Source: Solobacterium sp. (GTDB taxonomy: Bacteria > Bacillota_I > Bacilli_A > Erysipelotrichales > Erysipelotrichaceae). Taken from it: a DNA stretch of 64,000 nucleotides. Below the pieces are notes generated by a model. The model was given only the letters and a program-made list of their open reading frames with translations, searched no databases and was not told the DNA's origin. Positions 1-64,000 of this stretch are shown in pieces. The position numbers were made by a program, and so were the translations under genes. Within the stretch, counting starts at the first letter, position 1. Every line of letters starts with the position of its first letter. The stretch covers positions 1 to 64,000 of the forward strand of contig JAFWEW010000019.1 in the NCBI GenBank assembly GCA_017512725.1. Direction: 5' to 3'.

Positions 1-256
1 AATCTCAGGAGAAAGAACTTTTCTTCTGTACTTGACAGACCATACCATATGGTAATTGATATTGCATACAGAAGTTCTGTAATGAACAAGATTCTGTTTC
101 ATACATATAGTATAGCAATAAAAGGGTATAAAAGATAGAGATTAGAAGAAAAAGACTAGTAAAAATGACTTTCTGAGGTGCGCTTTCATCTCGGTAATTG
201 AATTACCGAGGATTCCCGCTTAGTGTCCTAAAAATAAGACCGCGGGGGTCTTATTT
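1..256. other. AT-rich intergenic left edge, no gene seen
   Basis: No open frame with a plausible start and ribosome site is visible here. The stretch holds two inverted repeats, described separately at 190-210 and 230-258. The latter is the terminator of the lipoprotein gene on the minus strand. The remaining sequence is AT-rich and could contain a promoter for a gene outside the window. Confidence 0.5.
190..210. repeat. 10-bp near-perfect palindrome
   Basis: The sequence CTCGGTAATT-G-AATTACCGAG is an inverted repeat with 10-bp arms and a single central base. The one-base centre is too short for an RNA hairpin tip without opening base pairs. A DNA-binding site or a residual mobile-element end is as likely as a terminator. 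Function is unknown. Confidence 0.5.
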
Positions 257-258
257 TT
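230..258 (-). terminator. intrinsic terminator of the lipoprotein gene
   Basis: Perfect 11-bp arms AAAAATAAGAC and GTCTTATTTTT flank a 7-base GC-rich loop. The stop codon of the leftward lipoprotein gene lies inside the right arm. Because the stem is A/T flanked on both sides it could work in both directions. Confidence 0.8.
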
Positions 259-1228
259 ACTCGCTGCGCAGTTCCGGGTGGTTCTGTTCTGCGGTTTTCA
301 GCATATCAATGATGCAGGTAAGCAGTTCCTTACGGAACTCGTCATAGTGTTCCGGGTGTTTTGTTCCGCTTGCGTTGATTGAATCTCCCTCATACCCGAA
401 CGATACCTGGAACCATTCCTGGTTGTTTGGGTCTTCTGCAGTTCCTTCGACGTTGTACCACTGCAGGATATCGTATTGGTCGATCAGTTCCTGGATCCGT
501 TCGAAACCGACTTCCTCATCCGGCAGGGAACCGTACCAGCGGTATTTCCCTGGTTCGATGAAATCGCCGCTCTCCGAAACAATCTCAACATCAATATTGG
601 GGTCATAGATGGACTGGCTCCGCAGGAGAATGTCATATTTGTCAGAACCGGAATCTCCTCTCTGGATAAAGAGGGCAATGATGCAGTTCAGGTTCCCTTC
701 CATTCCCTGCTCAAGTATCTTCTGCCGGGCTTCCTGCCGGGCCGCTTCCAGGTACGGTTCAATCAGTGTACGAAGATCAGACAAATATTCCCGATAGCCG
801 TCCGGCCAGGTGTTGGAACCGGAGGCCGACATGGATTTCCCGTCCTGGAATGCCAGGTGGAGAGAAAATCCGCTGCCATCCAGTACATATTCATTGGTTT
901 TATTGAATCCTTCCCACTGGCAGATCTGATGTTTGTGATACAGATCTTCCAGGGCGGTAAGCAGTTCCGCTTCAACCTGCCTCTTCATCTCGCCGTAACT
1001 GTCTAATTCCATGGATTCATACGTCAGCAAAACACTTCCGTCTTCCTGTTTCTTCACTTGAAAGGAATAGGAATCTCCTCCGATCGATCCGTTATAGGAA
1101 TAATAAAAATCGGTAAGTCCGCTTTCATTATCAACTGCTTTTTTGCCAAGCCCGTTGGTTCCCTTTACACCTGGTTCCACTTTGGTTCCACATCCAAGCA
1201 GCGACAGCAGGATACTTATGATTGCCAT
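257..1228 (-). CDS. predicted lipoprotein with two internal repeats, function unknown
   Basis: A 323-residue protein starting with a short hydrophobic signal and the lipobox LLGC (Cys13), so it is probably exported and lipid-anchored on the outer face of the membrane. An AGAAAGG ribosome site precedes the ATG by about 10 bases. The signal lacks the usual basic n-region. The mature part looks like a tandem duplication of about 130 residues: both halves contain a beta-rich segment, an S-x-SASG / NASG motif and a closing amphipathic helix (YREYLSDLRTLIE and YDEFRKELLTCII). I do not recognise the family. It stands alone with its own terminator, next to the mobile region. A substrate-binding or scaffold role would be a guess. 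Confidence 0.8.
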   Translation of the reverse strand: MAIISILLSLLGCGTKVEPGVKGTNGLGKKAVDNESGLTDFYYSYNGSIGGDSYSFQVKKQEDGSVLLTYESMELDSYGEMKRQVEAELLTALEDLYHKHQICQWEGFNKTNEYVLDGSGFSLHLAFQDGKSMSASGSNTWPDGYREYLSDLRTLIEPYLEAARQEARQKILEQGMEGNLNCIIALFIQRGDSGSDKYDILLRSQSIYDPNIDVEIVSESGDFIEPGKYRWYGSLPDEEVGFERIQELIDQYDILQWYNVEGTAEDPNNQEWFQVSFGYEGDSINASGTKHPEHYDEFRKELLTCIIDMLKTAEQNHPELRSE

Positions 1229-1393
1229 GATCTGAAAACCTTTCTGTTTCTTATATCAATTATAGCCTGCATATTGCGAGAACAGAGAAAGAGGAAGGGA
1301 TTAACCACAATTCAGAAGTTTTTCCGGATGGAGCAGAAAATCAAAAACATCAACAATCATAAAACCATTCTCGTTGGTTCGTGTGAACGAAAA

Positions 1394-1430
1394 GGAACCG
1401 GTAGTAGGGATTTGAACCTGCTGTCCGACA
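1394..1430 (-). pseudogene. possible tRNA 3'-end remnant
   Basis: On the minus strand the segment contains GGTTCAAATCC, the typical T-loop signature, followed by about 17 bases that could be an acceptor strand. No D arm, anticodon arm or matching 5' acceptor strand is present, and the T stem pairs poorly. Fragments of this kind are often left at integration sites of mobile elements. It could equally be chance. Confidence 0.3.
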
Positions 1431-1546
1431 GAAATGTTGAAAAATCGATATCGAGTAACGATTTGGTTACGCCAAAACATTGATTTTCTTGTCGTTTTTC
1501 GCTATAAATACTTAATATATCTGCGTCCAGAAGGAGGGCTCCGGCC

Positions 1547-1594
1547 ATGGCCGAGAACAGGCAGAAGATCAAGCTCATCAAAATAAACTATTAA
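1547..1594 (+). pseudogene. 15-codon gene stub with strong ribosome site
   Basis: The frame MAENRQKIKLIKINY ends at TAA and is preceded by AAGGAGGG about 10 bases upstream of the ATG. The opening residues resemble the N-terminus of WYL/HTH regulators carried on integrative elements, which usually begin with a similar basic R-Q-K-I-K-L run (recalled similarity, not searched). It is best read as the 5' stub of a truncated gene. A functional micropeptide cannot be excluded. Confidence 0.4.
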
Positions 1595-1822
1595 TCTGTA
1601 TGTACACTGTCATGATAGTGCTATGATAGTTTTATTTTGACATTTCGGGAGGAATTGTGCCCTGCGGAACAGAAGAATCTGCAAAATGAAGTATATCATA
1701 TTAGATAATTTGTGCGGCCCTTGGTTCCAAAAGACGGGTTGCCAGAGAATGGCTACACTTTCTGACAAACAAAGAGGATTCTCCCGACGTCAACCGGCAC
1801 AGGAGCAAGAGGTTCAGCGTCT

Positions 1823-2971
1823 ATGAGTTATTATACTGGGATAATGATATGCACATGGGTTTCTTTGGCGGTACTTTGCGTCCTTGTGCGTGAGAACGAT
1901 AGGCTCCCGCTAAAAGATAAGACTACATATTACCTGACATACGCGCTGATCGGACTGTCAGCACTGACCGAATGGATCGGCGTTATGATCAGCGGTAATG
2001 CGGAAATCAGCAGTAACCTTCTCCGATTCATCAAGTGCTGCGACTACATTCTTACGCCAATGGCAGGTTTTGCCTTTGTCATGCAGATGCGGATGCGAAA
2101 CAAGATCGACAGGGTGATGTCGTGGTTGATTGCGGTGAACACCGTATTTCAAGTAATATCGGTCTTTACCGGATGGATGACCGTGATCAGTCCCGATAAC
2201 AGTTATTCTCACGGATCACTTTACAATGTATATATGATCATCTATCTGATCATCATTGTGCTGGTGGCCGTTCAGTTCGCCATATATGGGAAAACCTACC
2301 GCAAGCAGAACCGCGCATCGCTCTATCTCATCCTTCTGCTGACGATTCTCGGAGTGGCCCTTCAGGAGGTCGTCGATGGAGAAATCAGGACATCTTATAT
2401 TGCGTTGGCGCTTGGGGCAGCGTTCATGTATATCCATACCACGGAGTTTAGCCAGCAGAAAACGGATGAACGCATCGAAGAGCAGAAGATTCTTATTTCG
2501 AGGGATGCTCTTACGGGGCTTTTGAGCAGATATGCGTATTCACATGCGCTTGAACAATATGATTCCGAAATGCCTGAGGATGCTGCGGTATTTTCCATCG
2601 ACATCAATGGTCTGAAGGAAGTGAATGACAATCTTGGGCATGATGCGGGCGATGAACTGATCATTGGCGCCGCTTCCTGTATAAAAAAAGTGTTCGACGG
2701 GCACGCGTTCAGGACAGGCGGCGATGAATTCATTGTCCTTTGCCGAATGAATAAAACTCAGGCAAGACGTGCTGTTGACGAACTGTCACGCTGTACGAAG
2801 GAATGGCAGGGAAAAACGGTTAAAGAAATACATCTTGCTATTGGATATGCACTGATAGCTGACAAACCCGGGGCTAGTTGCGAGGAACTGGTGAAACTTG
2901 CCGACAAGCAGATGTATTCCGCCAAGGGAGCGTACTATCGAGAGTCAGGCAAGGACAGAAGGAAGAGATGA
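1823..2971 (+). CDS. membrane-bound diguanylate cyclase (GGDEF)
   Basis: A 382-residue protein predicted to make cyclic di-GMP from two GTP at the membrane. The first 200 or so residues form about seven hydrophobic segments. A GGDEF domain follows from about residue 225: the entry motif D-x-LTGL at about 228-232, the metal-binding D-x-NGLK-x-N-D-x-LGH near 260-273, and the signature RTGGDEF with GGDEF at 299-303. No RxxD inhibitory site sits at the usual position before GGDEF, so product inhibition may be absent. The C-terminus (ADKQMYSAK...SGKDRRKR) closely resembles that of the second cyclase at 23237. An AGAGGT ribosome site lies about 8 bases before the ATG. No adjacent receptor or effector gene is visible. 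Confidence 0.9.
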   Translation: MSYYTGIMICTWVSLAVLCVLVRENDRLPLKDKTTYYLTYALIGLSALTEWIGVMISGNAEISSNLLRFIKCCDYILTPMAGFAFVMQMRMRNKIDRVMSWLIAVNTVFQVISVFTGWMTVISPDNSYSHGSLYNVYMIIYLIIIVLVAVQFAIYGKTYRKQNRASLYLILLLTILGVALQEVVDGEIRTSYIALALGAAFMYIHTTEFSQQKTDERIEEQKILISRDALTGLLSRYAYSHALEQYDSEMPEDAAVFSIDINGLKEVNDNLGHDAGDELIIGAASCIKKVFDGHAFRTGGDEFIVLCRMNKTQARRAVDELSRCTKEWQGKTVKEIHLAIGYALIADKPGASCEELVKLADKQMYSAKGAYYRESGKDRRKR

Positions 2972-3010
2972 AACGCATTGCTCGATAGAATTTACTCGCG
3001 CGGTGCGACG

Positions 3011-3060
3011 CGTACCTTTTACGAGTACTTACCTTGATTTCGTACCTTTTGGGAGCACTT
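3011..3060. repeat. two imperfect 20-bp direct repeats
   Basis: The units at 3011-3030 and 3041-3060 share the first ten bases CGTACCTTTT and end GAGTACTT versus GAGCACTT, 17 of 20 positions identical, with a 30-base period. They sit just upstream of the tRNA cluster. They may belong to its promoter region or be an element-derived recombination site; the sequence does not decide. Confidence 0.5.
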
Positions 3061-3069
3061 TTGCATGTG

Positions 3070-3142
3070 GTGAAGAAAGGCAAACAGGTGAGCCGCCAGG
3101 TTGTGGCCCTGGTGTTACCGGGTTCGAGTCCCGTTCTTCACA
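3070..3142 (+). tRNA. tRNA-His (GTG)
   Basis: A cloverleaf can be drawn: acceptor GTGAAGA pairs with TCTTCAC, the anticodon stem CCAGG/CCTGG encloses TTGTGGC with anticodon GTG, and the T loop is TTCGAGT. One T-stem pair is mismatched. A G lies directly before the acceptor strand, as expected for the extra 5' G of tRNA-His. CCA is not encoded. Confidence 0.85.
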
Positions 3143-3148
3143 TCTTGC

Positions 3149-3221
3149 GGATCTGTAGCTCAATTGGTAGAGCGGCAGCTTGAAGCGCTGCGCGCAGGAG
3201 GTTCAAATCCTTCCGGATCCG
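3149..3221 (+). tRNA. tRNA-Phe (GAA)
   Basis: Acceptor GGATCTG pairs with CGGATCC, the D arm is GCTC-AATTGGTA-GAGC, and the anticodon stem GCAGC/GCTGC holds loop TTGAAGC with anticodon GAA. The T arm GGAGG-TTCAAAT-CCTTC is normal. The discriminator base reads as G, whereas most bacterial tRNA-Phe have A. CCA is not encoded. Confidence 0.85.
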
Positions 3222-3227
3222 TCTTAT

Positions 3228-3300
3228 CGTGTGTTGGTGAAGCGGATAACACATCGCCCTTTCAAGGCGGGATGCACGGGTTCAAATCCCGTATACACGA
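3228..3300 (+). tRNA. tRNA-Glu (TTC)
   Basis: Acceptor CGTGTGT pairs with ATACACG, the D arm contains the conserved GG, and the anticodon stem TCGCC/GGCGG encloses CTTTCAA with anticodon TTC. The T arm is ACGGG-TTCAAAT-CCCGT. CCA is not encoded. Confidence 0.85.
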
Positions 3301-3307
3301 TCCATAC

Positions 3308-3380
3308 AGGAGCTTAGCTCAATCGCAGAGCACTGTGCTGATAACGCAGAGACGCTGGAGCGTAACCGCAGTTCCTACCA
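3308..3380 (+). tRNA. aberrant tRNA-Ile (GAT) with encoded CCA
   Basis: Acceptor AGGAGCT pairs with AGTTCCT (one G-T), followed by A and an encoded CCA. The D stem GCTC/GAGC and anticodon stem CTGTG/CGCAG with loop CTGATAA (anticodon GAT) are sound. The D loop AATCGCA lacks the GG pair, and the T loop reads AGCGTAA instead of TTCRANN, with a one-base gap in its stem. The body is 70 bases before CCA. Both halves of the normal tertiary elbow are therefore missing. It is either a decayed gene or a specialised tRNA. Confidence 0.6.
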
Positions 3381-3383
3381 TCT

Positions 3384-3456
3384 GGTTCCGCCGTATAACG
3401 GCATATTATATCCGGCTGTCTACCGGAAGACGAGGGTTCGACTCCCTTCGGAACCG
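3384..3456 (+). tRNA. tRNA-Asp (GTC)
   Basis: Acceptor GGTTCCG pairs with CGGAACC, discriminator G. The anticodon stem TCCGG/CCGGA encloses CTGTCTA with anticodon GTC, and the T arm is GAGGG-TTCGACT-CCCTT. It starts three bases after the CCA of the preceding tRNA-Ile-like gene. CCA is not encoded. Confidence 0.85.
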
Positions 3457-3779
3457 CTAAAACTGATCGTGATTCTTTGTACGGATTATGAAGGTATTTC
3501 TTTCCAAATAGTAACTCGGTTTTGATTCATACACTGCAGGAAAAAGGAGACAGGGACAGGATATACTTCCCGGATACTGTCTCCTTTGTCGTCTGTCTTT
3601 CATGCTGGGAAAATAATCGCACATGTATCGGACTTCAATTCTCAGGATAACGATGTTCCTCCGGCATAGCAGTATCTCTGAGAAACACACCTTCTTCGCC
3701 AAGTATCTTTTTGAAACAGGATCCGCAGTTCGGCCATCTTCCTCACATACCGTGACGTTGTACACTGTGTCACAGTGAA
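3457..3779. other. intergenic region between tRNA cluster and transposon end
   Basis: No convincing gene. It contains the hairpin at 3543-3587 and a 7-bp palindrome CACTGTG-T-CACAGTG at 3763-3777 close to the presumed right end of the IS element. A minus-strand open frame across this stretch has no ribosome site and an unprotein-like composition. Confidence 0.5.
3543..3587 (+). terminator. hairpin downstream of the tRNA cluster, possible terminator
   Basis: Perfect 11-bp arms AAAGGAGACAG and CTGTCTCCTTT are separated by 23 bases that can form further internal pairs. The following bases TTTGTCGTCTGTCTTT are T-rich but broken. It is placed to end the tRNA transcript. A palindromic repeat element is the alternative. 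Confidence 0.5.
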
Positions 3780-3937
3780 CCTCCCCACCCAAATGCTGCG
3801 CACTATGGGGGGCTTCCAAGGCACCTGCGGTGCCTCAGACTTTCGTCTGAATACCGATACAGTAACTACTCAGACAGGAAGAACGGATCTTTCCTGCCCC
3901 GGTACTACGAACGGTATCCAGACTTATGTCGGGGTAT
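3780..3937 (-). ncRNA. candidate omega-RNA (TnpB guide RNA scaffold)
   Basis: The 150 bases immediately beyond the tnpB stop, in the same direction, are packed with hairpins: AGGCACC/GGTGCCT at 3819-3835, TCAGAC/GTCTGA at 3835-3850, CAGGAA/TTCCTG at 3875-3896, and CCCCG/CGGGG at 3897-3934. TnpB proteins of IS200/IS605 elements use an RNA made from exactly this position, the element right end, as scaffold. Its guide reads into the flanking DNA. The exact right end, and so the guide, cannot be fixed from one copy. Confidence 0.6.
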
Positions 3938-5257
3938 TCAGCCGATCGCAGCGCTTACACGCCACAGATCTGCCAATACCCTTCTGGTTCCACTCCCGAT
4001 CTCAGGAACTTCTGCCATAAGATCCGGTATTTCTTTCTCCAGTCCACGCAGATAATACCGCGCTCCCAGATTGTAACTTGCGTTCAGGTCGCAGTTATAC
4101 TTCTTTCCACTCGTAAATTTACACATGTTGTACGGTACTTCTTCTCCCGCCGCTTTTCCACGTTTTACCATTCCGCTTCCGTCATACGCAAGTCTTGAAC
4201 TGTTCCACGCACTTACACGTGAGATCCGTATTCCATACTTGTGTGCCAGCGATTCTGTTGTTTTCTGGATATCCTGGTGTTTCCACATCGTCAGCTTCTG
4301 CCTTCTGCTGCCTCTCTTCTTTCCCCTGGTATCCAGATACTCAAATACGATGACATCACAATCATTTTCCCTTGCGAATTCTGTAATCTTATGCGAAATC
4401 AGCTTCGCCAGGTTTTCATTTCTCCGTTTCGCCACCGACCACAGCCTGCCGCTGTCATGGGAGCCGTGAAGTCTCTGAAATACAGCTGTTCTGTGCAGCG
4501 CATTGCCTACAGAGTCTTTCTCTCTTCCGCAGTTGATGAACTTCCGCGCAAGGACAGTGCCATGTACGTCAATGACGGTGCATACTGCATCTGTATTGAT
4601 ACCGAGATCCACTGCACACACTCTCTGTGCTGTTATCGGTTTTGAACTCAATTCCACTTCCTCTGTGATCGTAAACCGAAGGAAATAATGCCCCTTGGGC
4701 TTCTTCTCGATCGTCGGGGAAGAGATCACCGCATTCCGATTCACCTTCATCCGCTTCTCGAGATAAGTAAGATCACTCTTTTTGAGTCTGACTTCCCGCC
4801 ACACCCAGTCATGATCGGTATATACCTTGATCATTGCAGTTCCGTCTTCTCCCCACAGGAACATATTCCCGTGATACAGACATGGACAGACATCCATATA
4901 TATACCAGGCTTTGGTTCTTTTCCTTTACAGCCATTCTCTTCCCAGTTCTTCCAATTGCTTTTCCAGGAGAATACCGCTCCGATCGCATGAGTAATGGCA
5001 GAACGACGGAGGTAACTTGGAAACTTGTAAAATCTTTCATCGAACGCATAGACTGCCTTCCGGTTCTTTGTGCTGTGCACCAGGTGTTCGATGTACTGCT
5101 GCTGTTTCAAAGATCCTTTGATCTTCTGCAGTTCTTCATAATGATCCTTTACCGGTTTCAGCAGATATTCCACTGCGGCACGATAAAGACCCACAGTATT
5201 CTTTACTGCGTCAAGATTGTGCTTCAGTTCAACGGCATAGCTGACAGTATGTTTCAT
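3938..5257 (-). CDS. tnpB: TnpB, RNA-guided nuclease-type accessory protein
   Basis: A 439-residue TnpB of the RuvC-like family ancestral to Cas12. The three catalytic acidic residues are in place: Asp217 in AVDLGINT, Glu306 in VFEYLD, Asp390 in NCDLNASYNLG. The zinc-finger segment that normally carries two CxxC pairs is degenerate: the first pair is replaced by WNSSRLAYDGSG and only single cysteines remain near 378 and 389. Cys-poor TnpB subgroups are, as I recall, common in anaerobic Bacillota, so this need not mean inactivity. I chose the ATG at 5257 because a CGGAGT ribosome site precedes it; an ATG 21 bases earlier has none. The gene runs directly into the candidate guide RNA. Confidence 0.9.
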   Translation of the reverse strand: MKHTVSYAVELKHNLDAVKNTVGLYRAAVEYLLKPVKDHYEELQKIKGSLKQQQYIEHLVHSTKNRKAVYAFDERFYKFPSYLRRSAITHAIGAVFSWKSNWKNWEENGCKGKEPKPGIYMDVCPCLYHGNMFLWGEDGTAMIKVYTDHDWVWREVRLKKSDLTYLEKRMKVNRNAVISSPTIEKKPKGHYFLRFTITEEVELSSKPITAQRVCAVDLGINTDAVCTVIDVHGTVLARKFINCGREKDSVGNALHRTAVFQRLHGSHDSGRLWSVAKRRNENLAKLISHKITEFARENDCDVIVFEYLDTRGKKRGSRRQKLTMWKHQDIQKTTESLAHKYGIRISRVSAWNSSRLAYDGSGMVKRGKAAGEEVPYNMCKFTSGKKYNCDLNASYNLGARYYLRGLEKEIPDLMAEVPEIGSGTRRVLADLWRVSAAIG

Positions 5258-5322
5258 GATGAAGGACTCCGATACCATTATACTACTATTTAGTTGTATA
5301 ATTGTTTCAGGAGTCCTGAAAT

Positions 5323-5748
5323 ATGCATGAAAATAAGCTATATTACAAAAACAGGCATTCTGTTTTCTTTCTTCAATACCATTTGGTTGTTGTCACCAAA
5401 TACCGACATCCTGTACTTGTTGGAGACTTGAAGGAACGGCTGCTTGAAATCAGTCGTTCGGTTATCGAATCCGACTGGAACTGCAGGATCCTTGAGATGA
5501 ATACCGATAAAGATCACATTCACATCCTGTTTGAAGCGCCTCCCCAGGTACAGCCTTCCAAGATTACCAACAGCTATAAGACGGTTACTTCCCGTCTGTT
5601 AAGAAAAGAGTTCCAGGAATTCCTGAAACCCTATTACTGGAAACCATACTTCTGGAGTGACAGCTACTTTATCTGTACGGTATCTGACCGTACTGAGGAA
5701 ATGATCCGTCATTATATTCAGAATCAGGGTGCGGCTAACCCCTCCTAA
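5323..5748 (+). CDS. tnpA: IS200/IS605 family transposase TnpA
   Basis: A 141-residue Y1 HUH transposase. The metal-binding His-hydrophobic-His is HIH at 65-67 and the nucleophilic tyrosine is Tyr131 in IRHYIQNQ. Length and motifs fit intact IS200-type enzymes, which excise and integrate single-stranded element DNA as dimers. A CAGGAGT ribosome site lies 7 bases before the ATG. It is divergent from tnpB, with TATAAT-like sequences on both strands between them. The element should be mobile if its ends are intact. Confidence 0.92.
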   Translation: MHENKLYYKNRHSVFFLQYHLVVVTKYRHPVLVGDLKERLLEISRSVIESDWNCRILEMNTDKDHIHILFEAPPQVQPSKITNSYKTVTSRLLRKEFQEFLKPYYWKPYFWSDSYFICTVSDRTEEMIRHYIQNQGAANPS

Positions 5749-5789
5749 GCACTTTGCGTTATAGAAGGGGTGTGCGCCGCAGGTGAATC

Positions 5790-5814
5790 AAGGCAAAGCC
5801 TTCCCCTCTCGGGG
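5790..5814. repeat. paired hairpins at the presumed IS left end
   Basis: Two abutting hairpins, AAGGC-AAA-GCCTT (5790-5802) and CCCC-TCTC-GGGG (5803-5814), lie about 45 bases beyond tnpA. IS605-family ends are recognised through subterminal imperfect hairpins, so these are the natural candidates. Confidence 0.5.
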
Positions 5815-5843
5815 TAAGACTACGAAAGCCGAACTGACATGTT

Positions 5844-5981
5844 ATGACGGAACGTCAGGAAGCGAAACTGAACTTTTTATGCCACGGCACAGCCGCATTC
5901 TTCGAGGAACGGGTCAGAGGATCATATGATATGAGCGTGGATGAAGCCGCCGCAATGATGTACTCATTTCTGCCGAAATAG
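5844..5981 (+). CDS. 45-residue orphan reading frame, possible gene fragment
   Basis: The frame begins MTERQEAKL and ends AAAMMYSFLPK, with a TGA two codons upstream of the ATG. Composition is protein-like and strongly acidic in the middle (FFEERVRGSYDMSVDEAA). No good ribosome site is visible. It could be the tail of a mobile-element gene cut by the neighbouring insertion, or a small gene. I recognise no family with confidence. Confidence 0.45.
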   Translation: MTERQEAKLNFLCHGTAAFFEERVRGSYDMSVDEAAAMMYSFLPK

Positions 5982-6036
5982 TTTAAGGGTCCGATCTAGG
6001 AACTATAATAAAGGCGCGGCACCGGACTCTCTTTTC

Positions 6037-6050
6037 TAAACCGGTTAACG
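6037..6050. promoter_or_regulatory. LacI/KdgR-type operator, distal site
   Basis: TAAACCGGTTAACG contains the palindrome AACCGGTT with a central CpG, as LacI-family operators have. It matches sites next to the lacI-family gene at 14127-15131 and in front of the KDPG aldolase gene. Confidence 0.5.
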
Positions 6051-6457
6051 GAATTGCCCTGTAAACAGTAAAACGGATTGTTCTGCGGCGGAATACATGA
6101 AAAATAAATTATGGAATAATATAAAGACACATTCTGTTTAATGAGAATGGATCTGTCTTTTCAAAGGAAGAACCATTTGAAAAAGGTTTCGGACAGAGAG
6201 ACAGGTTTTTTTAATGCCTGATTCTTTAACCAAACATAATAGAATGCTGCTGAAAATCGCTTAAATAAAAGGTTTTTATTCTTTGTGAAGCAGAAAGATA
6301 ATATTGGACAATGATAAAAATCCGAATCAATGGCTGCACAGGATTATTTAAAAAAAGCGAAAATAATAAACGAACGAAAAGTTTACATGAAAACCCGCTC
6401 CAAATTTCCAATAATTCAAATTTTTCGATATTTCAGCCAAAATTATTCAAAAACTAC

Positions 6458-6486
6458 TTGCTATTTTGGAAATTATCGAACATAAT
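6458..6486 (+). promoter_or_regulatory. sigma-A-type promoter of the 6543 operon
   Basis: -35 TTGCTA (6458-6463), 17-base spacer, -10 CATAAT (6481-6486). The predicted start lies just upstream of the operator at 6495-6508. Confidence 0.6.
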
Positions 6487-6494
6487 AACAATAG

Positions 6495-6508
6495 TTTACC
6501 GGTTTACT
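6495..6508. promoter_or_regulatory. LacI/KdgR-type operator at the transcription start
   Basis: GTTTACCGGTTTAC sits immediately downstream of the -10 box, where a repressor would block initiation or clearance. It shares the ACCGGTTTA core with the sites at 15150 and 15312. Confidence 0.6.
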
Positions 6509-6542
6509 TAACAAAACCGCAGAAAAAGAGGAAAGGGACAAC

Positions 6543-7346
6543 ATGTTTGATGTAAAGAATTTCAGATTAGATGGAAAGGTCGCACTGGTAACCGGAGCCA
6601 GCTATGGAATCGGGTTTGGAATTGCGACTGCATTTGCGGCAGCAGGGGCAACGATCTGCTTCAACGACATTAATGAAGAAAAGAAAGAAATGGGCCTTAA
6701 GGCATATAAGGAAGCCGGGATAGATGCACACGGCTATGTATGCAATGTCTGTGATGAAGAACAGGTAGAGGCAATGGTCAAACAGATTGCCGAAGAAGTC
6801 GGGACAATTGATATTCTGGTCAACAATGCCGGAATTATCAAACGGATTCCAATGACCGAAATGAGTGCATCGGATTTCCGAGCAGTCATTGACGTCGATC
6901 TGAATGCACCATTCATCGTATCCAAGGCGGTAATCCCTGGAATGATTGAAAAAGGACATGGAAAGATCATCAATATCTGCTCGATGATGTCTGAACTTGG
7001 AAGAGAAACTGTATCGGCATACGCTGCTGCAAAAGGTGGACTGAAAATGCTGACAAGAAACATCTGCTCGGAGTACGGCAAATACAACATTCAGTGCAAC
7101 GGCATCGGCCCGGGTTATATTGCGACCCCGCAGACTGCACCGCTGCGTGAACGTCAGGCAGACGGCAGCCGTCATCCGTTTGACAGCTTCATTGTTTCCA
7201 AGACCCCGGCAGAACGCTGGGGTGACCCAGAAGATCTGCAAGGACCGGCAGTATTCCTTGCAAGTGATGCTTCGAACTTTGTAAACGGCCATGTCCTGTA
7301 TGTGGATGGAGGAATCCTCGCTTATATCGGAAAGCAGCCGGAGTAA
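6543..7346 (+). CDS. gluconate 5-dehydrogenase-like SDR oxidoreductase
   Basis: A 267-residue short-chain dehydrogenase expected to interconvert D-gluconate and 5-ketogluconate, or a related sugar acid, with NAD(P)H. The cofactor motif TGASYGIG is at 17-24, NNAG at 94-97, and the catalytic triad is Ser147, Tyr160, Lys164. The C-terminal run ERWGDPEDL and the closing LYVDGGILAYIG fit the gluconate 5-dehydrogenase/KduD branch of the family. The gene has its own promoter and operator and leads an operon with five transporter genes, the first starting 36 bases downstream. Exact substrate is uncertain. Confidence 0.85.
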   Translation: MFDVKNFRLDGKVALVTGASYGIGFGIATAFAAAGATICFNDINEEKKEMGLKAYKEAGIDAHGYVCNVCDEEQVEAMVKQIAEEVGTIDILVNNAGIIKRIPMTEMSASDFRAVIDVDLNAPFIVSKAVIPGMIEKGHGKIINICSMMSELGRETVSAYAAAKGGLKMLTRNICSEYGKYNIQCNGIGPGYIATPQTAPLRERQADGSRHPFDSFIVSKTPAERWGDPEDLQGPAVFLASDASNFVNGHVLYVDGGILAYIGKQPE

Positions 7347-7382
7347 TAATCTGTTCCTGATAAACGAAAGGAGGAATCGAAA

Positions 7383-8246
7383 ATGGATTTATTTTTACAG
7401 GCATTAATAAATGGAATTCTGCTTGGCGGATTCTATGCCTTGATGGGAATGGGACAGAATATCATTTTCGGCGTAATGAAAATCGTAAACTTCTGCCATG
7501 GAGAAATGCTGATGGTCGGTATGTATCTGACATTTCTGCTCTATACATTTGTCGGTATTGATCCGTATCTTGCACTTCCGCTTGTCGCACTCATGATGTT
7601 CGGCCTTGGCGCTCTGATTCAGCATACGCTGATCACACCTTCACTTAAGACGAAGAGCTTCACAAACCTGCTGTTCCTGACCGTAGGTCTGGGGCTTCTG
7701 CTCTCCAACGGAGCTCTCGTACTGTTCGGATCCGATTACAAATCAATTCGTACTTCATATTCACAGACAACGCTCCAGCTTGGACTTGTCTCAATTGCAC
7801 TTCCGAAGCTGATCAGCTTCTGCGTACTGATCGTTGTCACGATTGTCCTGTTCATCTTCCTGAAGAACACGACAACCGGAAAACAGATACGCGCCGTATC
7901 GCAGAATCCAGTAGGTGCGGAAGTATGCGGTATTAACGTCAAGCGTATTTACCTTCTGACTTACGGTCTCGGTATTGCTCTGGCAGGAATGGCAGGCTGT
8001 CTTCTGACACAGTTCTATTCGATCTTCCCGACAGCTGGTGCAGGCTTCGGCTTCCGTGCACTGATCGTCGTTGTAGTTGGCGGTCTCGGCTCGATTCCAG
8101 GTGCCTTCTTCGCAGGCATTCTTCTGGGTCTGCTGGAACAGATGAGCGCACTGTTTATCAGCCCGTCCTACAGTGACATGATCGTGTTCATCACATTTAT
8201 CGTGATTCTTGTAGCACGGCAGCTCATCATTATGAGGAGGCGATAA
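7383..8246 (+). CDS. livH: branched-chain amino acid-type ABC permease LivH
   Basis: A 287-residue membrane permease of the HAAT family with about eight hydrophobic segments. It contains the typical LivH sequence AVSQNPVGAEVCGINVKRI in the cytoplasmic coupling loop and GGLGSIPGAFFAGILLG near the end. It pairs with LivM to form the channel. A strong AAAGGAGG ribosome site precedes the ATG. The family mainly carries branched-chain amino acids but also amides, urea and aromatic acids. The sugar-acid context here makes another ligand possible. Confidence 0.9.
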   Translation: MDLFLQALINGILLGGFYALMGMGQNIIFGVMKIVNFCHGEMLMVGMYLTFLLYTFVGIDPYLALPLVALMMFGLGALIQHTLITPSLKTKSFTNLLFLTVGLGLLLSNGALVLFGSDYKSIRTSYSQTTLQLGLVSIALPKLISFCVLIVVTIVLFIFLKNTTTGKQIRAVSQNPVGAEVCGINVKRIYLLTYGLGIALAGMAGCLLTQFYSIFPTAGAGFGFRALIVVVVGGLGSIPGAFFAGILLGLLEQMSALFISPSYSDMIVFITFIVILVARQLIIMRRR

Positions 8247-8248
8247 CG

Positions 8249-9310
8249 ATGGATATCAAGAAAGCAGTCGGTGTCTATCATCGGAATCTCCTGATCGCAA
8301 TCGGGGCACTGCTCGCAGTATTTATTGCAATACCGATGATCGTAAAAACACCTTATATCATTAACATCTTCGTTCTTGTCTTCTATATCTCAACCATGTC
8401 CATGGCCTGGAATATTCTAGGCGGAATGACCGGGCAGAACTCCCTTGGTCTTGCGGCATATATGGGTATAGGTGCCTATACGGTGTGTCTGGTTGTCACA
8501 AAACTAAACTGGAACCCATGGGCGGTATCTATTCTGGCGATGCTTGTAACTGCATTTATCGCAGGTGTCATCTTCTTCCCCTGCTTTATCCTGCAGGGTC
8601 CGTACTTCACACTGGTATCGATTGCGTTTGCAGAGTCGATGCGCCAGTTCATTATCAACTCTGAATTCTTCGGCCGTGCAAGCGGTGTTGGACTTCCGTT
8701 CGGCCCGGATTCCTTCCTTCAGTTCCGTTTTACCAGCAAGGTTCCGTATTACTATGCAGGTCTCATCATGATGATTGCGGTATACGCCATCATGAAGAAA
8801 ATCGATAACACAAAGATCGGTTATGCCCTGAAGACGATTCGTGAAGATGAGGATGCGGCAGCTGCAATTGGCATCAACCCAACGAAGTATAAAGTGATTG
8901 CAGTTGTGATTTCGGCTATGGTTGCCGGATTTGTCGGATTCTTCTACGCAAGTTATATCCGTTACATTGATCCGGATCTCATGGTCCAGGCAAAGTCCAC
9001 CGAGTTCGTTCTTCCGGCAGTTGTCGGCGGCGCTGCGTTTGTGGAAGGACCGCTTGTAGGAGGTCTGATCATGATCCCGCTGTCCGAGTTCCTGCGTGCA
9101 AACTACGCGCGGGTGCTGCCCGGTATCAACATGATCATGTACGCAATCGTCCTGCTGGTTGTCATCCGGTTCCGTCCTTCGGGAATCCTTGGATGGTACA
9201 TGGAATCGAAGTTCAAGAAATTCATTGATGAAAAGATCCTGAAAAAACCGTCTCTTGATGTTCTTGAGCAGTACGAGCTGATGAATTACGGCTCGAGAAA
9301 GGAGGCCTGA
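8249..9310 (+). CDS. livM: branched-chain amino acid-type ABC permease LivM
   Basis: A 353-residue second permease of the HAAT transporter, starting two bases after livH ends. The LivM core GMTGQNSLGLAAYMGIGAY near residues 55-75 and the coupling-loop IREDEDAAAAIGIN are clear. The C-terminus extends about 35 hydrophilic residues beyond the last membrane segment. Confidence 0.9.
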   Translation: MDIKKAVGVYHRNLLIAIGALLAVFIAIPMIVKTPYIINIFVLVFYISTMSMAWNILGGMTGQNSLGLAAYMGIGAYTVCLVVTKLNWNPWAVSILAMLVTAFIAGVIFFPCFILQGPYFTLVSIAFAESMRQFIINSEFFGRASGVGLPFGPDSFLQFRFTSKVPYYYAGLIMMIAVYAIMKKIDNTKIGYALKTIREDEDAAAAIGINPTKYKVIAVVISAMVAGFVGFFYASYIRYIDPDLMVQAKSTEFVLPAVVGGAAFVEGPLVGGLIMIPLSEFLRANYARVLPGINMIMYAIVLLVVIRFRPSGILGWYMESKFKKFIDEKILKKPSLDVLEQYELMNYGSRKEA

Positions 9311-9311
9311 T

Positions 9312-10055
9312 ATGGAAGACAAACCAATTATCGAGGTCACCGGGTTAACCAAACGCTTTAAGGGACTCACAGCAGTAAATGACGTTTCGTTTACTGTCCG
9401 CAAAGGCGGGATAACAGGAATGATCGGTCCGAACGGTGCCGGCAAATCTACAACCTTCAATATGATCTGCGGCTACTATCCTCCTACGGAAGGAAAGATC
9501 TTCTATAACGGTGAGGATATAACGAACAAGCGGGCTTATGAATATACGAATATGAAGATTGCCCGTACGTTCCAGATCATGAAACCTCTGAAGAATCTCA
9601 CGGTTCTGGACAATGTCATCGCTTCCTGCTACTTTGGGCATTCAGCCGCAAAGAACCGTCACGAAGCGATGGAACGTGCGATCGAAGTTCTCAAGTTCAC
9701 AGGTCTTTATGAGAAGCGTCATGTGCTCTCAAAAGAAATGGGCACACCGGACCAGAAACGGCTTGAAATGGCAAGAGCACTTGCGACAAAGCCGGAAGTC
9801 CTCTTCCTGGATGAAAATATGGCCGGTCTCAATCCCACAGAAACCGCAGAAGCAATCGCACTGATCCGAAAGATTAATGAATCCGGAGTTACGATCCTTC
9901 TGATTGAACATATTATGCAGGCAGTAGTTAGTCTCTGTGAAAAGGTCATCGTTCTTCACCATGGCGAAAAAATCGCAGAAGGAACACCGGAGGAAGTAAT
10001 GAATGATCCCTATGTCATGGAAGTATATCTCGGGAAGAAGGAGGAACAGCAGTAA
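9312..10055 (+). CDS. livG: ABC ATPase LivG
   Basis: A 247-residue ATPase of the HAAT family. Walker A is GPNGAGKST at 39-47. Where LivG proteins usually have an LSYGDQ-type signature this one reads EMGTPDQKRLEMARAL, and Walker B is LFLDENMAGLNP with Asn in place of the usual Pro after DE. The C-terminal LIEHIMQAV motif is normal. The changes may alter ATPase kinetics but conserve the Walker lysine and glutamate. It starts one base after livM ends and overlaps livF by one base. Confidence 0.9.
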   Translation: MEDKPIIEVTGLTKRFKGLTAVNDVSFTVRKGGITGMIGPNGAGKSTTFNMICGYYPPTEGKIFYNGEDITNKRAYEYTNMKIARTFQIMKPLKNLTVLDNVIASCYFGHSAAKNRHEAMERAIEVLKFTGLYEKRHVLSKEMGTPDQKRLEMARALATKPEVLFLDENMAGLNPTETAEAIALIRKINESGVTILLIEHIMQAVVSLCEKVIVLHHGEKIAEGTPEEVMNDPYVMEVYLGKKEEQQ

Positions 10056-10762
10056 TGCTTAAAGTCAGTAAACTGAATGCTGGTTACGGTTCCGTCAATA
10101 TTCTGTGGGATATCGATCTCGAGCTGAATGACGGAGAAATTGTTGCGGTACTTGGATCCAACGGTGCCGGAAAGACCACAATGGTCCGGGCAATTACCGG
10201 TATGATCAGGCCGACTTCCGGTTCTGTAATCTTCAACGGAGAAGAGCTTGCGGGGAAATCCTCACGTACCATTCTCAACAGCGGAATTGTGCAGGTGCCA
10301 GAAGGAAGACAGTTATTTACGGAAATGACGGTTCTGGAAAACCTTGAAATGGGGGCTTTCAGCAAAGAAACGAAAGAACATTTCCGAGAGAACCTTAAAA
10401 AGTGCTACAAGTGGTTCCCGAAACTGGAAGAACGGGAAAAACAGGCTGCAGGTACATTATCCGGAGGTGAACAGCAGATGGTTGCGGTGGCCCGGGCGCT
10501 GATCGGCATGCCGAAGCTGCTCATTCTCGACGAACCTTCTCTTGGTCTTGCACCAAATATTGTGGATGATATCCTCCTGGTCGCAAAGACTCTGGTGAAA
10601 GAAACCAATATCTCGGTCCTGCTTGTTGAGCAGGATATCACAAAAGCACTCGCAACAGCAGACCGCGGCTATGTTGTGGAAAACGGACACATCGCTCTGA
10701 GCGGATCCGCTTCCGAACTCGCGGCAAATGAACACGTCAAGAAAGCATATCTTGGCATCTGA
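10055..10762 (+). CDS. livF: ABC ATPase LivF
   Basis: A 235-residue partner ATPase with regular motifs: Walker A GSNGAGKTT at 34-42, signature LSGGEQQ at 135-141, Walker B LILDEP at 156-161, and PEGRQLF typical of LivF. It forms a heterodimer with LivG under the LivHM permease. Its start overlaps the livG stop by one base, so the two are translationally coupled. Confidence 0.9.
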   Translation: MLKVSKLNAGYGSVNILWDIDLELNDGEIVAVLGSNGAGKTTMVRAITGMIRPTSGSVIFNGEELAGKSSRTILNSGIVQVPEGRQLFTEMTVLENLEMGAFSKETKEHFRENLKKCYKWFPKLEEREKQAAGTLSGGEQQMVAVARALIGMPKLLILDEPSLGLAPNIVDDILLVAKTLVKETNISVLLVEQDITKALATADRGYVVENGHIALSGSASELAANEHVKKAYLGI

Positions 10763-10773
10763 CATAGGTGAAG

Positions 10774-10794
10774 ACGCTGCTGGCAGTTCAGCGT
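10774..10794 (+). other. intercistronic hairpin between livF and the binding-protein gene
   Basis: ACGCTG and CAGCGT pair around a 9-base loop. There is no T-run, so it is more likely an mRNA-stabilising or processing structure than a terminator. Binding-protein genes often need higher expression than the permease genes. Confidence 0.4.
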
Positions 10795-10823
10795 TCAACA
10801 CATAATAAGTGGAAAGGAATATC

Positions 10824-12143
10824 ATGAAAAAGTTATTAGGAATTTTACTCTCAGTTCTCATGGCTGGAACAATGCTTACAGCATGTGGAACATCCACCAG
10901 CGAGGGTGAACCAGCTGGAGGAAGCACTTCCACCGAGACAACTACTGAAACAACCGAAGCATCTTCCGATCCGATTAAGATCGGCACAATCTATGCAATG
11001 TCCGGTGACAAAGCTGCGATCGGCGAAAACATTCTCCGTGGAATCGATTTCGCGGTTGCTGAAATCAACGCAAAAGGCGGCGTCAATGGCCGTATGCTCG
11101 AAGTAGTCCGCGGTGACCATGCAGGTGATGCGGCTACCGGAAAATCCGAAGCAGAACGTCTCATCACACAGGAACACGTTGATGTCATGATGGGTTGCCA
11201 CATGTCCACAGTCACAGAAGTCGTTGCTCAGGTATGCCAGCAGTATGGCGTTCCGATGATCACAGCGATCTCGACACTGGATAAGCTTTCTGACGCAGAC
11301 CACGCACAGTATGATTACTTCTTCCGTCTTTGCCCGCTGAACTCCATTTATGTAAAGGATATGCTTGAATACCTCAAGGATTCCTCCGAGCAGACTGGCG
11401 AAGAAATCAAGACCGTTGCAATCTTCACCGATAAAGCAGCTATTGGTCAGGAACTGATCCGCTGCGTCAACCTCTTCGCGGATGAATATGGAATTGAAGT
11501 TCTCGGCGACCCGATCGACTATTCTTCCGGTGCTGCAGATCTTTCCGCACAGATTCTTGCGCTCAAGCAGCTCAATCCGGATGCAATTCTCTGCGATTCC
11601 TATGTAAACGATGCAATTCTCTTCGTTAATACACTGAAAGAGCAGAACTATCAGCCGAAGATGATCGTTGCCAAGGCAAACGGCTTCACGGATCCTTCCT
11701 TCACAACCTCTCTCGGTTCCGCCGCAAATGGTGTAGCTTCTGTTGTTGAGTTCAATAACGACCTCACCAACGGTAAGGAAATCAATGAAGACTTCAAGGC
11801 AGAATACGGTGTTGACATGAATGGTCACTCCGCAGAGTCCTACACAGTTGTATGGCTGTTCAAGTCCGCAATCGAAGCTGCTGGTTCCACAGATGGCGAA
11901 GCAGTCAAGAAGGCACTCAGCGAACTCGTTATCGATGGCAGCTTTGCTGGCGGCCGCAACATCGTTCTCCCGTATTCCAAGATTAAATTCGAAGCAGAAT
12001 ATGATCTTGCAGGTGAGAAGCACTACAGAGACAACACCTCCGCATCAGTAGCGATTGCTCAGGTTCAGAATGGTGAGTGGAAGACCGTATGGCCGTTCGA
12101 ATTTGCATCCGCTAAGATCGAATATCCGGCTCCGTTACAGTAA
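10824..12143 (+). CDS. livK: ABC substrate-binding lipoprotein, LivK-like
   Basis: A 439-residue exported ligand-binding protein. The signal peptide MKKLLGILLSVLMAG ends in lipobox LTAC. After a Ser/Thr/Glu-rich linker, the type I periplasmic-binding fold begins at DPIKIGTIYAMSG, with the family pattern A-x-N-x-I-LRGIDFAV (here ENILRGIDFAV). I chose the ATG at 10824 because the GGAAAGG ribosome site overlaps an earlier GTG. It delivers ligand to LivHMGF. Ligand cannot be read from the sequence: the family binds branched-chain amino acids, amides and acids, while this operon starts with a sugar-acid dehydrogenase. Confidence 0.9.
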   Translation: MKKLLGILLSVLMAGTMLTACGTSTSEGEPAGGSTSTETTTETTEASSDPIKIGTIYAMSGDKAAIGENILRGIDFAVAEINAKGGVNGRMLEVVRGDHAGDAATGKSEAERLITQEHVDVMMGCHMSTVTEVVAQVCQQYGVPMITAISTLDKLSDADHAQYDYFFRLCPLNSIYVKDMLEYLKDSSEQTGEEIKTVAIFTDKAAIGQELIRCVNLFADEYGIEVLGDPIDYSSGAADLSAQILALKQLNPDAILCDSYVNDAILFVNTLKEQNYQPKMIVAKANGFTDPSFTTSLGSAANGVASVVEFNNDLTNGKEINEDFKAEYGVDMNGHSAESYTVVWLFKSAIEAAGSTDGEAVKKALSELVIDGSFAGGRNIVLPYSKIKFEAEYDLAGEKHYRDNTSASVAIAQVQNGEWKTVWPFEFASAKIEYPAPLQ

Positions 12144-12209
12144 TAAAAGGCCCAATATCAAAACTGCTGAACGGGCAAATCGGTTATTACACTGAATGAT
12201 CCGGTAAAG

Positions 12210-12246
12210 AGAAGCACAAGGCACACGATCTTGTGCTTCTTTTTTT
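12210..12246 (+). terminator. intrinsic terminator of the liv operon
   Basis: AGAAGCACAAG and CTTGTGCTTCT form a perfect 11-bp stem followed by six T. Confidence 0.9.
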
Positions 12247-12273
12247 GGTGGAGGCAGTGAAATCATGAATGCA

Positions 12274-12325
12274 TAAAAAAAAGTGAATTCAGATCGGACT
12301 TACTAATGTCAGAAATGAATTCACT
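12274..12325 (-). terminator. intrinsic terminator of the gamma-glutamyltransferase-like gene
   Basis: On the minus strand the arms AGTGAATTCA and TGAATTCACT (12282-12325) are followed by a T-run of about eight (12274-12281). The loop is 24 bases long. Confidence 0.7.
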
Positions 12326-12378
12326 AGAATGGATAAATCAGAACGAGCGAGAAGGCTCCGGTTCAGATACCGCAAAAC

Positions 12379-13989
12379 TCAATAACATGCGATGTTGGAA
12401 TCCGTACGGCTTTCGGTTCCGCCCACCAAAACGCCATTATCCAGACGCTGGATGATCTGACCGCGGCCAAACGAAAATCCGTTCAGCGCAAAGCGGATAT
12501 CATGACCACGCCGGGCGAGCTGTTCTGCAAGGGCGTGATCAAACGTCGGTTCAAGTTCAATGGTCTTTTCCCGGATCCACTGCCACCTGGGTGCGTCCAG
12601 TGCCATCTGTGGATTCAGATGGAAATCCACAAGATTCTGAACAACCTGTACATGACCCTGCGGCTGCATATATCCGCCCATGACACCGAAGGGACCGACA
12701 GCTTTTCCGCCCTTGGTCAGGAAGCCGGGAATGATCGTATGATAAGACTTCTTATGCGGCGCCAGGACATTGGCGTCATTCTCATTCAGACTGAAGTCAC
12801 TGCCGCGGTTGGCGAGTGTTACGCCATAGCCTTCCAGTGTGATTCCGCTGCCGAAGCCATTGTAATTGGACTGAATATAGGAAACCATGTTTCCTTCCCG
12901 GTCTGCGGTACATAGATATACCGTACCGCCTTTTGGCGGGATCCCGTGTGTGGGAAGACCAGCCGTTTCGGTAATTTCTCTTGCCCGGGCAGCTCCATAT
13001 TCCGAACGCAGAAGATCGTGGTAATCAACGGACATCCGGGAAGGATCCGTAATATAGTGTTTTCCGTCTTTGAAGGCGATCTTCATTGCCTCGAGCTGAC
13101 GATGCACCGCCTGTGCATCCCGTTTCTCAAAGGAGAACTCTTTGAGAATATTGAGTGTCATCAGGGCAACAATACCCTGACCATTTGGTGGAATTTCCCA
13201 GACATCATATCCACGGTAATTCACAGAGATCGGTTCGACCCATTCGGATTCATATTCCGCAAGGTCTTCAATGCAGAAATAACCGCCGTCACGCTCGGAC
13301 TGCCGTACCAGCTGTTGGGCGACTTCGCCCTTATAGAACGCATCCGCATCTGTATCCGCAATCAGACAAAGCGTCTTTGCGTGATCCGGAAGACGGACGA
13401 TATCGCCGAACTCATATGGTTTTCCGTCTTTGGTAAAGACCCGGAACCATTCTGCAAATTCCTGTTTTCCATCGCCGATTTCGTGATAGAGAGCGGCGGA
13501 TTTTTTCCACATTTCAGAAAGAACCGGTGAAATCGGATAACCTTCCTCGGCATAGCGAATCGCAGGTTCCAAATCCTCTTTGAGAGATAATTTTCCGAAT
13601 CGTTTCACCAGGGTCGGCCATGCCTTTACAGCACCCGGAACCATGACAGGAGTCCAGCCGAATTTCGGCATCCCTTCCGGATTTCGTTTCCGAACATCTT
13701 CGAGTGAAATATGTTTTGGGGAATAGCCGGACGAATTCAGACCGTAAAGCCTGTCTTTTACCCAGACAAGCGCAAAGCTGTCAGATCCCAGTCCGTTGGC
13801 GGTAGGTTCCACGACAGTCAGTGCAGCTGCTGTCGCAACCGCTGCGTCAATCGCATTGCCGCCTTTTCGAAGTACTTCAAGTCCGGCAGCGGAGGCAAGG
13901 GCAGACCCGGTCGCAACCATGCCGTTTTGAGCCGTAATGCAGAAACGGTTGGACGCATACGGCTGATAAAGGATATCGTATGGAATCAT
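12379..13989 (-). CDS. gamma-glutamyltransferase family Ntn hydrolase, cytoplasmic (YwrD-like)
   Basis: A 536-residue homologue of gamma-glutamyltranspeptidase, which self-cleaves and transfers or hydrolyses gamma-glutamyl or related acyl groups. The nucleophile should be Thr356 in PPKGGTVYLCTAD, at the start of the small subunit. The large-subunit N-terminus (GMVATGSALASAAGLEVLRK) and the loop GFGSGITL are typical. There is no signal peptide, unlike secreted GGT, which fits the YwrD-like branch of unknown substrate. It lies between the liv operon and the LacI-family gene, with an AACCGGTT site about 120 bases upstream, so it probably belongs to the same regulon. Its substrate may be what the transporter brings in. 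Confidence 0.88.
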   Translation of the reverse strand: MIPYDILYQPYASNRFCITAQNGMVATGSALASAAGLEVLRKGGNAIDAAVATAAALTVVEPTANGLGSDSFALVWVKDRLYGLNSSGYSPKHISLEDVRKRNPEGMPKFGWTPVMVPGAVKAWPTLVKRFGKLSLKEDLEPAIRYAEEGYPISPVLSEMWKKSAALYHEIGDGKQEFAEWFRVFTKDGKPYEFGDIVRLPDHAKTLCLIADTDADAFYKGEVAQQLVRQSERDGGYFCIEDLAEYESEWVEPISVNYRGYDVWEIPPNGQGIVALMTLNILKEFSFEKRDAQAVHRQLEAMKIAFKDGKHYITDPSRMSVDYHDLLRSEYGAARAREITETAGLPTHGIPPKGGTVYLCTADREGNMVSYIQSNYNGFGSGITLEGYGVTLANRGSDFSLNENDANVLAPHKKSYHTIIPGFLTKGGKAVGPFGVMGGYMQPQGHVQVVQNLVDFHLNPQMALDAPRWQWIREKTIELEPTFDHALAEQLARRGHDIRFALNGFSFGRGQIIQRLDNGVLVGGTESRTDSNIACY

Positions 13990-14052
13990 GTGAAGAAACT
14001 CCTTTCATTCCATCGAAGAACTTTATAGATACTATTTCGGAAAGTTTTCCTG

Positions 14053-14089
14053 ATTTTTAAAAATGAGCTCAGACGCGTGCCGGAGCTCA
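14053..14089 (-). terminator. terminator between the lacI-type gene and the gamma-glutamyltransferase gene
   Basis: On the minus strand TGAGCTC and GAGCTCA pair around a 12-base loop (14064-14089), followed by ATTTTTAAA. It would end the repressor transcript. Confidence 0.6.
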
Positions 14090-14108
14090 ACCTGTATGGT
14101 CACCCTTG

Positions 14109-14120
14109 GCAACCGGTTGT
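14109..14120. promoter_or_regulatory. LacI/KdgR-type operator between repressor gene and GGT-like gene
   Basis: The palindrome AACCGGTT occurs at 14111-14118, just past the repressor stop codon and about 120 bases ahead of the GGT-like start on the same strand. Confidence 0.4.
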
Positions 14121-14126
14121 AGATTC

Positions 14127-15131
14127 TTAAATTCGTTTTGTGCTTTCAAGCTGATTGATCCTGCATTTGAGGATCCAGTTTGGTGCTTCGTTGTTGTTCC
14201 GTTCGATCCGGTCGATCAGGATCCTGGCGGCAGCCTGTCCTTCTTCGTACGCGGGCTGAACGATCGTGGTAATGGAAGGTGTTACGAGTTCCGTCCATTC
14301 GAGGGAATCGAATCCGATGAGACCGATCTTCTGCGGAATCAGATCGCTGTAGTTTCTCAGAACCAGATAAACCTTGTCGAGGAGCCAGTTGTTGCAGACA
14401 AAGACAGCAGTCGTGCGGTCTCCCTTGAGATAAGGAAGCAGTTTGTTTTCCAGTACTTCCGAAGAAGTCGTACTGTCCGCGAGAATTACATCATAGCTTT
14501 TCTTCGCATTATCCAGACAGTCTGTGAAACCGCGGTTGCGTTCCATTCGGGTCTGCAGTACATACGGGTCTGCAGTGACCATAACAAAGTGTTCATAACC
14601 TTCATTAACCAGCTGTTCGGTCGCATCGTATACCGCTTCGTAGTTGTTTGTTTTTACCCAGAGTTCCTCACTTGCCTGGTTGGGGGAATCGAAATACGCA
14701 ATCGGTTTGCGGATCCCGATTTCTTTCCACATCGTTTCAAAATGTACGGTGGGCTGCACGATAAATCCATCAGCCCCCATGGCAGCCATGCCCATCAGAC
14801 ATTTCCGTTCATTTTCCAGAATGTAATTGCTGGATCCGACGATCATCTGATATCCGTGTTCCCGGGCATAGTCATCGATGCCCTTTACGATCTGGTTCGC
14901 AAAAGAGTTGGTGATGTCACCGATGATAACTCCAATCAGATACGTCTGCTTGTAGTTAAGAGAGCGCGCCATTGTATTCGGAAAATAATTGGTTTTCGCA
15001 ATTACATCCTCAAGTTTCTTACGTGTCTCTTCTGACATTTTCTCGTGTTTCCCGTTCAGATAGAACGAAACAGTTGTCTTGGAGACGCCCGCAAGTTTGG
15101 CTATATCATTAATTGTTACTTTATCACCCAT
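14127..15131 (-). CDS. LacI-family transcriptional repressor, KdgR-like
   Basis: A 334-residue LacI-family regulator: N-terminal helix-turn-helix TINDIAKLAGVSKTTVSFYL (6-25), hinge helix around NTMARSLN, then a periplasmic-binding-like sensor domain ending near residue 330. LacI-type KdgR regulators in Bacillus respond to 2-keto-3-deoxygluconate. Here divergently transcribed KDPG aldolase and KDG kinase genes make that ligand likely (inference). The operator GTTAACCGGTTTA lies about 20 bases upstream of its start, indicating autoregulation. The same motif is found before the SDR-liv operon and the GGT-like gene. Confidence 0.88.
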   Translation of the reverse strand: MGDKVTINDIAKLAGVSKTTVSFYLNGKHEKMSEETRKKLEDVIAKTNYFPNTMARSLNYKQTYLIGVIIGDITNSFANQIVKGIDDYAREHGYQMIVGSSNYILENERKCLMGMAAMGADGFIVQPTVHFETMWKEIGIRKPIAYFDSPNQASEELWVKTNNYEAVYDATEQLVNEGYEHFVMVTADPYVLQTRMERNRGFTDCLDNAKKSYDVILADSTTSSEVLENKLLPYLKGDRTTAVFVCNNWLLDKVYLVLRNYSDLIPQKIGLIGFDSLEWTELVTPSITTIVQPAYEEGQAAARILIDRIERNNNEAPNWILKCRINQLESTKRI

Positions 15132-15149
15132 ACTGCATCCCTCTCATAT

Positions 15150-15165
15150 GTTAACCGGTTTATAA
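15150..15165. promoter_or_regulatory. operator of the LacI-type gene (autoregulation)
   Basis: GTTAACCGGTTTATAA overlaps the leader of the repressor gene on the minus strand. AACCGGTT is at 15153-15160. Confidence 0.6.
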
Positions 15166-15269
15166 ACTTAAGGTAGAACTTTTCGAAGGCATTGTCAATT
15201 AAAAACCGTTTTTGTCACAAAAAATAACGCCCAAATATAAAAGCGATTCACATTTCAGAAAAAACTTTT

Positions 15270-15307
15270 TTGAACCGGTTGACAAAAGCACAGATGGCGC
15301 TTAAAGT
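15270..15307 (+). promoter_or_regulatory. promoter with overlapping operator for eda-kdgK
   Basis: -35 TTGACA (15279-15284), 17-base spacer, -10 TAAAGT (15302-15307). The operator AACCGGTT (15273-15280) overlaps the -35 box by two bases, so bound repressor would exclude RNA polymerase. Confidence 0.65.
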
Positions 15308-15311
15308 ACAG

Positions 15312-15325
15312 GTATACCGGTTTAC
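15312..15325. promoter_or_regulatory. second operator just downstream of the eda promoter
   Basis: GTATACCGGTTTAC lies about five bases past the -10 box and about 40 bases (roughly four helical turns) from the first operator, suited to cooperative binding. Confidence 0.55.
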
Positions 15326-15345
15326 TATTCGGGGGAGAATTAGCA

Positions 15346-16314
15346 ATGAAAACAGCAGAAGAAGTAAAAAACAGGCTATATGAAATAGGAATTATTCCGG
15401 CAATTGTACTAAATAATGTCAAAGATGCCGCGCCGCTTGCGGAGGCACTGTGCAAGGGCGGGATGCCTGCCGCAGAGGTGACATTCCGTACAGAATGTGC
15501 ACACGATGCGATGATCGCCATGAAACAGGCAAGACCGGACCTTCTGGTCGGTGCCGGAACGGTTCTTACAAAGGAACAGGTTGATTCGGCAATTGATGCC
15601 GGGGCGGAATTCATTGTTTCTCCGGGTCTTAATCCGGAAGTAGTGAAGTATGCACTGTCCAAGAATGTCGCAGTCGTCCCGGGCGTTGGCTGCGCAAGTG
15701 ATATTGAGAAAGCTTTGGAGTTCGGACTGGATGTCGTCAAGTTCTTCCCGGCAGAACCGCTTGGCGGACTGAAGACAATCAAGGCACTGACCGGTCCGTA
15801 TACAACAATGCGCTTTATGCCGACCGGCGGTGTAAATGAAAAGAATATGAATGACTACCTGAAAGATCCAAAGATCTTTGCGGTAGGCGGAACCTGGATG
15901 GTCAAGGCAGATCTGATCGAAGCCGGGGAATTCACTGTGATTGAGCAACTGTGCCGCAAGGCGATGCTTGGACAGCTTGAGATAAAGATCAAACACATTG
16001 GCGTCAATGTAGAAAAAGATGACGCAAAGAATACGGCGGATAAGTTTGCGGCACTGTTCCAGGGAACCGTGCGGGAGACTTCCAAGGGATACTTTGCGAG
16101 TGATTTTGTGGAAATCATGGCAGGCGGTGGTCCCGGCACCCACGGACATATCGCAATGGGTGTGAACAATGTTCCGCGTGCTCTGGCATTCTTCAAAGGA
16201 CAGGGCTTTGAGATCGATGAAAGCACCGTCCAGTATGACGAAAAGGGATTACCGAAGTTTGCTTATTTCAAAGATGAGATCGGCGGCTTCAAAGTTCATG
16301 TCACCAGGAATTAA
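15346..16314 (+). CDS. eda: KDPG/KHG aldolase with C-terminal glyoxalase-like domain
   Basis: A 322-residue protein. Residues 1-205 are a class I 2-keto-3-deoxy-6-phosphogluconate aldolase that splits KDPG to pyruvate and glyceraldehyde-3-phosphate. Glu44 in AEVTFRTE and Schiff-base Lys132 in VVKFFPAEPLGG are present. Ordinary Eda ends near residue 210. Here about 110 more residues (IKIKHIGVNVEKDDA to FKVHVTRN) resemble a vicinal-oxygen-chelate/glyoxalase fold, with HIGVNV at its start and a glycine-rich GGGPGTHGHIAM stretch. Its role is unknown; substrate binding or regulation is possible. Two operators control the promoter and kdgK follows after 25 bases. Confidence 0.9.
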   Translation: MKTAEEVKNRLYEIGIIPAIVLNNVKDAAPLAEALCKGGMPAAEVTFRTECAHDAMIAMKQARPDLLVGAGTVLTKEQVDSAIDAGAEFIVSPGLNPEVVKYALSKNVAVVPGVGCASDIEKALEFGLDVVKFFPAEPLGGLKTIKALTGPYTTMRFMPTGGVNEKNMNDYLKDPKIFAVGGTWMVKADLIEAGEFTVIEQLCRKAMLGQLEIKIKHIGVNVEKDDAKNTADKFAALFQGTVRETSKGYFASDFVEIMAGGGPGTHGHIAMGVNNVPRALAFFKGQGFEIDESTVQYDEKGLPKFAYFKDEIGGFKVHVTRN

Positions 16315-16339
16315 ACGGCAGAAAGGGAGAATAAAGGAT

Positions 16340-17365
16340 ATGGCTAAAATAGTAACATTCGGTGAGATCATGCTTCGGCTGACACCTGCAGAAAACTGCG
16401 GAAGATTTGTTCAGGCAGACAAGTTTAATGTGATCTTTGGCGGCGGAGAAGCCAATGTAGCGGTCAGCTGTGCTGGTTATGGTGATGAGGCGTACTTTGT
16501 TTCCAAACTCCCGGCCCATGAGATCGGACAGGCTGCAGTAAACTCCCTGCGCCGTTATGGGGTTGATACTTCCTATATTGCCCGCGGCGGGAATCGTGTC
16601 GGTATTTATTACTGTGAGAACGGCTGTGATATGCGTCCGTCAAAGGTCATCTATGACCGGGCGGCTTCTGCAATCGCGGAGGCAAAACCGGAAGACTTTG
16701 ATTTTGATGAAATCATGAAAGGCATGGACTGGTTCCACTGGTCTGGAATCACACCGGCAATTTCCGATCGGGCTGCAGAGCTCACGAAGCTTGCATGTGA
16801 AGCCGCAAAGCGCAATGGTGTGACGGTTTCCTGTGACCTTAATTACCGGAAGAAGCTGTGGACACCGGAAAAGGCGCAGTCAATCATGACACCGCTTATG
16901 CAGTTTGTCGATGTATGTATTACAAACGAAGAGGACGCAGAAAAGTGCCTTGGCTTCAAGCCGGATGCGGATGTGGAAGCGGGCAATACCGATGCAGAAG
17001 GCTATCACGCAATCTTCGAGCAGATGATGAAAAAGTTTGGATTCACACTTATGGCTTCGACGCTTCGTGAAAGCATTACCGCAAGTCATAACGGCTGGAA
17101 AGCTCTGATCTATGACGGAACGGAATTCTATGAGTCTAAACGCTATGATATTGAGCCAATCGTTGACCGTGTCGGCGGTGGTGACAGCTTCTCCGGAGGC
17201 CTGATCCATGGCATGACCAAGTGGAACGATCCGAAGAAGGCACTGGAATTTGCGGTTGCCGCATCGGCACTCAAACACACGATTCCAGGTGACTTCAACT
17301 GTGTCAGTGAAGAAGAAGCGCTTGCTCTGGCAGGCGGAAATGCGAACGGACGCGTTCAGCGTTAA
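16340..17365 (+). CDS. kdgK: 2-keto-3-deoxygluconate kinase (PfkB family)
   Basis: A 341-residue sugar kinase expected to phosphorylate 2-keto-3-deoxygluconate with ATP, feeding the aldolase next door. The PfkB motifs are GGGEANVA near the N-terminus and DRVGGGDSFSGGL with the catalytic Asp towards the C-terminus. I chose the ATG at 16340 because an AAAGGGAG ribosome site precedes it by about 10 bases. The longer open frame upstream overlaps the aldolase gene and is not used. The gene is followed by an intrinsic terminator. Confidence 0.9.
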   Translation: MAKIVTFGEIMLRLTPAENCGRFVQADKFNVIFGGGEANVAVSCAGYGDEAYFVSKLPAHEIGQAAVNSLRRYGVDTSYIARGGNRVGIYYCENGCDMRPSKVIYDRAASAIAEAKPEDFDFDEIMKGMDWFHWSGITPAISDRAAELTKLACEAAKRNGVTVSCDLNYRKKLWTPEKAQSIMTPLMQFVDVCITNEEDAEKCLGFKPDADVEAGNTDAEGYHAIFEQMMKKFGFTLMASTLRESITASHNGWKALIYDGTEFYESKRYDIEPIVDRVGGGDSFSGGLIHGMTKWNDPKKALEFAVAASALKHTIPGDFNCVSEEEALALAGGNANGRVQR

Positions 17366-17436
17366 GCAGAGGAACCAAATTGTTCCTCGGTAATCTAACG
17401 GAGATTTAATTCGGTTATACTTCCCTCCTTATATCG

Positions 17437-17474
17437 AAAACGGCAGATCAGGAGAGCTCTGCCGTTTTCAATTT
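17437..17474 (+). terminator. intrinsic terminator of eda-kdgK
   Basis: AAAACGGCAGA and TCTGCCGTTTT form a perfect 11-bp stem around 10 bases, followed by a T-rich tail. Confidence 0.85.
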
Positions 17475-17589
17475 TAAAAGATGGACAAACAGGTTCCGGA
17501 AAAAGGATAACTGCCAAAGATGCCAAGTTAATTAGCGCTTTGAGCTGCAGGTACTGAGTAATTACTGCCTCATACCGTACCTGAAATGA

Positions 17590-17618
17590 TTGACATCATG
17601 TTATCTTATAAATAATCG
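17590..17618 (+). promoter_or_regulatory. candidate promoter of the STAND operon
   Basis: A perfect -35 TTGACA (17590-17595) is followed after 17 bases by TAATCG (17613-17618), a weak -10. Another AT-rich run, CTTATAAATAAT, lies between them, so the -10 choice is uncertain. Confidence 0.4.
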
Positions 17619-17726
17619 GGTATTACATGCATGGCGCCATCGGTTATAAACGAACCGGAACAGACGCAGGGCATGGTTTTCCTGAATGAATTTCTGCTGT
17701 ACAGATAATCAAAGGATCGCAATCAT

Positions 17727-20700
17727 ATGGAATGGGTTAATGTCTCGGTTTTTATCAGCAGTACCTTCAATGACATGCATGCGGAGCGGGATCTGCTGCT
17801 GAAAAAAGTCTTTCCGGAACTGTCGGAATGGTGTTCGAAACGGCGGATCCGCCTGTTTGATATTGATCTTCGCTGGGGTGTGACAGCTGCCGATTCCCAA
17901 AGCAAAAATACGGTGGATGTCTGCCTGCAGAACATCGATGAATGCCGGCCGTTTTTTCTCTGTTTTCTCGGACAGCGGCGCGGCTGGGTACCGAAAGAAG
18001 ACGGGATCAATTCCGAAACCATTAAACACTATCCCGGCATCACCGACCGGATCGGAATGCGTTCGGTAACGGAGATGGAGATCGAGCACGCACTGCTTTC
18101 CCCGATGATGCGGATGGTCGAAGGAAAAACGATCAGCCCGGAAGCGTCAGAGCGTTCGCTGTTTTTCATCCGGGACAGCGCCTATCTTTCTTCACTCAAT
18201 GCAGCTCAGCTTAAGCTGTTTACCAATGCCGGAACCGAAAACGAAGCGGAAACAGACCGCGTCCATGCAGCATTTGTGGAACGTGTACGGAACGAATGGA
18301 ACCAGGTGTATGACTATACGTGCCGGTTTGACCGCTCGATCTATTCTGCAGAACTGCGGGAACTCGGAGATGACATCGCACAGGGACGGCTGAGCGGATT
18401 TGCGGTTCAGGGTGAACCCATGGACCGTGTGATTCTGGAAACACTGAAGGCACAGATCCTGAAAGCGTATCCGGAACGGGAAGAAGAAACCGCACAGGAA
18501 TCCGATGAAACAGAGCGCCAGGAACTTAAGGCAGAAGAAGTCCGCCGCGGCACCATGGAACGGGAAGCGATTGCTGGAAAACTCACTTCTTATTGTGAGA
18601 ATCCAGACGGACGGATCCTCTATGTGTACGGGAAATCTGGTTCCGGGAAAACCACACTCCTGTCCTGGTTTGCGGAAAAAGAGAAAAATCATATTCCGAA
18701 TGTAAGCATGCACTTCTGCGGAATCAGTCCGGAATCCACGCGGTGGGAACAGATCTGGCAGGCAGTCGGAACAGCGTTTGAGCTGGAAGAGCGCATTTAT
18801 AACTCCGATCAGGAAAGGATCACAGATACACTCCGGAAGATCCGTGAAACAGGAGAAGCCCTGATTATCATCGACGGAGTGGATGAACTTTCCGACGGGC
18901 TTTCCTGTCTGTCTTCCCTTCCATCTGTACTTCCGGATGGGGTGCGGCTGATCGTATCATTCCGCAGCGATTCGGAAGATGCGGAATCCCTGATCCATCA
19001 TCTTGGGACTCTGGAACACGCAGCGCTTCTGGAAGTAGGCCCGCTTTCTTCCAAAGAAGAGATTCTGGATCTCATCCATACTTATCTTCAGCAGTATCTC
19101 AAATCACTGGATGATGAACAGATTCAGGCGATCACAGAAAACCGGGCATCCGGGAACCCGCTGTTTCTGAAGATCCTGCTTCGGGAGCTTCGGGTATTCG
19201 GATCCTATGATCAGCTCTCTGCGCAGATCAATGCTTATGGCGGTACTCCGGACAGCGCCTTTGAACGAATGTTAATGGATCTCGAACAGGAGATCAGTTA
19301 TAACCCGGTTCCGGCCAGTGAATTTGTGCCGCAGCTGGCAGGTCTTCTTTCACGGGTGCGCGGTACGGTACCAGTTCCCGTTTTGAAGCAGGCACTGCAT
19401 ACGCTTCTCGATAACGACGAAACCGATCTTTCCGATACTCTGTCGTTTTATCTGAGGCGGCTTGCGCCGTATCTTACGACAGACGGGATCCGTTATGGAA
19501 TCTCCTATCACACGCTTCAGAACTGTGCCGTGCATCGATATGAAGCGTTAAGCATTTCCCAGCATGAAGCCCTTGCACAAGCCTGCTGCAGCGAAGAACC
19601 GCTGGAATGTCTGTACCATTACCGGATGGCAGGAAATTACACCGCAATCCGTATGCTTTCGGAAGATCTTCCGTTTTTATGCAGGGTGATTCAGCAGTCC
19701 GGAGCATTGGAGCTGCTGAATGAACTGCGGGAAGCTGCCAGACATAATTCGGAGAGTGTTTCCGAAGAAGTCCTGAGGTGCCTGAGTGAGACGGCTGCAC
19801 TGATGAAATCCGATCCGCAAACTGCGGCAGCGCTGTTCTACAAAGAGCTGAAACGGCAGGATCTGCGTGAATGTGCCAGGGCAATCTGCAGGGCACCGTG
19901 GCTCCGCTATGAGCCTGTTGTACTGCCAGCCCCAAAGGAAACCGATACAGCCGGAATAAACACTGTATTTTCAATCGGGCAGGAGGGCTGTCAGGGATTC
20001 TGTGCCGCACCAGAATGGAAGGCTCTTTATCTGCTCAAAGGAGAATCGGATATCTGCGTATGCGGGCTGGAAGATGGTGCAGAGCACACCTCCTTTTCCC
20101 TGCCTGGTACCGGCCGCATCCGGAAGCTCGTCTGTTCCTATGACGGAACACTGCTTGGCGCAGTATCAGAAGATCTTACGCTGTATGTGTACCGCATTAC
20201 ACTGGACCACAATCTCAGTCTGCTGGCACAGAGTGTCTTACATAAAGACCAGTGCGGAAGTGTCCGCTTCGGGGGAATCTCGCTGTTTGGAACAGAAGAC
20301 GGCATCCTCTGGCAGCGTCCGGACGGAACGGTTGTTCACTGCAGTTCAGACAGCGGAGAACGCAGTGAACAAAAACCAGCTGCCGAGAAACTGACGGGAT
20401 GGTTTGCGGGAGGCACGATCTGGAAATCCGGCGGTTCGTATCTTATCCGGAGCGGAGATAAACAGGTTCCGGTTCCGGCACGGGTTAATGATGTTTGCCG
20501 GTCGGACGGAGTCTTGTATGCGGCACTGGAAAACAAAGCAATCGTAAAGATCGATATTGAGAAAGAAGAGATCCTCCAGGAATATCCGCTTCCTGCCGAA
20601 TCGGCCGGTTCACTTGTCTGCCTCGGCGGAACACTCTATGGCGCGGACCGGTATGGAGCACTTTTCCGGATCCAGAACGGATCCGTGGAGGAGCTTGGCC

Positions 20701-21737
20701 GTATTACGGAAGGCGACAATATCCTGGATACCGATGGTAAGCTTCTGGATCTTGGAGAGGAACGCATTGCATTTGTATCGATGCAGCGGCGGGCACTGCT
20801 CAGTACAGACGGAAGTACGAGAGGCGCAAGGCTATTCCGGGTGATGGAGGGAAAAACCGGACTGTCGTTCCTCTTTGGACAGAAAAAGAACTTCACTGCT
20901 GTCCTTCCTTCCGGAAGCGAATATTCACTGCCCTATCCGGATTATCTTCTCGAAGGCAGAAATGTTAATGAAACAAACAACCTGAAGGCAGCTGCTTCAG
21001 ATGATACGCTGGCCTATGAGGAAAACCGAGTCGGAATTCATTATCTGGGTCCGGACGGAACCTTTGAGCTGCAGGAATCCGGTGTTTCGGAAATGGGAGG
21101 CATTCTGTCGGACTTCCGCTATGTACCGCAGACCGATACCTTCCGTGCGGTTACCTACCGCTCGCAGTATCTGGAAACCGATACGAAGGGAAATGTCCTC
21201 TTCCGGGTCGATCTTCCGCGAAGTGACAGCAACCTCACTCTGCTTTGTCCGTGCGGCATGAAGAGTGCAGTACTTAGCCGGCGTGTCCGGGTAAAAGAAG
21301 ACCCTTCCGCCAGTGCATATATCACGGATGTTCTGTCGATGATCGAAGCAGGGAAGATCCTCTGGAAGAGAGAGATCGCACGGGCAGAGGCGCAGGTAAG
21401 CGGGATCCTCTATGATGCAAAAAGAGACCTGCTTGCCGTGTGTTACTCCACGGCACGCATCGAGCTTGTTCATCCGGAAGACGGGGCGACGGAACAGACA
21501 ATTAAAGAGCTGCCGGTAAGCTTCCTGCAGGGGGCAGCCCTGCATGAGGGAATGATCTATTCCGCAGGCATGGAGGACGATCAGAACCTTCTTACCGTAC
21601 GAGCGCTGGATGGAACGTATGCCTGTTCCCTGGTATCACAGCGGCGGGTGCGGGAAATCATGAAAACAACAGACGGGGTGCTTGTGCAGGAGGGTGATGA
21701 AACGCTCTTCCGTGTAGTTCCCGAAACGGGCAGATAA
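17727..21737 (+). CDS. DUF4062-NACHT/STAND NTPase with C-terminal beta-propeller
   Basis: A 1336-residue multidomain protein. Residues 1-160 match DUF4062: VFISSTFNDMHAERD near the start, then IDLRWGV at 46-52. A charged linker (about 250-280) leads to a STAND P-loop NTPase: Walker A GKSGSGKTT at 302-310, Walker B IIIDGVDEL at 380-388, sensor arginine in SFRSD near 413, and GNPLFLKILLREL, typical of NACHT/AP-ATPase relatives such as NPHP3 and TEP1. A helical region follows to about 750. The rest is beta-rich with repeated G-x-LYGA / DGTLLGA-type blades, consistent with a WD-like propeller. STAND proteins with propellers act as ligand-triggered switches, and in bacteria several are antiviral sensors (Avs-like). 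No nuclease or protease effector is obvious, so DUF4062, a TIR-like Rossmann module, may be the effector or oligomerisation part. It leads a three-gene unit. Confidence 0.85.
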   Translation: MEWVNVSVFISSTFNDMHAERDLLLKKVFPELSEWCSKRRIRLFDIDLRWGVTAADSQSKNTVDVCLQNIDECRPFFLCFLGQRRGWVPKEDGINSETIKHYPGITDRIGMRSVTEMEIEHALLSPMMRMVEGKTISPEASERSLFFIRDSAYLSSLNAAQLKLFTNAGTENEAETDRVHAAFVERVRNEWNQVYDYTCRFDRSIYSAELRELGDDIAQGRLSGFAVQGEPMDRVILETLKAQILKAYPEREEETAQESDETERQELKAEEVRRGTMEREAIAGKLTSYCENPDGRILYVYGKSGSGKTTLLSWFAEKEKNHIPNVSMHFCGISPESTRWEQIWQAVGTAFELEERIYNSDQERITDTLRKIRETGEALIIIDGVDELSDGLSCLSSLPSVLPDGVRLIVSFRSDSEDAESLIHHLGTLEHAALLEVGPLSSKEEILDLIHTYLQQYLKSLDDEQIQAITENRASGNPLFLKILLRELRVFGSYDQLSAQINAYGGTPDSAFERMLMDLEQEISYNPVPASEFVPQLAGLLSRVRGTVPVPVLKQALHTLLDNDETDLSDTLSFYLRRLAPYLTTDGIRYGISYHTLQNCAVHRYEALSISQHEALAQACCSEEPLECLYHYRMAGNYTAIRMLSEDLPFLCRVIQQSGALELLNELREAARHNSESVSEEVLRCLSETAALMKSDPQTAAALFYKELKRQDLRECARAICRAPWLRYEPVVLPAPKETDTAGINTVFSIGQEGCQGFCAAPEWKALYLLKGESDICVCGLEDGAEHTSFSLPGTGRIRKLVCSYDGTLLGAVSEDLTLYVYRITLDHNLSLLAQSVLHKDQCGSVRFGGISLFGTEDGILWQRPDGTVVHCSSDSGERSEQKPAAEKLTGWFAGGTIWKSGGSYLIRSGDKQVPVPARVNDVCRSDGVLYAALENKAIVKIDIEKEEILQEYPLPAESAGSLVCLGGTLYGADRYGALFRIQNGSVEELGRITEGDNILDTDGKLLDLGEERIAFVSMQRRALLSTDGSTRGARLFRVMEGKTGLSFLFGQKKNFTAVLPSGSEYSLPYPDYLLEGRNVNETNNLKAAASDDTLAYEENRVGIHYLGPDGTFELQESGVSEMGGILSDFRYVPQTDTFRAVTYRSQYLETDTKGNVLFRVDLPRSDSNLTLLCPCGMKSAVLSRRVRVKEDPSASAYITDVLSMIEAGKILWKREIARAEAQVSGILYDAKRDLLAVCYSTARIELVHPEDGATEQTIKELPVSFLQGAALHEGMIYSAGMEDDQNLLTVRALDGTYACSLVSQRRVREIMKTTDGVLVQEGDETLFRVVPETGR

Positions 21738-21759
21738 CAAAGAAAGAAGGAATTTAAGT

Positions 21760-22680
21760 ATGGGACTGTTTGACATCTTCCGAAAGAATGAACCGAAGGC
21801 ACCGCAGAAACCGGAGCGGGATCCAAGACTCGATTATGATGATCCCGATGAATGGAACTTCTGGAGCCTCTATGTGGAAAGCCTCGATTACAAGGATCAG
21901 GGAAAGCTGTTCAGTGCCCTGCAGGCAAGGGAAGACGCATGGCATATGATTCCGATGCGCACGGTCTATTCGGGCATGAAAGGCATGGCGGTGCATAACC
22001 TGGCGATCCTGTCGATGTATCATCTTGGAAACGGACAGGAAGCAGCGAAGTATGCACGCATGAGTCTTGATTACGGAGAGGATTATATCCAATACTCAGA
22101 TGCCCATAAGGAAGAAATCGTGTACGGGGCGCATCTTGAATCCCTGCAGACTGCCGCAATGACCGCATCTTCCTACGATGAAGCCCTGAAGTTCACCCTG
22201 GAAGGGGAAGAACGCTATGGGGAACTGTTTACCACAAAGCGGAAAGAGATCGAAGAATTCCGGAAGGACTATCCCCGCTATGCGGATTATCAGAGACAGA
22301 CCTCGCTGCTCTATTACAGCCGGGTTTCCCCGGAACAGGATCAGGGAGACTATGCGCCGGCAATGGCGCTTCTGCAGCTGATGCTTGATCGGGCAGAAGA
22401 GCCTGCCTACGATCTCAGCTATGAGGAATATGTGGATATCCTCGATGACTATGGAACGATCACTGCGATGTATCTTCTGAAGAAGGCACGGGTGCTTGGC
22501 GGAAGCCCGGACGATTTTGCGAAGGAACTGGCGTTTATCGCGGATGAACCGCTGAAGCATATAGCGGACTTTATGCCGGACTGTCAGCCGGGAGACAAAG
22601 AGAAGTTTGACAACATCGCCGCAGCGCTTGGAAAACTGCCGGGTGTCAGGGACCGGGACGCTTTTGCGCCGTTCCGGTAA
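21760..22680 (+). CDS. unrecognised helical protein, second gene of the STAND unit
   Basis: A 306-residue acidic protein beginning MGLFDIFRKNE, the short N-terminal helix often seen on peripheral cytoplasmic proteins. The body is mostly helical with paired helices around 45-110 and 120-210, giving a TPR-like impression (YAPAMALLQLMLDRA, YDEALKFTLEGEERYG). No catalytic motif is visible. It lies 22 bases after the STAND gene with an AAAGAAGGA ribosome site, and 19 bases before the next gene, so the three are co-transcribed. I do not recognise the family. An adaptor for the STAND protein is plausible but unproven. Confidence 0.8.
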   Translation: MGLFDIFRKNEPKAPQKPERDPRLDYDDPDEWNFWSLYVESLDYKDQGKLFSALQAREDAWHMIPMRTVYSGMKGMAVHNLAILSMYHLGNGQEAAKYARMSLDYGEDYIQYSDAHKEEIVYGAHLESLQTAAMTASSYDEALKFTLEGEERYGELFTTKRKEIEEFRKDYPRYADYQRQTSLLYYSRVSPEQDQGDYAPAMALLQLMLDRAEEPAYDLSYEEYVDILDDYGTITAMYLLKKARVLGGSPDDFAKELAFIADEPLKHIADFMPDCQPGDKEKFDNIAAALGKLPGVRDRDAFAPFR

Positions 22681-22699
22681 TGAATGGAGGGAAAAACGG

Positions 22700-23131
22700 A
22701 TGGGACTGTTTACAAATAAGGTACCGGTAACGATCGCGGTTGCGGGAAAGTGCCGGGCAAAACTGGAGCTCACGGATGAGCAGGCGAAAATACTGATTAA
22801 GAAGCTGCTTCCGCAGATTATAAAAAACGAACTTGAACCGAAGAACGCAAAGAATCCGGTTTATCTCATTTCCTTTAATGAATGGAGCTCAAAGGGATGG
22901 TATTCCCGGGATCTTGTACAGGACATCCAGGCAAACGGGTTCAGTGCGTTTAATCTCGAGGGGGACCGGAAGCGGATGCTCGATGAGATCGACCGTGCAC
23001 TTGTTGAACGGTTTGACTGCACCTCCGGATCCTTTCACCCGAAGTGCTTCCTGTTTCCGTCAGGAGATCCTTTGAACGGGGTGTTCCTGCTGTTCTTTGA
23101 ACAGAAGGTCAAGGAAGATCTGCTGAAGTAA
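22700..23131 (+). CDS. unrecognised 143-residue protein, third gene of the STAND unit
   Basis: A small protein beginning MGLFTNKVPVTIAVAGKCRA. The opening MGLF is shared with the preceding protein. A mixed alpha/beta pattern is suggested: a hydrophobic strand at 8-14, a lysine-rich helix near 25-45, a strand PVYLISFNEW near 52-61, and a C-terminal strand GVFLLFFEQKV. I chose the ATG at 22700 because TGGAGGG precedes it; an earlier in-frame start would overlap the neighbour by 70 bases. No known domain recognised. Confidence 0.75.
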   Translation: MGLFTNKVPVTIAVAGKCRAKLELTDEQAKILIKKLLPQIIKNELEPKNAKNPVYLISFNEWSSKGWYSRDLVQDIQANGFSAFNLEGDRKRMLDEIDRALVERFDCTSGSFHPKCFLFPSGDPLNGVFLLFFEQKVKEDLLK

Positions 23132-23172
23132 CGGGGCTGCAGAATTACCAGTCGAAAGAAAAAATCAACCTG

Positions 23173-23213
23173 CTCAAAAAAGTTGGCATATAATTAAAAA
23201 AACGTTTTTTGAG
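23173..23213. promoter_or_regulatory. inverted repeat around a -10 box before the diguanylate cyclase gene
   Basis: CTCAAAAAA (23173-23181) and TTTTTTGAG (23205-23213) flank TATAAT at 23189-23194. Because the -10 lies within the loop, this looks more like an operator pair than a terminator. Confidence 0.4.
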
Positions 23214-23236
23214 AAGGAGCAGTTTGCAGAAACGGT

Positions 23237-24658
23237 ATGAATGAAAAGCGGATCACAAAATGGGCGTTTATCATCGTCATCATCAGTTTTCTGACGTCGA
23301 CGTCGGTTTCACTGTGGTCGCTTCACATCATGGCCCAGCATAATCAGCGGGAATTAAGCAAAGTACTGACGGCACAGATCTATGATGTGATTGCCGGTGA
23401 ACTCTCTGATCCGATCGTTGTGTCCAAGACCATGGCCAATGACAGTTTTCTGATCGAGACCATGCGCAAAGAGACAGAGCTTGATGAAAATGAAGCGGCA
23501 TCACAGATGAAGAAGTATCTTGCCGGCATTCAGAACGGCTTGAAATACGAAGCGGCATTTGTGGTTTCGGAACGTACCAGGCGGTACTATACGCCGGATG
23601 GTATCAACAAGATCATCGATCCCGAACATTATGAATATGACCGCTGGTACAGCAAGTTTATCGAAAGCGGACTGGAATACGACCTGGATGTCGACAGTGA
23701 TGAATTCTCTCAGGATGCCTGGACGGTATTTGTAAACGGCCGGATGAAGGATGACAGCGGTGCCCTGCTTGGTGTCTGCGGCGTCGGTGTACGCATGACC
23801 AGCAGCCAGGAACTGTTTTACACGCTGGAAAAGAACTATAACGTGCGGATCCGGCTGATCGATGAAAATCATCTGATACAGGTGGATACCGATGAAAACA
23901 ATATTGAAAATGCCTACCTGGATGAGATCGATCTGAAGGATCTCGGTCAGAATGAATACCGGTACCAGAAGCTCGGCAATAACCGGATCGCAGTCACACG
24001 CTATATTGACGATCTTGACTGGTACCTTGTCGTACAGAGTGACGGAACCAATGAACAGTCCCAGTTTCTGAATGTGATTCTTTTGAACATCGCAGTATTC
24101 CTGCTGATCATCCTGATTCTTTTGCTGGCGATCCGGATCATTGCGAAGCGTACGATCTCTCTTTCCAATGCGTCACTGAAGGATGAGCCGACCGGACTGT
24201 ACAACCGCAGGGCGTTTGAAGAAGAAAAAACCAGGCTTCAGAACAAAGCACTGGAGAAAGATTTTGTATATCTGATTGCGGATGTCAACGGCCTTAAGAC
24301 AGCCAATGACACGCTGGGCCATGCGGCAGGCGATGAACTGATCAAAGGTGCCGCAGATATCCTGAAGAAGTGTTTCGGGAAATATGGAACGATCTACCGG
24401 ATTGGCGGAGATGAGTTTGCGGTGATGATGCATATCGCAAAGGATGAGCTGGAACAGGTCAGAAAGAAGTTTGAAGAAGAAACGGCTTCCTGGCAGGGCG
24501 AACAGGTCAAAGAACTGGCGGTTTCCTGCGGATATGCGGATGCGGAGGAATTCCCGTCTGAGAATATTTCGGAACTCAGTGTGATCGCAGACGAGCGGAT
24601 GTATGCGGCCAAGGAAGCATATTATCTGTCTTCCGGCAAAGACCGCAGAAAACACTGA
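23237..24658 (+). CDS. sensor diguanylate cyclase with extracytoplasmic Cache-like domain
   Basis: A 473-residue protein with an N-terminal membrane helix (8-32), an extracytoplasmic region of about 240 residues resembling a double Cache sensor (DRWYSKFIE, GVCGVGVRM), a second membrane helix (278-303), then a GGDEF domain from about 315. The signature RIGGDEF places GGDEF at 390-394, with D-x-NGLKTANDTLGH before it. There is no RxxD inhibitory motif at the usual site. It should make c-di-GMP in response to an outside ligand. The stop codon directly abuts the stop of the convergent kptA gene, with no terminator between them. Confidence 0.92.
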   Translation: MNEKRITKWAFIIVIISFLTSTSVSLWSLHIMAQHNQRELSKVLTAQIYDVIAGELSDPIVVSKTMANDSFLIETMRKETELDENEAASQMKKYLAGIQNGLKYEAAFVVSERTRRYYTPDGINKIIDPEHYEYDRWYSKFIESGLEYDLDVDSDEFSQDAWTVFVNGRMKDDSGALLGVCGVGVRMTSSQELFYTLEKNYNVRIRLIDENHLIQVDTDENNIENAYLDEIDLKDLGQNEYRYQKLGNNRIAVTRYIDDLDWYLVVQSDGTNEQSQFLNVILLNIAVFLLIILILLLAIRIIAKRTISLSNASLKDEPTGLYNRRAFEEEKTRLQNKALEKDFVYLIADVNGLKTANDTLGHAAGDELIKGAADILKKCFGKYGTIYRIGGDEFAVMMHIAKDELEQVRKKFEEETASWQGEQVKELAVSCGYADAEEFPSENISELSVIADERMYAAKEAYYLSSGKDRRKH

Positions 24659-25198
24659 TCAGCTGATCTGCTTCAGATAGTTAACGGGTACTGTTTCCGT
24701 CAGCCAGACGCCGTTGCGGGAACGGTAAAACGGAATGCCGCAGCGGGCCATTTCTCCCGCAAGCACCAGAAAGACTACCGGTTTTCCATGGCGCTGACCG
24801 ACCTTTCGGGCAGTAACGGTATCCGAAGATAGATGAACATACAGACGTGTCTTTGGCTTCAGCCCCTGCTGGAGGATCGAAGACACGTATTTTTCTCCTG
24901 TTCCGTGATACAGCACTTCTGGCGGTTCATACTGCTCGAGTTCTACATCGACCGGGACCGAATGGCCCTGGTTTGCCCGGATCTTGGTATGGTCTTCATT
25001 AAAGGAATACCGCTGCTTTTCATCATTTGCCACAATCCGCTCCAGGATTTCCATGGAGAACGGACGGCTCTTTGAAATACCGTTGAGCAGTTCTGCAACA
25101 TCTGCCCATCCGTGCCTGTCCAGGGTGATGCCGATGGTCTCCGGATGGTGCCGGAGGATCAGACTGAGAAATCTGCTGGTTTTTGTATCATCATGCAT
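24659..25198 (-). CDS. kptA: RNA 2'-phosphotransferase KptA/Tpt1
   Basis: A 179-residue protein of the KptA/Tpt1 family, which removes a 2'-phosphate from RNA using NAD+. The four conserved landmarks are visible: LSLILRHHPE at the N-terminus, KIRANQGHS, LYHGTGEKY, and the closing GVWLTETVPVNYL. The fungal enzyme finishes tRNA splicing; the bacterial role is unsettled, and these organisms have no known 2'-phosphate-producing splicing. A TATAAT-like box lies about 25 bases upstream on the minus strand. Its stop codon touches the stop of the convergent GGDEF gene. Confidence 0.93.
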   Translation of the reverse strand: MHDDTKTSRFLSLILRHHPETIGITLDRHGWADVAELLNGISKSRPFSMEILERIVANDEKQRYSFNEDHTKIRANQGHSVPVDVELEQYEPPEVLYHGTGEKYVSSILQQGLKPKTRLYVHLSSDTVTARKVGQRHGKPVVFLVLAGEMARCGIPFYRSRNGVWLTETVPVNYLKQIS

Positions 25199-25293
25199 TA
25201 CTATTTGCCTCTGCCGGTATTATAACGAAGCTGTACATGCAGGGAACAATCCGGTGTACAATAGTCAATATAAATCAAAGGGGGAGTTGAATC

Positions 25294-25851
25294 ATGAAAT
25301 CATCATCCACAAAAACAATCGTCGCTACAGGTCTTGGTGCCGCACTGTTCATGGTACTGTTCATGTTCGTGAAAGTACCTTCACCGGTTCCTGAGACCAA
25401 CCTGCAGATCGCTTACGGTGTTTCCGCATTCTTCGCAGCACTGTTTGGTCCGTTATGCGGGTTCCTGGTTGCCTTCATCGGTCATGCGCTGAACGACTTC
25501 ATCGCCTACGGTTCGCCCTGGTGGTCCTGGATCGTAGCTTCCGGTGTCAGTGCCCTGGTTACCGGACTGGCATCTTCCAAGATCGCTCCGCGCGTTGAAG
25601 AAGGTATCTTCGGCAAAGATGAGATTAAGGTATTCGTGCTTTACACCGCAATCGGTCAGGCAGTTGCCTGGCTGCTGGTCGCACCGATACTGGATGTCGT
25701 ACTGTACAAAGAGCCGGTCAATCTGGTATTTACACAGGGTGCCATCGCATTTGTAATGGATCTGCTCTGTGCAGCGATTATCGGCGGACTGCTGCTGAAG
25801 GCCTACGCTTCCACAAGAACCGGTAAAGGCACGCTTTCCAAAAACGACTGA
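25294..25851 (+). CDS. ECF transporter S component, UPF0397 family
   Basis: A 185-residue integral membrane protein with about five hydrophobic segments. The family features AATGxGAALF-type start (here VATGLGAALF), FIGHALNDFIAYG, WWSWIVASG, EPVNLVFTQG and the ending AYASTRTGKGTLSK identify UPF0397. S components bind the substrate of energy-coupling-factor transporters; automated names often say riboflavin, but the UPF0397 ligand is not established. The ATPase and EcfT genes follow. Three SAM-hydrolase-like genes downstream suggest an adenosine- or methionine-related ligand (inference). A GGGGGAG ribosome site precedes the ATG. Confidence 0.9.
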   Translation: MKSSSTKTIVATGLGAALFMVLFMFVKVPSPVPETNLQIAYGVSAFFAALFGPLCGFLVAFIGHALNDFIAYGSPWWSWIVASGVSALVTGLASSKIAPRVEEGIFGKDEIKVFVLYTAIGQAVAWLLVAPILDVVLYKEPVNLVFTQGAIAFVMDLLCAAIIGGLLLKAYASTRTGKGTLSKND

Positions 25852-25864
25852 CTTTATCAGACAG

Positions 25865-25912
25865 GCATTCCTGAGGATACGAATCCGTATTCACCGGAAT
25901 GCTTTTTCTTTT
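25865..25912 (+). terminator. terminator-like hairpin after the S-component gene
   Basis: GCATTCC and GGAATGC pair around 24 bases that contain a further ATAC/GTAT pairing, followed by TTTTTCTTTTTC. It may let the S component be made in excess over the ATPase and EcfT. Confidence 0.7.
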
Positions 25913-25997
25913 TCTCCGGAAAATCCCGGGAAATACAGAACGTACATATTTTATAAGTTAAAATAATTACGTATCTTTATAAAAGAAAGGTTTCCCA

Positions 25998-27695
25998 ATG
26001 GCAGAAACAGTCATCTCATTTCAAAATTTCAGATTTCAGTATTATTCACAGGCAGAACCGACGCTTCATGACATTAACCTTGATATCCATAAAGGGGAGA
26101 AGATCCTGATTGCCGGTCCTTCCGGCAGCGGAAAAAGTACGCTCGGCCACTGTATGAACGGTCTGATCCCGTTTGCCTACCGGGGCACAATGACCGGTAC
26201 GCTGACCGTCGGCGGCATCGAGACGAAAACCGCATCGCTGTTTGAGCTTTCCCAGAAGATCGGAACCGTACTGCAGGATTCCGACGGGCAGTTCATCGGT
26301 CTCAGTGTCGCAGAAGATATTGCCTTCGCACTGGAAAATGACTGCGTGCCGCAGAAAGAGATGAAGGTGCGGGTACAGAAGATGGCAGAGCTGGTCGATA
26401 TCGCTTCGCATCTGAACAACGACCCGCATGAGCTTTCCGGCGGACAGAAACAGCGGGTATCGCTGGCCGGTGTCATGGCAGATGATGTCGATATTCTGCT
26501 GTTTGATGAACCGCTGGCCAACCTGGATCCAAAGACCGGAGAAGTGGCGATCGAACTGATCGATGAGATCTGCAGACTTGAGAAAACAGTCATCATTATC
26601 GAGCACCGCCTGGAAGATGTTCTGCACTGTCCGATCGACCGGCTGATTCTGGTGTCAGAAGGCCGAATCATAGCGGATGACACGCCCGATAATATACTGG
26701 CGATGAATACGCTTGTCCCGCATGGGATCCGGGAACCGCTGTATGTCAGCGCGTGCCGGTTCGCCGGGGTGCCGATCACTTCTGCGATCCGTCCTGCCTC
26801 CCTTGAAACACTGGATATGTCTGCCTGCAAAGACAAACTTCATGCATGGTACAAGGCAAATGCGAAAGAAGAACCGGTAACGGAAAAACGGCCGCTGCTG
26901 GAGGTATCCGACATCTGTTACAGCTATGACGGGGTGCGGCAGGTACTCGATCATGTGAACATGACCGTTTACGAGGGAGAGATGATGGCCCTTGTCGGAA
27001 AGAACGGCGCCGGGAAATCAACGCTTGCACAGGTGATCACCGGATTTCTGAAGCCGGATGCCGGCACGGTAACCATGAACGGCGAAGATCTCTCGAAATA
27101 TTCGATTTCCGAACGGGCTGAGTTTGTCGGTATTGTGCTGCAGAACCCGAACCAGATGATCTCCAAGGCGATGATCTTTGATGAGATCGCACTTGGCTTA
27201 CGCATCCGAAAGGTGCCGGAAGAAGAAGTAGAGAAACGGGTGGAAGCGGTTATGGAGATCTGCGGCCTCCGTCCGTTTAAGAACTGGCCGATCTCCGCAC
27301 TGAGCTACGGGCAGAAGAAACGGGTAACGATCGCATCGATTCTCGTGCTGAACCCGAAGGTGCTGATTCTGGATGAGCCGACCGCAGGACAGGATTACCG
27401 GCACTATTCCGAAATCATGAAGTTTCTGCAGAAGCTGAATGAAAACGGGCAGACGATCATACTGATCACCCATGACATGCACCTGATGCTGGAATATACC
27501 GAGCGGGCAGTCGTATTATGCGACAGCGTGAAGCTGGCAGATCAGAAAGCGTATGAGGTGCTCTGTGACATCGATCTCAGCCGCCGGGCAAACCTGAAGG
27601 AAACGTCCCTGTTTACGCTGGCGAAAAAGGCAGGGATCGAAGATCCGCTTGGCTTTGTGGAATGTTTTATCCGCTGTGAGAGGGAATTGCGATGA
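25998..27695 (+). CDS. fused duplicated ECF ATPase (EcfA-EcfA')
   Basis: A 565-residue protein with two ABC ATPase domains in one chain. Domain 1 has Walker A GPSGSGKST (40-48) and LSGGQKQR. Domain 2 starts near 300 with Walker A GKNGAGKST (about 334-342), signature LSYGQKKR and Walker B LILDEP. Fused ECF ATPases of the YkoD type do the work of EcfA1 and EcfA2. It overlaps the EcfT gene by four bases (ATGA), so the two are translationally coupled. An AAGAAAGG ribosome site precedes the ATG. Confidence 0.92.
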   Translation: MAETVISFQNFRFQYYSQAEPTLHDINLDIHKGEKILIAGPSGSGKSTLGHCMNGLIPFAYRGTMTGTLTVGGIETKTASLFELSQKIGTVLQDSDGQFIGLSVAEDIAFALENDCVPQKEMKVRVQKMAELVDIASHLNNDPHELSGGQKQRVSLAGVMADDVDILLFDEPLANLDPKTGEVAIELIDEICRLEKTVIIIEHRLEDVLHCPIDRLILVSEGRIIADDTPDNILAMNTLVPHGIREPLYVSACRFAGVPITSAIRPASLETLDMSACKDKLHAWYKANAKEEPVTEKRPLLEVSDICYSYDGVRQVLDHVNMTVYEGEMMALVGKNGAGKSTLAQVITGFLKPDAGTVTMNGEDLSKYSISERAEFVGIVLQNPNQMISKAMIFDEIALGLRIRKVPEEEVEKRVEAVMEICGLRPFKNWPISALSYGQKKRVTIASILVLNPKVLILDEPTAGQDYRHYSEIMKFLQKLNENGQTIILITHDMHLMLEYTERAVVLCDSVKLADQKAYEVLCDIDLSRRANLKETSLFTLAKKAGIEDPLGFVECFIRCERELR

Positions 27696-28528
27696 AAACG
27701 AAACTGTTCTCCTATAACCAGCTTGATACCTTTGTTCACCGTCTGAGCGGGCTGACCAAACTGCTCTGTTTCATCCTGCTCACCAGTACGGTCATGTTAA
27801 CGTATGATATCCGGGTGAATATCGTAATCATGATCCTCAGCGCTGTCATGATGCGGATCTCAAAGATCCGGTTTTCCCAGATTAAGATCATGCTGATATA
27901 TGTACTGATCTTTCTTGCCACGAATTTCGTTCTGACGTTTCTGTTTGCGCCGATGTACGGCACGGAAATTTACGGTATCCGGCATGACCTGTTTACGATT
28001 GCCGGCAGTTATGTTGTTACGAAAGAACAGCTGTTTTATCAGATCACGAAGTTCTCCAAATATCTTTCCGTGATCCCGCTTGGCATGATCTTTATCTTCA
28101 CAACCCATCCAAGTGAGTTTGCGTCTTCGCTCAACGCAGTAGGCGTCAGCTACCGGGTCTGCACATCTCTGTCTCTGACCCTGCGGTATTTCCCCGATGT
28201 TACAAGGGATTACACAACGATATCGCTTGCCCAGCAGGCCCGCGGTCTGGAAATGAGCGGAAAGGCGAAGTTTGCCGACCGTGCGAAAAGCATTGCCGGC
28301 ATTCTGGTCCCGCTGATCCTGACGACGATTGACCGGATCGATCTGATCTCCAATGCGATGGATCTGAGAGGGTTTGGCAAGAATAAAAAACGTACCTGGT
28401 ACGCAAGGCGGCCGTTCCAGGTATCCGACTATGCCTGCATGGCGGTGTGTGCGCTGATTCTGCTGGTGACGTTATATATCCGTTTCGTTATCAACGGGAA
28501 TTATTTCTATAACCCGTTTGTTCAGTGA
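27692..28528 (+). CDS. ECF transporter transmembrane subunit EcfT
   Basis: A 278-residue membrane protein with about five hydrophobic segments. The cytoplasmic helices carry the EcfT motif (A-R-G) in QQARGLEMSGKA near residue 180, with MDLRGFGKNKKR further on, the coupling helices that contact the two ATPase halves. It overlaps the ATPase gene by four bases, and the next gene starts eight bases after its stop. Confidence 0.9.
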   Translation: MKTKLFSYNQLDTFVHRLSGLTKLLCFILLTSTVMLTYDIRVNIVIMILSAVMMRISKIRFSQIKIMLIYVLIFLATNFVLTFLFAPMYGTEIYGIRHDLFTIAGSYVVTKEQLFYQITKFSKYLSVIPLGMIFIFTTHPSEFASSLNAVGVSYRVCTSLSLTLRYFPDVTRDYTTISLAQQARGLEMSGKAKFADRAKSIAGILVPLILTTIDRIDLISNAMDLRGFGKNKKRTWYARRPFQVSDYACMAVCALILLVTLYIRFVINGNYFYNPFVQ

Positions 28529-28536
28529 GGTGCTTC

Positions 28537-29391
28537 ATGAAGGATTTGAAACTGATGGTATTCCAGACCGACTTTGGCTATAAAGACAGCACGGTCGCGG
28601 CGATGTACGGAGTGGTGAAACGCGTGAACCGCTCACTTGAGATCATTGACAGTACGCATGAGCTTCCGCAGTTTGATATCTGGAGCGCATCCTACCGGCT
28701 CTGGCAGGCAATGCGGTTCTGGCCGGAAGGCACCGTCTTTGTCTCGGTTGTCGACCCTGGTGTCGGAACTGCGCGCAAAGCCTGTGCCGCAATGACCGAA
28801 GACGGTTACTATATCGTAACGCCCGATAACGGCACCCTGACCCATGTTCTGAAAGAACACGGCATCCGGGAAGTACGGGAAATTGATGAAACGGTCAACC
28901 GTCTTCATGATGCGGGTACCGATGGGACGTCGGTATTCCACGGGCGTGACCTGTTTGGTTACTGTGCCGCAAAACTGGCGGCCAATATCATCACCTTTGA
29001 AGAAGTCGGCCCTGCCTATCCGGTGAATGAGATCGTAGAGCTTCCAATGGAAACGCCGGATTATGAAGAAGGCTGTATCCGCGGAGTCATTGAGATTGAC
29101 GATCCGAATTTTGGAAACCTGTTTACCAATATCGATACGGCAAACGCACTGGAGTGCGGGTTCCGGTACGGAGAACACGTCCTCGTAACGATTCAGCATG
29201 AAGAAGAAACCGTGTTTGAACGCAAACTTCTCTTTGCAAAGACCTTCGGAGAGGTGGAAGAAGGCAGTCCGGTTCTCTATAACAATGAACGGATGAAGCT
29301 GTCGCTTGCGGTATCCTGCGGCAGTTTTGTGCAGGCGTTTCAGATTGGCTTTGGCAGTGACTGGAAGATTACCCTGCGGAGGGAACCATGA
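28537..29391 (+). CDS. SAM hydroxide adenosyltransferase-like protein 1 (DUF62)
   Basis: A 284-residue member of the DUF62/fluorinase-chlorinase superfamily. Hydrolytic members convert S-adenosylmethionine and water to adenosine and methionine. The hydrolase-type Asp-Arg-His triad appears intact as Asp73 and Arg80 in VVDPGVGTARK and His135 in VFHGRDLF. The N-terminal FQTDFGYKDS and the PDNGTLTH segment are also conserved. I chose the ATG at 28537 because GTGAGG, overlapping the EcfT stop, is a ribosome site. It is the first of three tandem paralogues and overlaps the second by four bases. Confidence 0.9.
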   Translation: MKDLKLMVFQTDFGYKDSTVAAMYGVVKRVNRSLEIIDSTHELPQFDIWSASYRLWQAMRFWPEGTVFVSVVDPGVGTARKACAAMTEDGYYIVTPDNGTLTHVLKEHGIREVREIDETVNRLHDAGTDGTSVFHGRDLFGYCAAKLAANIITFEEVGPAYPVNEIVELPMETPDYEEGCIRGVIEIDDPNFGNLFTNIDTANALECGFRYGEHVLVTIQHEEETVFERKLLFAKTFGEVEEGSPVLYNNERMKLSLAVSCGSFVQAFQIGFGSDWKITLRREP

Positions 29392-30266
29392 AGCCGCTGC
29401 TTGTGATCCAGACCGATTTCTCGTTGAGCTGGAGTGCCGTGGCACAGATGAAAGGGGTCATGAAGATTGTCGACCCGCAGCTTGAGATCATCGATCTCTG
29501 TCATGACATCAAAAAGTTTGATCCTTGGGAGGCATCACTGTCGTTACAGGCAGCGGAACCGTACTGGCCCAAGGGCACCATCTTTGTATCAGTCGTGGAT
29601 CCGGGTGTGGGAACACCAAGAAAGGCCTGTGCTGCGAAACTGAACGACGGCAGTATCGTCATTACGCCCGACAACGGAACCCTGACGCATCTTCTGCATT
29701 CCGTCGGGATCTTAGAAGTGCGGGAAATTGATGAAGCACTTCACCGGTACCGGGGCGGTACGGATAATTCGGTATTCCATGGCCGTGACCTGTTTGGCTA
29801 CTGTGCCGCAAAGCTTGCGTCTGCGCAGATCACCTATGAAGAAGTCGGACCGGCATATCCAATCTCCGAGATCGTGATATGTGAGGAATATGATTTAAAA
29901 CCAACTGTATCGAACGGGCGTCTTGAAGGATTTGTGATGACCGGGGAAAAACATTTCGGCGGGATCAGCCTGAATATCCGGAATGAACAGCTGGAGGAAG
30001 CCGGGTTGGTACTGAATGATCCGGTATTTGTTGAAATTATGCATCAGGGGAAAACCGCATATCGGGGAACAATGCGGTACGTGAAATCCTTCGGCTATGT
30101 TGCGGTTGGAGAGCCGCTGCTGTACAAGGGGTCTTCCGGTTACGCTGCCATTGATCTCAATCAGGGGAATTTTATCGGGACCTTTGGCATCGGTACCGGA
30201 AAGGAATGGACCGTAACGGTCACAAAGGGGGAAAACAATGAAGAATCTGCTGGTACTGCAAAGTGA
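29388..30266 (+). CDS. SAM hydroxide adenosyltransferase-like protein 2 (DUF62)
   Basis: A 292-residue paralogue of the preceding protein with the same landmarks: IQTDFSLSW at the start, VVDPGVGTPRKAC with the Asp and Arg, PDNGTLTH, and VFHGRDLFGYC with the His. The DFG-type motif has become DFS. The C-terminal domain is more divergent than the N-terminal one, which may change adenosine-pocket specificity or oligomer contacts. It starts on the ATGA overlap with gene 1 and overlaps gene 3 by 29 bases. Confidence 0.9.
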   Translation: MKPLLVIQTDFSLSWSAVAQMKGVMKIVDPQLEIIDLCHDIKKFDPWEASLSLQAAEPYWPKGTIFVSVVDPGVGTPRKACAAKLNDGSIVITPDNGTLTHLLHSVGILEVREIDEALHRYRGGTDNSVFHGRDLFGYCAAKLASAQITYEEVGPAYPISEIVICEEYDLKPTVSNGRLEGFVMTGEKHFGGISLNIRNEQLEEAGLVLNDPVFVEIMHQGKTAYRGTMRYVKSFGYVAVGEPLLYKGSSGYAAIDLNQGNFIGTFGIGTGKEWTVTVTKGENNEESAGTAK

Positions 30267-31086
30267 TTTCGGACTGTCGGATGGTGCCGTCGCAGCGATG
30301 GAAGGCGTTGCGCTCAGCGTGGACCATCAGCTCCGTATCTATAATCTGACCCATGATATTCCGCCGTTTGATACGTATGAGGCTTCCTACCGCCTGCTGC
30401 AGGCAGTGCCGTTCTGGCCGGAAGGATCGGTGTTTGTTTCGGTCGTAGATCCGGGTGTCGGATCCAAGCGGAGAAGCTGCGCCGTAAAAACGAAAACCGG
30501 ACAGTATATCGTTTCACCCGATAACGGAACGCTCAGTCATATTGCCCGTACCATCGGGATCGAATCGATCCGGGAGATCCCGAAAACCGAACGGAGAACC
30601 GGAACCCTGTCTTCCCAGACGTTCCACGGACGGGATATCTATGCCTATGTCGGAGCACAGCTGGCTGCCGGCACCAAGGCATTTGAGGAGCTTGGACCGG
30701 AGTATTCACCCGATGAGATCGTTCTTCTGGAAATCCCGGAGGCAGAGTATGACGGAACGATGATTACCGGTACGATCGAGACCCTGGATGTGCGGTTCGG
30801 CAGCCTCTGGACGAACATCACCGCAGAACTGTTTCAGAAACTGAATGTGAATTATGGGAATCTGATCGATATTTCTGTATATCATGGAGAGAGAAAAGTG
30901 CACCGTTCGTTCGTCACGTATGCGGGAACCTTTGCGGATGTGGAAATCGGCGAATCGCTGGTCTATGTGAACTCCATGAACCACATGGCAGTTGCGATCA
31001 ATCAGGGAAGCTTTGCGGATGCCTATCACATCGGTACCCGGGGAAGCTGGAAAATCACAATGAAGCCGGCAGGGCCGGGACGATAG
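30238..31086 (+). CDS. SAM hydroxide adenosyltransferase-like protein 3 (DUF62)
   Basis: A 282-residue third paralogue: LQSDFGLSDGAVAAM at the N-terminus, VVDPGVGSKRRSC, PDNGTLSH, and TFHGRDIYAYV, so the Asp-Arg-His set is again complete. It begins 29 bases inside gene 2 behind an AAGGGGG ribosome site, a long overlap pointing to tight coupling. Whether the three form a hetero-oligomer (the family is trimeric) is an open and testable question. Confidence 0.9.
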   Translation: MKNLLVLQSDFGLSDGAVAAMEGVALSVDHQLRIYNLTHDIPPFDTYEASYRLLQAVPFWPEGSVFVSVVDPGVGSKRRSCAVKTKTGQYIVSPDNGTLSHIARTIGIESIREIPKTERRTGTLSSQTFHGRDIYAYVGAQLAAGTKAFEELGPEYSPDEIVLLEIPEAEYDGTMITGTIETLDVRFGSLWTNITAELFQKLNVNYGNLIDISVYHGERKVHRSFVTYAGTFADVEIGESLVYVNSMNHMAVAINQGSFADAYHIGTRGSWKITMKPAGPGR

Positions 31087-31096
31087 AAACGAAAAC

Positions 31097-33907
31097 ATGT
31101 TTAACCGGAAAAAGAACGAAAAACCGAATAAACAGAAACGGCAGATCCCAATGGGCATCGCACTGATGCTCCTGATGCTGGTATTTTTCATGTTCCTCGG
31201 GAACCTGCTGTTTTTGTCGTTTTCCGCGAATTCCCTGAAGTATACATCTGATGCCATTGGAAATGTAAAAATGCTGGAATATGCCGTAGCGGATTCAGAT
31301 CGGAATTCCAACGAGATCCTGGCAGCCTATAATGAAACGACGCTGAACAAGCTCCAGTTTGCAGGCATGCTGTATGAAAAGGGACTGTTTGAGACGGATT
31401 CTGCCCGGGTAAGAAAGGTTCTGGGCGATGATACCTATTATTATCTGCTGGATCCGGAGGGGAAACTTCTTGAAGGACAGCGGGAACTGCCGATCTCCGA
31501 TGCGGAACTGCGGAATGTTTTCAGCCTGGTGAGCAATGACGACCAGTGGGTCCCTTATGTCATTCCGGAGTATTCTGCGTTTTTTCACAAACTCTCCAAC
31601 GGGGGTTATATTCTCAGTCTGTGTTCTTCCTCCCGGGAAGATACGCTTCTGGATTCCCTGTATGATTCCAAAAAAGTGATTAACATGACCAGTACCAATG
31701 ATGGATTTGCCATCGGCGATATGACCGGCACGTATTATGCCGGCCCGGAAGAGCTGATGGAACACCTTGGAGAAGATGTAAAAGATGTTCTGATTCCGAT
31801 CACGTCGAAAATCGGTGATGAGACTTCCGAGAGAGTTTTCTATCTGGGACACATAGACGATGAGCTGTATATCGCAGCCGAACGTCCGAGTTCCGAAGAA
31901 TCGACGACCGGACTGTACTATCTGATCCGCGTGGGCAACATTCTGAAGGAGTCCTTCGTACTGGCAGGAGGGATTTCCATGGCGGTGGTGTTTGGTGCCA
32001 TCCTGATTGTTTATTTCATCTATCAGTACCGGAAGGCAAATCCGAATGAAACGCCGCTGACAATAAAGGACCGGAAGATCAAGACCAGAATCCTGACCGT
32101 GGTGGTACTCGCATTTACCGGTCTTGTCACTTACTACATGCGTACGCTGTTCGGTATTTCTTCGAATGTACTTGATGATGATAAAGAGCTGCTGTCCGTA
32201 ATTGATTTCTGTGAGCAGAGAGAAGAGTCCGCCAGGATCCTAAATTCCATCTTCACCAATCTGTATTCCGAACAGACCGAAATGATCGGAAGATATCTTA
32301 CGGCCTATCCGGAAGAGCGGACCGAGGAAGAGCTGAAGAAGCTTTCCGGCATTTTCGGGCTTGAATATATGATCCTGTTTGATCAGGACGGCAATGAGAT
32401 CCTGAGTGATGCAGATTATATTAATCTGTCACTTTCCAGGAATAAAAATGATATGTCCTGGAAATTCCGTTCCCTGCTGAATGGCACAAAGATACTGGTT
32501 TCCGGTATTGAGAAAGATGATCTCACCGGTCTAACCCATCAGGTCATCGGAGTGCAGCTGAGGGACAGGGATAACCAGCCGGACGGACTGATGACATGCG
32601 GCTACAGTTCTGAATTCATCAGTAAAGTCCTGGAAGAAAACTCCGCCAATTCCGTACTTGCGATGAAGTCCGATATCGAAAAGAACGACTATTATCTGAT
32701 TGATCCGGAAACCAACACGGTAATCTTTTCTCCGAACAGCTTCGCAACCGGTATTCCGGCTGAAGATTTCGGGTTCACGGAAACGGTTCTGGAGAAAGGA
32801 TATTCCGGAACCCTCCATATGTATGGCCAGAAGTATTCGGCGACACAGGCAGAAATGAAAGAGAATCTGCTGTATGTTCTGCTGCCGTATGAGGAAATCT
32901 TCGGGAGCCGGTTGAACTTTTCGTTCTCCGTCTGTGCCGGTGCACTGGTCGTGATCCTTATCAGTTCATTCCTGTTCAACCGGGTGAAGATCAAAGAAGG
33001 ACTTCCGGAAGAAAACAGGATCAGTCCGGAAGAAAAAACAACCCGCACACTGGTCTACCTTGCCCGGATATCCGGTGTGATCCTTGCGCTGGTGCTGGTA
33101 TTCCGGAAATACCTGCTGGCGCCGGATTCCATCATTAACTATGTTATGGAAATGAAATGGAGACCGGGGATGAATGTATTTGCATTAACCGCGGTTCTCA
33201 TCCTGATCCTGCTGGCAACGATCGGTGTCCGTTTCATACGATATATGCTCAACCTGCTGACACAGGTTTCCAGTCCATCGGCAGAAACCTATTTCCGGCT
33301 CCTCCGCAGTTCCGTCGAATACCTTTCGGTCATCATTATCGGCTATTCCGCCATGCAGATGCTGGGAGCGAATATGACCGCACTGATAACAACAACCGGT
33401 GCGATGACGCTTCTGGTTGGTATGGGCGCACAGGACCTGACCTCGGATATCATTGCCGGTCTGTTCCTGATGTTTGAGTCCGAGTTCCAGGTTGGAGATG
33501 TCATCGATGTCGGAGGAAAGATCGGTACGGTAAAGGAGATCGGTCTCCATGCGACGAAACTGATCGACGAAGACAACAACATACTGATTCTGAATAACTC
33601 GAATGTACGGAATGTCATCAACCGGACGCAGAACAGCAGCTTCCTGTTTATAACATTCACACTGTCGACGGATATACCGATCCACGAACTGGAAGAACTC
33701 TTTAAGGCAGAACTGCCCAAACTGCGGGTGAAGTACCCGCAGCTGCTCAGTGATCCATATTTTAAGGGGGCAGAAGATTTTTCGGGCGGTTCTATGGAAT
33801 GTACGATTGCGGCAGAAACCAATGAAAGCGACCGGGTCAAAATGGAACGGGCACTGAACCAGGAAGTTCAGAAGATTCTGACAGATCACGGCATTACGAT
33901 CGGATGA
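31097..33907 (+). CDS. large MscS-family channel with two extracytoplasmic sensor regions (copy 1)
   Basis: A 936-residue membrane protein. A basic N-tail and first helix (20-42) lead to an extracytoplasmic region of about 240 residues, then a helix (about 290-312), a short basic linker, another helix (about 333-350), a second extracytoplasmic region (about 360-610, containing IGRYLTAYPEERT and FDQDGNEILSD), and several C-terminal helices. The MscS core begins around 760: GAMTLLVGMGAQDLTSDIIAG is the pore-lining TM3, followed by FMFESEFQVGDVIDVGG of the beta domain (here LMFESEFQVGDVI). Typical MscS is under 300 residues. It follows the third SAM-hydrolase-like gene by 10 bases. Confidence 0.85.
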   Translation: MFNRKKNEKPNKQKRQIPMGIALMLLMLVFFMFLGNLLFLSFSANSLKYTSDAIGNVKMLEYAVADSDRNSNEILAAYNETTLNKLQFAGMLYEKGLFETDSARVRKVLGDDTYYYLLDPEGKLLEGQRELPISDAELRNVFSLVSNDDQWVPYVIPEYSAFFHKLSNGGYILSLCSSSREDTLLDSLYDSKKVINMTSTNDGFAIGDMTGTYYAGPEELMEHLGEDVKDVLIPITSKIGDETSERVFYLGHIDDELYIAAERPSSEESTTGLYYLIRVGNILKESFVLAGGISMAVVFGAILIVYFIYQYRKANPNETPLTIKDRKIKTRILTVVVLAFTGLVTYYMRTLFGISSNVLDDDKELLSVIDFCEQREESARILNSIFTNLYSEQTEMIGRYLTAYPEERTEEELKKLSGIFGLEYMILFDQDGNEILSDADYINLSLSRNKNDMSWKFRSLLNGTKILVSGIEKDDLTGLTHQVIGVQLRDRDNQPDGLMTCGYSSEFISKVLEENSANSVLAMKSDIEKNDYYLIDPETNTVIFSPNSFATGIPAEDFGFTETVLEKGYSGTLHMYGQKYSATQAEMKENLLYVLLPYEEIFGSRLNFSFSVCAGALVVILISSFLFNRVKIKEGLPEENRISPEEKTTRTLVYLARISGVILALVLVFRKYLLAPDSIINYVMEMKWRPGMNVFALTAVLILILLATIGVRFIRYMLNLLTQVSSPSAETYFRLLRSSVEYLSVIIIGYSAMQMLGANMTALITTTGAMTLLVGMGAQDLTSDIIAGLFLMFESEFQVGDVIDVGGKIGTVKEIGLHATKLIDEDNNILILNNSNVRNVINRTQNSSFLFITFTLSTDIPIHELEELFKAELPKLRVKYPQLLSDPYFKGAEDFSGGSMECTIAAETNESDRVKMERALNQEVQKILTDHGITIG

Positions 33908-33921
33908 AAGGAGACGAGGCA

Positions 33922-36843
33922 ATGGAAACCAAACCACGCAGGAAATCAAAAAAATATGCAAAGCCCTGGACGCTTCGTCTTTTAACCGTTCTGCTGCTGG
34001 CGGCAGGCATGGTACTGCTTTATTTCATGGTTCTGTTCGTGCAGATCTATAACCTTGTGGAAGTAACAACGAAACGGTATGAACGGCTGTATGAATCGAT
34101 CTATATGGCTAAGACGGATACGGCAGAACTGACCGACTCCTATGATCAGTGGCGGTACGCTCGGCTGCAGGCGATTGATTATATCTATTCCAGCGATGAC
34201 TATGATCCGGAGGAATTCTGCAAAACGATTGGAACCTATTATGACGGCATCAATCTCTGCCTGGTGAACCGGGAAGAAAATGTCATCGTCGGAAGAACCG
34301 GTGAAGTTCCGCAGCCACAGAACCTTAAGGAAGTCATCCGGAAATCCTATGAGGAGGATAACGGATTATACGATTCTACCGTTACCCGGGATTATTATCG
34401 GGTTTTGCCCGACGGCATGCTGGCGGTGATCCATCTGGAATCGAAGGATTTCTGGGATTTCCTGGATAATATCTACACGGAAAGTGAAGTACTCAGCTAC
34501 AACATCCGGGACGGAGATAAATTCTTTCTTGGCGTAAAAGACGGAATCATTCAATATTCGGCCCAGATGGATCTGCACGGATTGCAGATTGATGAAGTGC
34601 TGACCGACCGGCAGCCGCTTCATTTAACCGATGACAACGATCTGCAGATGGCACTGGTCAGCCTGCAGGGGAAGCCGATGGTTGAAGCAGTCCGGACAGA
34701 GAATATGTTCGATATCGATCTGTATTATATGATCCCGGTACATTCCCTGAATCAGGAATGCATGAAGATCCTGATACCGATCTATATTGTTATGATTCTC
34801 TTCACGGTTTTGTTTGAGGAATATCTGTATAACCTCAGACTCGATCATGCAAAAGAGATCCAGGAAAACAAAAAGGTCTCCGAGATCCGGTACAGAGGGG
34901 CAGCAGCCGCAGCGCTTGTGATCCTGGCAGTCGGAACAACTGCGTTCTCCTCATTCTCCCTTTATGGTCTTTCGACCTTCATTGAAAACTATAAAACCGC
35001 GTTCAGTGATGCGGAGTTCATCATCAAAGACAACAATCTTTGCCGGGAAGATCTGAAAAAGGATTTTGACAAGGAAGCACTGAAGGATGCGCATATGATC
35101 GGCCGGTACCTTTCGGACTATCCGGACCGGAGGACGCCGGAAGTGCTGGCAAAGTTCTCGGATATCTTCATGAAGAACTTCATCATGATGTTTGATCTCG
35201 ACGGAAAGGAAACGGTTACCGATTCCGAGTATGCCGGCTACTCCATCAGCAATGATCCGGACAGCAGTTCCTATCGCTTCCAGCCTCTGAAACACGGAAT
35301 TTCGGAAGTCGTTGGTCCGCTTGAGAAATATGAGTTGACCGGAGAAGAAGAACAGATTATCGGAGTGAAAACAAAAGACGGAACCGGTCATGTCGACGGA
35401 TTCCTGCAGACGGTATTCTATCCGGCAGGACTGATCCGGGCACTGGATCATGCGACGTTGGAAGGGACCTTTGACAACTCGGTCGTTTCAATTGTGTTTG
35501 ACTGTTACCTGGTTGATTCGGAAACAAAACAGTTCATCGTATATCCGTATGTTCATGAGAAGATCGGAGAATCCGTACTGAACCACGGATTTAAAGAAAC
35601 CGATCTGAAAGGAGATTTCTGCGGGTATATTACCGTCGATAATAATAACTACTTCATGGCTTCCAAAGCACTCAAGGGCGCGTATCTCTTTGTCGGAATG
35701 GAAGTGGAGGATATCTTCCAGGGACGTGGAGTTGTTGCGGTTACGAGTGTGATTCTGGCGATTCTGATGATCCTGCTGATATCGTTAATGGCACGGAACG
35801 TCTCGGTCGCTAAGAAAGCGTTAGCAGAAGCAGTTCCGGAAGACAGGGAAACAGAGCTTCCGGCCGATATGGTTTACGTTGTCGTCAGTAACGAGATGCA
35901 GAATGCGTTCTCTCCGCTGGCAAGACTGAAGAGCCTTCGGGAAAACTGGCCGAAAATGAATGCGGAACAGAAGCTCGGAAAGATCATCTCGGAAATTGCG
36001 GTAATCCTGGCGGCTGTCATCACCGTGATCCTGATCTTCCGGACGGAGATCTATGGTCCCAACTCGGTGTTGTCGTTCATTCTCGAGCGCAACTGGCCAA
36101 GAGGCATCAATCCGTTCTCGATCAGCGCAAGCATGATCCTGTTCGTTGAGGCGTTTGTGGCGATTACGATCCTGCGTACGATCCTGAACCTGCTTGCAGG
36201 TGTACTCAGCCCGCGGGCGCAGACACTTTGTCATCTGGTACGAAGCTGTATCGAATACGGCGGTGCGATTGCCGTGATGTACATTGCCCTCGGTTTCCTG
36301 GGCGTGGATGTACGGGCTCTCAGTGCTTCGGTCGGCTTCCTTGCCCTGATCGTCGGTTTTGGCGCCAAGAGTCTGATCACCGACATCGTCGCCGGTATGT
36401 TCATCATCTTTGAGAAGGAGTTCCAGGTCGGGGATATCGTTGAGATCAATGGCTACCGCGGAATGGTAAAGGAGATCGGTCTCAGAACCACAAAGGTGGT
36501 CAGCTGGGACAAGAACGTCAAGATCATCAATAATCACGACATTTCCAATGTTGTGAATATGACCATGCGCAACAGTTTCGCAGTTGTCAGCTTCACGATC
36601 CCGGTTACCGTACCGATCCAGGAGCTGGAAGAAATCTTCCGAAGCGAACTCCCCAAGCTCTGTGACAAGTATCCGCAGATCATCGGTGTTCCTTACTTTG
36701 CTGGTGCACTGTCCTTTTCCGGCAGCCGGATGAAATGCCGGGTCAGCGCAGAAGTCAAGGAACTGGAACGCGGCGAGCTGGAAACCAACCTGCACCGCGA
36801 AGTACAGGAAATCCTGCAGCGGCACGATATCCCAATGAAATAA
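33922..36843 (+). CDS. large MscS-family channel with two extracytoplasmic sensor regions (copy 2)
   Basis: A 973-residue paralogue of the preceding gene with the same plan: basic N-tail, helix (about 17-40), extracytoplasmic region, helix (about 285), basic linker, helix, second extracytoplasmic region with IGRYLSDYPDRRTPE and FDLDGKETVTDS, then the MscS core with VGFLALIVGFGAKSLITDI and FQVGDIVEINGYRGM. I chose the ATG at 33922 because AAAGGAGA precedes it; an ATG 18 bases earlier overlaps the previous stop. The two copies may form mixed channels. Ligand unknown. Confidence 0.85.
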   Translation: METKPRRKSKKYAKPWTLRLLTVLLLAAGMVLLYFMVLFVQIYNLVEVTTKRYERLYESIYMAKTDTAELTDSYDQWRYARLQAIDYIYSSDDYDPEEFCKTIGTYYDGINLCLVNREENVIVGRTGEVPQPQNLKEVIRKSYEEDNGLYDSTVTRDYYRVLPDGMLAVIHLESKDFWDFLDNIYTESEVLSYNIRDGDKFFLGVKDGIIQYSAQMDLHGLQIDEVLTDRQPLHLTDDNDLQMALVSLQGKPMVEAVRTENMFDIDLYYMIPVHSLNQECMKILIPIYIVMILFTVLFEEYLYNLRLDHAKEIQENKKVSEIRYRGAAAAALVILAVGTTAFSSFSLYGLSTFIENYKTAFSDAEFIIKDNNLCREDLKKDFDKEALKDAHMIGRYLSDYPDRRTPEVLAKFSDIFMKNFIMMFDLDGKETVTDSEYAGYSISNDPDSSSYRFQPLKHGISEVVGPLEKYELTGEEEQIIGVKTKDGTGHVDGFLQTVFYPAGLIRALDHATLEGTFDNSVVSIVFDCYLVDSETKQFIVYPYVHEKIGESVLNHGFKETDLKGDFCGYITVDNNNYFMASKALKGAYLFVGMEVEDIFQGRGVVAVTSVILAILMILLISLMARNVSVAKKALAEAVPEDRETELPADMVYVVVSNEMQNAFSPLARLKSLRENWPKMNAEQKLGKIISEIAVILAAVITVILIFRTEIYGPNSVLSFILERNWPRGINPFSISASMILFVEAFVAITILRTILNLLAGVLSPRAQTLCHLVRSCIEYGGAIAVMYIALGFLGVDVRALSASVGFLALIVGFGAKSLITDIVAGMFIIFEKEFQVGDIVEINGYRGMVKEIGLRTTKVVSWDKNVKIINNHDISNVVNMTMRNSFAVVSFTIPVTVPIQELEEIFRSELPKLCDKYPQIIGVPYFAGALSFSGSRMKCRVSAEVKELERGELETNLHREVQEILQRHDIPMK

Positions 36844-36847
36844 TCGG

Positions 36848-36874
36848 AAAACGTCTCTGTCAAAGAGGCGTTTT
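36848..36874 (+). terminator. hairpin after the second MscS-like gene
   Basis: AAAACG-T-CTCT and AGAG-G-CGTTTT pair with one internal mismatch and end in TTTT. The TTTT runs straight into the upstream ATG of the MFS gene, one reason for choosing the later start there. Confidence 0.65.
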
Positions 36875-36889
36875 ATGAAAGAGGCAAGC

Positions 36890-38080
36890 ATGAATATACG
36901 CGAAGACTATACCCATACGATCTATGCCAGTTATATCGGCTATATTACCCAGGCGATTGTGAACAACTTTTTGCCATTGCTGTTTCTGACCTTTGCCCGG
37001 CAGTTTTCCCTTTCCCTGGATAAGATCGCACTGATCACCACGATCAACTTTCTGGTCCAGCTGGCGGTGGATCTCGTAGCGGCGAAGTTTGTTGACCGGA
37101 TCGGTTACCGGATCTGTGTGATCTTTGCACATATCTTTGCGGCGCTGGGGCTGATCCTGCTGGCGGTCCTGCCGTTTGTGCTTTGCAATGCCTATGCAGG
37201 AATTCTGATCTGCGTCGTACTGTATGCGATCGGAGGAGGACTGATAGAAGTGCTGATCAGCCCGATTGTGGAAGCGTGCCCGACGGAGAAAAAGGAAGCA
37301 GCCATGAGTCTTCTGCATTCCTTTTACTGCTGGGGCCATGTCGGAGTGATTCTGATCTGCACATTGTTCTTTCAGTTAGCAGGGATCGGGCACTGGCGGA
37401 TCCTTTCCGTGCTGTGGGCCATCGTACCGCTGTTCAACTGTTTCTACTTTACGCAGGTGCCGATTTATTCCATCACTGAAGACCATCAGCCGCTTCCCAT
37501 CCGCAGACTGGTACGGGAAAAACTGTTCTGGGTATTCATGGTACTGATGATCTGTGCCGGTGCTTCTGAACAGGCGATGAGCCAGTGGGCTTCCGCTTTT
37601 GCGGAATCGGCACTGCATGTCTCCAAAACGGTCGGCGATCTTGCCGGGCCATGCATGTTTGCGCTGCTCATGGGTACTTCCAGAGCGCTGTACGGGAAGT
37701 ACAGTGACCGTATCCCGCTGAAAAAAGCGATGTGCGCCAGTGCAGTGCTGTGCATCTTTTCCTATCTGCTGGCCTGTCTGACGAACCATCCGGCACTAGG
37801 TCTTCTGGGGTGCGCACTGTGCGGCTTTTCTGTTGGAATCTTCTGGCCGGGAACCTTCAGCATCATGGCGGCGGAAATGCCGCTGGCCGGTACGGCGATG
37901 TATGCATTCATGGCACTGGCCGGAGATGCGGGATGTTCCGGGGGCCCGACGATAACCGGCTTTGTCGCAAATGCGGCAGGCGGGAACCTGAAAGCAGGTC
38001 TATTGGCAGCGGTGATCTTTCCGGTGCTGATCCTCCTGGGGCTTTCCCTGTTTGGAACCACAGACCGCGGCAGTAAATGA
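36890..38080 (+). CDS. MFS transporter
   Basis: A 396-residue major facilitator permease with about twelve hydrophobic segments. The loop between helices 2 and 3 reads KFVDRIGYR, the usual MFS signature form, and a YGKYSDRIPLKKA loop marks the second half. The GPTITGF motif near helix 11 and SLLHSFYCWGHVG resemble FucP/NNP-like sugar or glycerate carriers, but the substrate is not identifiable. I chose the ATG at 36890, after AAAGAGGC; the ATG at 36875 lies in the terminator tail without a ribosome site. Confidence 0.85.
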   Translation: MNIREDYTHTIYASYIGYITQAIVNNFLPLLFLTFARQFSLSLDKIALITTINFLVQLAVDLVAAKFVDRIGYRICVIFAHIFAALGLILLAVLPFVLCNAYAGILICVVLYAIGGGLIEVLISPIVEACPTEKKEAAMSLLHSFYCWGHVGVILICTLFFQLAGIGHWRILSVLWAIVPLFNCFYFTQVPIYSITEDHQPLPIRRLVREKLFWVFMVLMICAGASEQAMSQWASAFAESALHVSKTVGDLAGPCMFALLMGTSRALYGKYSDRIPLKKAMCASAVLCIFSYLLACLTNHPALGLLGCALCGFSVGIFWPGTFSIMAAEMPLAGTAMYAFMALAGDAGCSGGPTITGFVANAAGGNLKAGLLAAVIFPVLILLGLSLFGTTDRGSK

Positions 38081-38122
38081 AACAATTTCAGAATATTATC
38101 TGAAAAACTTACATCGAAAATG

Positions 38123-38151
38123 TTGCAAATGAAAACAGAGGATGATACTAT
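38123..38151 (+). promoter_or_regulatory. promoter of the lysine operon
   Basis: -35 TTGCAA (38123-38128), 17-base spacer, -10 TACTAT (38146-38151). The predicted start near 38158 coincides with the first base of the riboswitch. Confidence 0.6.
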
Positions 38152-38158
38152 CCATTTA

Positions 38159-38316
38159 TTGATAGAGGCGCGGGAGCGACGGGCAGAAAGAAAGCCGGCA
38201 GGCGTTTGATCTTTATGACCCAGCAATTCCGCCGAACTGTCGTTCAAGGCATTGAAGGATGGTGGGCTGATGGAGAAGATCCTTCAGACTGTCTACGAAA
38301 GTAGGAGTGCTATCGG
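38159..38316 (+). ncRNA. lysine riboswitch (L-box)
   Basis: The conserved 5' segment GATAGAGGCGCGGGAGCGAC, internal CCGCCGAACTG, the GGTGGGCTGATGG junction, GACTGTC, and the closing GTAGGAGTGCTATC match the lysine aptamer. P1 is formed by GATAG (38161-38165) with CTATC (38310-38314). A terminator begins 22 bases downstream. Lysine binding should stabilise P1 and allow the terminator to form; without lysine, CTATC can instead pair with GGATAG at 38343-38348 inside the terminator. The genes controlled are lysA, dapA, dapB and ddh. Confidence 0.9.
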
Positions 38317-38335
38317 TTGGATATGAGATACTTGT

Positions 38336-38367
38336 ATGCCGGCGGATAGTATTCTGCCGGCATTTTT
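38336..38367 (+). terminator. riboswitch-controlled terminator
   Basis: ATGCCGGC and GCCGGCAT pair around 12 bases and are followed by TTTTT. The loop contains GGATAG, which can pair with the 3' strand of riboswitch P1 as antiterminator. Confidence 0.85.
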
Positions 38368-38384
38368 AACAGGAGGGTCTTCAT

Positions 38385-39635
38385 ATGATTGGAGGAGTAC
38401 CGGTCAGACAGCTTGCACAGCAGTACGGAACACCGCTGTATGTGTATGACGAACAGTACCTGCGGGATATGCTTGGAACATATCAGCGGGAATTCCAGAG
38501 TGAGGAATTTGAAACCGGAGTGCTGTATGCCTCAAAGGCATTCAGCTGTAAAGCCATCATCCGGCTGATTGAAGAATACGGGTTCTGCCTGGATGTGGTT
38601 TCCGACGGAGAACTGATCACGGCGAAGCAGGCAGGCTATGACTGCAGTAAGGTCTTCTTCCATGGAAACAACAAGACAATGAGTGAACTGGAGCTGGCAA
38701 AAGAGACCGGCGTCGGCACGATCGTCGTCGATAACCTTATGGAAGCAGAGCTGATCCAAAAGGTTTACGCAGATGCGGCAGAACCGGTCCATACGCTGCT
38801 GAGGGTCAATCCGGGTATTGAGGCGCATACGCATAAATACATTGTGACGGCGCATGTCGACAGTAAGTTCGGAATCTCCTTTCTGAACGAAGAAGAACTG
38901 ATCGAAACGATCCGCATCCTGCAGTCTTCGGACCATGTGATCTTTGACGGCATACACGCCCATATCGGTTCCCAGATCTTTGACGGACAGGCATTTGCGG
39001 AAGAGATCCGGAAGCTGTTTGCCTTCGCTGCCCATCTGAAAGAGGATTTCGGCATTATCATAAATACGATCGATATCGGCGGCGGGTTCGCAGTCCGTTA
39101 TACGGACGCAGACAGCCCGATCCCGATTGGAGAAGTCTGTCAGATGATCCTGAATACCGCTTCCGAAGAGAACCGGAAGCTGAACGGGCAGATCAGACGG
39201 CTGCTGATTGAGCCGGGACGCAGTATTGTCGCAGAAGCAGGCTATACGATCTATACCGTCGGAGGGATCAAGAAAACACCGAACAAAACCTATCTGTTTG
39301 TCGACGGGGGTATGTCGGACAACATCCGACCGGCGCTGTACCAGGCGGAATACGATGCCTTTCTGGCAGGGAAAGAAAACGAACCGGCCGAAACCGAATA
39401 TACGGTCGCCGGAAAGTGCTGTGAATCCGGAGATATCCTGATTCAGAAGATCAGCCTGCCGAAAGCAGAGCCCGGGGACCTGCTGGTCATGAAAACCACC
39501 GGGGCTTACGGATATTCAATGGCAAGCCATTACAACAAACTGCTTCTGCCGGCAGTGGTATTCGCAAAAGACGGCACATCACGAGCAGTCATCCGAAGGG
39601 AAACCTATGAACATATGCTTTCCCTGGAAGATTAA
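38385..39635 (+). CDS. lysA: diaminopimelate decarboxylase
   Basis: A 416-residue PLP enzyme of the alanine-racemase fold type that converts meso-diaminopimelate to lysine. The PLP lysine is Lys51 in YASKAFSCKA. The phosphate-binding DIGGGFAVRY, EPGRSIVAEAG and substrate-binding CCESGDIL are all present. An AGGAGGG ribosome site follows the riboswitch terminator. It is placed first in the operon, so the last step of the pathway is made first. Confidence 0.95.
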   Translation: MIGGVPVRQLAQQYGTPLYVYDEQYLRDMLGTYQREFQSEEFETGVLYASKAFSCKAIIRLIEEYGFCLDVVSDGELITAKQAGYDCSKVFFHGNNKTMSELELAKETGVGTIVVDNLMEAELIQKVYADAAEPVHTLLRVNPGIEAHTHKYIVTAHVDSKFGISFLNEEELIETIRILQSSDHVIFDGIHAHIGSQIFDGQAFAEEIRKLFAFAAHLKEDFGIIINTIDIGGGFAVRYTDADSPIPIGEVCQMILNTASEENRKLNGQIRRLLIEPGRSIVAEAGYTIYTVGGIKKTPNKTYLFVDGGMSDNIRPALYQAEYDAFLAGKENEPAETEYTVAGKCCESGDILIQKISLPKAEPGDLLVMKTTGAYGYSMASHYNKLLLPAVVFAKDGTSRAVIRRETYEHMLSLED

Positions 39636-39652
39636 TAAAGGAGGAAATAACA

Positions 39653-40531
39653 ATGAAGCTGCAGGGTTCAATCGTTGCACTGGTTACACCGTTCCATGAA
39701 GACGGAAGCGTTAATTTTGAAAAGCTGGGAGAGCTTCTGGAATTCCAGATCAGCAATTCCACCGACGGTATTCTCGTACTTGGAACGACCGGTGAAAGTT
39801 CTACCATGACGCATGAAGAAGATGACGCGGTCATGGAATACACGCTGAAGACTGTCAATCACCGGGTCCCGGTCATTGCCGGATCGGGTTCCAATGATAC
39901 GGCAACAATGCTGATGAAGAGCAAGAAGTATGCCGATATGGGAGCGGACGCAGTGCTTGCGATCACGCCGTATTACAACAAGGCAAATGAAGAAGGCATG
40001 ATCCGTCACTTCACCACAACAGCGGACGGGATCAGCTGTCCGGTAATTCTTTATAACGTACCAGGCAGAACCGGATGCGGGCTGAGTGTCAGTGCTGTAG
40101 AGCGTCTCTCCAAGCACCCGAACATCATCGGTATCAAGGAAGCCAGCGGCAACATCAGCTTTGCCATGAGCATCTCCCGTTACCTGAGTGATGACTTCGT
40201 CATGTTCAGCGGCAACGATGACATGATCGTACCGATTCTTTCCATCGGCGGATCCGGTGTCATCAGTGTCTTTGCGAATACCAATCCGAAGGAATGCCAT
40301 GACCTGGTTGCGAAGTGGATGGAAGGTGATCATGCCGGTTCCCTTGCGATCCAGCAGAAGTACCTGGACTATATCCACGCACTGTTCTGTGAAGTCAATC
40401 CGATTCCGGTCAAGGAAGCGATGAACCTGATGGGCATGCAGGTCGGCGGCTACCGGCTGCCGCTGTATGAGATGGCAGAAAAGAACCGGGAACACCTCCG
40501 GGATGAGATGAAGAAGGCAGGCATTTTATGA
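39653..40531 (+). CDS. dapA: 4-hydroxy-tetrahydrodipicolinate synthase
   Basis: A 292-residue class I aldolase that condenses pyruvate and aspartate semialdehyde. The Schiff-base Lys162 is in GIKEASGN, Tyr134 in YNVPGRTG, and GTTGES at 44-49 forms the active-site threonines. It lies 17 bases after lysA with an AAGGAGG ribosome site and overlaps dapB by four bases. Confidence 0.95.
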   Translation: MKLQGSIVALVTPFHEDGSVNFEKLGELLEFQISNSTDGILVLGTTGESSTMTHEEDDAVMEYTLKTVNHRVPVIAGSGSNDTATMLMKSKKYADMGADAVLAITPYYNKANEEGMIRHFTTTADGISCPVILYNVPGRTGCGLSVSAVERLSKHPNIIGIKEASGNISFAMSISRYLSDDFVMFSGNDDMIVPILSIGGSGVISVFANTNPKECHDLVAKWMEGDHAGSLAIQQKYLDYIHALFCEVNPIPVKEAMNLMGMQVGGYRLPLYEMAEKNREHLRDEMKKAGIL

Positions 40532-41235
40532 AGATACTGATCGGCGGAAAGGGAAAGATGGGCACTCTGATCAAAGAGACGGCCCTGGCCAATAATCATG
40601 TTGTAACAGGAATGATGGACGCCTTTGATCTCTCCGGTCTCGATACGATGGAAGTACCGGATGTGGTAATCGATTTCAGTCACCGCAGCAATCTCGGCTG
40701 GATCGCAGACTATGTAACGAAAAACAATGTTCCATTAGTATATGGAACGACCGGACTGACCGATGGGGATAAAGAGGTGCTTAACAAGACCGCAGAATCG
40801 GTACCGGTATTCTACAGTTCCAATTTCTCCTATGGAGTAGCAGTGCTCAACGATCTGGTAAGCCGGGCTGTGGAACTGCTGAAAGACAGCTATGACATGG
40901 AGCTGATCGAGACGCACCATAATGAGAAGAAAGACGCTCCAAGCGGAACGGCTAAGACACTGCTTGAGATCATGAACAGAGACGGGGAGTTTGACATCGT
41001 TTATGGACGCAGCGGAGATGTCGGTGCCAGAGGCAGAGAGATCGGCGTGCATTCAGTACGCGGAGGAACGGAAGCCGGTGAGCATACCGTACGTTTCCTT
41101 GGCAGCAGTGAAAGCATTACGATCACGCATTACGCAGCCAACCGGGCGATCTTCGTCAACGGGGCACTGCGGGCGGCAGAATATCTGATTGGTCAGCCTG
41201 CAGGCATGTATAACATGAAAAATCTGATTGGATAA
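40528..41235 (+). CDS. dapB: 4-hydroxy-tetrahydrodipicolinate reductase
   Basis: A 235-residue reductase that makes tetrahydrodipicolinate with NAD(P)H. The cofactor loop is GGKGKMG (6-12), the catalytic stretch is THHNEKKDAPSGTA with His130, His131 and Lys135. It is slightly shorter than many DapB proteins but has all motifs. It starts on the ATGA overlap with dapA. Confidence 0.95.
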   Translation: MKILIGGKGKMGTLIKETALANNHVVTGMMDAFDLSGLDTMEVPDVVIDFSHRSNLGWIADYVTKNNVPLVYGTTGLTDGDKEVLNKTAESVPVFYSSNFSYGVAVLNDLVSRAVELLKDSYDMELIETHHNEKKDAPSGTAKTLLEIMNRDGEFDIVYGRSGDVGARGREIGVHSVRGGTEAGEHTVRFLGSSESITITHYAANRAIFVNGALRAAEYLIGQPAGMYNMKNLIG

Positions 41236-41251
41236 AAGGGGATTTAACCAT

Positions 41252-42235
41252 ATGAAAACAAGAATCGGAATTCTGGGTTATGGAAATCTGGGAAGAGGAA
41301 TCGAATGTGCGGTTCGTGAAACAGGCGATATGGAACTGGTCGGTGTCTTTACACGGCGCGATCCTTCCTCCGTTGAAACAAAGACCGGCGTACCGGTATA
41401 TTCTTCAGATGAACTGAAGAACTGGACCGATAAGATCGATGTCCTGATCCTCTGCGGCGGCAGCGCGACCGATCTTCCGGTTCAGACACCGGAATATGCG
41501 AAGTACTTTAATGTGGTCGACAGCTTTGATACGCACGCCAATATTCCGTCTCATTTCGAGAACGTCAACAAAAGCGCACTGGATAGCGGACATACCGCAC
41601 TGATTTCCGCCGGATGGGACCCGGGACTGTTTTCCCTGATCCGGGTTTACGCCAATGCGGTACTTCCGGACGGGAAAGATTACACCTTCTGGGGCAAAGG
41701 CGTCAGCCAGGGTCATTCCGATGCGGTCCGCAGGATCAAAGGCGTTGCCAATGCCAAGCAGTATACGGTTCCGGTGGAAGAAGCGCTTGAGGCAGTACGC
41801 AGCGGCAGAAACCCGGAGCTCACGACACGAGAGAAACATACCCGTGAAGTATTTGCCGTACTGGAAGAAGGCGCAGATGCGGCGGCAGTGGAACAGGAAA
41901 TCAAAACCATGCCGAACTACTTCTCCGATTACGACACAATCGTTCACTTCATCTCCAAGGAAGAATTTGAACGGGACCACTCCGGTATGGCGCACGGCGG
42001 ATTTGTGTTCCGTTCCGGTGTGACGGGTCTTTCCAAAGAGAACCATCATATTATGGAGTTCAGTCTGAAGCTGGATTCCAATCCGGAGTTTACCGCAAGT
42101 GTGATCACCGCGTATGCCAGAGCCGTCAAAAAGCTGTCGGACCGGAAGGAGTATGGCTGTAAGACCGTACTGGATATCCCGCCCGCACTGCTGTGTGAGC
42201 AGTCTCCGGAAGAACTCCGCAGTCATCTCTTATAA
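41252..42235 (+). CDS. ddh: meso-diaminopimelate D-dehydrogenase
   Basis: A 327-residue enzyme that converts tetrahydrodipicolinate directly to meso-diaminopimelate with NADPH and ammonia, bypassing the acylated intermediates. The N-terminal Rossmann motif is GILGYGNLGRGIE; ISAGWDPGLFSL and the segment FWGKGVSQGHSDAVRRI are diagnostic of Ddh. I chose the ATG at 41252, about 10 bases after AAAAGGGG; the upstream frame would need a TTG start. With lysA, dapA and dapB it completes the short route to lysine and cell-wall DAP. Confidence 0.95.
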   Translation: MKTRIGILGYGNLGRGIECAVRETGDMELVGVFTRRDPSSVETKTGVPVYSSDELKNWTDKIDVLILCGGSATDLPVQTPEYAKYFNVVDSFDTHANIPSHFENVNKSALDSGHTALISAGWDPGLFSLIRVYANAVLPDGKDYTFWGKGVSQGHSDAVRRIKGVANAKQYTVPVEEALEAVRSGRNPELTTREKHTREVFAVLEEGADAAAVEQEIKTMPNYFSDYDTIVHFISKEEFERDHSGMAHGGFVFRSGVTGLSKENHHIMEFSLKLDSNPEFTASVITAYARAVKKLSDRKEYGCKTVLDIPPALLCEQSPEELRSHLL

Positions 42236-42258
42236 TCAAATGGATTATTCAAAACAGG

Positions 42259-42307
42259 AAAGCCATTTCTGAGAGCTTCCCAAACAGGGGTCTTCGGAAA
42301 TGGCTTT
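42259..42307 (+). terminator. terminator-like hairpin after the lysine operon
   Basis: AAAGCCATTTC and GAAATGGCTTT form an 11-bp stem around a 27-base loop. The T-tail is short (TTTATA), so efficiency may be moderate. Confidence 0.65.
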
Positions 42308-42329
42308 ATAATAGGGACGGAGGACGATC

Positions 42330-43394
42330 ATGTTTGAAAGTGTGATGTGGAACTATATCCGGGAAGAACCGGAAGTACTGAAAAACCTGCTGGAGTCTGA
42401 CAATATCCGAACGAGAATATCCCGTTTTGCGTCGGCAGAGGCATTGTATCTGGTGGCACATGGAAGTTCGTATAATGCGGCCACGGCGACCGCTCCGCTG
42501 ATTTCAAAACTCGCAGCCGTCCGGGTCTACGCATGTACGCCTTCCGGTTTCCGCTGGAACATGCATGCAAAAGACTATGAAGAAAAAGACCGTGTCTGTG
42601 TTCTGGGCATTTCTCAAACCGGAACCAGCCGGGGCGTGATCGAAGCCCTGGAAGAAGCGAAACAAAACGGCTTTCTGACCGCATCCATCACCAATGAACC
42701 CGGGTCTCCGATCGATCAGCTGAGTGATGTGACGTTCTTTCTGAACTGCGGAGAAGAGCACAGCAACGCAAAAACCAAAGGCTACAGCTGCACTCTGATG
42801 ACCCTGATCCGGTTCGGAATTGAACTGGCGGCAGAACGGGGAACGATCAGCGGAAAGGAGCGGAGAGAGTGGATCAATTCCCTGCGGAATGAGATCCAGG
42901 AACTGAACCGCGTGATCGATCGTACGATCCGCTGGTGCGAAGAAAACAGCTATGGGAAGGGAATGACCTCCCTGTATGTGATCGGAAACGGAATGCATTT
43001 CGGGACGGCGATGGAAGGGCAGCTGAAACTGATGGAAACCCAGTGTATCCCGACCATGTTCAATGACATTACCGAGTTTTCCCATGGAATGCACAGGGCA
43101 ATTACAACCAGCTCCAATGTGATTCTTATCCGCTCTCCGGAAGAGAAGGAACTGACAGACAAAACGTTTGAATACCTCTGGAAGCGGGGGATCCCCACCG
43201 TGATGATCAATGCGTCCGACCGGCTGGAAATGCCGGGAGTGATCAATGTGCCGATATTTCCGGAGACCAGATCGATCCTGCTGGTTACTGCAGTGATCCA
43301 GGTCATCTCCGCGTTTGTGCCGGAATTCAATGGCACGGACCCGAACCGGGCATCCAATAACGACTACACCGACTGGGCAAAGACCCGGATCTGA
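42330..43394 (+). CDS. double SIS-domain sugar isomerase/deglycase-like protein
   Basis: A 354-residue protein with two SIS folds, related to the isomerase half of GlmS and to AgaS/FrlB-type proteins. SIS motif 1 is YLVAHGSSYNAA with GISQTGTSRG; SIS 2 has YVIGNGMHFGTAMEGQLKL and the TEFSHGMHRAI segment that carries the catalytic Glu and His in relatives. It probably acts on a phosphorylated amino sugar or a sugar-amine adduct. No PTS or kinase gene is adjacent, so the substrate is open. Confidence 0.85.
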   Translation: MFESVMWNYIREEPEVLKNLLESDNIRTRISRFASAEALYLVAHGSSYNAATATAPLISKLAAVRVYACTPSGFRWNMHAKDYEEKDRVCVLGISQTGTSRGVIEALEEAKQNGFLTASITNEPGSPIDQLSDVTFFLNCGEEHSNAKTKGYSCTLMTLIRFGIELAAERGTISGKERREWINSLRNEIQELNRVIDRTIRWCEENSYGKGMTSLYVIGNGMHFGTAMEGQLKLMETQCIPTMFNDITEFSHGMHRAITTSSNVILIRSPEEKELTDKTFEYLWKRGIPTVMINASDRLEMPGVINVPIFPETRSILLVTAVIQVISAFVPEFNGTDPNRASNNDYTDWAKTRI

Positions 43395-43396
43395 AT

Positions 43397-43420
43397 GAAA
43401 AAAACCGGCTCAGCCGGTTT
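43397..43420 (-). terminator. terminator of the 37-residue gene
   Basis: On the minus strand AAACCGGCT and AGCCGGTTT pair almost back to back and are followed by a run of eight T. The orientation matches the small minus-strand gene at 43445-43558, not the plus-strand SIS gene. Confidence 0.75.
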
Positions 43421-43444
43421 CAGCGCATTTTGGGTATTGTGGGT

Positions 43445-43558
43445 TCAGAACCGCAGTTCTGCCGTTACTTCAGCAATCTCTTCACTGGTAAGGGCAACAG
43501 GGATATTATCCGGGTCAAATTCCATTTCCTTTGGTTCTTTGGATTGATCTTCGTACAT
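43445..43558 (-). CDS. 37-residue acidic protein, unannotated small gene
   Basis: The frame begins MYEDQSKEPKEMEFDPDNIP and ends TAELRF, followed by TGA. It is strongly acidic and probably soluble. Four gene signals line up: an AAAGGGGAAG ribosome site about 7 bases before the ATG, a -10 TACGAT (43591-43596) and -35 TTGATT (43613-43618) on the minus strand, and an intrinsic terminator 25 bases after the stop. I recognise no family. The LTSEEIAEVTAEL stretch suggests a C-terminal helix. Confidence 0.65.
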   Translation of the reverse strand: MYEDQSKEPKEMEFDPDNIPVALTSEEIAEVTAELRF

Positions 43559-43590
43559 TGTTCTTCCCCTTTCGCTGCCTTCTGCGGTAT

Positions 43591-43618
43591 ATCGTAGCGC
43601 TTTAAAAACTCAAATCAA
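43591..43618 (-). promoter_or_regulatory. promoter of the 37-residue gene
   Basis: On the minus strand TTGATT (43613-43618) and TACGAT (43591-43596) are 16 bases apart. Confidence 0.5.
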
Positions 43619-43737
43619 CTCTTGAAATTTTCGAAATCCGGTGCTTGGTGCCCCAAACGAAACAGGAATCGAGAACTGTTCTGAAAATGAAACACATTTG
43701 TTTCCAGAAACGATAAGATAGTACCCGGAGTGATCGC

Positions 43738-45090
43738 ATGAGCCAGATGAAAAAGACGACCAGCGTGAATATGACTGAAGGCTCCATCGTAAGAAGGGTG
43801 CTTCTTTTTTCACTGCCGCTGATGCTGGGGAATATCTTCCAGATGCTCTACAACACGGTCGATATGATCGTCGTCGGCAACTTTGTCGGCAAAGAGGCAC
43901 TGGCTGCCGTCGGTTCAACTTCGATGGTGACCAATATGGCGGTGTTTTTCTTTAACGGGTTTTCCGTCGGCGCAAGTGTGGTCATAGCCCGTCATTTCGG
44001 AGCCGGGCATAAGAAACGGCTCCATACGGCAATTGAAACGACCATGGCCGCAACCTTTGTGATCGCTGCGGTATTTACGGTTTTCGGTGTTGCCGGGGTC
44101 CGGCCGATGCTAAGGTTCATGGCGACGCCGGCGGATGTATTCGATGACGGGACGACATATCTGAAGATCTATTTCTGGGGCGTATCCGGGCTTCTGGTCT
44201 ACAACATGGGCAGCGGTGTACTGCGTTCCGTCGGGGATACAAAACGGCCGCTGTACTTCCTGATCCTGACCAGCGTGCTGAATATCATTCTTGATCTTCT
44301 GTTTGTGCTGGTATTTCACTGGGGCATTGCCGGCGTGGCATATGCGACGATCCTTTCACAGTTTGTTTCTGCAGGTCTGATTCTGATCCTGCTGACTAGA
44401 ACGGATGATGTGTACAAGATGACCTGGCATGATCTGAAGATCGATCCGGAGATTCTTTCCCATATCGTAGAGATCGGTCTGCCGGCGGGGCTGCAGTCCA
44501 TTATCACGGCGCTTTCAAATGTCTTTGTGCAGTCCTATATCAATTTCTTTGGTTCCGATGTCATGGCCGGCTGGAGCACCTATAATAAACTGGATCAGTT
44601 TATTATGCTGCCGATGCAGAGTATTGCCCTTGCGGCAACAACCTTTGTATCCCAGAATATCGGGGCTGGAAATGAAGAGCGTGCAGAAGAAGGAACCCGT
44701 ATCACGATTCTTCTGACGGTAGGCATCACGTCGGTGATCGCATTTCTGCTGTTCCTCTTCGCACCGTATTCCATTGAACTGTTTTCACGGGAACAGGCGG
44801 TAGTCATGTATGGAACGATGTTCCTGAGAACCAACGTGTTCTTTCTGGTTGCCAATGCCATCAATCATGTGCTGGCGGCTTCTCTGCGGGGCCGGGGCGA
44901 TTCAAGAGCACCGATGTTCATCATGCTGTTCAGCTTTGTGCTGGTACGGCAGGTCTACCTGTTTGTTATGACTCATTTCATTATGAATACGCCAAGGGTG
45001 GTTGGTTTTGGCTATCCGGTCGGCTGGGTCACCTGCTGTATCATTGAACTGACTTATTATTACCGCAGATGGAAAACACATTATCAGTAA
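43738..45090 (+). CDS. MATE family efflux transporter
   Basis: A 450-residue antiporter of the MATE family (NorM/DinF type) with about twelve hydrophobic segments. The first half has LPLMLGNIFQMLYNTVDMIV and VGKEALAAVGST, the second GLPAGLQSIITALSN and QNIGAGNEERA, as in typical members. It exports cationic compounds in exchange for Na+ or H+; substrate unknown. A CGGAG ribosome site precedes the ATG. Its 3' end reaches, or nearly reaches, the DNA methyltransferase start. Confidence 0.92.
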   Translation: MSQMKKTTSVNMTEGSIVRRVLLFSLPLMLGNIFQMLYNTVDMIVVGNFVGKEALAAVGSTSMVTNMAVFFFNGFSVGASVVIARHFGAGHKKRLHTAIETTMAATFVIAAVFTVFGVAGVRPMLRFMATPADVFDDGTTYLKIYFWGVSGLLVYNMGSGVLRSVGDTKRPLYFLILTSVLNIILDLLFVLVFHWGIAGVAYATILSQFVSAGLILILLTRTDDVYKMTWHDLKIDPEILSHIVEIGLPAGLQSIITALSNVFVQSYINFFGSDVMAGWSTYNKLDQFIMLPMQSIALAATTFVSQNIGAGNEERAEEGTRITILLTVGITSVIAFLLFLFAPYSIELFSREQAVVMYGTMFLRTNVFFLVANAINHVLAASLRGRGDSRAPMFIMLFSFVLVRQVYLFVMTHFIMNTPRVVGFGYPVGWVTCCIIELTYYYRRWKTHYQ

Positions 45091-45095
45091 GTACT

Positions 45096-46064
45096 ATGGA
45101 ACCAAAAGAAAAAGCTGCTCGGAATAAAACGATCGATCTGGATATAACAGAAGGAACGCATTATCTGGAACGCTGTATTTCCATAACCGAACCGGTGAAG
45201 CTGGAAGACGTTCTTGATAAGACGATCCTTGGGGATACGTTTGATGTGCTCAGAAATCTGCCGAAGGAATCGGTTGATCTGCTGATCGTTGATCCCCCGT
45301 ACAATCTGAACAAGAACTATCACGGCAGATCGTTCCATCAGATGGATACTGAGGCATACCGTGCCTTTACGGATACCTGGCTGAGGGAAGCCGTTCCGCT
45401 TCTGAAGAAAGACGCCTCCGTTTATGTGTGCTGTGACTGGCAGACAGGAATGATTCTTGGACCGCTTCTTGAAGAACGCCTTCATGTCCGCAACCGCATT
45501 ACCTGGCAGCGGGAAAAGGGGAGAAGTGCAGATTCGAACTGGAAGAACGCGATGGAAGATATCTGGTACGCAACGGTATCGGAGGACTATGTCTTCCATG
45601 GGGAAGCAGTAAAGCAGCGGCGCAGAGTGATTGCGCCTTACCGGGAAAACGGCATGCCGAAAGACTGGGAAGAAACCGGTGACGGGAAGTTCCGCAATAC
45701 CGGTGCGTCCAACTTTTGGGATGATATTTCGATTCCATACTGGTCCATGAAAGAGAATACGGCACACCCGACACAGAAGCCCGAGAAACTGCTTGCCAAA
45801 CTGATTCTTGCGAGTTCTGATCCGGGCGATGTTGTACTGGATCCGTTTCTGGGTTCCGGTTCCACATCCGTCACTGCCAAAAAGCTCGGTCGTCACTACA
45901 TCGGGATCGAACAGAATGAACAGTACTGCATCTGGGCGGAAAAGCGTCTGGAAATGGCGGAAAACGATTCTTCTATTCAGGGATACGAAGACGGTGTTTT
46001 CTGGGAACGCAATACGGCATCTCTGCAGAAACGAACGAAAAGCAGGCAGAAAGAACCGAAATGA
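45096..46064 (+). CDS. orphan DNA N4/N6 methyltransferase
   Basis: A 322-residue DNA-amino methyltransferase. The catalytic DPPYNL comes before the SAM-binding DPFLGSGSTS, the order of the beta group. HPTQKPEKLLAKLI and YIGIEQNEQYC complete the fold. An alternative ATG at 45069 would overlap the MATE gene by 22 bases; neither start has a good ribosome site, so coupling to MATE translation is likely. No restriction endonuclease gene is adjacent. It may be a regulatory orphan enzyme or half of a split system. The target sequence cannot be read from the protein. Confidence 0.9.
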   Translation: MEPKEKAARNKTIDLDITEGTHYLERCISITEPVKLEDVLDKTILGDTFDVLRNLPKESVDLLIVDPPYNLNKNYHGRSFHQMDTEAYRAFTDTWLREAVPLLKKDASVYVCCDWQTGMILGPLLEERLHVRNRITWQREKGRSADSNWKNAMEDIWYATVSEDYVFHGEAVKQRRRVIAPYRENGMPKDWEETGDGKFRNTGASNFWDDISIPYWSMKENTAHPTQKPEKLLAKLILASSDPGDVVLDPFLGSGSTSVTAKKLGRHYIGIEQNEQYCIWAEKRLEMAENDSSIQGYEDGVFWERNTASLQKRTKSRQKEPK

Positions 46065-46106
46065 CTTATAATTGAGGTTACGTTTTGACACGGAGGTTTT
46101 GAGCTT

Positions 46107-46535
46107 ATGATCCGAAAACTGGCGATGGCACTTCTGGCAGTATTCCTGCTGACCGGATGCGCAAAAGAAACATTTGAACTGGTAAGGACAGATACCGGCG
46201 TGATTTCCGCATCGATCAAAAATGGTCAGAAAGAAAGCAGCCGTTCGGTAAGTGCCGTAGAAGTCGATGAAGACAGTGTTCTGGTCATCAGCCCGGATTT
46301 CCAAAAAGGAGAAGTCAATGTTGTTCTGAAGGATGCCACAGGCAATATCGGCCTGAATGAAGTCATCAGTGGCCGTGTACTGTCATCCTATGAAGTCTCG
46401 CCGGGATTCTATGACCTGACGGTCACGGTTCGGGCAAAAACAAACGGAACGCTGAATATCATCGTCCAGAGCAAAGAAGAATTTGAAGCGGTCAATGAAG
46501 CTCTGGAAACGGAACTTGAGAAGATTGAAAAGTAA
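46107..46535 (+). CDS. small lipoprotein of unknown function
   Basis: A 142-residue exported protein: signal MIRKLAMALLAVFLL with lipobox LTGC (Cys18), then a beta-rich domain (about 25-120) and a charged C-terminal helix (EEFEAVNEALETELEKIEK). The pattern of short strands (GEVNVVLKDATGN, GFYDLTVTVRAKTNGT) is compatible with a small immunoglobulin-like or copper-chaperone-like sandwich, but I cannot name a family. It has its own terminator. Confidence 0.8.
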   Translation: MIRKLAMALLAVFLLTGCAKETFELVRTDTGVISASIKNGQKESSRSVSAVEVDEDSVLVISPDFQKGEVNVVLKDATGNIGLNEVISGRVLSSYEVSPGFYDLTVTVRAKTNGTLNIIVQSKEEFEAVNEALETELEKIEK

Positions 46536-46557
46536 AATGGGCAGATGCCCATTTTTT
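46534..46557 (+). terminator. intrinsic terminator of the small lipoprotein gene
   Basis: AAAATGGGC and GCCCATTTT pair around AGAT with a T-run; the stem overlaps the stop codon. Confidence 0.85.
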
Positions 46558-46561
46558 CTGA

Positions 46562-46696
46562 TCAATGAGTTCTTCCGATGAATATCGTAGTATTTCTGCT
46601 TTTTTGACTTTGGCTTCTTAACAACAATACGGCTTTTTCTTGTATCTGCAGACTATCCAGATATTTTTGAAATTCAGTGTTGGCATAATCCTTCAT
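46562..46696 (-). CDS. possible 44-residue third gene of the toxin-antitoxin operon
   Basis: The ATG overlaps the relE stop as ATGA, suggesting translational coupling. The frame MKDYANTEFQKYLDSLQIQE is helical at first and then becomes Ser/Arg/Thr-rich. A neighbouring frame over the last third reads KKPKSKKQKYYDIHRKN, which looks as natural, so a frameshifted remnant is possible. Confidence 0.35.
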   Translation of the reverse strand: MKDYANTEFQKYLDSLQIQEKAVLLLRSQSQKSRNTTIFIGRTH

Positions 46697-46956
46697 CGAT
46701 ATACTTCCCTTCGATGGCCAATCGATAAAACCAAGATGACGATCTTTTCGTCATGAATCTCGCAAATGATTCTGTAATCACCTACCCGATATCGCCAGGC
46801 TCCAGCTTTGTCTCCTGTCAGAGCCTTTCCAAGACTTCTGGGATTATCGCATCCTTCAAGGTTCTTCCGGATCCAGCCAAGAATAAGCGAAGAGACATGC
46901 CTGTCCATCTTCTTCAATTGCTTTCTTGATTGGTCAGAAAATATGACATGAAACAT
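46693..46956 (-). CDS. relE: RelE/ParE-superfamily toxin
   Basis: An 87-residue protein of the RelE fold. The core AWRYRVGDYRIICEIHDEKIVILVLSIGHRREVY (residues about 53-86) is typical of RelE-type ribosome-dependent mRNA interferases, with the basic residues needed for RNA contact and a C-terminal Tyr. It starts directly after the antitoxin stop. Positive charge and length fit the family. Confidence 0.9.
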   Translation of the reverse strand: MFHVIFSDQSRKQLKKMDRHVSSLILGWIRKNLEGCDNPRSLGKALTGDKAGAWRYRVGDYRIICEIHDEKIVILVLSIGHRREVYR

Positions 46957-47175
46957 CTACAGACCGAGCTCCTTCTCAACTTCTTCCAGAGAATAGGTCT
47001 TAGGATTCTTTTTATATGCTTCGACTGCTTTGTTGTAGGCGGCGAGGTCAATCTCGTCTTCAATCTTTTCGATCACAGCCTGACGGATCAGATCGGAAAC
47101 GCTTATATTATTTATTTTTGCATAATCTTTGATCAGCTTGGTATCTTCTTCAGAGAGTCTTAATGATATGGTCAT
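46957..47175 (-). CDS. relB: RelB-type ribbon-helix-helix antitoxin
   Basis: A 72-residue antitoxin. The N-terminus TISLRLSEEDTKLIKDYAKI followed by SVSDLIRQAV is a ribbon-helix-helix DNA-binding unit. The C-terminal half (KNPKTYSLEEVEKELGL) should wrap the toxin. The next base after its stop is the toxin start. The leader contains an inverted repeat overlapping its ribosome site and a direct repeat likely to be the operator. Confidence 0.9.
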   Translation of the reverse strand: MTISLRLSEEDTKLIKDYAKINNISVSDLIRQAVIEKIEDEIDLAAYNKAVEAYKKNPKTYSLEEVEKELGL

Positions 47176-47184
47176 AAATAAAAT

Positions 47185-47221
47185 ACCCCCTTGCGTATTA
47201 CATTGTATTACACAAGGGGGT
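47185..47221 (-). promoter_or_regulatory. relBE operator and ribosome-site-sequestering hairpin
   Basis: On the minus strand ACCCCCTTG and CAAGGGGGT form a 9-bp inverted repeat. The right arm is the antitoxin ribosome site AAGGGGG. Between the arms TGTAATAC is repeated twice, two bases apart, which also supplies -10-like sequence. The site can therefore serve both as protein operator and as an mRNA hairpin hiding the ribosome site. Confidence 0.6.
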
Positions 47222-47324
47222 TCATGTCAATCTGGCGCCTTAGGCGGTGCGGATGCGAACATTTTACGCTGTTTTTCAATAATGAAAAAAGAGAAATGTG
47301 GAATTACCACAACGGAAACAGGTC

Positions 47325-48032
47325 TTACTCCGGCTTCTGCTTCTTTTTGATGCGGTGGTACTGCGGACGGATAACCAGTTCACTTACCAGTGTTCCTTCC
47401 GGCTGCGAAAGAATGAATCTTACGGTTTCCGCTACTTCCTGTGGGGAAAGCGAACATCCCTCGGCAAGATCTGCCGTAAAGTCCGCATTGCGGTATAAAT
47501 CGGTATCGGTCATATCCGGCAGGATTACGGATACCTTCAGACCGGCTTTTCGGTTTTCTTCAAACAGGGTCCGGCTGAAATGAAGCAGTCCTGCCTTCAG
47601 AGCTCCATATACAGCGCCATGCGTGCTGGTTTCCAGTGCAGTGACACTGGCAATGTTAATGATTGTCCCGTGATTCTCACGCAGAGGCCGAAGCAGTCTG
47701 GCGCAAAGTTTCATGGGAAGTTCCAGATTGGTGCGTACCATTGTTTCGATCTGGCTGTCCGATATAGTCTCATGAGGGCCGTACCAGGCAGAAGCCGCAT
47801 TGTTGACGAGCAGGTTCAGAGAGGAAAGCGGAAGCTGTTTCAGAAATGACGAAAGTGCTTCTTCCTCCAGCAGATCAAACTGCCCGCAGATAAACTTCGG
47901 ATGGTTCTTCAGATCACACCCGGAGAAATCCCGGCCGATGCCATATACTTCCCAGCCTTCCTCGAGCAGAAGTTCGGCAATTGCTTCTCCGATTCCGGAG
48001 GAAGCTCCGGTCACAAGCGCAGTCTTTGTCAT
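47325..48032 (-). CDS. short-chain dehydrogenase/reductase
   Basis: A 235-residue SDR with TGASSGIG at 8-15, NNAAS in place of the usual NNAG, and catalytic Ser and the Tyr-x-x-x-Lys pair in AVYGALKAGLLHFSR. The substrate is not identifiable. Its start overlaps the stop of the radical SAM gene by four bases, so it is the last gene of the leftward HAD-nucleosidase-radical SAM-SDR operon. Confidence 0.88.
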   Translation of the reverse strand: MTKTALVTGASSGIGEAIAELLLEEGWEVYGIGRDFSGCDLKNHPKFICGQFDLLEEEALSSFLKQLPLSSLNLLVNNAASAWYGPHETISDSQIETMVRTNLELPMKLCARLLRPLRENHGTIINIASVTALETSTHGAVYGALKAGLLHFSRTLFEENRKAGLKVSVILPDMTDTDLYRNADFTADLAEGCSLSPQEVAETVRFILSQPEGTLVSELVIRPQYHRIKKKQKPE

Positions 48033-49039
48033 GAATTGTCCTCCAGAAGATAGATTTTTTCTTCACCGGAAAACGGAACCAGTTCCTGTTTCAGAAACTG
48101 TTCCATTTCGTTCTTTTCGGCTTCCGGATACTGGCAGTAGCCGTTTTTTGTTTCATATGGGTACTGCAGAACGGCAGAAGCAGGGAAACGCTTCCGCATC
48201 CTGCGCTGGTAGGTATCCGACTGCCGATAGGTTCCGATACTGATGTCTCTGACACGGGAGAGATCAAGCTGTTTACATACTTCTGTAACCATCCCGGCAT
48301 ATTCTTCCTTCCAGTTGGGAATGCGGATCATCGGGTCAAAGCAGAGCCGGACCGGAAAGCCGCGATCCATTGCACACTGTGCTGCCTTAAGCCGTTCGTT
48401 GAGAGAAGCGGTTCCGTTTTCCAGCGCAGTGATTACAGACTGCGGGGAAAGCGTGAAGGCAAAGATCATTCCGGGATCCGGATCAAGTGATGCATAGAGG
48501 GAATCGGCACCGCATTTGGTGCGGATCTCTGCACTGAGCCCGGGATGTTGTTTTACAAATGCATTCCATCGGTGGATCTGACGGGTAAGTGTTTCCAGCG
48601 GCACCAGATCACTTTCAAACGAAAGCGAGAGATACATTGGTCCTTCTTCGAGCAGTTTCTCCGTTTCTTCAAATGCCTTTTCAAGATTTACAAAAATCAC
48701 GAGATTTGCGGTATTGTACATACCCTTGAGCCAGCAGTAGGAACAGTCATACAGGCAGTTGACTGCCATGGCGGTATAGAAAAACCGCTTTGAACCAAAA
48801 TCGTGACAGACCGGCGCTCCCGGATAAACGGCAGTTCCGTGTTTTTCTGCAAGGATCAGATTCATAGAGGCATACTGTGCAGTATAGCTCTGATGGGGCC
48901 GGGAGAAGACATCGGTATAGCGGTCAATGGGAACACAGACCGCATTTGGAAACAGACTGCGGATCCGAATCGTTTCCGAATGATCCAGAATGGAAGATTC
49001 AATATACAGATGACGGAATTTTTCAGCGGAGCAGTTCAT
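48029..49039 (-). CDS. SPL-type radical SAM protein (spore photoproduct lyase family)
   Basis: A 336-residue radical SAM protein. The cluster motif is C-x3-C-x2-C with Cys95, Cys99 and Cys102 in NCLYDCSYCWL, the SPL pattern. AEIRTKCG and FAFTLSPQSVI are also typical. Spore photoproduct lyase repairs the thymine dimer of spores, but many SPL-family proteins occur in non-sporulating bacteria with unknown substrates. I chose the ATG at 49039 because GGAGGAG precedes it; the start overlaps the nucleosidase gene by 17 bases. Confidence 0.85.
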   Translation of the reverse strand: MNCSAEKFRHLYIESSILDHSETIRIRSLFPNAVCVPIDRYTDVFSRPHQSYTAQYASMNLILAEKHGTAVYPGAPVCHDFGSKRFFYTAMAVNCLYDCSYCWLKGMYNTANLVIFVNLEKAFEETEKLLEEGPMYLSLSFESDLVPLETLTRQIHRWNAFVKQHPGLSAEIRTKCGADSLYASLDPDPGMIFAFTLSPQSVITALENGTASLNERLKAAQCAMDRGFPVRLCFDPMIRIPNWKEEYAGMVTEVCKQLDLSRVRDISIGTYRQSDTYQRRMRKRFPASAVLQYPYETKNGYCQYPEAEKNEMEQFLKQELVPFSGEEKIYLLEDNS

Positions 49040-49877
49040 GACGAATCTCCTCCAGCAGGATCTTGCCTTTCTGCCGGTCGTTTGCGGGAAGGAGCCCCCG
49101 CAGATAATAGGAATCAATGACAGTATGGTAATCGATGCCTGCCAGTTCACAGTAGTACAGCAGCTGTGAAAGACTGCGGCGCATCGTTAAAGAGGCGTGC
49201 AGATCGTTGGCCAGGGAATCACAGGAAACCGCAGGAACCACTTCTTTCACACACTGTGCTTTCATGCTTGGAAGCTCTTCAAGATAAGCGTTATACAGGA
49301 GTTCGGCCAGAGACGATACTTCCCTGCCGGTAACAGGAGTTCCTTCATCCGATACCGCTTTGAGGATGCGGATCTGATGTGGAGCGATGAAGTGTGATGC
49401 GGCCGTTACAATACCGGAAGCTTCCATGTCATACAGCACCGGCTCATTCTGCAGTAATGGTAATTCGGAATTAAGCATATCCCGGGAAATCTGATCCGGG
49501 TCCGGTTCTTTGGAACAGAGCTTTCCGCCAGTGATCAGAGAAGCCTCCGGACCGGAGGGTGTAATCAACAGGTCCGGATAATAATCTCTGCCGGAAGAAA
49601 GATCTGTAACTTTGTGGATCCGGTAAACCGTGTGAAGACATGCATTCGCAATTCCGGCTGCGGTCCCAACATTCATCAGAAAATCATCTTCCCCAACCGG
49701 ATGCGTGCTCAGTACAGAAGCTGTGGCAGCGGCAGCGGAAAGCGGTCCGGTTCCGGTCACCGTCAGGATCGTATCTTTGTTCCGGTATATGGAAAAAGGG
49801 CCTTCTTCCGGCTCCAGATTCAGATTGCGGATAAACGGCAATGCTTCGATGCGCAGTGCGGCAAACAGAAAGATCAT
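49023..49877 (-). CDS. nucleoside phosphorylase/nucleosidase-like protein with C-terminal extension
   Basis: A 284-residue protein. The first 200 residues have the PNP/MTAN fold: MNVGTAAGIAN for the ribose/phosphate site, YDMEASG with the ribose-binding Met-Glu, and AVSDEGTPV where catalytic Asp sits in MTAN-type enzymes. The last 80 residues (SLTMRRSLSQLLYYCELAG onward) are helical and not part of the standard fold. It overlaps the SPL-type gene, suggesting that the two act on the same nucleic acid or nucleoside product. Confidence 0.8.
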   Translation of the reverse strand: MIFLFAALRIEALPFIRNLNLEPEEGPFSIYRNKDTILTVTGTGPLSAAAATASVLSTHPVGEDDFLMNVGTAAGIANACLHTVYRIHKVTDLSSGRDYYPDLLITPSGPEASLITGGKLCSKEPDPDQISRDMLNSELPLLQNEPVLYDMEASGIVTAASHFIAPHQIRILKAVSDEGTPVTGREVSSLAELLYNAYLEELPSMKAQCVKEVVPAVSCDSLANDLHASLTMRRSLSQLLYYCELAGIDYHTVIDSYYLRGLLPANDRQKGKILLEEIRHELLR

Positions 49878-49911
49878 GCGGTTCTCCTGACCGGATGGCT
49901 GTGAAGCTGTT

Positions 49912-50637
49912 TCACAGGATTCCTCCGTTCATCGCTTTCAGCACTTCAAGGAGGCCTTCCGGCTGATGGATACAGGGATAATCGGGAGTCACTTTCATGC
50001 CCGGTCTGGCAATGGAACAGACTCCGTGAATGCCATAGGCTTTCGCAGCGTCAAGACTCATGGTGAGATCATCGATGTAGACCGTTTCTTCCGCCGGCAG
50101 TCCCATTTTTTCCAGGGCATCTTCGTACATGCGCGGGTGGGGTTTTAAAACACCGAGAAAGCAGCTCAGCGTTGTGCAGTCATAATAATCCCAGAGTCCG
50201 GCTTCCTTCTGCTGGGGCACGGTGCTGGGCCAGGTATCGGAGATCACACCGACCTTATAGCCATGGTTCTTAAGTGTTTCCAGTGTCTTTGCGGTGGAAT
50301 CAAATACAACATAGTTTGAAAAATTATAGGTATGGTCAGTGGCAATCGTCCGGATCACTTCTTCGGAAAGACCAAGGGAAAGGTAACGGGAAAGATCGGT
50401 ATAAAACTCCGTGAAACGGACGTTTTCTTCTTCCATTGTCACAATGTGATGATTAGTTTCCAGCGGTTCCATTGCATGGCGTATCGCTTTGGTGCGGAGT
50501 GCTTCATCCATTGCGTAATAAGCTTCCCGGCTGACGTATTCAAAAAAGCACCGGGTGAGCACCCAGTCGTCGTCCGCAGGGCGTTCCAGCGTCCAGCCAA
50601 GATCAAAAAACACACCATTGATTCTTCGTTTTTCCAT
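49912..50637 (-). CDS. HAD superfamily hydrolase
   Basis: A 241-residue HAD protein. Motif I is FFDLGWTLE: nucleophile Asp12 is present, but the second Asp of DxDxT is Gly14, as in a subset of HAD proteins. Motif II is VISDTWPS, motif III the Lys in VLKPHPRMY, and motif IV YIDDL. The acid/base change may favour a dehalogenase-like or slow phosphatase activity. It lies 34 bases upstream of the nucleosidase gene in the same direction. Confidence 0.85.
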   Translation of the reverse strand: MEKRRINGVFFDLGWTLERPADDDWVLTRCFFEYVSREAYYAMDEALRTKAIRHAMEPLETNHHIVTMEEENVRFTEFYTDLSRYLSLGLSEEVIRTIATDHTYNFSNYVVFDSTAKTLETLKNHGYKVGVISDTWPSTVPQQKEAGLWDYYDCTTLSCFLGVLKPHPRMYEDALEKMGLPAEETVYIDDLTMSLDAAKAYGIHGVCSIARPGMKVTPDYPCIHQPEGLLEVLKAMNGGIL

Positions 50638-50660
50638 AGATGTTTTCAGTCTACATCAGA

Positions 50661-50669
50661 TGCTATAAT
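50661..50669 (+). promoter_or_regulatory. extended -10 promoter of the lysozyme gene, leaderless start
   Basis: TGCTATAAT is a perfect extended -10. The chosen ATG begins seven bases after it, where transcription should start, and no ribosome site lies in between. Confidence 0.6.
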
Positions 50670-50675
50670 TCTGCC

Positions 50676-51530
50676 ATGGCGAAAAAGCGCAGAAAAAAAC
50701 GCCGCATCCGGTTTGGACGACTTCTGTTTCTGGTCCTGCTGGTTCTCGGAGTTCTGTTTCTTTTTTTTAGAGGAATATCCATTCTGATAAGCTTTTTTCA
50801 GAGTACGCCGGAACCTTCTCCTGCGGAACCGACTCCGACCCCGGATCCAATCTATAAAAATGATTATGACTGGTCACATCTGAAGAATGACGACGGAAGA
50901 TACCGGTATGAAGATGAAAACTATATTTCTTCGTTTGGAATTGATGTCTCGCATTATCAGGGGAGTGTTGACTGGCAGGCGGTAAAGAATGCCGGTGTGG
51001 AATTTGTCTTTATCCGTGCCGGGTACCGCGGGTATTCCGAAGGGATACTCCACGAGGATACCTTCTTTCGTGAAAATGTACAGAAAGCGCTGGATGCGGG
51101 CCTTGAGATCGGAGTTTATTTCTTCTCACAGGCGGTTAATGAAGCAGAAGGTGAAGAGGAAGCAGGCTTCCTGCTGAACCTGATCAAAGACTATCCGATC
51201 GAGTACTGTGTATTCGATCTTGAAATCGAAGATGAAGAACAGCGTACCTATACCAATGATCAGGATATCAATACTGCCGCAGCGCTTGCCTTCTGTAAAA
51301 AGATCAATGAAAGCGGATATACCTCAATGGTATACGGCAGTAAAAACTTCCTGACGCATGATATCCGTATGGTGGACCTGCAGGATACGACACAGTTCTG
51401 GCTGGCAGGATACGGTACGGAAACCCCGGAATTCCCTTATGTGTTTTCCATGTGGCAGTATTCCTGTGAAGGGGAGATCGATGGGATCGACACCAGTGTT
51501 GATCTGAATATCCGCTTCCATAAAAAGTGA
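50676..51530 (+). CDS. membrane-anchored GH25 lysozyme
   Basis: A 284-residue protein: very basic N-tail (MAKKRRKKRRIRFGR), one membrane helix (about 15-40), a Pro/Thr linker, then a GH25 muramidase domain from about 85. FGIDVSHYQG carries Asp90, AGVEFVFIRAGYRG and GVYFFSQAVNEAEGEEEA are family blocks, VFDLEIED holds the catalytic Asp/Glu, and SMWQYSCEGEIDGIDTSVDLN ends the domain. It should cut the glycan strand of peptidoglycan at the outer face. The ATG appears to be at the transcription start. A longer frame upstream would begin inside the promoter. Confidence 0.92.
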   Translation: MAKKRRKKRRIRFGRLLFLVLLVLGVLFLFFRGISILISFFQSTPEPSPAEPTPTPDPIYKNDYDWSHLKNDDGRYRYEDENYISSFGIDVSHYQGSVDWQAVKNAGVEFVFIRAGYRGYSEGILHEDTFFRENVQKALDAGLEIGVYFFSQAVNEAEGEEEAGFLLNLIKDYPIEYCVFDLEIEDEEQRTYTNDQDINTAAALAFCKKINESGYTSMVYGSKNFLTHDIRMVDLQDTTQFWLAGYGTETPEFPYVFSMWQYSCEGEIDGIDTSVDLNIRFHKK

Positions 51531-51557
51531 GATCACAGCGTATAAAGGCAGAACGAC

Positions 51558-51589
51558 AAAAAAGCCGTCCTGTCTTTTTAAAGTGACGG
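51558..51589 (-). terminator. terminator of the YigZ-family gene
   Basis: On the minus strand CCGTC and GACGG pair around 15 bases and are followed by CTTTTTT. Confidence 0.6.
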
Positions 51590-51632
51590 ACGCCCCGATT
51601 TGATTCAATAAATGACATGTACCGATCATCGG

Positions 51633-52238
51633 TCAAAGATCAATCTCACGCAGCTCATTTCTCAGAAATTCTGCCTGTACCGTTCCTTTTGAAAGATCGC
51701 GGATCCGTTCCGGGATGTCTTCTCCTGCGGAAGCGAACGTACAGGTCACCTGATCGCCATACGAAAGATCGATCAGCTCGCAGTTCCGGCGTATCCAGCC
51801 TTCCAGAGAGCCCGACAGTTCGTACGGGTAAGTAACGGAGTAAACGGCAAGGGATACGTCTTTTACTTTCGGGGCTTCCGCAAGCAGGGCCTGGGTACAG
51901 CCTCCATAAGCCCGCGCCAGTCCTCCGGTTCCAAGCTTGATTCCGCCGAAATACCGTACGACTGCCACGCAGGTATCACTGAGGCGACAGTGACGGATCG
52001 CTTCGAGGATCGGTATGCCTGCCGTACCGGACGGTTCGCCATTATCGCTGGAACGCTGGATCTCATCGTGTTCCCCGATCACATAAGCCGTACATACATG
52101 CGTGCTGTCCGGAAATTCATGACGGATATCTGCGATATAAGCGCGTGCTTCTTCTTCGGTATGTGCCGGACAGGCACATACGATGAAACGTGATTTGTTT
52201 ATGATGGTCTCACGGCGGACTTCCTGCTTCAGTCTCAT
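51633..52238 (-). CDS. YigZ/IMPACT family protein
   Basis: A 201-residue protein of the YigZ/IMPACT family. The N-terminal domain has the signature DNGEPSGTAGIPIL, VVVRYFGG-type VAVVRYFGGIKLGTGGL and ARAY; the C-terminal 70 residues are the smaller UPF0029-type domain. Eukaryotic IMPACT regulates Gcn2; the bacterial function is unclear, possibly linked to ribosomes or RNA. It stands alone with its own terminator. Confidence 0.92.
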   Translation of the reverse strand: MRLKQEVRRETIINKSRFIVCACPAHTEEEARAYIADIRHEFPDSTHVCTAYVIGEHDEIQRSSDNGEPSGTAGIPILEAIRHCRLSDTCVAVVRYFGGIKLGTGGLARAYGGCTQALLAEAPKVKDVSLAVYSVTYPYELSGSLEGWIRRNCELIDLSYGDQVTCTFASAGEDIPERIRDLSKGTVQAEFLRNELREIDL

Positions 52239-52306
52239 AATGAAATTGTACAGGGATTCCCGTTATCCGTAAAAGTACATGCGCGATATAATTAACAATA
52301 AAGAAT

Positions 52307-54241
52307 ATGGGATACAATCTGTATTTTGATTTATCTGCGATCATGATCACACTTGTGATCCTCTTTGCGTCAATTATCTCAAAATGGATCCCAACCAATC
52401 AGAACCGTGCTTACCGGAACCTGGTGGGAGCGATCTTTTTAACTGCGTTGTTTGACTTTATCACCCTGTATCTGGAAAACGAACTGCTTGGGAAGGTGCC
52501 CTGGTACTTTACGGCAAAATTCATCACGGATTCGCTGTATCATCTGTTCCATATCATGACCGGAATGTTTTTTTACTGGTTCTCACTGGGACTGCTGAAT
52601 CTCTGACCGGATACGCCCAGCAGAAGAGCTGCGATGTTCGGACCGATGATAACCGCAGAAGTCATGCTGGTGCTGAACATCTTTCTGCCGGTTGTCTTTT
52701 ACTACAATGAACAGGGGCTGTATGAACGGGCGCCTCTGATTGCGGTCATTTATATCCTGGGATTCGGGTATCTTGCCATGTCGGTTTCGGTACTGTTACG
52801 GCATAGGAAACTGGTAACGTTCCGAATCGTACGGATTATGGGGAGTTATGCCCTGATGGCAGTCCTCGGGATCCTGATCCAGACGCTGTATCCCGTTTTG
52901 ATGGTGGGTGAGTTTTTCAATGCGCTGGCAATAATCATGATGTATGCGGAGGTGGAATCTCCGGATGAGATCAAAAACGAGAAATATCAGGTCATCACCC
53001 GCGAAGGCTATCTGCGTCAGGCCGCAGGAGATATCAGCAGTAAGAACCCGTTCCTTTCGATATTTGTACATGTGAATGACATGCATGAAACCTCCGTCGG
53101 AGGAGATGAATACATGCATGAAGCGCTGATGAAGGAGATCATCCGCTTTCTGAAGAAATACAAAAAGGAAATCTGGATCGCAGTCTGGAATGACAGCTGT
53201 ATTGTTCTTAATCTGGCCCATTACAGTGAGAAGCGGGCACAGGAGATCATGGATGAGATCGAGAACCGGTTCCATCAGCCATGGATGGTCGAGGGAATTG
53301 CCCAGAGTGCGGGACTGACCGAATGGTCGGTGCGGTATCCTTCAGATATCAATACGATCGGAGAACTGGTGAAGAAGACCGAGATGCTCAATGATGTCGG
53401 GCTGCACCGGCACAGAGGACAGCTCTGTTTATCGGAAGTCGATTTTGAAGAGCTCAGTTATACCCGGAAGATGATGGATCTTGCGGTGGAAGCCGTTCAC
53501 AAGCATACCGCCCAGGTCCGCTATGAACCGCTTCTGGAAGTAAGCTCCAATCAGATCGTAGCGGCCAGGGCGATCATATACTTCCCGGATGAGAACGGAC
53601 AGTACGTTGACGGCAATGAATTTGTGAATCCCGCTGCGGAGTCTGCAGTGCTTACCGCATTTGATGAGTACGCACTGAATGATGCGGCACAGAACCATGC
53701 CGCCCTGATGAAAGATACATCGCTGAGAGTAATCTCAACACGGTTTTCGGCATCGACGATTATGTCGGCGAATGTGAAAGAACGGCTTGGAAGGATCTGC
53801 GAACGTGGCGGGATGGATTACCGGAAGCTGCTGCTGAGAATATCCGACGGCGTCTTTTCGTCACTGAATGAGGAACAGCTGCAGCGGCTGAACCAGATGC
53901 GGGAACAGGGCTGGAGAATCGCAATCGATGATTTCGGCATGGGACAGTTTTTCCTGAGCCGGCTGACCGATTCCACGATCCGGGACCTGATTCTCCACAA
54001 CACGATTACCCAGTCGATCCTTACGTCGGAAAAAGCGGTAAAATTCGGGATCGGCATTATCTATACGATCCACGGCATGAATAAGATGGTAACGATGAGC
54101 GGAATCCTGAATGAGGAACAGGCACAGCTGGCAAAGAACATGGGAGCGGACTATATCACCGGGCCGTATCTTGCCGAACCGATGCCGGCGGAGGAATTCC
54201 GGAAATGGATGAAAGCGAGGGAAACCGATGTCACACAGTAA
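52307..54241 (+). pseudogene. membrane GGDEF/EAL-like protein interrupted by an in-frame TGA
   Basis: One frame of 645 codons with a TGA at codon 100 (52604-52606). Reading through it gives a continuous protein: about eight membrane helices (1-225), a degenerate GGDEF domain (AVWNDSC where GGDEF should be) and a degenerate EAL domain (ARA for EAL, ISDG for the TE motif, MSGILNE for EGVE, DDFGMG kept). It would bind rather than make or degrade c-di-GMP. After the stop an ATG at 52634 could restart a 535-residue protein lacking the first helices. The 5' ATG lies 15 bases after TATAAT with no ribosome site. Sequencing error is possible. Confidence 0.75.
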
Positions 54242-56142
54242 TCTCTGGCTTTCCGTAACAGCTTTTATTCTGGATCTGGTTCTGATCGGCGTCTTTTACC
54301 GGCAGGAACGCAGCGGACTGCGTCAGGAACGGCTTTTCCGCCTGCTGCTGTGGAACCTTCTGGCACTGAATACGATTGCGTTTTCCTATACGGTTCTGCT
54401 GAAGCTGACCATTGAAATTGCGGCAGCGGAACAGATCATTTCCTGGCTGGCAACCATATTTATCACCCTGGTGCCGATGCTGATGCTGGCGTATCTGAAC
54501 GGTCTGTTTTACTACGATGCAGCACAGAAACGAGCCAACACGTTCCTGATCGTACTTGCATGCCTGACGTTTGTCATGGTGACGGTATATGGGCCGGTGG
54601 TAATCTGTCAGAACCGGACGATCGTTCTGCGCGGAACCATGGGTATGATCCTGACGGTTGTGCCGGCAGCGCTGTTCCTGAGTCTCGGATTCCTGCAGGG
54701 GTTCCTGCTGAAGAAATCGATTTCCAGAATGCATCTGTGGAGCCTTCGAAGCATATTTGTAATCTGCGTCCTTGCGCTTGCGGGATTTATGAAATTCCAT
54801 ACGCTTCCGATTTATGGATTTGTCTTGTCACTGGTGCCGCTTCTGAGCCTGTTCACACTGGAAGGGAAGGATACGCTGATTGATCATGAAAGCGGACTGC
54901 GGAACTTCAATGCGTTCCGTACTTCCGTCATCGTCCGTCTGAAGAATCAGAAAGCGTTCCGGCTGATTCTGGTCTATGCCGGCGGGCTGTCTTCCGTTCT
55001 AGCAGGAATGGATGAGGAGTCCGGCAGAAAGGTCATCGGAGAATTCGCTTCGGTGCTCCGAGGGATCACAGATCTTACGGTATTCCGGATCAGTGATGAA
55101 GTGTTTGCGATCCTGCAGGACGATATAAATGAAGTCGTTACACAGGAACTGCTGATCGGCCTCAGAACCGAAACAATGAAAGCACTGCATTTCGGCAAAC
55201 GGCAGTACGACCTGAATATCCATGCGTGTGTAACGGATCTTCCGAAAGAGATCCGGACGATGGAAGATCTTGAGATCCTTGCAGCACTGCTGAAAGAGGC
55301 CGGTTCTCTGAACAAGGGCGGAGAAATGATGATCCGTAACCTGGATGTTGAGCGGGAAAAGAAGATGCGGGAAGAAGTTCATTCGCTGAGCAGAGCACTC
55401 CAGGAAAACCGCATGGAAGTCTGGTACCAGCCGATCATGAATACAGAAACCGGGAAGTTTGACTGTGCAGAAGCGTTGATCCGGATGAAGGCACCGGACG
55501 GCAGCTATGTGCAGCCGGGACAGTTTATTCCGGCAGCGGAGCGGACTGATCATCCGGATCGGGCGGTTCGTCGTGCGGGAAGTATGTACGTTCCTTGCGG
55601 AAAAAGAACGGGAAGAACTCGGAGTCCGTTATATCGAAGCGAACCTTTCAGTTGAAGAATGCATACAGGAAACACTTCCGGCAATGCTGAAGAATGCGCT
55701 GGAAGAATACAAGGCATCCCCGGAACTTCTGAATATCGAAGTTACCGAAACGGCGGATGACACCGTCAGTGAACTGATGATGCATAATATGACACTGATT
55801 CATGAAAATATCGGAATCGAGCTTTCTCTGGATGACTTTGGTACGGGATACTCCAATCTGGAACGGGTGCTGAATATGCCGGTCGGTGTCGTCAAGTTTG
55901 ACCGGTCGATGCTGCTGAAAGCGTTTGAGACCGAAGAAGGAAGGATTGTTTTCAGCCGGCTTGCGGAAGCGGTCCACAATATTGACCGGAAGATTGTTTC
56001 CGAGGGAGTGGAAACGAAGGAACAGGCTGATTTTGTGAAGTCGCTTGGAATTGAATATATCCAGGGTTTCTATTATGCAAAGCCCATGCCGAAGGAAGCG
56101 TATCTCGAGTTTTTGCGGGCCCATAATGGTGCTGCCTCATAA
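54228..56142 (+). pseudogene. membrane GGDEF-EAL protein (c-di-GMP phosphodiesterase) with a frameshift
   Basis: Overlaps the preceding gene by 14 bases. About eight membrane helices are followed by a degenerate GGDEF (RISDEVF) and an EAL domain: VWYQPIMN, AEALIRM with EAL, then a shift near 55540-55555, after which the second frame supplies LIIRIGRFVVREV, NIEVTE, DDFGTGYSNL, KFDRSML, EGVE and QGFYYAKP. The catalytic residues of a phosphodiesterase are all present if the two frames are joined. The first frame alone ends at 55655 and lacks most of the EAL domain. There is no slippery sequence, so mutation or sequencing error is the likely cause. Confidence 0.8.
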
Positions 56143-56153
56143 ACCGGCGTGCG

Positions 56154-56162
56154 TGCTATACT
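56154..56162 (+). promoter_or_regulatory. extended -10 promoter of nadK, leaderless start
   Basis: TGCTATACT forms an extended -10 whose predicted start coincides with the nadK ATG at 56169. No ribosome site lies between. Confidence 0.55.
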
Positions 56163-56168
56163 AATGCC

Positions 56169-56945
56169 ATGCCATCCTATACGATCGTGGCCCGGCCGGA
56201 TGATCTTTCAAAAGAATTGAAGTTTCAGACGGAACAGGTGCTGAAAGCACATGGATATGAAGAAAATGAGACGTCCTGCGATACGGTATTCGTGATTGGC
56301 GGGGACGGCACATTTCTTTATGCAGTGCACCAGTTCCTGGACCGGCTCAGTGAGGTAAAGTTTTTTGGCATTCATACCGGTACATTCGGGTTTTACACCG
56401 ATTACCGGGATACGGATTTTCAGGAATTTATCCGGGTTTTTCTGAGCGGAGAATGCACGGATTATACGTATCCGATCCTGGAAGGGAAAGCGGATACCGG
56501 GGATGTCTTCTATGGCGTTAATGAGATCCGTATTGAAAATGCGGCCAGAACACAGGCAATGGATGTGTATATCAACAGCCGGATGCTGGAACAGTACCGC
56601 GGTACCGGCATGTGTGTTTCAACACAGCTGGGGTCTACCGCATACAACCGGTCCCTTGGAGGAGCGGTAATTGCGGAAGGTCTGCCGGTGATTGAAATGA
56701 CGGAAATGTCCGGCATTCATCACAACAAGTACCACTCTCTGAAATCTCCGCTGATCCTGAGCGATCAGTGTTCGATTACCTTTGTGTCGGACAATTTCAC
56801 GGGAGCCCTGCTGGGCGCTGACAGTGAAGTATATCCGATGGATGCGATACGCAAGCTGACGATCCGGGTCTCAAAGGATAAGTGTGTACGGATGCTGAAA
56901 GGACGGAAAATCGATTACTTTGACCGTCTGCAGACGTTATTTTAA
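56169..56945 (+). CDS. nadK: NAD kinase
   Basis: A 258-residue NAD(H) kinase that makes NADP. The nucleotide motif GGDGTFL is at 44-50, NEIRIEN is the NE-type motif, and GTGMCVSTQLGSTAYNRSLGGA is the family's glycine-rich block. Length is normal for the short Bacillota form. The ATG lies about seven bases after an extended -10 box, so the mRNA probably has no leader. Confidence 0.93.
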   Translation: MPSYTIVARPDDLSKELKFQTEQVLKAHGYEENETSCDTVFVIGGDGTFLYAVHQFLDRLSEVKFFGIHTGTFGFYTDYRDTDFQEFIRVFLSGECTDYTYPILEGKADTGDVFYGVNEIRIENAARTQAMDVYINSRMLEQYRGTGMCVSTQLGSTAYNRSLGGAVIAEGLPVIEMTEMSGIHHNKYHSLKSPLILSDQCSITFVSDNFTGALLGADSEVYPMDAIRKLTIRVSKDKCVRMLKGRKIDYFDRLQTLF

Positions 56946-56963
56946 ATAAGATGTGAGGTAGTT

Positions 56964-58514
56964 ATGCGAACTTGGCGTTCTCTGTATGAAATGTTATGGT
57001 TCCCGATCACCGTTCTTTATTTTGCGGTGTTTTTGCTGGGATTTGGAAATATCCTGTCCAATGAAGCCTATTCGGCAATCATTAATGTCAATAATGAGTT
57101 TGTACTGCTTGCGGCAGAATGCATGATCCGAATCGGAACATTCATGATCGCAAACTTTCCGTTATTGTTCCTGATCCGTCTGGCTGCCCGTAAATCCGGC
57201 AGTGCGACTACCATGATCTCTGCGATCTGCGGTTATATCGCATTCCTGGTCGTATCCATGTATTTCGGCCGTCAGGACCTGCCCGCCTCGGCGTATTCCT
57301 CCATCCTTGGTCTGTCGATGACGACAGCCGGCTCGGCAACCGTACGCGGAGGCGTCCATTACCCGATGCAGACAGGCATTCTTGCGACAGCGATTGTTTC
57401 CGTGATTACCCTGACCAGTCATACCCGGTCCCGCAACAGAAGTGAATACAGCTTCTTCAGCTTTATTTCCCGGGATACCTGGTGTGTGATCCGTACCGTG
57501 ATCTTCTCCGGAATTGCCGGACTGGCAGTGACCTATGTCTGGCCGTATGTGGTAAACCTGATCACAACCTCTCTGGAGTATATCGCGAAAGATACAACCA
57601 ACCCGGTGAACCTTACTCTGTACGGGATACTGGAACGGTTCCTAGGAGTCGTGAACCTTGGTACACTGATTCGTTCACCGTTCTGGTACGGCGCCAGCGG
57701 CGGTACCTGGATCTCCATGGCCGGTACCAATATTGCCGGTGATGTCAATATCTGGACCGCTCAGCTGGAAGCTTCCTCGGTAACCGGTATGTCCGGACGG
57801 TTCATCACTCCGTACTATGTGGTTAATCTCTTTGCGGTACCTGGTATGTTATGGGCATTCTATTCCCTGCAGACGGACCGTCTTGAACGCAGACGACTTC
57901 TGATGTTCTACGTGGTGGTAACCGTTATGTCGATCTTTACCGGAACCCTGCTGCCGCTGGAACTGAGTCTGGTACTGCTCTGCCCGCTGCTGTTCATCAT
58001 GCATGCGGCATATATGGGCATTCTTTTCGGGGTGTTCCATGCGATGCATATCTACCTTGGCTTTAACTATCACGGAACTTCGACGCTTACCGCACTGCCT
58101 GGAACGCTCTTTGAATATCTGAGCTATTTCCAGAACTCCGCAATGCACGGTACGCTGATCAAGATTGCGTTTGTCGGTGTGATCTCCTTTGTGATCTACT
58201 TCCTGATGACAAGACTCTATTTCAAGTCTCTGGCACTGGATCTCTTCCATACCGGATACAAGGATGAAGTGATCGAAGGAACCATTGAAGCGGTCGGCGG
58301 TGTTGAAAACATCAAGATGATCAATGCGGGTACCGAACGTCTGATCATCAGCCTGTATGATTCTTCGAAGCTGAATGTTGATAAACTGCTGGAACTTGGA
58401 GCGATCCGCGTATCGGAGACCAAAGCAGGCTATGCGATCGGGTATGGCGCAAGAAGTACCATGATCCGCATCGGCATCAACAACTACATGCGCAAGACTA
58501 TCCGCAGTATTTAA
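56964..58514 (+). CDS. PTS glucose-family EIIC protein with a degenerate EIIB domain
   Basis: A 516-residue protein. Residues 1-425 form an EIIC-like membrane domain with about ten hydrophobic segments (GNILSNEAYSAIIN, GVVNLGTLIRSPFWYGASG, GFNYHGTSTLTALPG). Residues 434-510 match the EIIB fold of the glucose family (VGGVENIKMI...VDKLLELGAIRV), but the phosphorylation motif NCATRLR is replaced by NAGTERL at 454-460: no cysteine and no first arginine. It therefore cannot take phosphate from EIIA in the known way. It may be a sugar facilitator or a sensor. It follows nadK by 18 bases. No EIIA gene is adjacent. Confidence 0.85.
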   Translation: MRTWRSLYEMLWFPITVLYFAVFLLGFGNILSNEAYSAIINVNNEFVLLAAECMIRIGTFMIANFPLLFLIRLAARKSGSATTMISAICGYIAFLVVSMYFGRQDLPASAYSSILGLSMTTAGSATVRGGVHYPMQTGILATAIVSVITLTSHTRSRNRSEYSFFSFISRDTWCVIRTVIFSGIAGLAVTYVWPYVVNLITTSLEYIAKDTTNPVNLTLYGILERFLGVVNLGTLIRSPFWYGASGGTWISMAGTNIAGDVNIWTAQLEASSVTGMSGRFITPYYVVNLFAVPGMLWAFYSLQTDRLERRRLLMFYVVVTVMSIFTGTLLPLELSLVLLCPLLFIMHAAYMGILFGVFHAMHIYLGFNYHGTSTLTALPGTLFEYLSYFQNSAMHGTLIKIAFVGVISFVIYFLMTRLYFKSLALDLFHTGYKDEVIEGTIEAVGGVENIKMINAGTERLIISLYDSSKLNVDKLLELGAIRVSETKAGYAIGYGARSTMIRIGINNYMRKTIRSI

Positions 58515-58523
58515 GAAGAGCTG

Positions 58524-58549
58524 AAAACGGCAGGAACCTGCCGTTTTAC
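58524..58549 (+). terminator. intrinsic terminator after the PTS-like gene
   Basis: AAAACGGCAGG and CCTGCCGTTTT pair around AA, ending in TTTTA. Confidence 0.8.
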
Positions 58550-58629
58550 TATGCCCTTTTCCAGAAAATACCGGGATCCGGACGTACCTGTCTTTTAAAA
58601 GAAACCCTCCTGATATAATCTCACAGTGT

Positions 58630-58657
58630 TTGCGATAATTGTAAGTCATAGTAAAAT
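58630..58657 (+). promoter_or_regulatory. promoter of the HTH-RCC1 gene
   Basis: -35 TTGCGA (58630-58635), 16-base spacer, -10 TAAAAT (58652-58657). Confidence 0.5.
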
Positions 58658-58681
58658 ATGATCGATGGAGATGTTTTCATT

Positions 58682-61129
58682 ATGACGAATCGACTTCCAG
58701 AAAAACTAAGTGCACTAAGAAAGCATTTTGGATATTCACAAGGGGATATCGCAGAAAAATTAAAAGTCCCGGTTACAGAGTATATGAACTGGGAAAACGG
58801 CAATACGATCTGCCGGATCGAACAGCTGTGTGATCTTTCGAGAATGTTCAAAACACCGGTAGAAGACCTTGCGGATAACACCCGCACGGTGACTCTGCCG
58901 CGGCTTGACGAAGATGATGACAGTATTCAGATTGCCTTTGGAGGCATTACTGCCGGCGCGCTTCCGGAAAATGAAACACTGACGGAAGATGTGACGGAAA
59001 ATCTGATCGTTTCCACCCGGCCGCAGTATGAGGAAACAGCCGAGGTTCCGTATGAGGATCTGCAGAAGACAAGGGTCATGGATACCCAGCAGTTCCAGGA
59101 AACGACGGTCAACCGCATTGTGGATACCGGCACACAGGAACCAATCTATGAAGAGGAACCCCGGCCGGTAAAGAAAAAGCCGGCACCGAAGAAAGAACCG
59201 GAGACCATTCCGTTCCTGGAGACGCTGAAAAAGCTGGACCGAAGAACCTGGATCATTATCGGGTGCTCGCTGGCGGCGCTTGTTGTGCTGATCTCCGTGA
59301 TCTCTGCACTTTCCAGAAAACGTTCCGGTACGGATGTTGAAACCGGAAGCGTGAACCGTCTGGCACTGGGCAATACGTTCTCGATGTATCTTTCTTCCGA
59401 AGGAAACCTCGTGACCGCAGGACAGAACATTCCGACACTGGATTCTGAAGATCTGGTACAGGTCTCCGCAGGCCCGGTATGGGCGATGGGCCTGAAAAAA
59501 GACGGTACGGTTGTATGTTCCGGAGCCGGCAATGCCTGCAAGGTCGAAGACTGGAAAGACATTGTCATGATCGCTGCGGGCGACAATCACAGTGTCGGTC
59601 TGAAGAGTGACGGCACGGTTCTCTGCAACGGCAGTACCGGCGCATGTTCCGTCAGTGACTGGAAAGATATCAAGGCTGTTTATGCCGGCAATGAGATCAC
59701 GATCGGTCTTACCGATACCGGAGAGCTGATGGCCTCCGGAAACTTCAGTTCCATTGAGAAAATCCGTAACCTTACCAATGTCAAAACCGTAGATATCGGA
59801 AACAACCAGATTGCGGTAACCGGTATTGACGGCAGTGTTACCTGCTATGCGACCGGTTCTTCCTCTACAAGCAATACCGCCGCATGGACCGGAATGGATT
59901 CCGCGGTAACCGGCGGAAGCTTTGCGGCAGGTCTTTCCGGCGGAAGAGTCACGCTTGCAAGTACCGATGATGAGATGGTCAAGGCAGTCAGCGAATGGAG
60001 CGGCATTCAGTACATTGCCGCAAGAAACAACACGCTGATCGCAGTTAATTCCAACGGTAAAGTAATCGGAGCCGGTGACAACACCATGGGTGTCTATGGC
60101 GAGAATGATGCGGAACCGGAAGAGACAGAAGATACCGAAGACAGTGCAAAGCTGAAACAGGTCTCGAATGTAACGTATTCTGTGACGTCCGCGAATCTGC
60201 AGATCTCCTGGGATAAAGTTCCGGATGCGGATTACTATAACGTTACGATCAGCACGACTCCGGAAACTCCGTTTAAAACCGAAAAGACGAGCGTTTCGAT
60301 TTCAACCGATAAACTCAAGAGCGGCACAACGTATGTGATCAAGATTACAGCCTGTTCCAAGGATGAGTCGAAACATAAGAATTCCGATACGCTTACGACC
60401 AGCTATCAGTTCGAAGCGAATCTGACCAAGCTGGCGACACCGACAAACATCACCTGCACGCAGAGCGGTACTTCCATGAAGATCTCATGGAACCCGGTAG
60501 CCAACGCAGACCACTATGAAGTAACCGTACAGGATATCTCCCAGACGGTCACTTCTACCAGTGTGACACTGGATATGAGCGGCTGGTCGAGCAAGGACTT
60601 CAGTGTAAATGTCACTGCTTATCCAAGTTCCAAAGATACCCGTTATACCTTCAGTGATACTGCGACGGGAAGCGGTAAATATACGGCAGAGAAAAAACCG
60701 CTGTCTGGTACGCCTACTGTTAATAGTACGAAGTTTGATGAAAGCACCGGCACACTCAGCATCACCTGGAACGCAGTTGAGAATGCCGGCAGCTACAAAG
60801 TTCAGATCGGCCCGATCAGTGCTACGGTAACGGATTGTGCTTACTCGACAAAACTTGACTACGGTACGCATTACGCGATCACGATTACCGCGATCCCTGC
60901 CGATACTTCCAAGTTCACGGAAACGAAGGCAGAAAGTTCCTATGATACGCCTGCGGAGCCGGAACCGGAGCAGGATACCAGCACTGAGGGCGGCTGTAAG
61001 GCGGCTGGAAAAGTATGGTATATCTTAGGCGATGATCCGGGAACCTGTTATGACAGCTGGGACACCGTGAAAGATGCCTGTGTGGCACTCGGAAGAACCT
61101 GGGATGACAACACACATGGCTGTAACTAA
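58682..61129 (+). CDS. membrane-spanning HTH protein with RCC1-like propeller and FN3-like repeats
   Basis: An 815-residue protein with an unusual order. Residues 6-62 are an XRE-type helix-turn-helix (LSALRKHFGYSQGDIAEKLK). A Thr/Glu/Pro-rich cytoplasmic linker follows to 188, a single membrane helix at 189-210, then outside an RCC1-like repeat region (about 225-475; recurring SVGLKSDGTVLCNGS and WAMGLKKDGTVVCSG). Three FN3-like domains (about 490-770; LQISWDKVPDADYYNVTI, MKISWNPVANADHYEV, LSITWNAVENAGSYKV) come next, and a Cys-containing tail (GGCKAAGKVW...NTHGCN). The N-in/C-out layout resembles RodZ. I chose the ATG at 58682; an upstream ATG lacks a ribosome site. It could pass an outside signal to DNA or to cell-wall machinery. 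Confidence 0.85.
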   Translation: MTNRLPEKLSALRKHFGYSQGDIAEKLKVPVTEYMNWENGNTICRIEQLCDLSRMFKTPVEDLADNTRTVTLPRLDEDDDSIQIAFGGITAGALPENETLTEDVTENLIVSTRPQYEETAEVPYEDLQKTRVMDTQQFQETTVNRIVDTGTQEPIYEEEPRPVKKKPAPKKEPETIPFLETLKKLDRRTWIIIGCSLAALVVLISVISALSRKRSGTDVETGSVNRLALGNTFSMYLSSEGNLVTAGQNIPTLDSEDLVQVSAGPVWAMGLKKDGTVVCSGAGNACKVEDWKDIVMIAAGDNHSVGLKSDGTVLCNGSTGACSVSDWKDIKAVYAGNEITIGLTDTGELMASGNFSSIEKIRNLTNVKTVDIGNNQIAVTGIDGSVTCYATGSSSTSNTAAWTGMDSAVTGGSFAAGLSGGRVTLASTDDEMVKAVSEWSGIQYIAARNNTLIAVNSNGKVIGAGDNTMGVYGENDAEPEETEDTEDSAKLKQVSNVTYSVTSANLQISWDKVPDADYYNVTISTTPETPFKTEKTSVSISTDKLKSGTTYVIKITACSKDESKHKNSDTLTTSYQFEANLTKLATPTNITCTQSGTSMKISWNPVANADHYEVTVQDISQTVTSTSVTLDMSGWSSKDFSVNVTAYPSSKDTRYTFSDTATGSGKYTAEKKPLSGTPTVNSTKFDESTGTLSITWNAVENAGSYKVQIGPISATVTDCAYSTKLDYGTHYAITITAIPADTSKFTETKAESSYDTPAEPEPEQDTSTEGGCKAAGKVWYILGDDPGTCYDSWDTVKDACVALGRTWDDNTHGCN

Positions 61130-61162
61130 TCCTGACAGGATTTCAGAACTGGAGAAAAGACG

Positions 61163-61381
61163 ATGAGTGAGAATGAAGCAGTTGTTAATACGGAAGACAA
61201 GATCTGGTTTTACGCAAAACCGGATGGTTCCAAGTTTGGACCATACACGGAAGAAGAACTGATCAAGCTGCTGAAAAACGGGATCCTGACAGCAGATGAC
61301 TTTATCTGGATGACGGAGTTCGAGAACTGGATGAACATCGGCAATTCCATTTACAGTTATTATCTGGAAAAAACACTTTAA
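61163..61381 (+). CDS. GYF_2-domain small protein
   Basis: A 72-residue protein made almost entirely of a GYF_2 (DUF4339) domain: WFYAKPDGSKFGPYTEEEL, then LKNGILTADDFIW and WMNIG. GYF domains bind proline-rich peptides in eukaryotes; the bacterial form is often fused to membrane segments, but here it stands alone. It starts 34 bases after the HTH-RCC1 gene, whose linker contains proline-rich stretches (EEEPRPVKKKPAPKK), so a direct interaction is conceivable. Confidence 0.85.
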   Translation: MSENEAVVNTEDKIWFYAKPDGSKFGPYTEEELIKLLKNGILTADDFIWMTEFENWMNIGNSIYSYYLEKTL

Positions 61382-61389
61382 GTTTAAAG

Positions 61390-61416
61390 CGTCCTCCCGT
61401 TATGGGAGGACGTTTT
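61390..61416 (+). terminator. intrinsic terminator after the GYF_2 gene
   Basis: CGTCCTCCC and GGGAGGACG pair around GTTAT, followed by TTTT. Confidence 0.85.
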
Positions 61417-61430
61417 CAGAAAGAGGCTTT

Positions 61431-62399
61431 ATGAGAAGAGAGTTGAATCTGTTTACACATGACGGACAGTTTCATGCGGATGAGGTTTTTGCGACCGCAA
61501 TGTTTTCCCTGATTGCGGAACGAATCAACGTTGTAAGAGGCGGAGACAGTGATATTCCAGCTGATACGGCCAACTGGATCGTCTATGATATCGGCGGCGG
61601 AGAACTGGATCACCATACGCCGGAAAACAAAGAAGCCAACGGTACACACCCCGGTACGAATGTGCCGTATGCGGCCTGCGGGCTTGTGTGGCGAAAGTAT
61701 TATCCGGAGATTCTGGAAGAACTGGACTGCCCGGAACAGTATACCGACCGGGTATACAGCCGGATTGAACATTCCCTGATTATTGGCATAGATGCCAAAG
61801 ACAATGAATACAATCCGCTGGCAGATGCACTGAATCAGGTTCCGAATCTTACCGATAATCAGCGGAAAGATATTCTGCGGGAGGGGAGATCCGGACTGAC
61901 GATTACGGATATCATCAAAGACTTTAATCCGACCTGGAACTCGGATATGGATCCGTATGAATGCTTCATGGATGCGGTCGCATTTGCCAAGGATATCCTT
62001 CTGAACCGTATCGACAGTGTGATCTCCAGTCTCGATTCCCGTGATTTTGTCATGCGGGCAATTGATTATTCCGCAAATCATATTATGTTAATGAACCAGT
62101 TTGCCCCATGGGAAGGCATCGTATACGGACAGAAGAATAATCCGAAAGCGGCAGACATCTGGTATGCGGTATATCCGGCGATCCGGGGCGGGTGGAATGT
62201 ACAGTGCGCCCGTGCAGACTCGGAAGACCGAAATACGTTCCGTCATCCGCTGCCTAAAGAGTGGTATGGTCTGCGCGGAGAAGAGCTTCAGAACGTAACT
62301 GGTGTAAAAGGTGCACAGTTCTGTCATGTCTCCGGTTTCCTCTGCGGTGCCGATACCCAGGAAGACTGTCTGGAACTGATTCGTCTGGCATCGAAATGA
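61431..62399 (+). CDS. MYG1 family protein (UPF0160), DHH-like nuclease fold
   Basis: A 322-residue MYG1 family protein. The family blocks are THDGQFHADEVFA at 9-21, VYDIGGGELDHH near 50-62 with the metal-binding Asp and His pair, and HPLPKEWYGLRGEEL with GAQFCHVSGFLCG near the C-terminus. MYG1 in eukaryotes is a 3'-5' RNA exonuclease of the DHH superfamily; the bacterial role is unknown. A GAAAGAGG ribosome site precedes the ATG. Confidence 0.92.
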   Translation: MRRELNLFTHDGQFHADEVFATAMFSLIAERINVVRGGDSDIPADTANWIVYDIGGGELDHHTPENKEANGTHPGTNVPYAACGLVWRKYYPEILEELDCPEQYTDRVYSRIEHSLIIGIDAKDNEYNPLADALNQVPNLTDNQRKDILREGRSGLTITDIIKDFNPTWNSDMDPYECFMDAVAFAKDILLNRIDSVISSLDSRDFVMRAIDYSANHIMLMNQFAPWEGIVYGQKNNPKAADIWYAVYPAIRGGWNVQCARADSEDRNTFRHPLPKEWYGLRGEELQNVTGVKGAQFCHVSGFLCGADTQEDCLELIRLASK

Positions 62400-62433
62400 A
62401 TCGGCAGTGCTTCTTAAAAATACATGGAAAAAG

Positions 62434-62462
62434 AAAAACGGGAATTCGTGTGAAATTCCCGT
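62434..62462 (-). terminator. terminator between the MYG1 gene and the kinase gene
   Basis: ACGGGAATT and AATTCCCGT pair. The T-run on the minus strand (TTTTTCTTTTT) indicates termination of the leftward kinase gene; it may also stop the MYG1 transcript. Confidence 0.7.
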
Positions 62463-62515
62463 TCACTGTATTTGGACTGCTTATGATGAAAGCCTGTTCG
62501 TAATCATACGAATCA

Positions 62516-63400
62516 TCAGGAAAGGGATGCGAGAACCTCTTTCAGTTCAGGAATAGAGGTGCTTGCGCCTTTTCTTGTGACAGAGATCGCGGAAGCTTTG
62601 GATGCGAACCGCATCGCAGTCTGCAGATCAACGCCTTCCGCAAGGGAACCGATCAGGAAGCCGGTATAGGTATCTCCGGCACCCACGGTATCAACTGCAG
62701 TTACCGGATAGGATTCCTGTTCGGTACGGATGCCGTCTTTCACGCATACACTGCCTTTGGAGCCATAGGTTACGACGATTGCGGAATTCGGATAACGGTT
62801 CTGCAGCTCCTGGAGCGGATCCTTGGCGTTTTCGGAAAGAAGAGAAGCTTCTTCTTCATTGAGCAGGAAATAATCAACGTAGCCTAATGGCATCTTCCAG
62901 ACCGAAGGATTCATCGGAGAAGGATTCAGAACAATGGTCATTCCGATATCATGCGCCTTTTCAATGATGTATGGGATTTCGGATATTTCATTCTGCAGTA
63001 CCAGCCAGTCCCGGTTCACAAAGTGGGAAAGCACTTCATCTGCGTATGCCCGGGTGATAGCCTGGTTGGCACCGCCGTCCAGAACAATACAGTTTTCGCC
63101 CTCCGGATTAACCTGAATAAAAGCACTTCCGCTGGGCGTATCTTCCAGCTGCAGTACATAGTCCGTATTGACGCCCGCATTCTTCAGGGCATCCAGAAGG
63201 ATCCCGCCGTCAGTCTTTCCGACTGCACCGGCATGGAAGACATGACTTCCGCTCTTCGCCAGTGCGATGGACTGATTCAGTCCTTTTCCACCGCAGGCAG
63301 TCATCCGGCTGAACGACGCTTCGGTCTCTCCCGGCCGTACAAAATGATCCACCTGATAGGTGTAATCGATATTCAATGATCCAAAGTTCAGTATTTTCAT
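62516..63400 (-). CDS. PfkB-family carbohydrate kinase, ribokinase-like
   Basis: A 294-residue sugar kinase resembling ribokinase. N-terminal MKILNFGSLNIDYTYQV, GGKGLNQSIALAKSG (the ribokinase GGKGANQA block) and VDTVGAGDTYTGFL with the catalytic Asp are clear. It probably phosphorylates ribose or another pentose. I chose the ATG at 63400 because GGAGACAG precedes it; the longer frame begins without a ribosome site. No sugar transporter gene is adjacent. Confidence 0.9.
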   Translation of the reverse strand: MKILNFGSLNIDYTYQVDHFVRPGETEASFSRMTACGGKGLNQSIALAKSGSHVFHAGAVGKTDGGILLDALKNAGVNTDYVLQLEDTPSGSAFIQVNPEGENCIVLDGGANQAITRAYADEVLSHFVNRDWLVLQNEISEIPYIIEKAHDIGMTIVLNPSPMNPSVWKMPLGYVDYFLLNEEEASLLSENAKDPLQELQNRYPNSAIVVTYGSKGSVCVKDGIRTEQESYPVTAVDTVGAGDTYTGFLIGSLAEGVDLQTAMRFASKASAISVTRKGASTSIPELKEVLASLS

Positions 63401-63507
63401 ACTTCTGTCTCCTGTTACTCCAATTATACAAAAACCGTATTCCTTCAAAATACTGTTTTCATCCGGAAAACGGTACAGACCGATGAAAGCGGATGCCGGA
63501 GAAAATG

Positions 63508-63537
63508 AAAAGCAGACGGTTCTCTTTCCCGTCTGCC
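63508..63537 (-). terminator. intrinsic terminator of the CPBP protease gene
   Basis: On the minus strand GCAGACGG and CCGTCTGC pair around nine bases, followed by TTTTCATTTTC. Confidence 0.7.
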
Positions 63538-63561
63538 AGATGAACGATTGGTTTCTAAGCC

Positions 63562-64000
63562 TCAGGCCTGTGCCTGTGCTTCTTTTGCCTCAAGTTCCGC
63601 TTCCTGTTCTGCCCAGATATCTACCGGTTTGAGGTTCTTTTTCTTTGCGATGACGACCATAACAATCAGTACGATCGTAATGATGACGCATGCGCCGGCA
63701 CTGCCTTCTACACCAAATCCGGGATTAAAGAAGAATCCATTGGAAGCAGCGTCGAGATGGAACAGGGAGTACGGAGATACGATACCGCTGTTGGGAAGAC
63801 CGAAGATCAGGTTCTGTGTAAAGTTCCATGCGGTATGCAGAAGCATTGCGCCCCAGAGGCAGTCATAATAGTAAATCATGACGGAGAACAGCAGTGCGAT
63901 CAAAGCAATCTGAGCCATGCCGAAGATATTGATACCCGGATTTGCAAGGTGCAGTGCGGTGAAAAATACTGCGTTTCCAATAAATGCGACGAGCGGACTC
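63562..64000 (-). CDS. CPBP family intramembrane protease, C-terminal part (runs off window)
   Basis: The open frame continues to the right edge without a start. The visible C-terminal 145 residues contain the second and third CPBP (Abi/CAAX protease) motifs: FFTALHLAN and LLHTAWNFTQN, with several hydrophobic helices between and after, and a charged tail (DIWAEQEAELEAKEAQ). The first motif, EExxxR, would lie outside the window. An internal Met at 63918 is not the real start because the conserved FxxxH lies upstream of it. Members process prenylated proteins or bacteriocin-related peptides. Confidence 0.85.
   Translation of the reverse strand, partial: SPLVAFIGNAVFFTALHLANPGINIFGMAQIALIALLFSVMIYYYDCLWGAMLLHTAWNFTQNLIFGLPNSGIVSPYSLFHLDAASNGFFFNPGFGVEGSAGACVIITIVLIVMVVIAKKKNLKPVDIWAEQEAELEAKEAQAQA

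Follow-up and report, generated by a model that had tools for sequence, protein, structure and literature searches.

Results

An EIICB-like gene directly downstream of nadK

The window (the whole stretch of Solobacterium DNA that was analysed, 64,000 nucleotides) carries at 56964..58514 (+) an open reading frame for a 516 aa protein, here called X, which profile matches and an AlphaFold2 model identify as EIICB-like and which is predicted from its sequence to be dead for phosphotransfer. An earlier reading made from the DNA letters (the sequence-only reading) had given the frame, its coordinates, its strand and the letters NAGTERL exactly. The EIIC-like membrane domain takes up residues 1–428 (56964..58247, +; boundary set by alignment) and the EIIB-like domain residues 429–516 (58248..58511, +), an order shared with E. 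coli PtsG (EIICB-Glc; PDB 8qsr, 9a3b), for which the profile match covered X residues 49–512 (E 6e-29). The best NCBIfam model, and the closest curated one, was TIGR02002 (PTS-II-BC-glcB, glucose IIBC), which matched residues 10–510 with E 1.4e-47 and also matched 19/19 diverse X members; the score of 162 bits is below the curated family threshold of 592, and the catalytic motifs of this model are missing in X. In Pfam, PTS_EIIB (PF00367) remained sub-threshold (17.5 versus a cut-off of 27) and PTS_EIIC (PF02378) gave no match in the window's X.

The AlphaFold2 model (m919d4701be86; pLDDT 81, pTM 0.82) was built from 35 orthologues and predicted both the EIIC and the EIIB fold within a single chain, as judged by Foldseek and VIA matches to PtsG, MalT and EIIB. 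It matched 9a3b with Z 23.3, the EIIC of Bacillus cereus MalT (5iws_A) with Z 21.5 and rmsd 3.6 over 384 residues at 16% identity, and the isolated EIIB 3bp3_A with Z 14.8 and rmsd 1.6 over 81 residues; MalT, unlike X, keeps Glu355 and His240 (PMC11393339). The kept PTS fold that the sequence-only reading had proposed was thus recovered in the model. Because the TIGR02002 match is near full length and the model matches PtsG, the MalT EIIC and the isolated EIIB, X is, by sequence and predicted structure, a genuine full-length homologue of the glucose-superfamily EIICB.

Lost catalytic residues and the altered pocket

In glucose-family EIIB the cysteine is the phosphate carrier. Columns were checked in the window's X together with 80 X sequences from named genomes (81 in all) and in a deeper set of 26, with the register N-A-G-T-E-R-L-I of X aligned to D-A-C-V-T-R-L-R and E. 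coli PtsG numbering for the catalytic positions. The former phosphorylation loop NAGTERLI (X residues 454–461; 58323..58346, +) has Gly456 in place of Cys421, Arg459 at Arg424 and Ile461 in place of Arg426. The alignment thus confirmed the loss of the phospho-cysteine noticed beforehand, and the loss was conserved in every X orthologue examined; the Cys421 column holds Ser in 60, Gly in 14 (the window's X included), Thr in 4, Asn in 2, Ala in 1 and Cys in 0/81. The refutation of that claim named in advance, an intact NC-TRLR motif in close orthologues, was sought and not found. Arg stands at the Arg424 position in 44/81 sequences and at the Arg426 position in 0/81; all 81 have at least one Ser, Thr or Cys among residues 455–457.

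The rest of the EIIB domain and the EIIC part had been taken to be intact, and here the alignments disagreed. Within EIIB, Arg426 is lost as well, and the KTPGRED linker typical of most glucose-type permeases (PMC3901232) is gone, TPGR being present in 0/81 and 0/26 X sequences versus 4/6 and 13/19 ordinary PTS permeases. Within EIIC, the positions that hold glucose in PtsG (E202, R203, K257, T297 and E298, with H211, H212 and N215; PMC11393339) were assigned in X by alignment to PtsG. The equivalent of PtsG GLHH...N215 is residues 231–242 (NLGTLIRSPFWY; 57654..57689, +), where both His are replaced and GLHH reads NLGT in the window's X; His is found at the His211 position in 0/81 sequences (mostly Gly, Asn or Ser233) and at the His212 position in 2/81 and 1/26 of the deeper set (mostly Thr, Ala or Ser234), and the N215 position is Arg237 in 79/81 orthologues and Lys in the other two. 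The equivalent of GITEPIE is GTLLPLE (residues 327–333; 57942..57962, +), so that GITEP has become GTLLP in the window's X with both Thr297 and Glu298 replaced by Leu; the Glu298 position (X 330) is Leu in 79/81, Val in one and Phe in one, and the Thr297 position (X 329) is mostly Leu, Ile or Met, with Thr surviving in 1/81 and in 2/26 of the deeper set. The glucose ligand Lys257 corresponds to Asn288 (57825..57827, +), which was invariant (81/81 and 26/26); the E202 position is Asp, Glu or Asn224 and the R203 position is Arg225 in 77/81. Asp260, Asn288 and Arg237 are conserved pocket residues specific to the clade.

Apart from the few Thr297 and His212 survivors, the catalytic positions were lost jointly in 81/81 and 26/26 X sequences. 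Since the acceptor Cys, Arg426, the His pair and the Glu are all gone, established knowledge of the PTS family excludes conventional phosphotransfer by X; judged from its sequence, X is incapable of it.

Distribution, descent and selection

X was carried by all 35 genus relatives first searched and by about 217 of 272 Erysipelotrichaceae genomes (match E < 1e-60), the carriers including Solobacterium, Holdemania, Anaerorhabdus and Lactimicrobium; a looser tally at E 0.001 gave 252 genomes, ordinary PTS included. The motif loss is family-wide, and a local mutation or sequencing error was therefore rejected as its cause. Broken copies were seen in single genomes, with a frame break in G034 (L036/L138) and a split with a stop in G170, and these may be assembly errors. 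The dN/dS of the whole of X was 0.07–0.13 versus seven relatives, EIIC and EIIB alike, and was lower than that of nadK in 6/7 pairs; X is under purifying selection. From these sequences we hold it highly probable that, throughout the family and under purifying selection, X has neither the Cys nor Arg426 in EIIB, and in EIIC neither the His pair nor the Thr/Glu of GITEP.

In a tree made with the motif columns removed, 26 X sequences fell on one side of a branch and 24 others on the opposite side (support 100/100), and X is one clade against ordinary PTS. Even sampling of Bacilli/Bacillota (395 and 324 genomes) gave no X outside Erysipelotrichaceae, and those outside matches whose sequences were read (L151–L155, L161) were ordinary permeases with the motifs intact. 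The exception was a phosphotransfer-dead EIICB pair from another Bacilli family, L158 (G322) and L171 (G333), which, like X, has no His pair and reads GFTLPLE where the Glu would stand and AAS where the Cys would, but has only 25% identity to the window's X and lacks equivalents of Arg225 and Asn288; the L158 gene (4530–6059, −) lies near genes for an RpiR-type regulator, Enzyme I and pyruvate:ferredoxin oxidoreductase, not near nadK. X and this pair share one side of a branch (support 100/99.9) with the pair at the base of the X clade, and this tree is compatible either with a single early loss and later divergence or with two losses. X is best explained as a duplicated and rebuilt glucose-superfamily EIICB that has left phosphotransfer.

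We examined if the hosts themselves were without a PTS, and this explanation was rejected, as Enzyme I was present in 255/272 family genomes. In the window's genome, four other glucose-type EIIBs keep the Cys (HC or NC-x-TR) and PF00358 EIIA gave three matches. Glucose-type EIIA (PF00358) was not found in 48/272 family genomes; among the 20 of these 48 that were listed, 18 carry X and 10 of the 18 are at least 90% complete, so that X occurs in at least 10 near-complete genomes without PF00358 EIIA (G080, G012, G101, G107, G114, G115, G116, G125, G130 and G133).

nadK and other neighbours

The gene for NAD kinase, nadK (56169..56945, +; profile matches), ends 18 bp upstream of X and is the only nadK found in its genome. 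Of the 78 X loci that had 900 or more upstream bases, 56 have nadK immediately before X in the same orientation, at a gap of 12–101 bases judged from blast ends, and five others have it no more than 1.5 kb away. It is by far the most conserved neighbour; a gene read from its sequence as metG was second (position −2, 23 loci). The position after nadK, which the sequence-only reading had called unusual, is no local peculiarity, since no other arrangement is commoner in the family. Some carriers, Holdemania among them, have X after rodA and an opposite-strand acetyltransferase gene, and there nadK is not adjacent. Genes read from the sequences as mutS, uvrA, hprK and lgt lie downstream of X in some loci, and no transcription regulator was conserved beside X in the loci compared.

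A hairpin (AAAACGGCAGG/CCTGCCGTTTT; 58524..58547, +; z −3.56 versus dinucleotide shuffles) lies just 3' of the X stop codon and is absent from the consensus scan's list. No promoter was found between nadK and X by consensus scan, and at Rfam gathering scores the nadK-X operon showed neither a riboswitch nor any other known RNA. Because the hairpin sits after X, nadK and X are probably co-transcribed as a single transcript ending there. Elsewhere, the window contains a lysine riboswitch (RF00168; 38155–38320, 66 bits) and, at 3070–3456, five clustered tRNA genes.

In the protein encoded directly after X (58658–61129), an XRE-type HTH at the N-terminus is followed by one likely TM helix and then by RCC1 repeats and FN3 domains, an unusual design for a membrane-bound regulator; a homologue was seen in 9/80 X loci. 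In the wider family, the commonest gene directly downstream of X (14 loci) encodes an apparently secreted protein of about 220 aa (L083 cluster c3). At 54228–56142 is a membrane GGDEF/EAL protein broken by a frame change near 55535–55547, whose halves (54228–55655 and 55507–56142) jointly match one 646-aa relative (L063) and whose 94% identical neighbour L062 is a single unbroken frame; the break represents either a recent mutation or an assembly error.

Discussion

X has probably turned into a receptor or into some other kind of transporter. The reading that we prefer, at a rough probability of one half, is that X serves as a PTS-independent membrane ligand receptor, possibly also as a facilitator, with its inert EIIB binding a partner. 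The EIIC part would bind a ligand in the remodelled pocket (Asp/Glu224, Arg225, Arg237, Asn288, Leu330), and the EIIC part would move this ligand or only shift its own shape; the inert EIIB, locked in what would be the unphosphorylated state, would then touch a cytosolic partner. The model for such a contact, and a precedent for a sensing EIIB, is dephosphorylated E. coli EIICB-Glc, which sequesters the repressor Mlc (PMC3901232). Given the conserved pairing with nadK, NAD(P) metabolism would be the first place to seek the partner; the more specific proposal, that the whole family shares a PTS-derived receptor, encoded in one operon with NAD kinase, whose inert EIIB links NADP(H) supply to a ligand outside the cell, we consider unlikely. 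The receptor reading draws on the joint loss of the catalytic positions across X, the low dN/dS shared by EIIC and EIIB, the clade-invariant residues at pocket positions, and the presence of X in at least 10 genomes (at least 90% complete) without PF00358 EIIA. The lack of a conserved transcription regulator beside X speaks against it, and the Ser, Thr or Cys always present within residues 455–457 leaves an unusual hydroxyl or thiol acceptor conceivable.

The sequence-only reading had offered a facilitator or a membrane sensor working without phosphotransfer, and both remain live now that the sequence excludes phosphotransfer; plain facilitated diffusion of glucose through a normal EIIC is less likely than it had implied, because other residues occupy the His211/His212 and Thr297/Glu298 positions. 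As a tentative alternative, X may be a secondary transporter or facilitator independent of the PTS, in which the elevator EIIC would move an unphosphorylated substrate and EIIB would only stabilise EIIC; this view draws on the conserved EIIC fold and pocket residues and on the facilitated diffusion of unphosphorylated xylose by the PTS permeases GatABC/GalABC (PMC10989795). The replacement of Glu298, Thr297, His211/212 and Lys257, which hold glucose in PtsG, means that its substrate would be bound in another way than glucose, and the same view leaves unexplained why every orthologue preserves an inert EIIB. If X were a channel alone, EIIB should decay, and if it were an EIIB scaffold alone, the pocket should decay; neither was seen. 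Because pocket and EIIB are similarly constrained while the phosphorylation loop varies, a receptor with a partner-binding EIIB is favoured over a plain facilitator, and the predicted fold, very like that of a real EIIB (Z 14.8) despite the varying active loop, suggests a non-catalytic role for this domain.

Import of a vitamin-type NAD precursor (e.g. nicotinate) feeding the pathway to the co-encoded NadK would account for the nadK adjacency in 56/78 loci. NadA was absent from 19/19 genus genomes tested and PnuC from the host and 12 more of the 19, and the host keeps nicotinate phosphoribosyltransferase, so that niacin must be imported; the loss of Glu298 and gain of Arg237 would also make the pocket less acidic. 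We nevertheless rate this as quite improbable, since the importer search covered PnuC and niacin could enter by another importer (ECF/NiaX, NiaP), and a neighbouring family (f2), in which most genomes lack NadA, is without X; moreover, NadK acts late in the pathway, and nadK is not adjacent to X in Holdemania and others. That X is still a PTS enzyme, using a loop Ser/Thr as acceptor or taking phosphate from an unusual EIIA, could be argued from Ser being commonest at the Cys position (60/81) and from the constant Ser, Thr or Cys within 455–457, but this we judge to be a very slim chance, as the Cys position is Gly in 14 sequences (the window's X among them) and Asn or Ala in three, the loss extends to Arg426, the EIIC His pair and Glu298, and X is found in genomes without PF00358 EIIA. 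The broken copies in G034 and G170 would suit a pseudogene in decay or an error of sequencing or assembly, a reading to which we assign a negligible probability; as almost all of the roughly 217 genomes carry an intact frame and dN/dS is close to 0.1, it is already refuted for the family.

Yeast Snf3/Rgt2 and bacterial UhpC are transporter-like sensors. We propose them as an analogy to X for sensing through a kept transporter fold; theirs, however, is the MFS fold, and their sequences are unrelated to X. In the literature searched, which covered few subscription papers, there was no description of a Cys-less or phosphotransfer-dead EIICB clade or sensor. What appears to be new in X is the family-wide loss of phosphotransfer and the pairing with nadK, the fold and the descent being already known.

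Phosphotransfer is what defines the glucose-type PTS permeases; X, selected, family-wide and phosphotransfer-dead, indicates that the fold can be retained for another task. In gut and rumen genomes X is likely annotated through homology as a glucose transporter. It offers a natural test case for the roles of EIIC and EIIB without phosphate, and the constant pairing with nadK provides a concrete functional lead. If the proposal that we consider unlikely, of a receptor tied to NADP(H) supply, were true, the receptor and nadK operon would represent a PTS-fold signalling system that operates without phosphotransfer.
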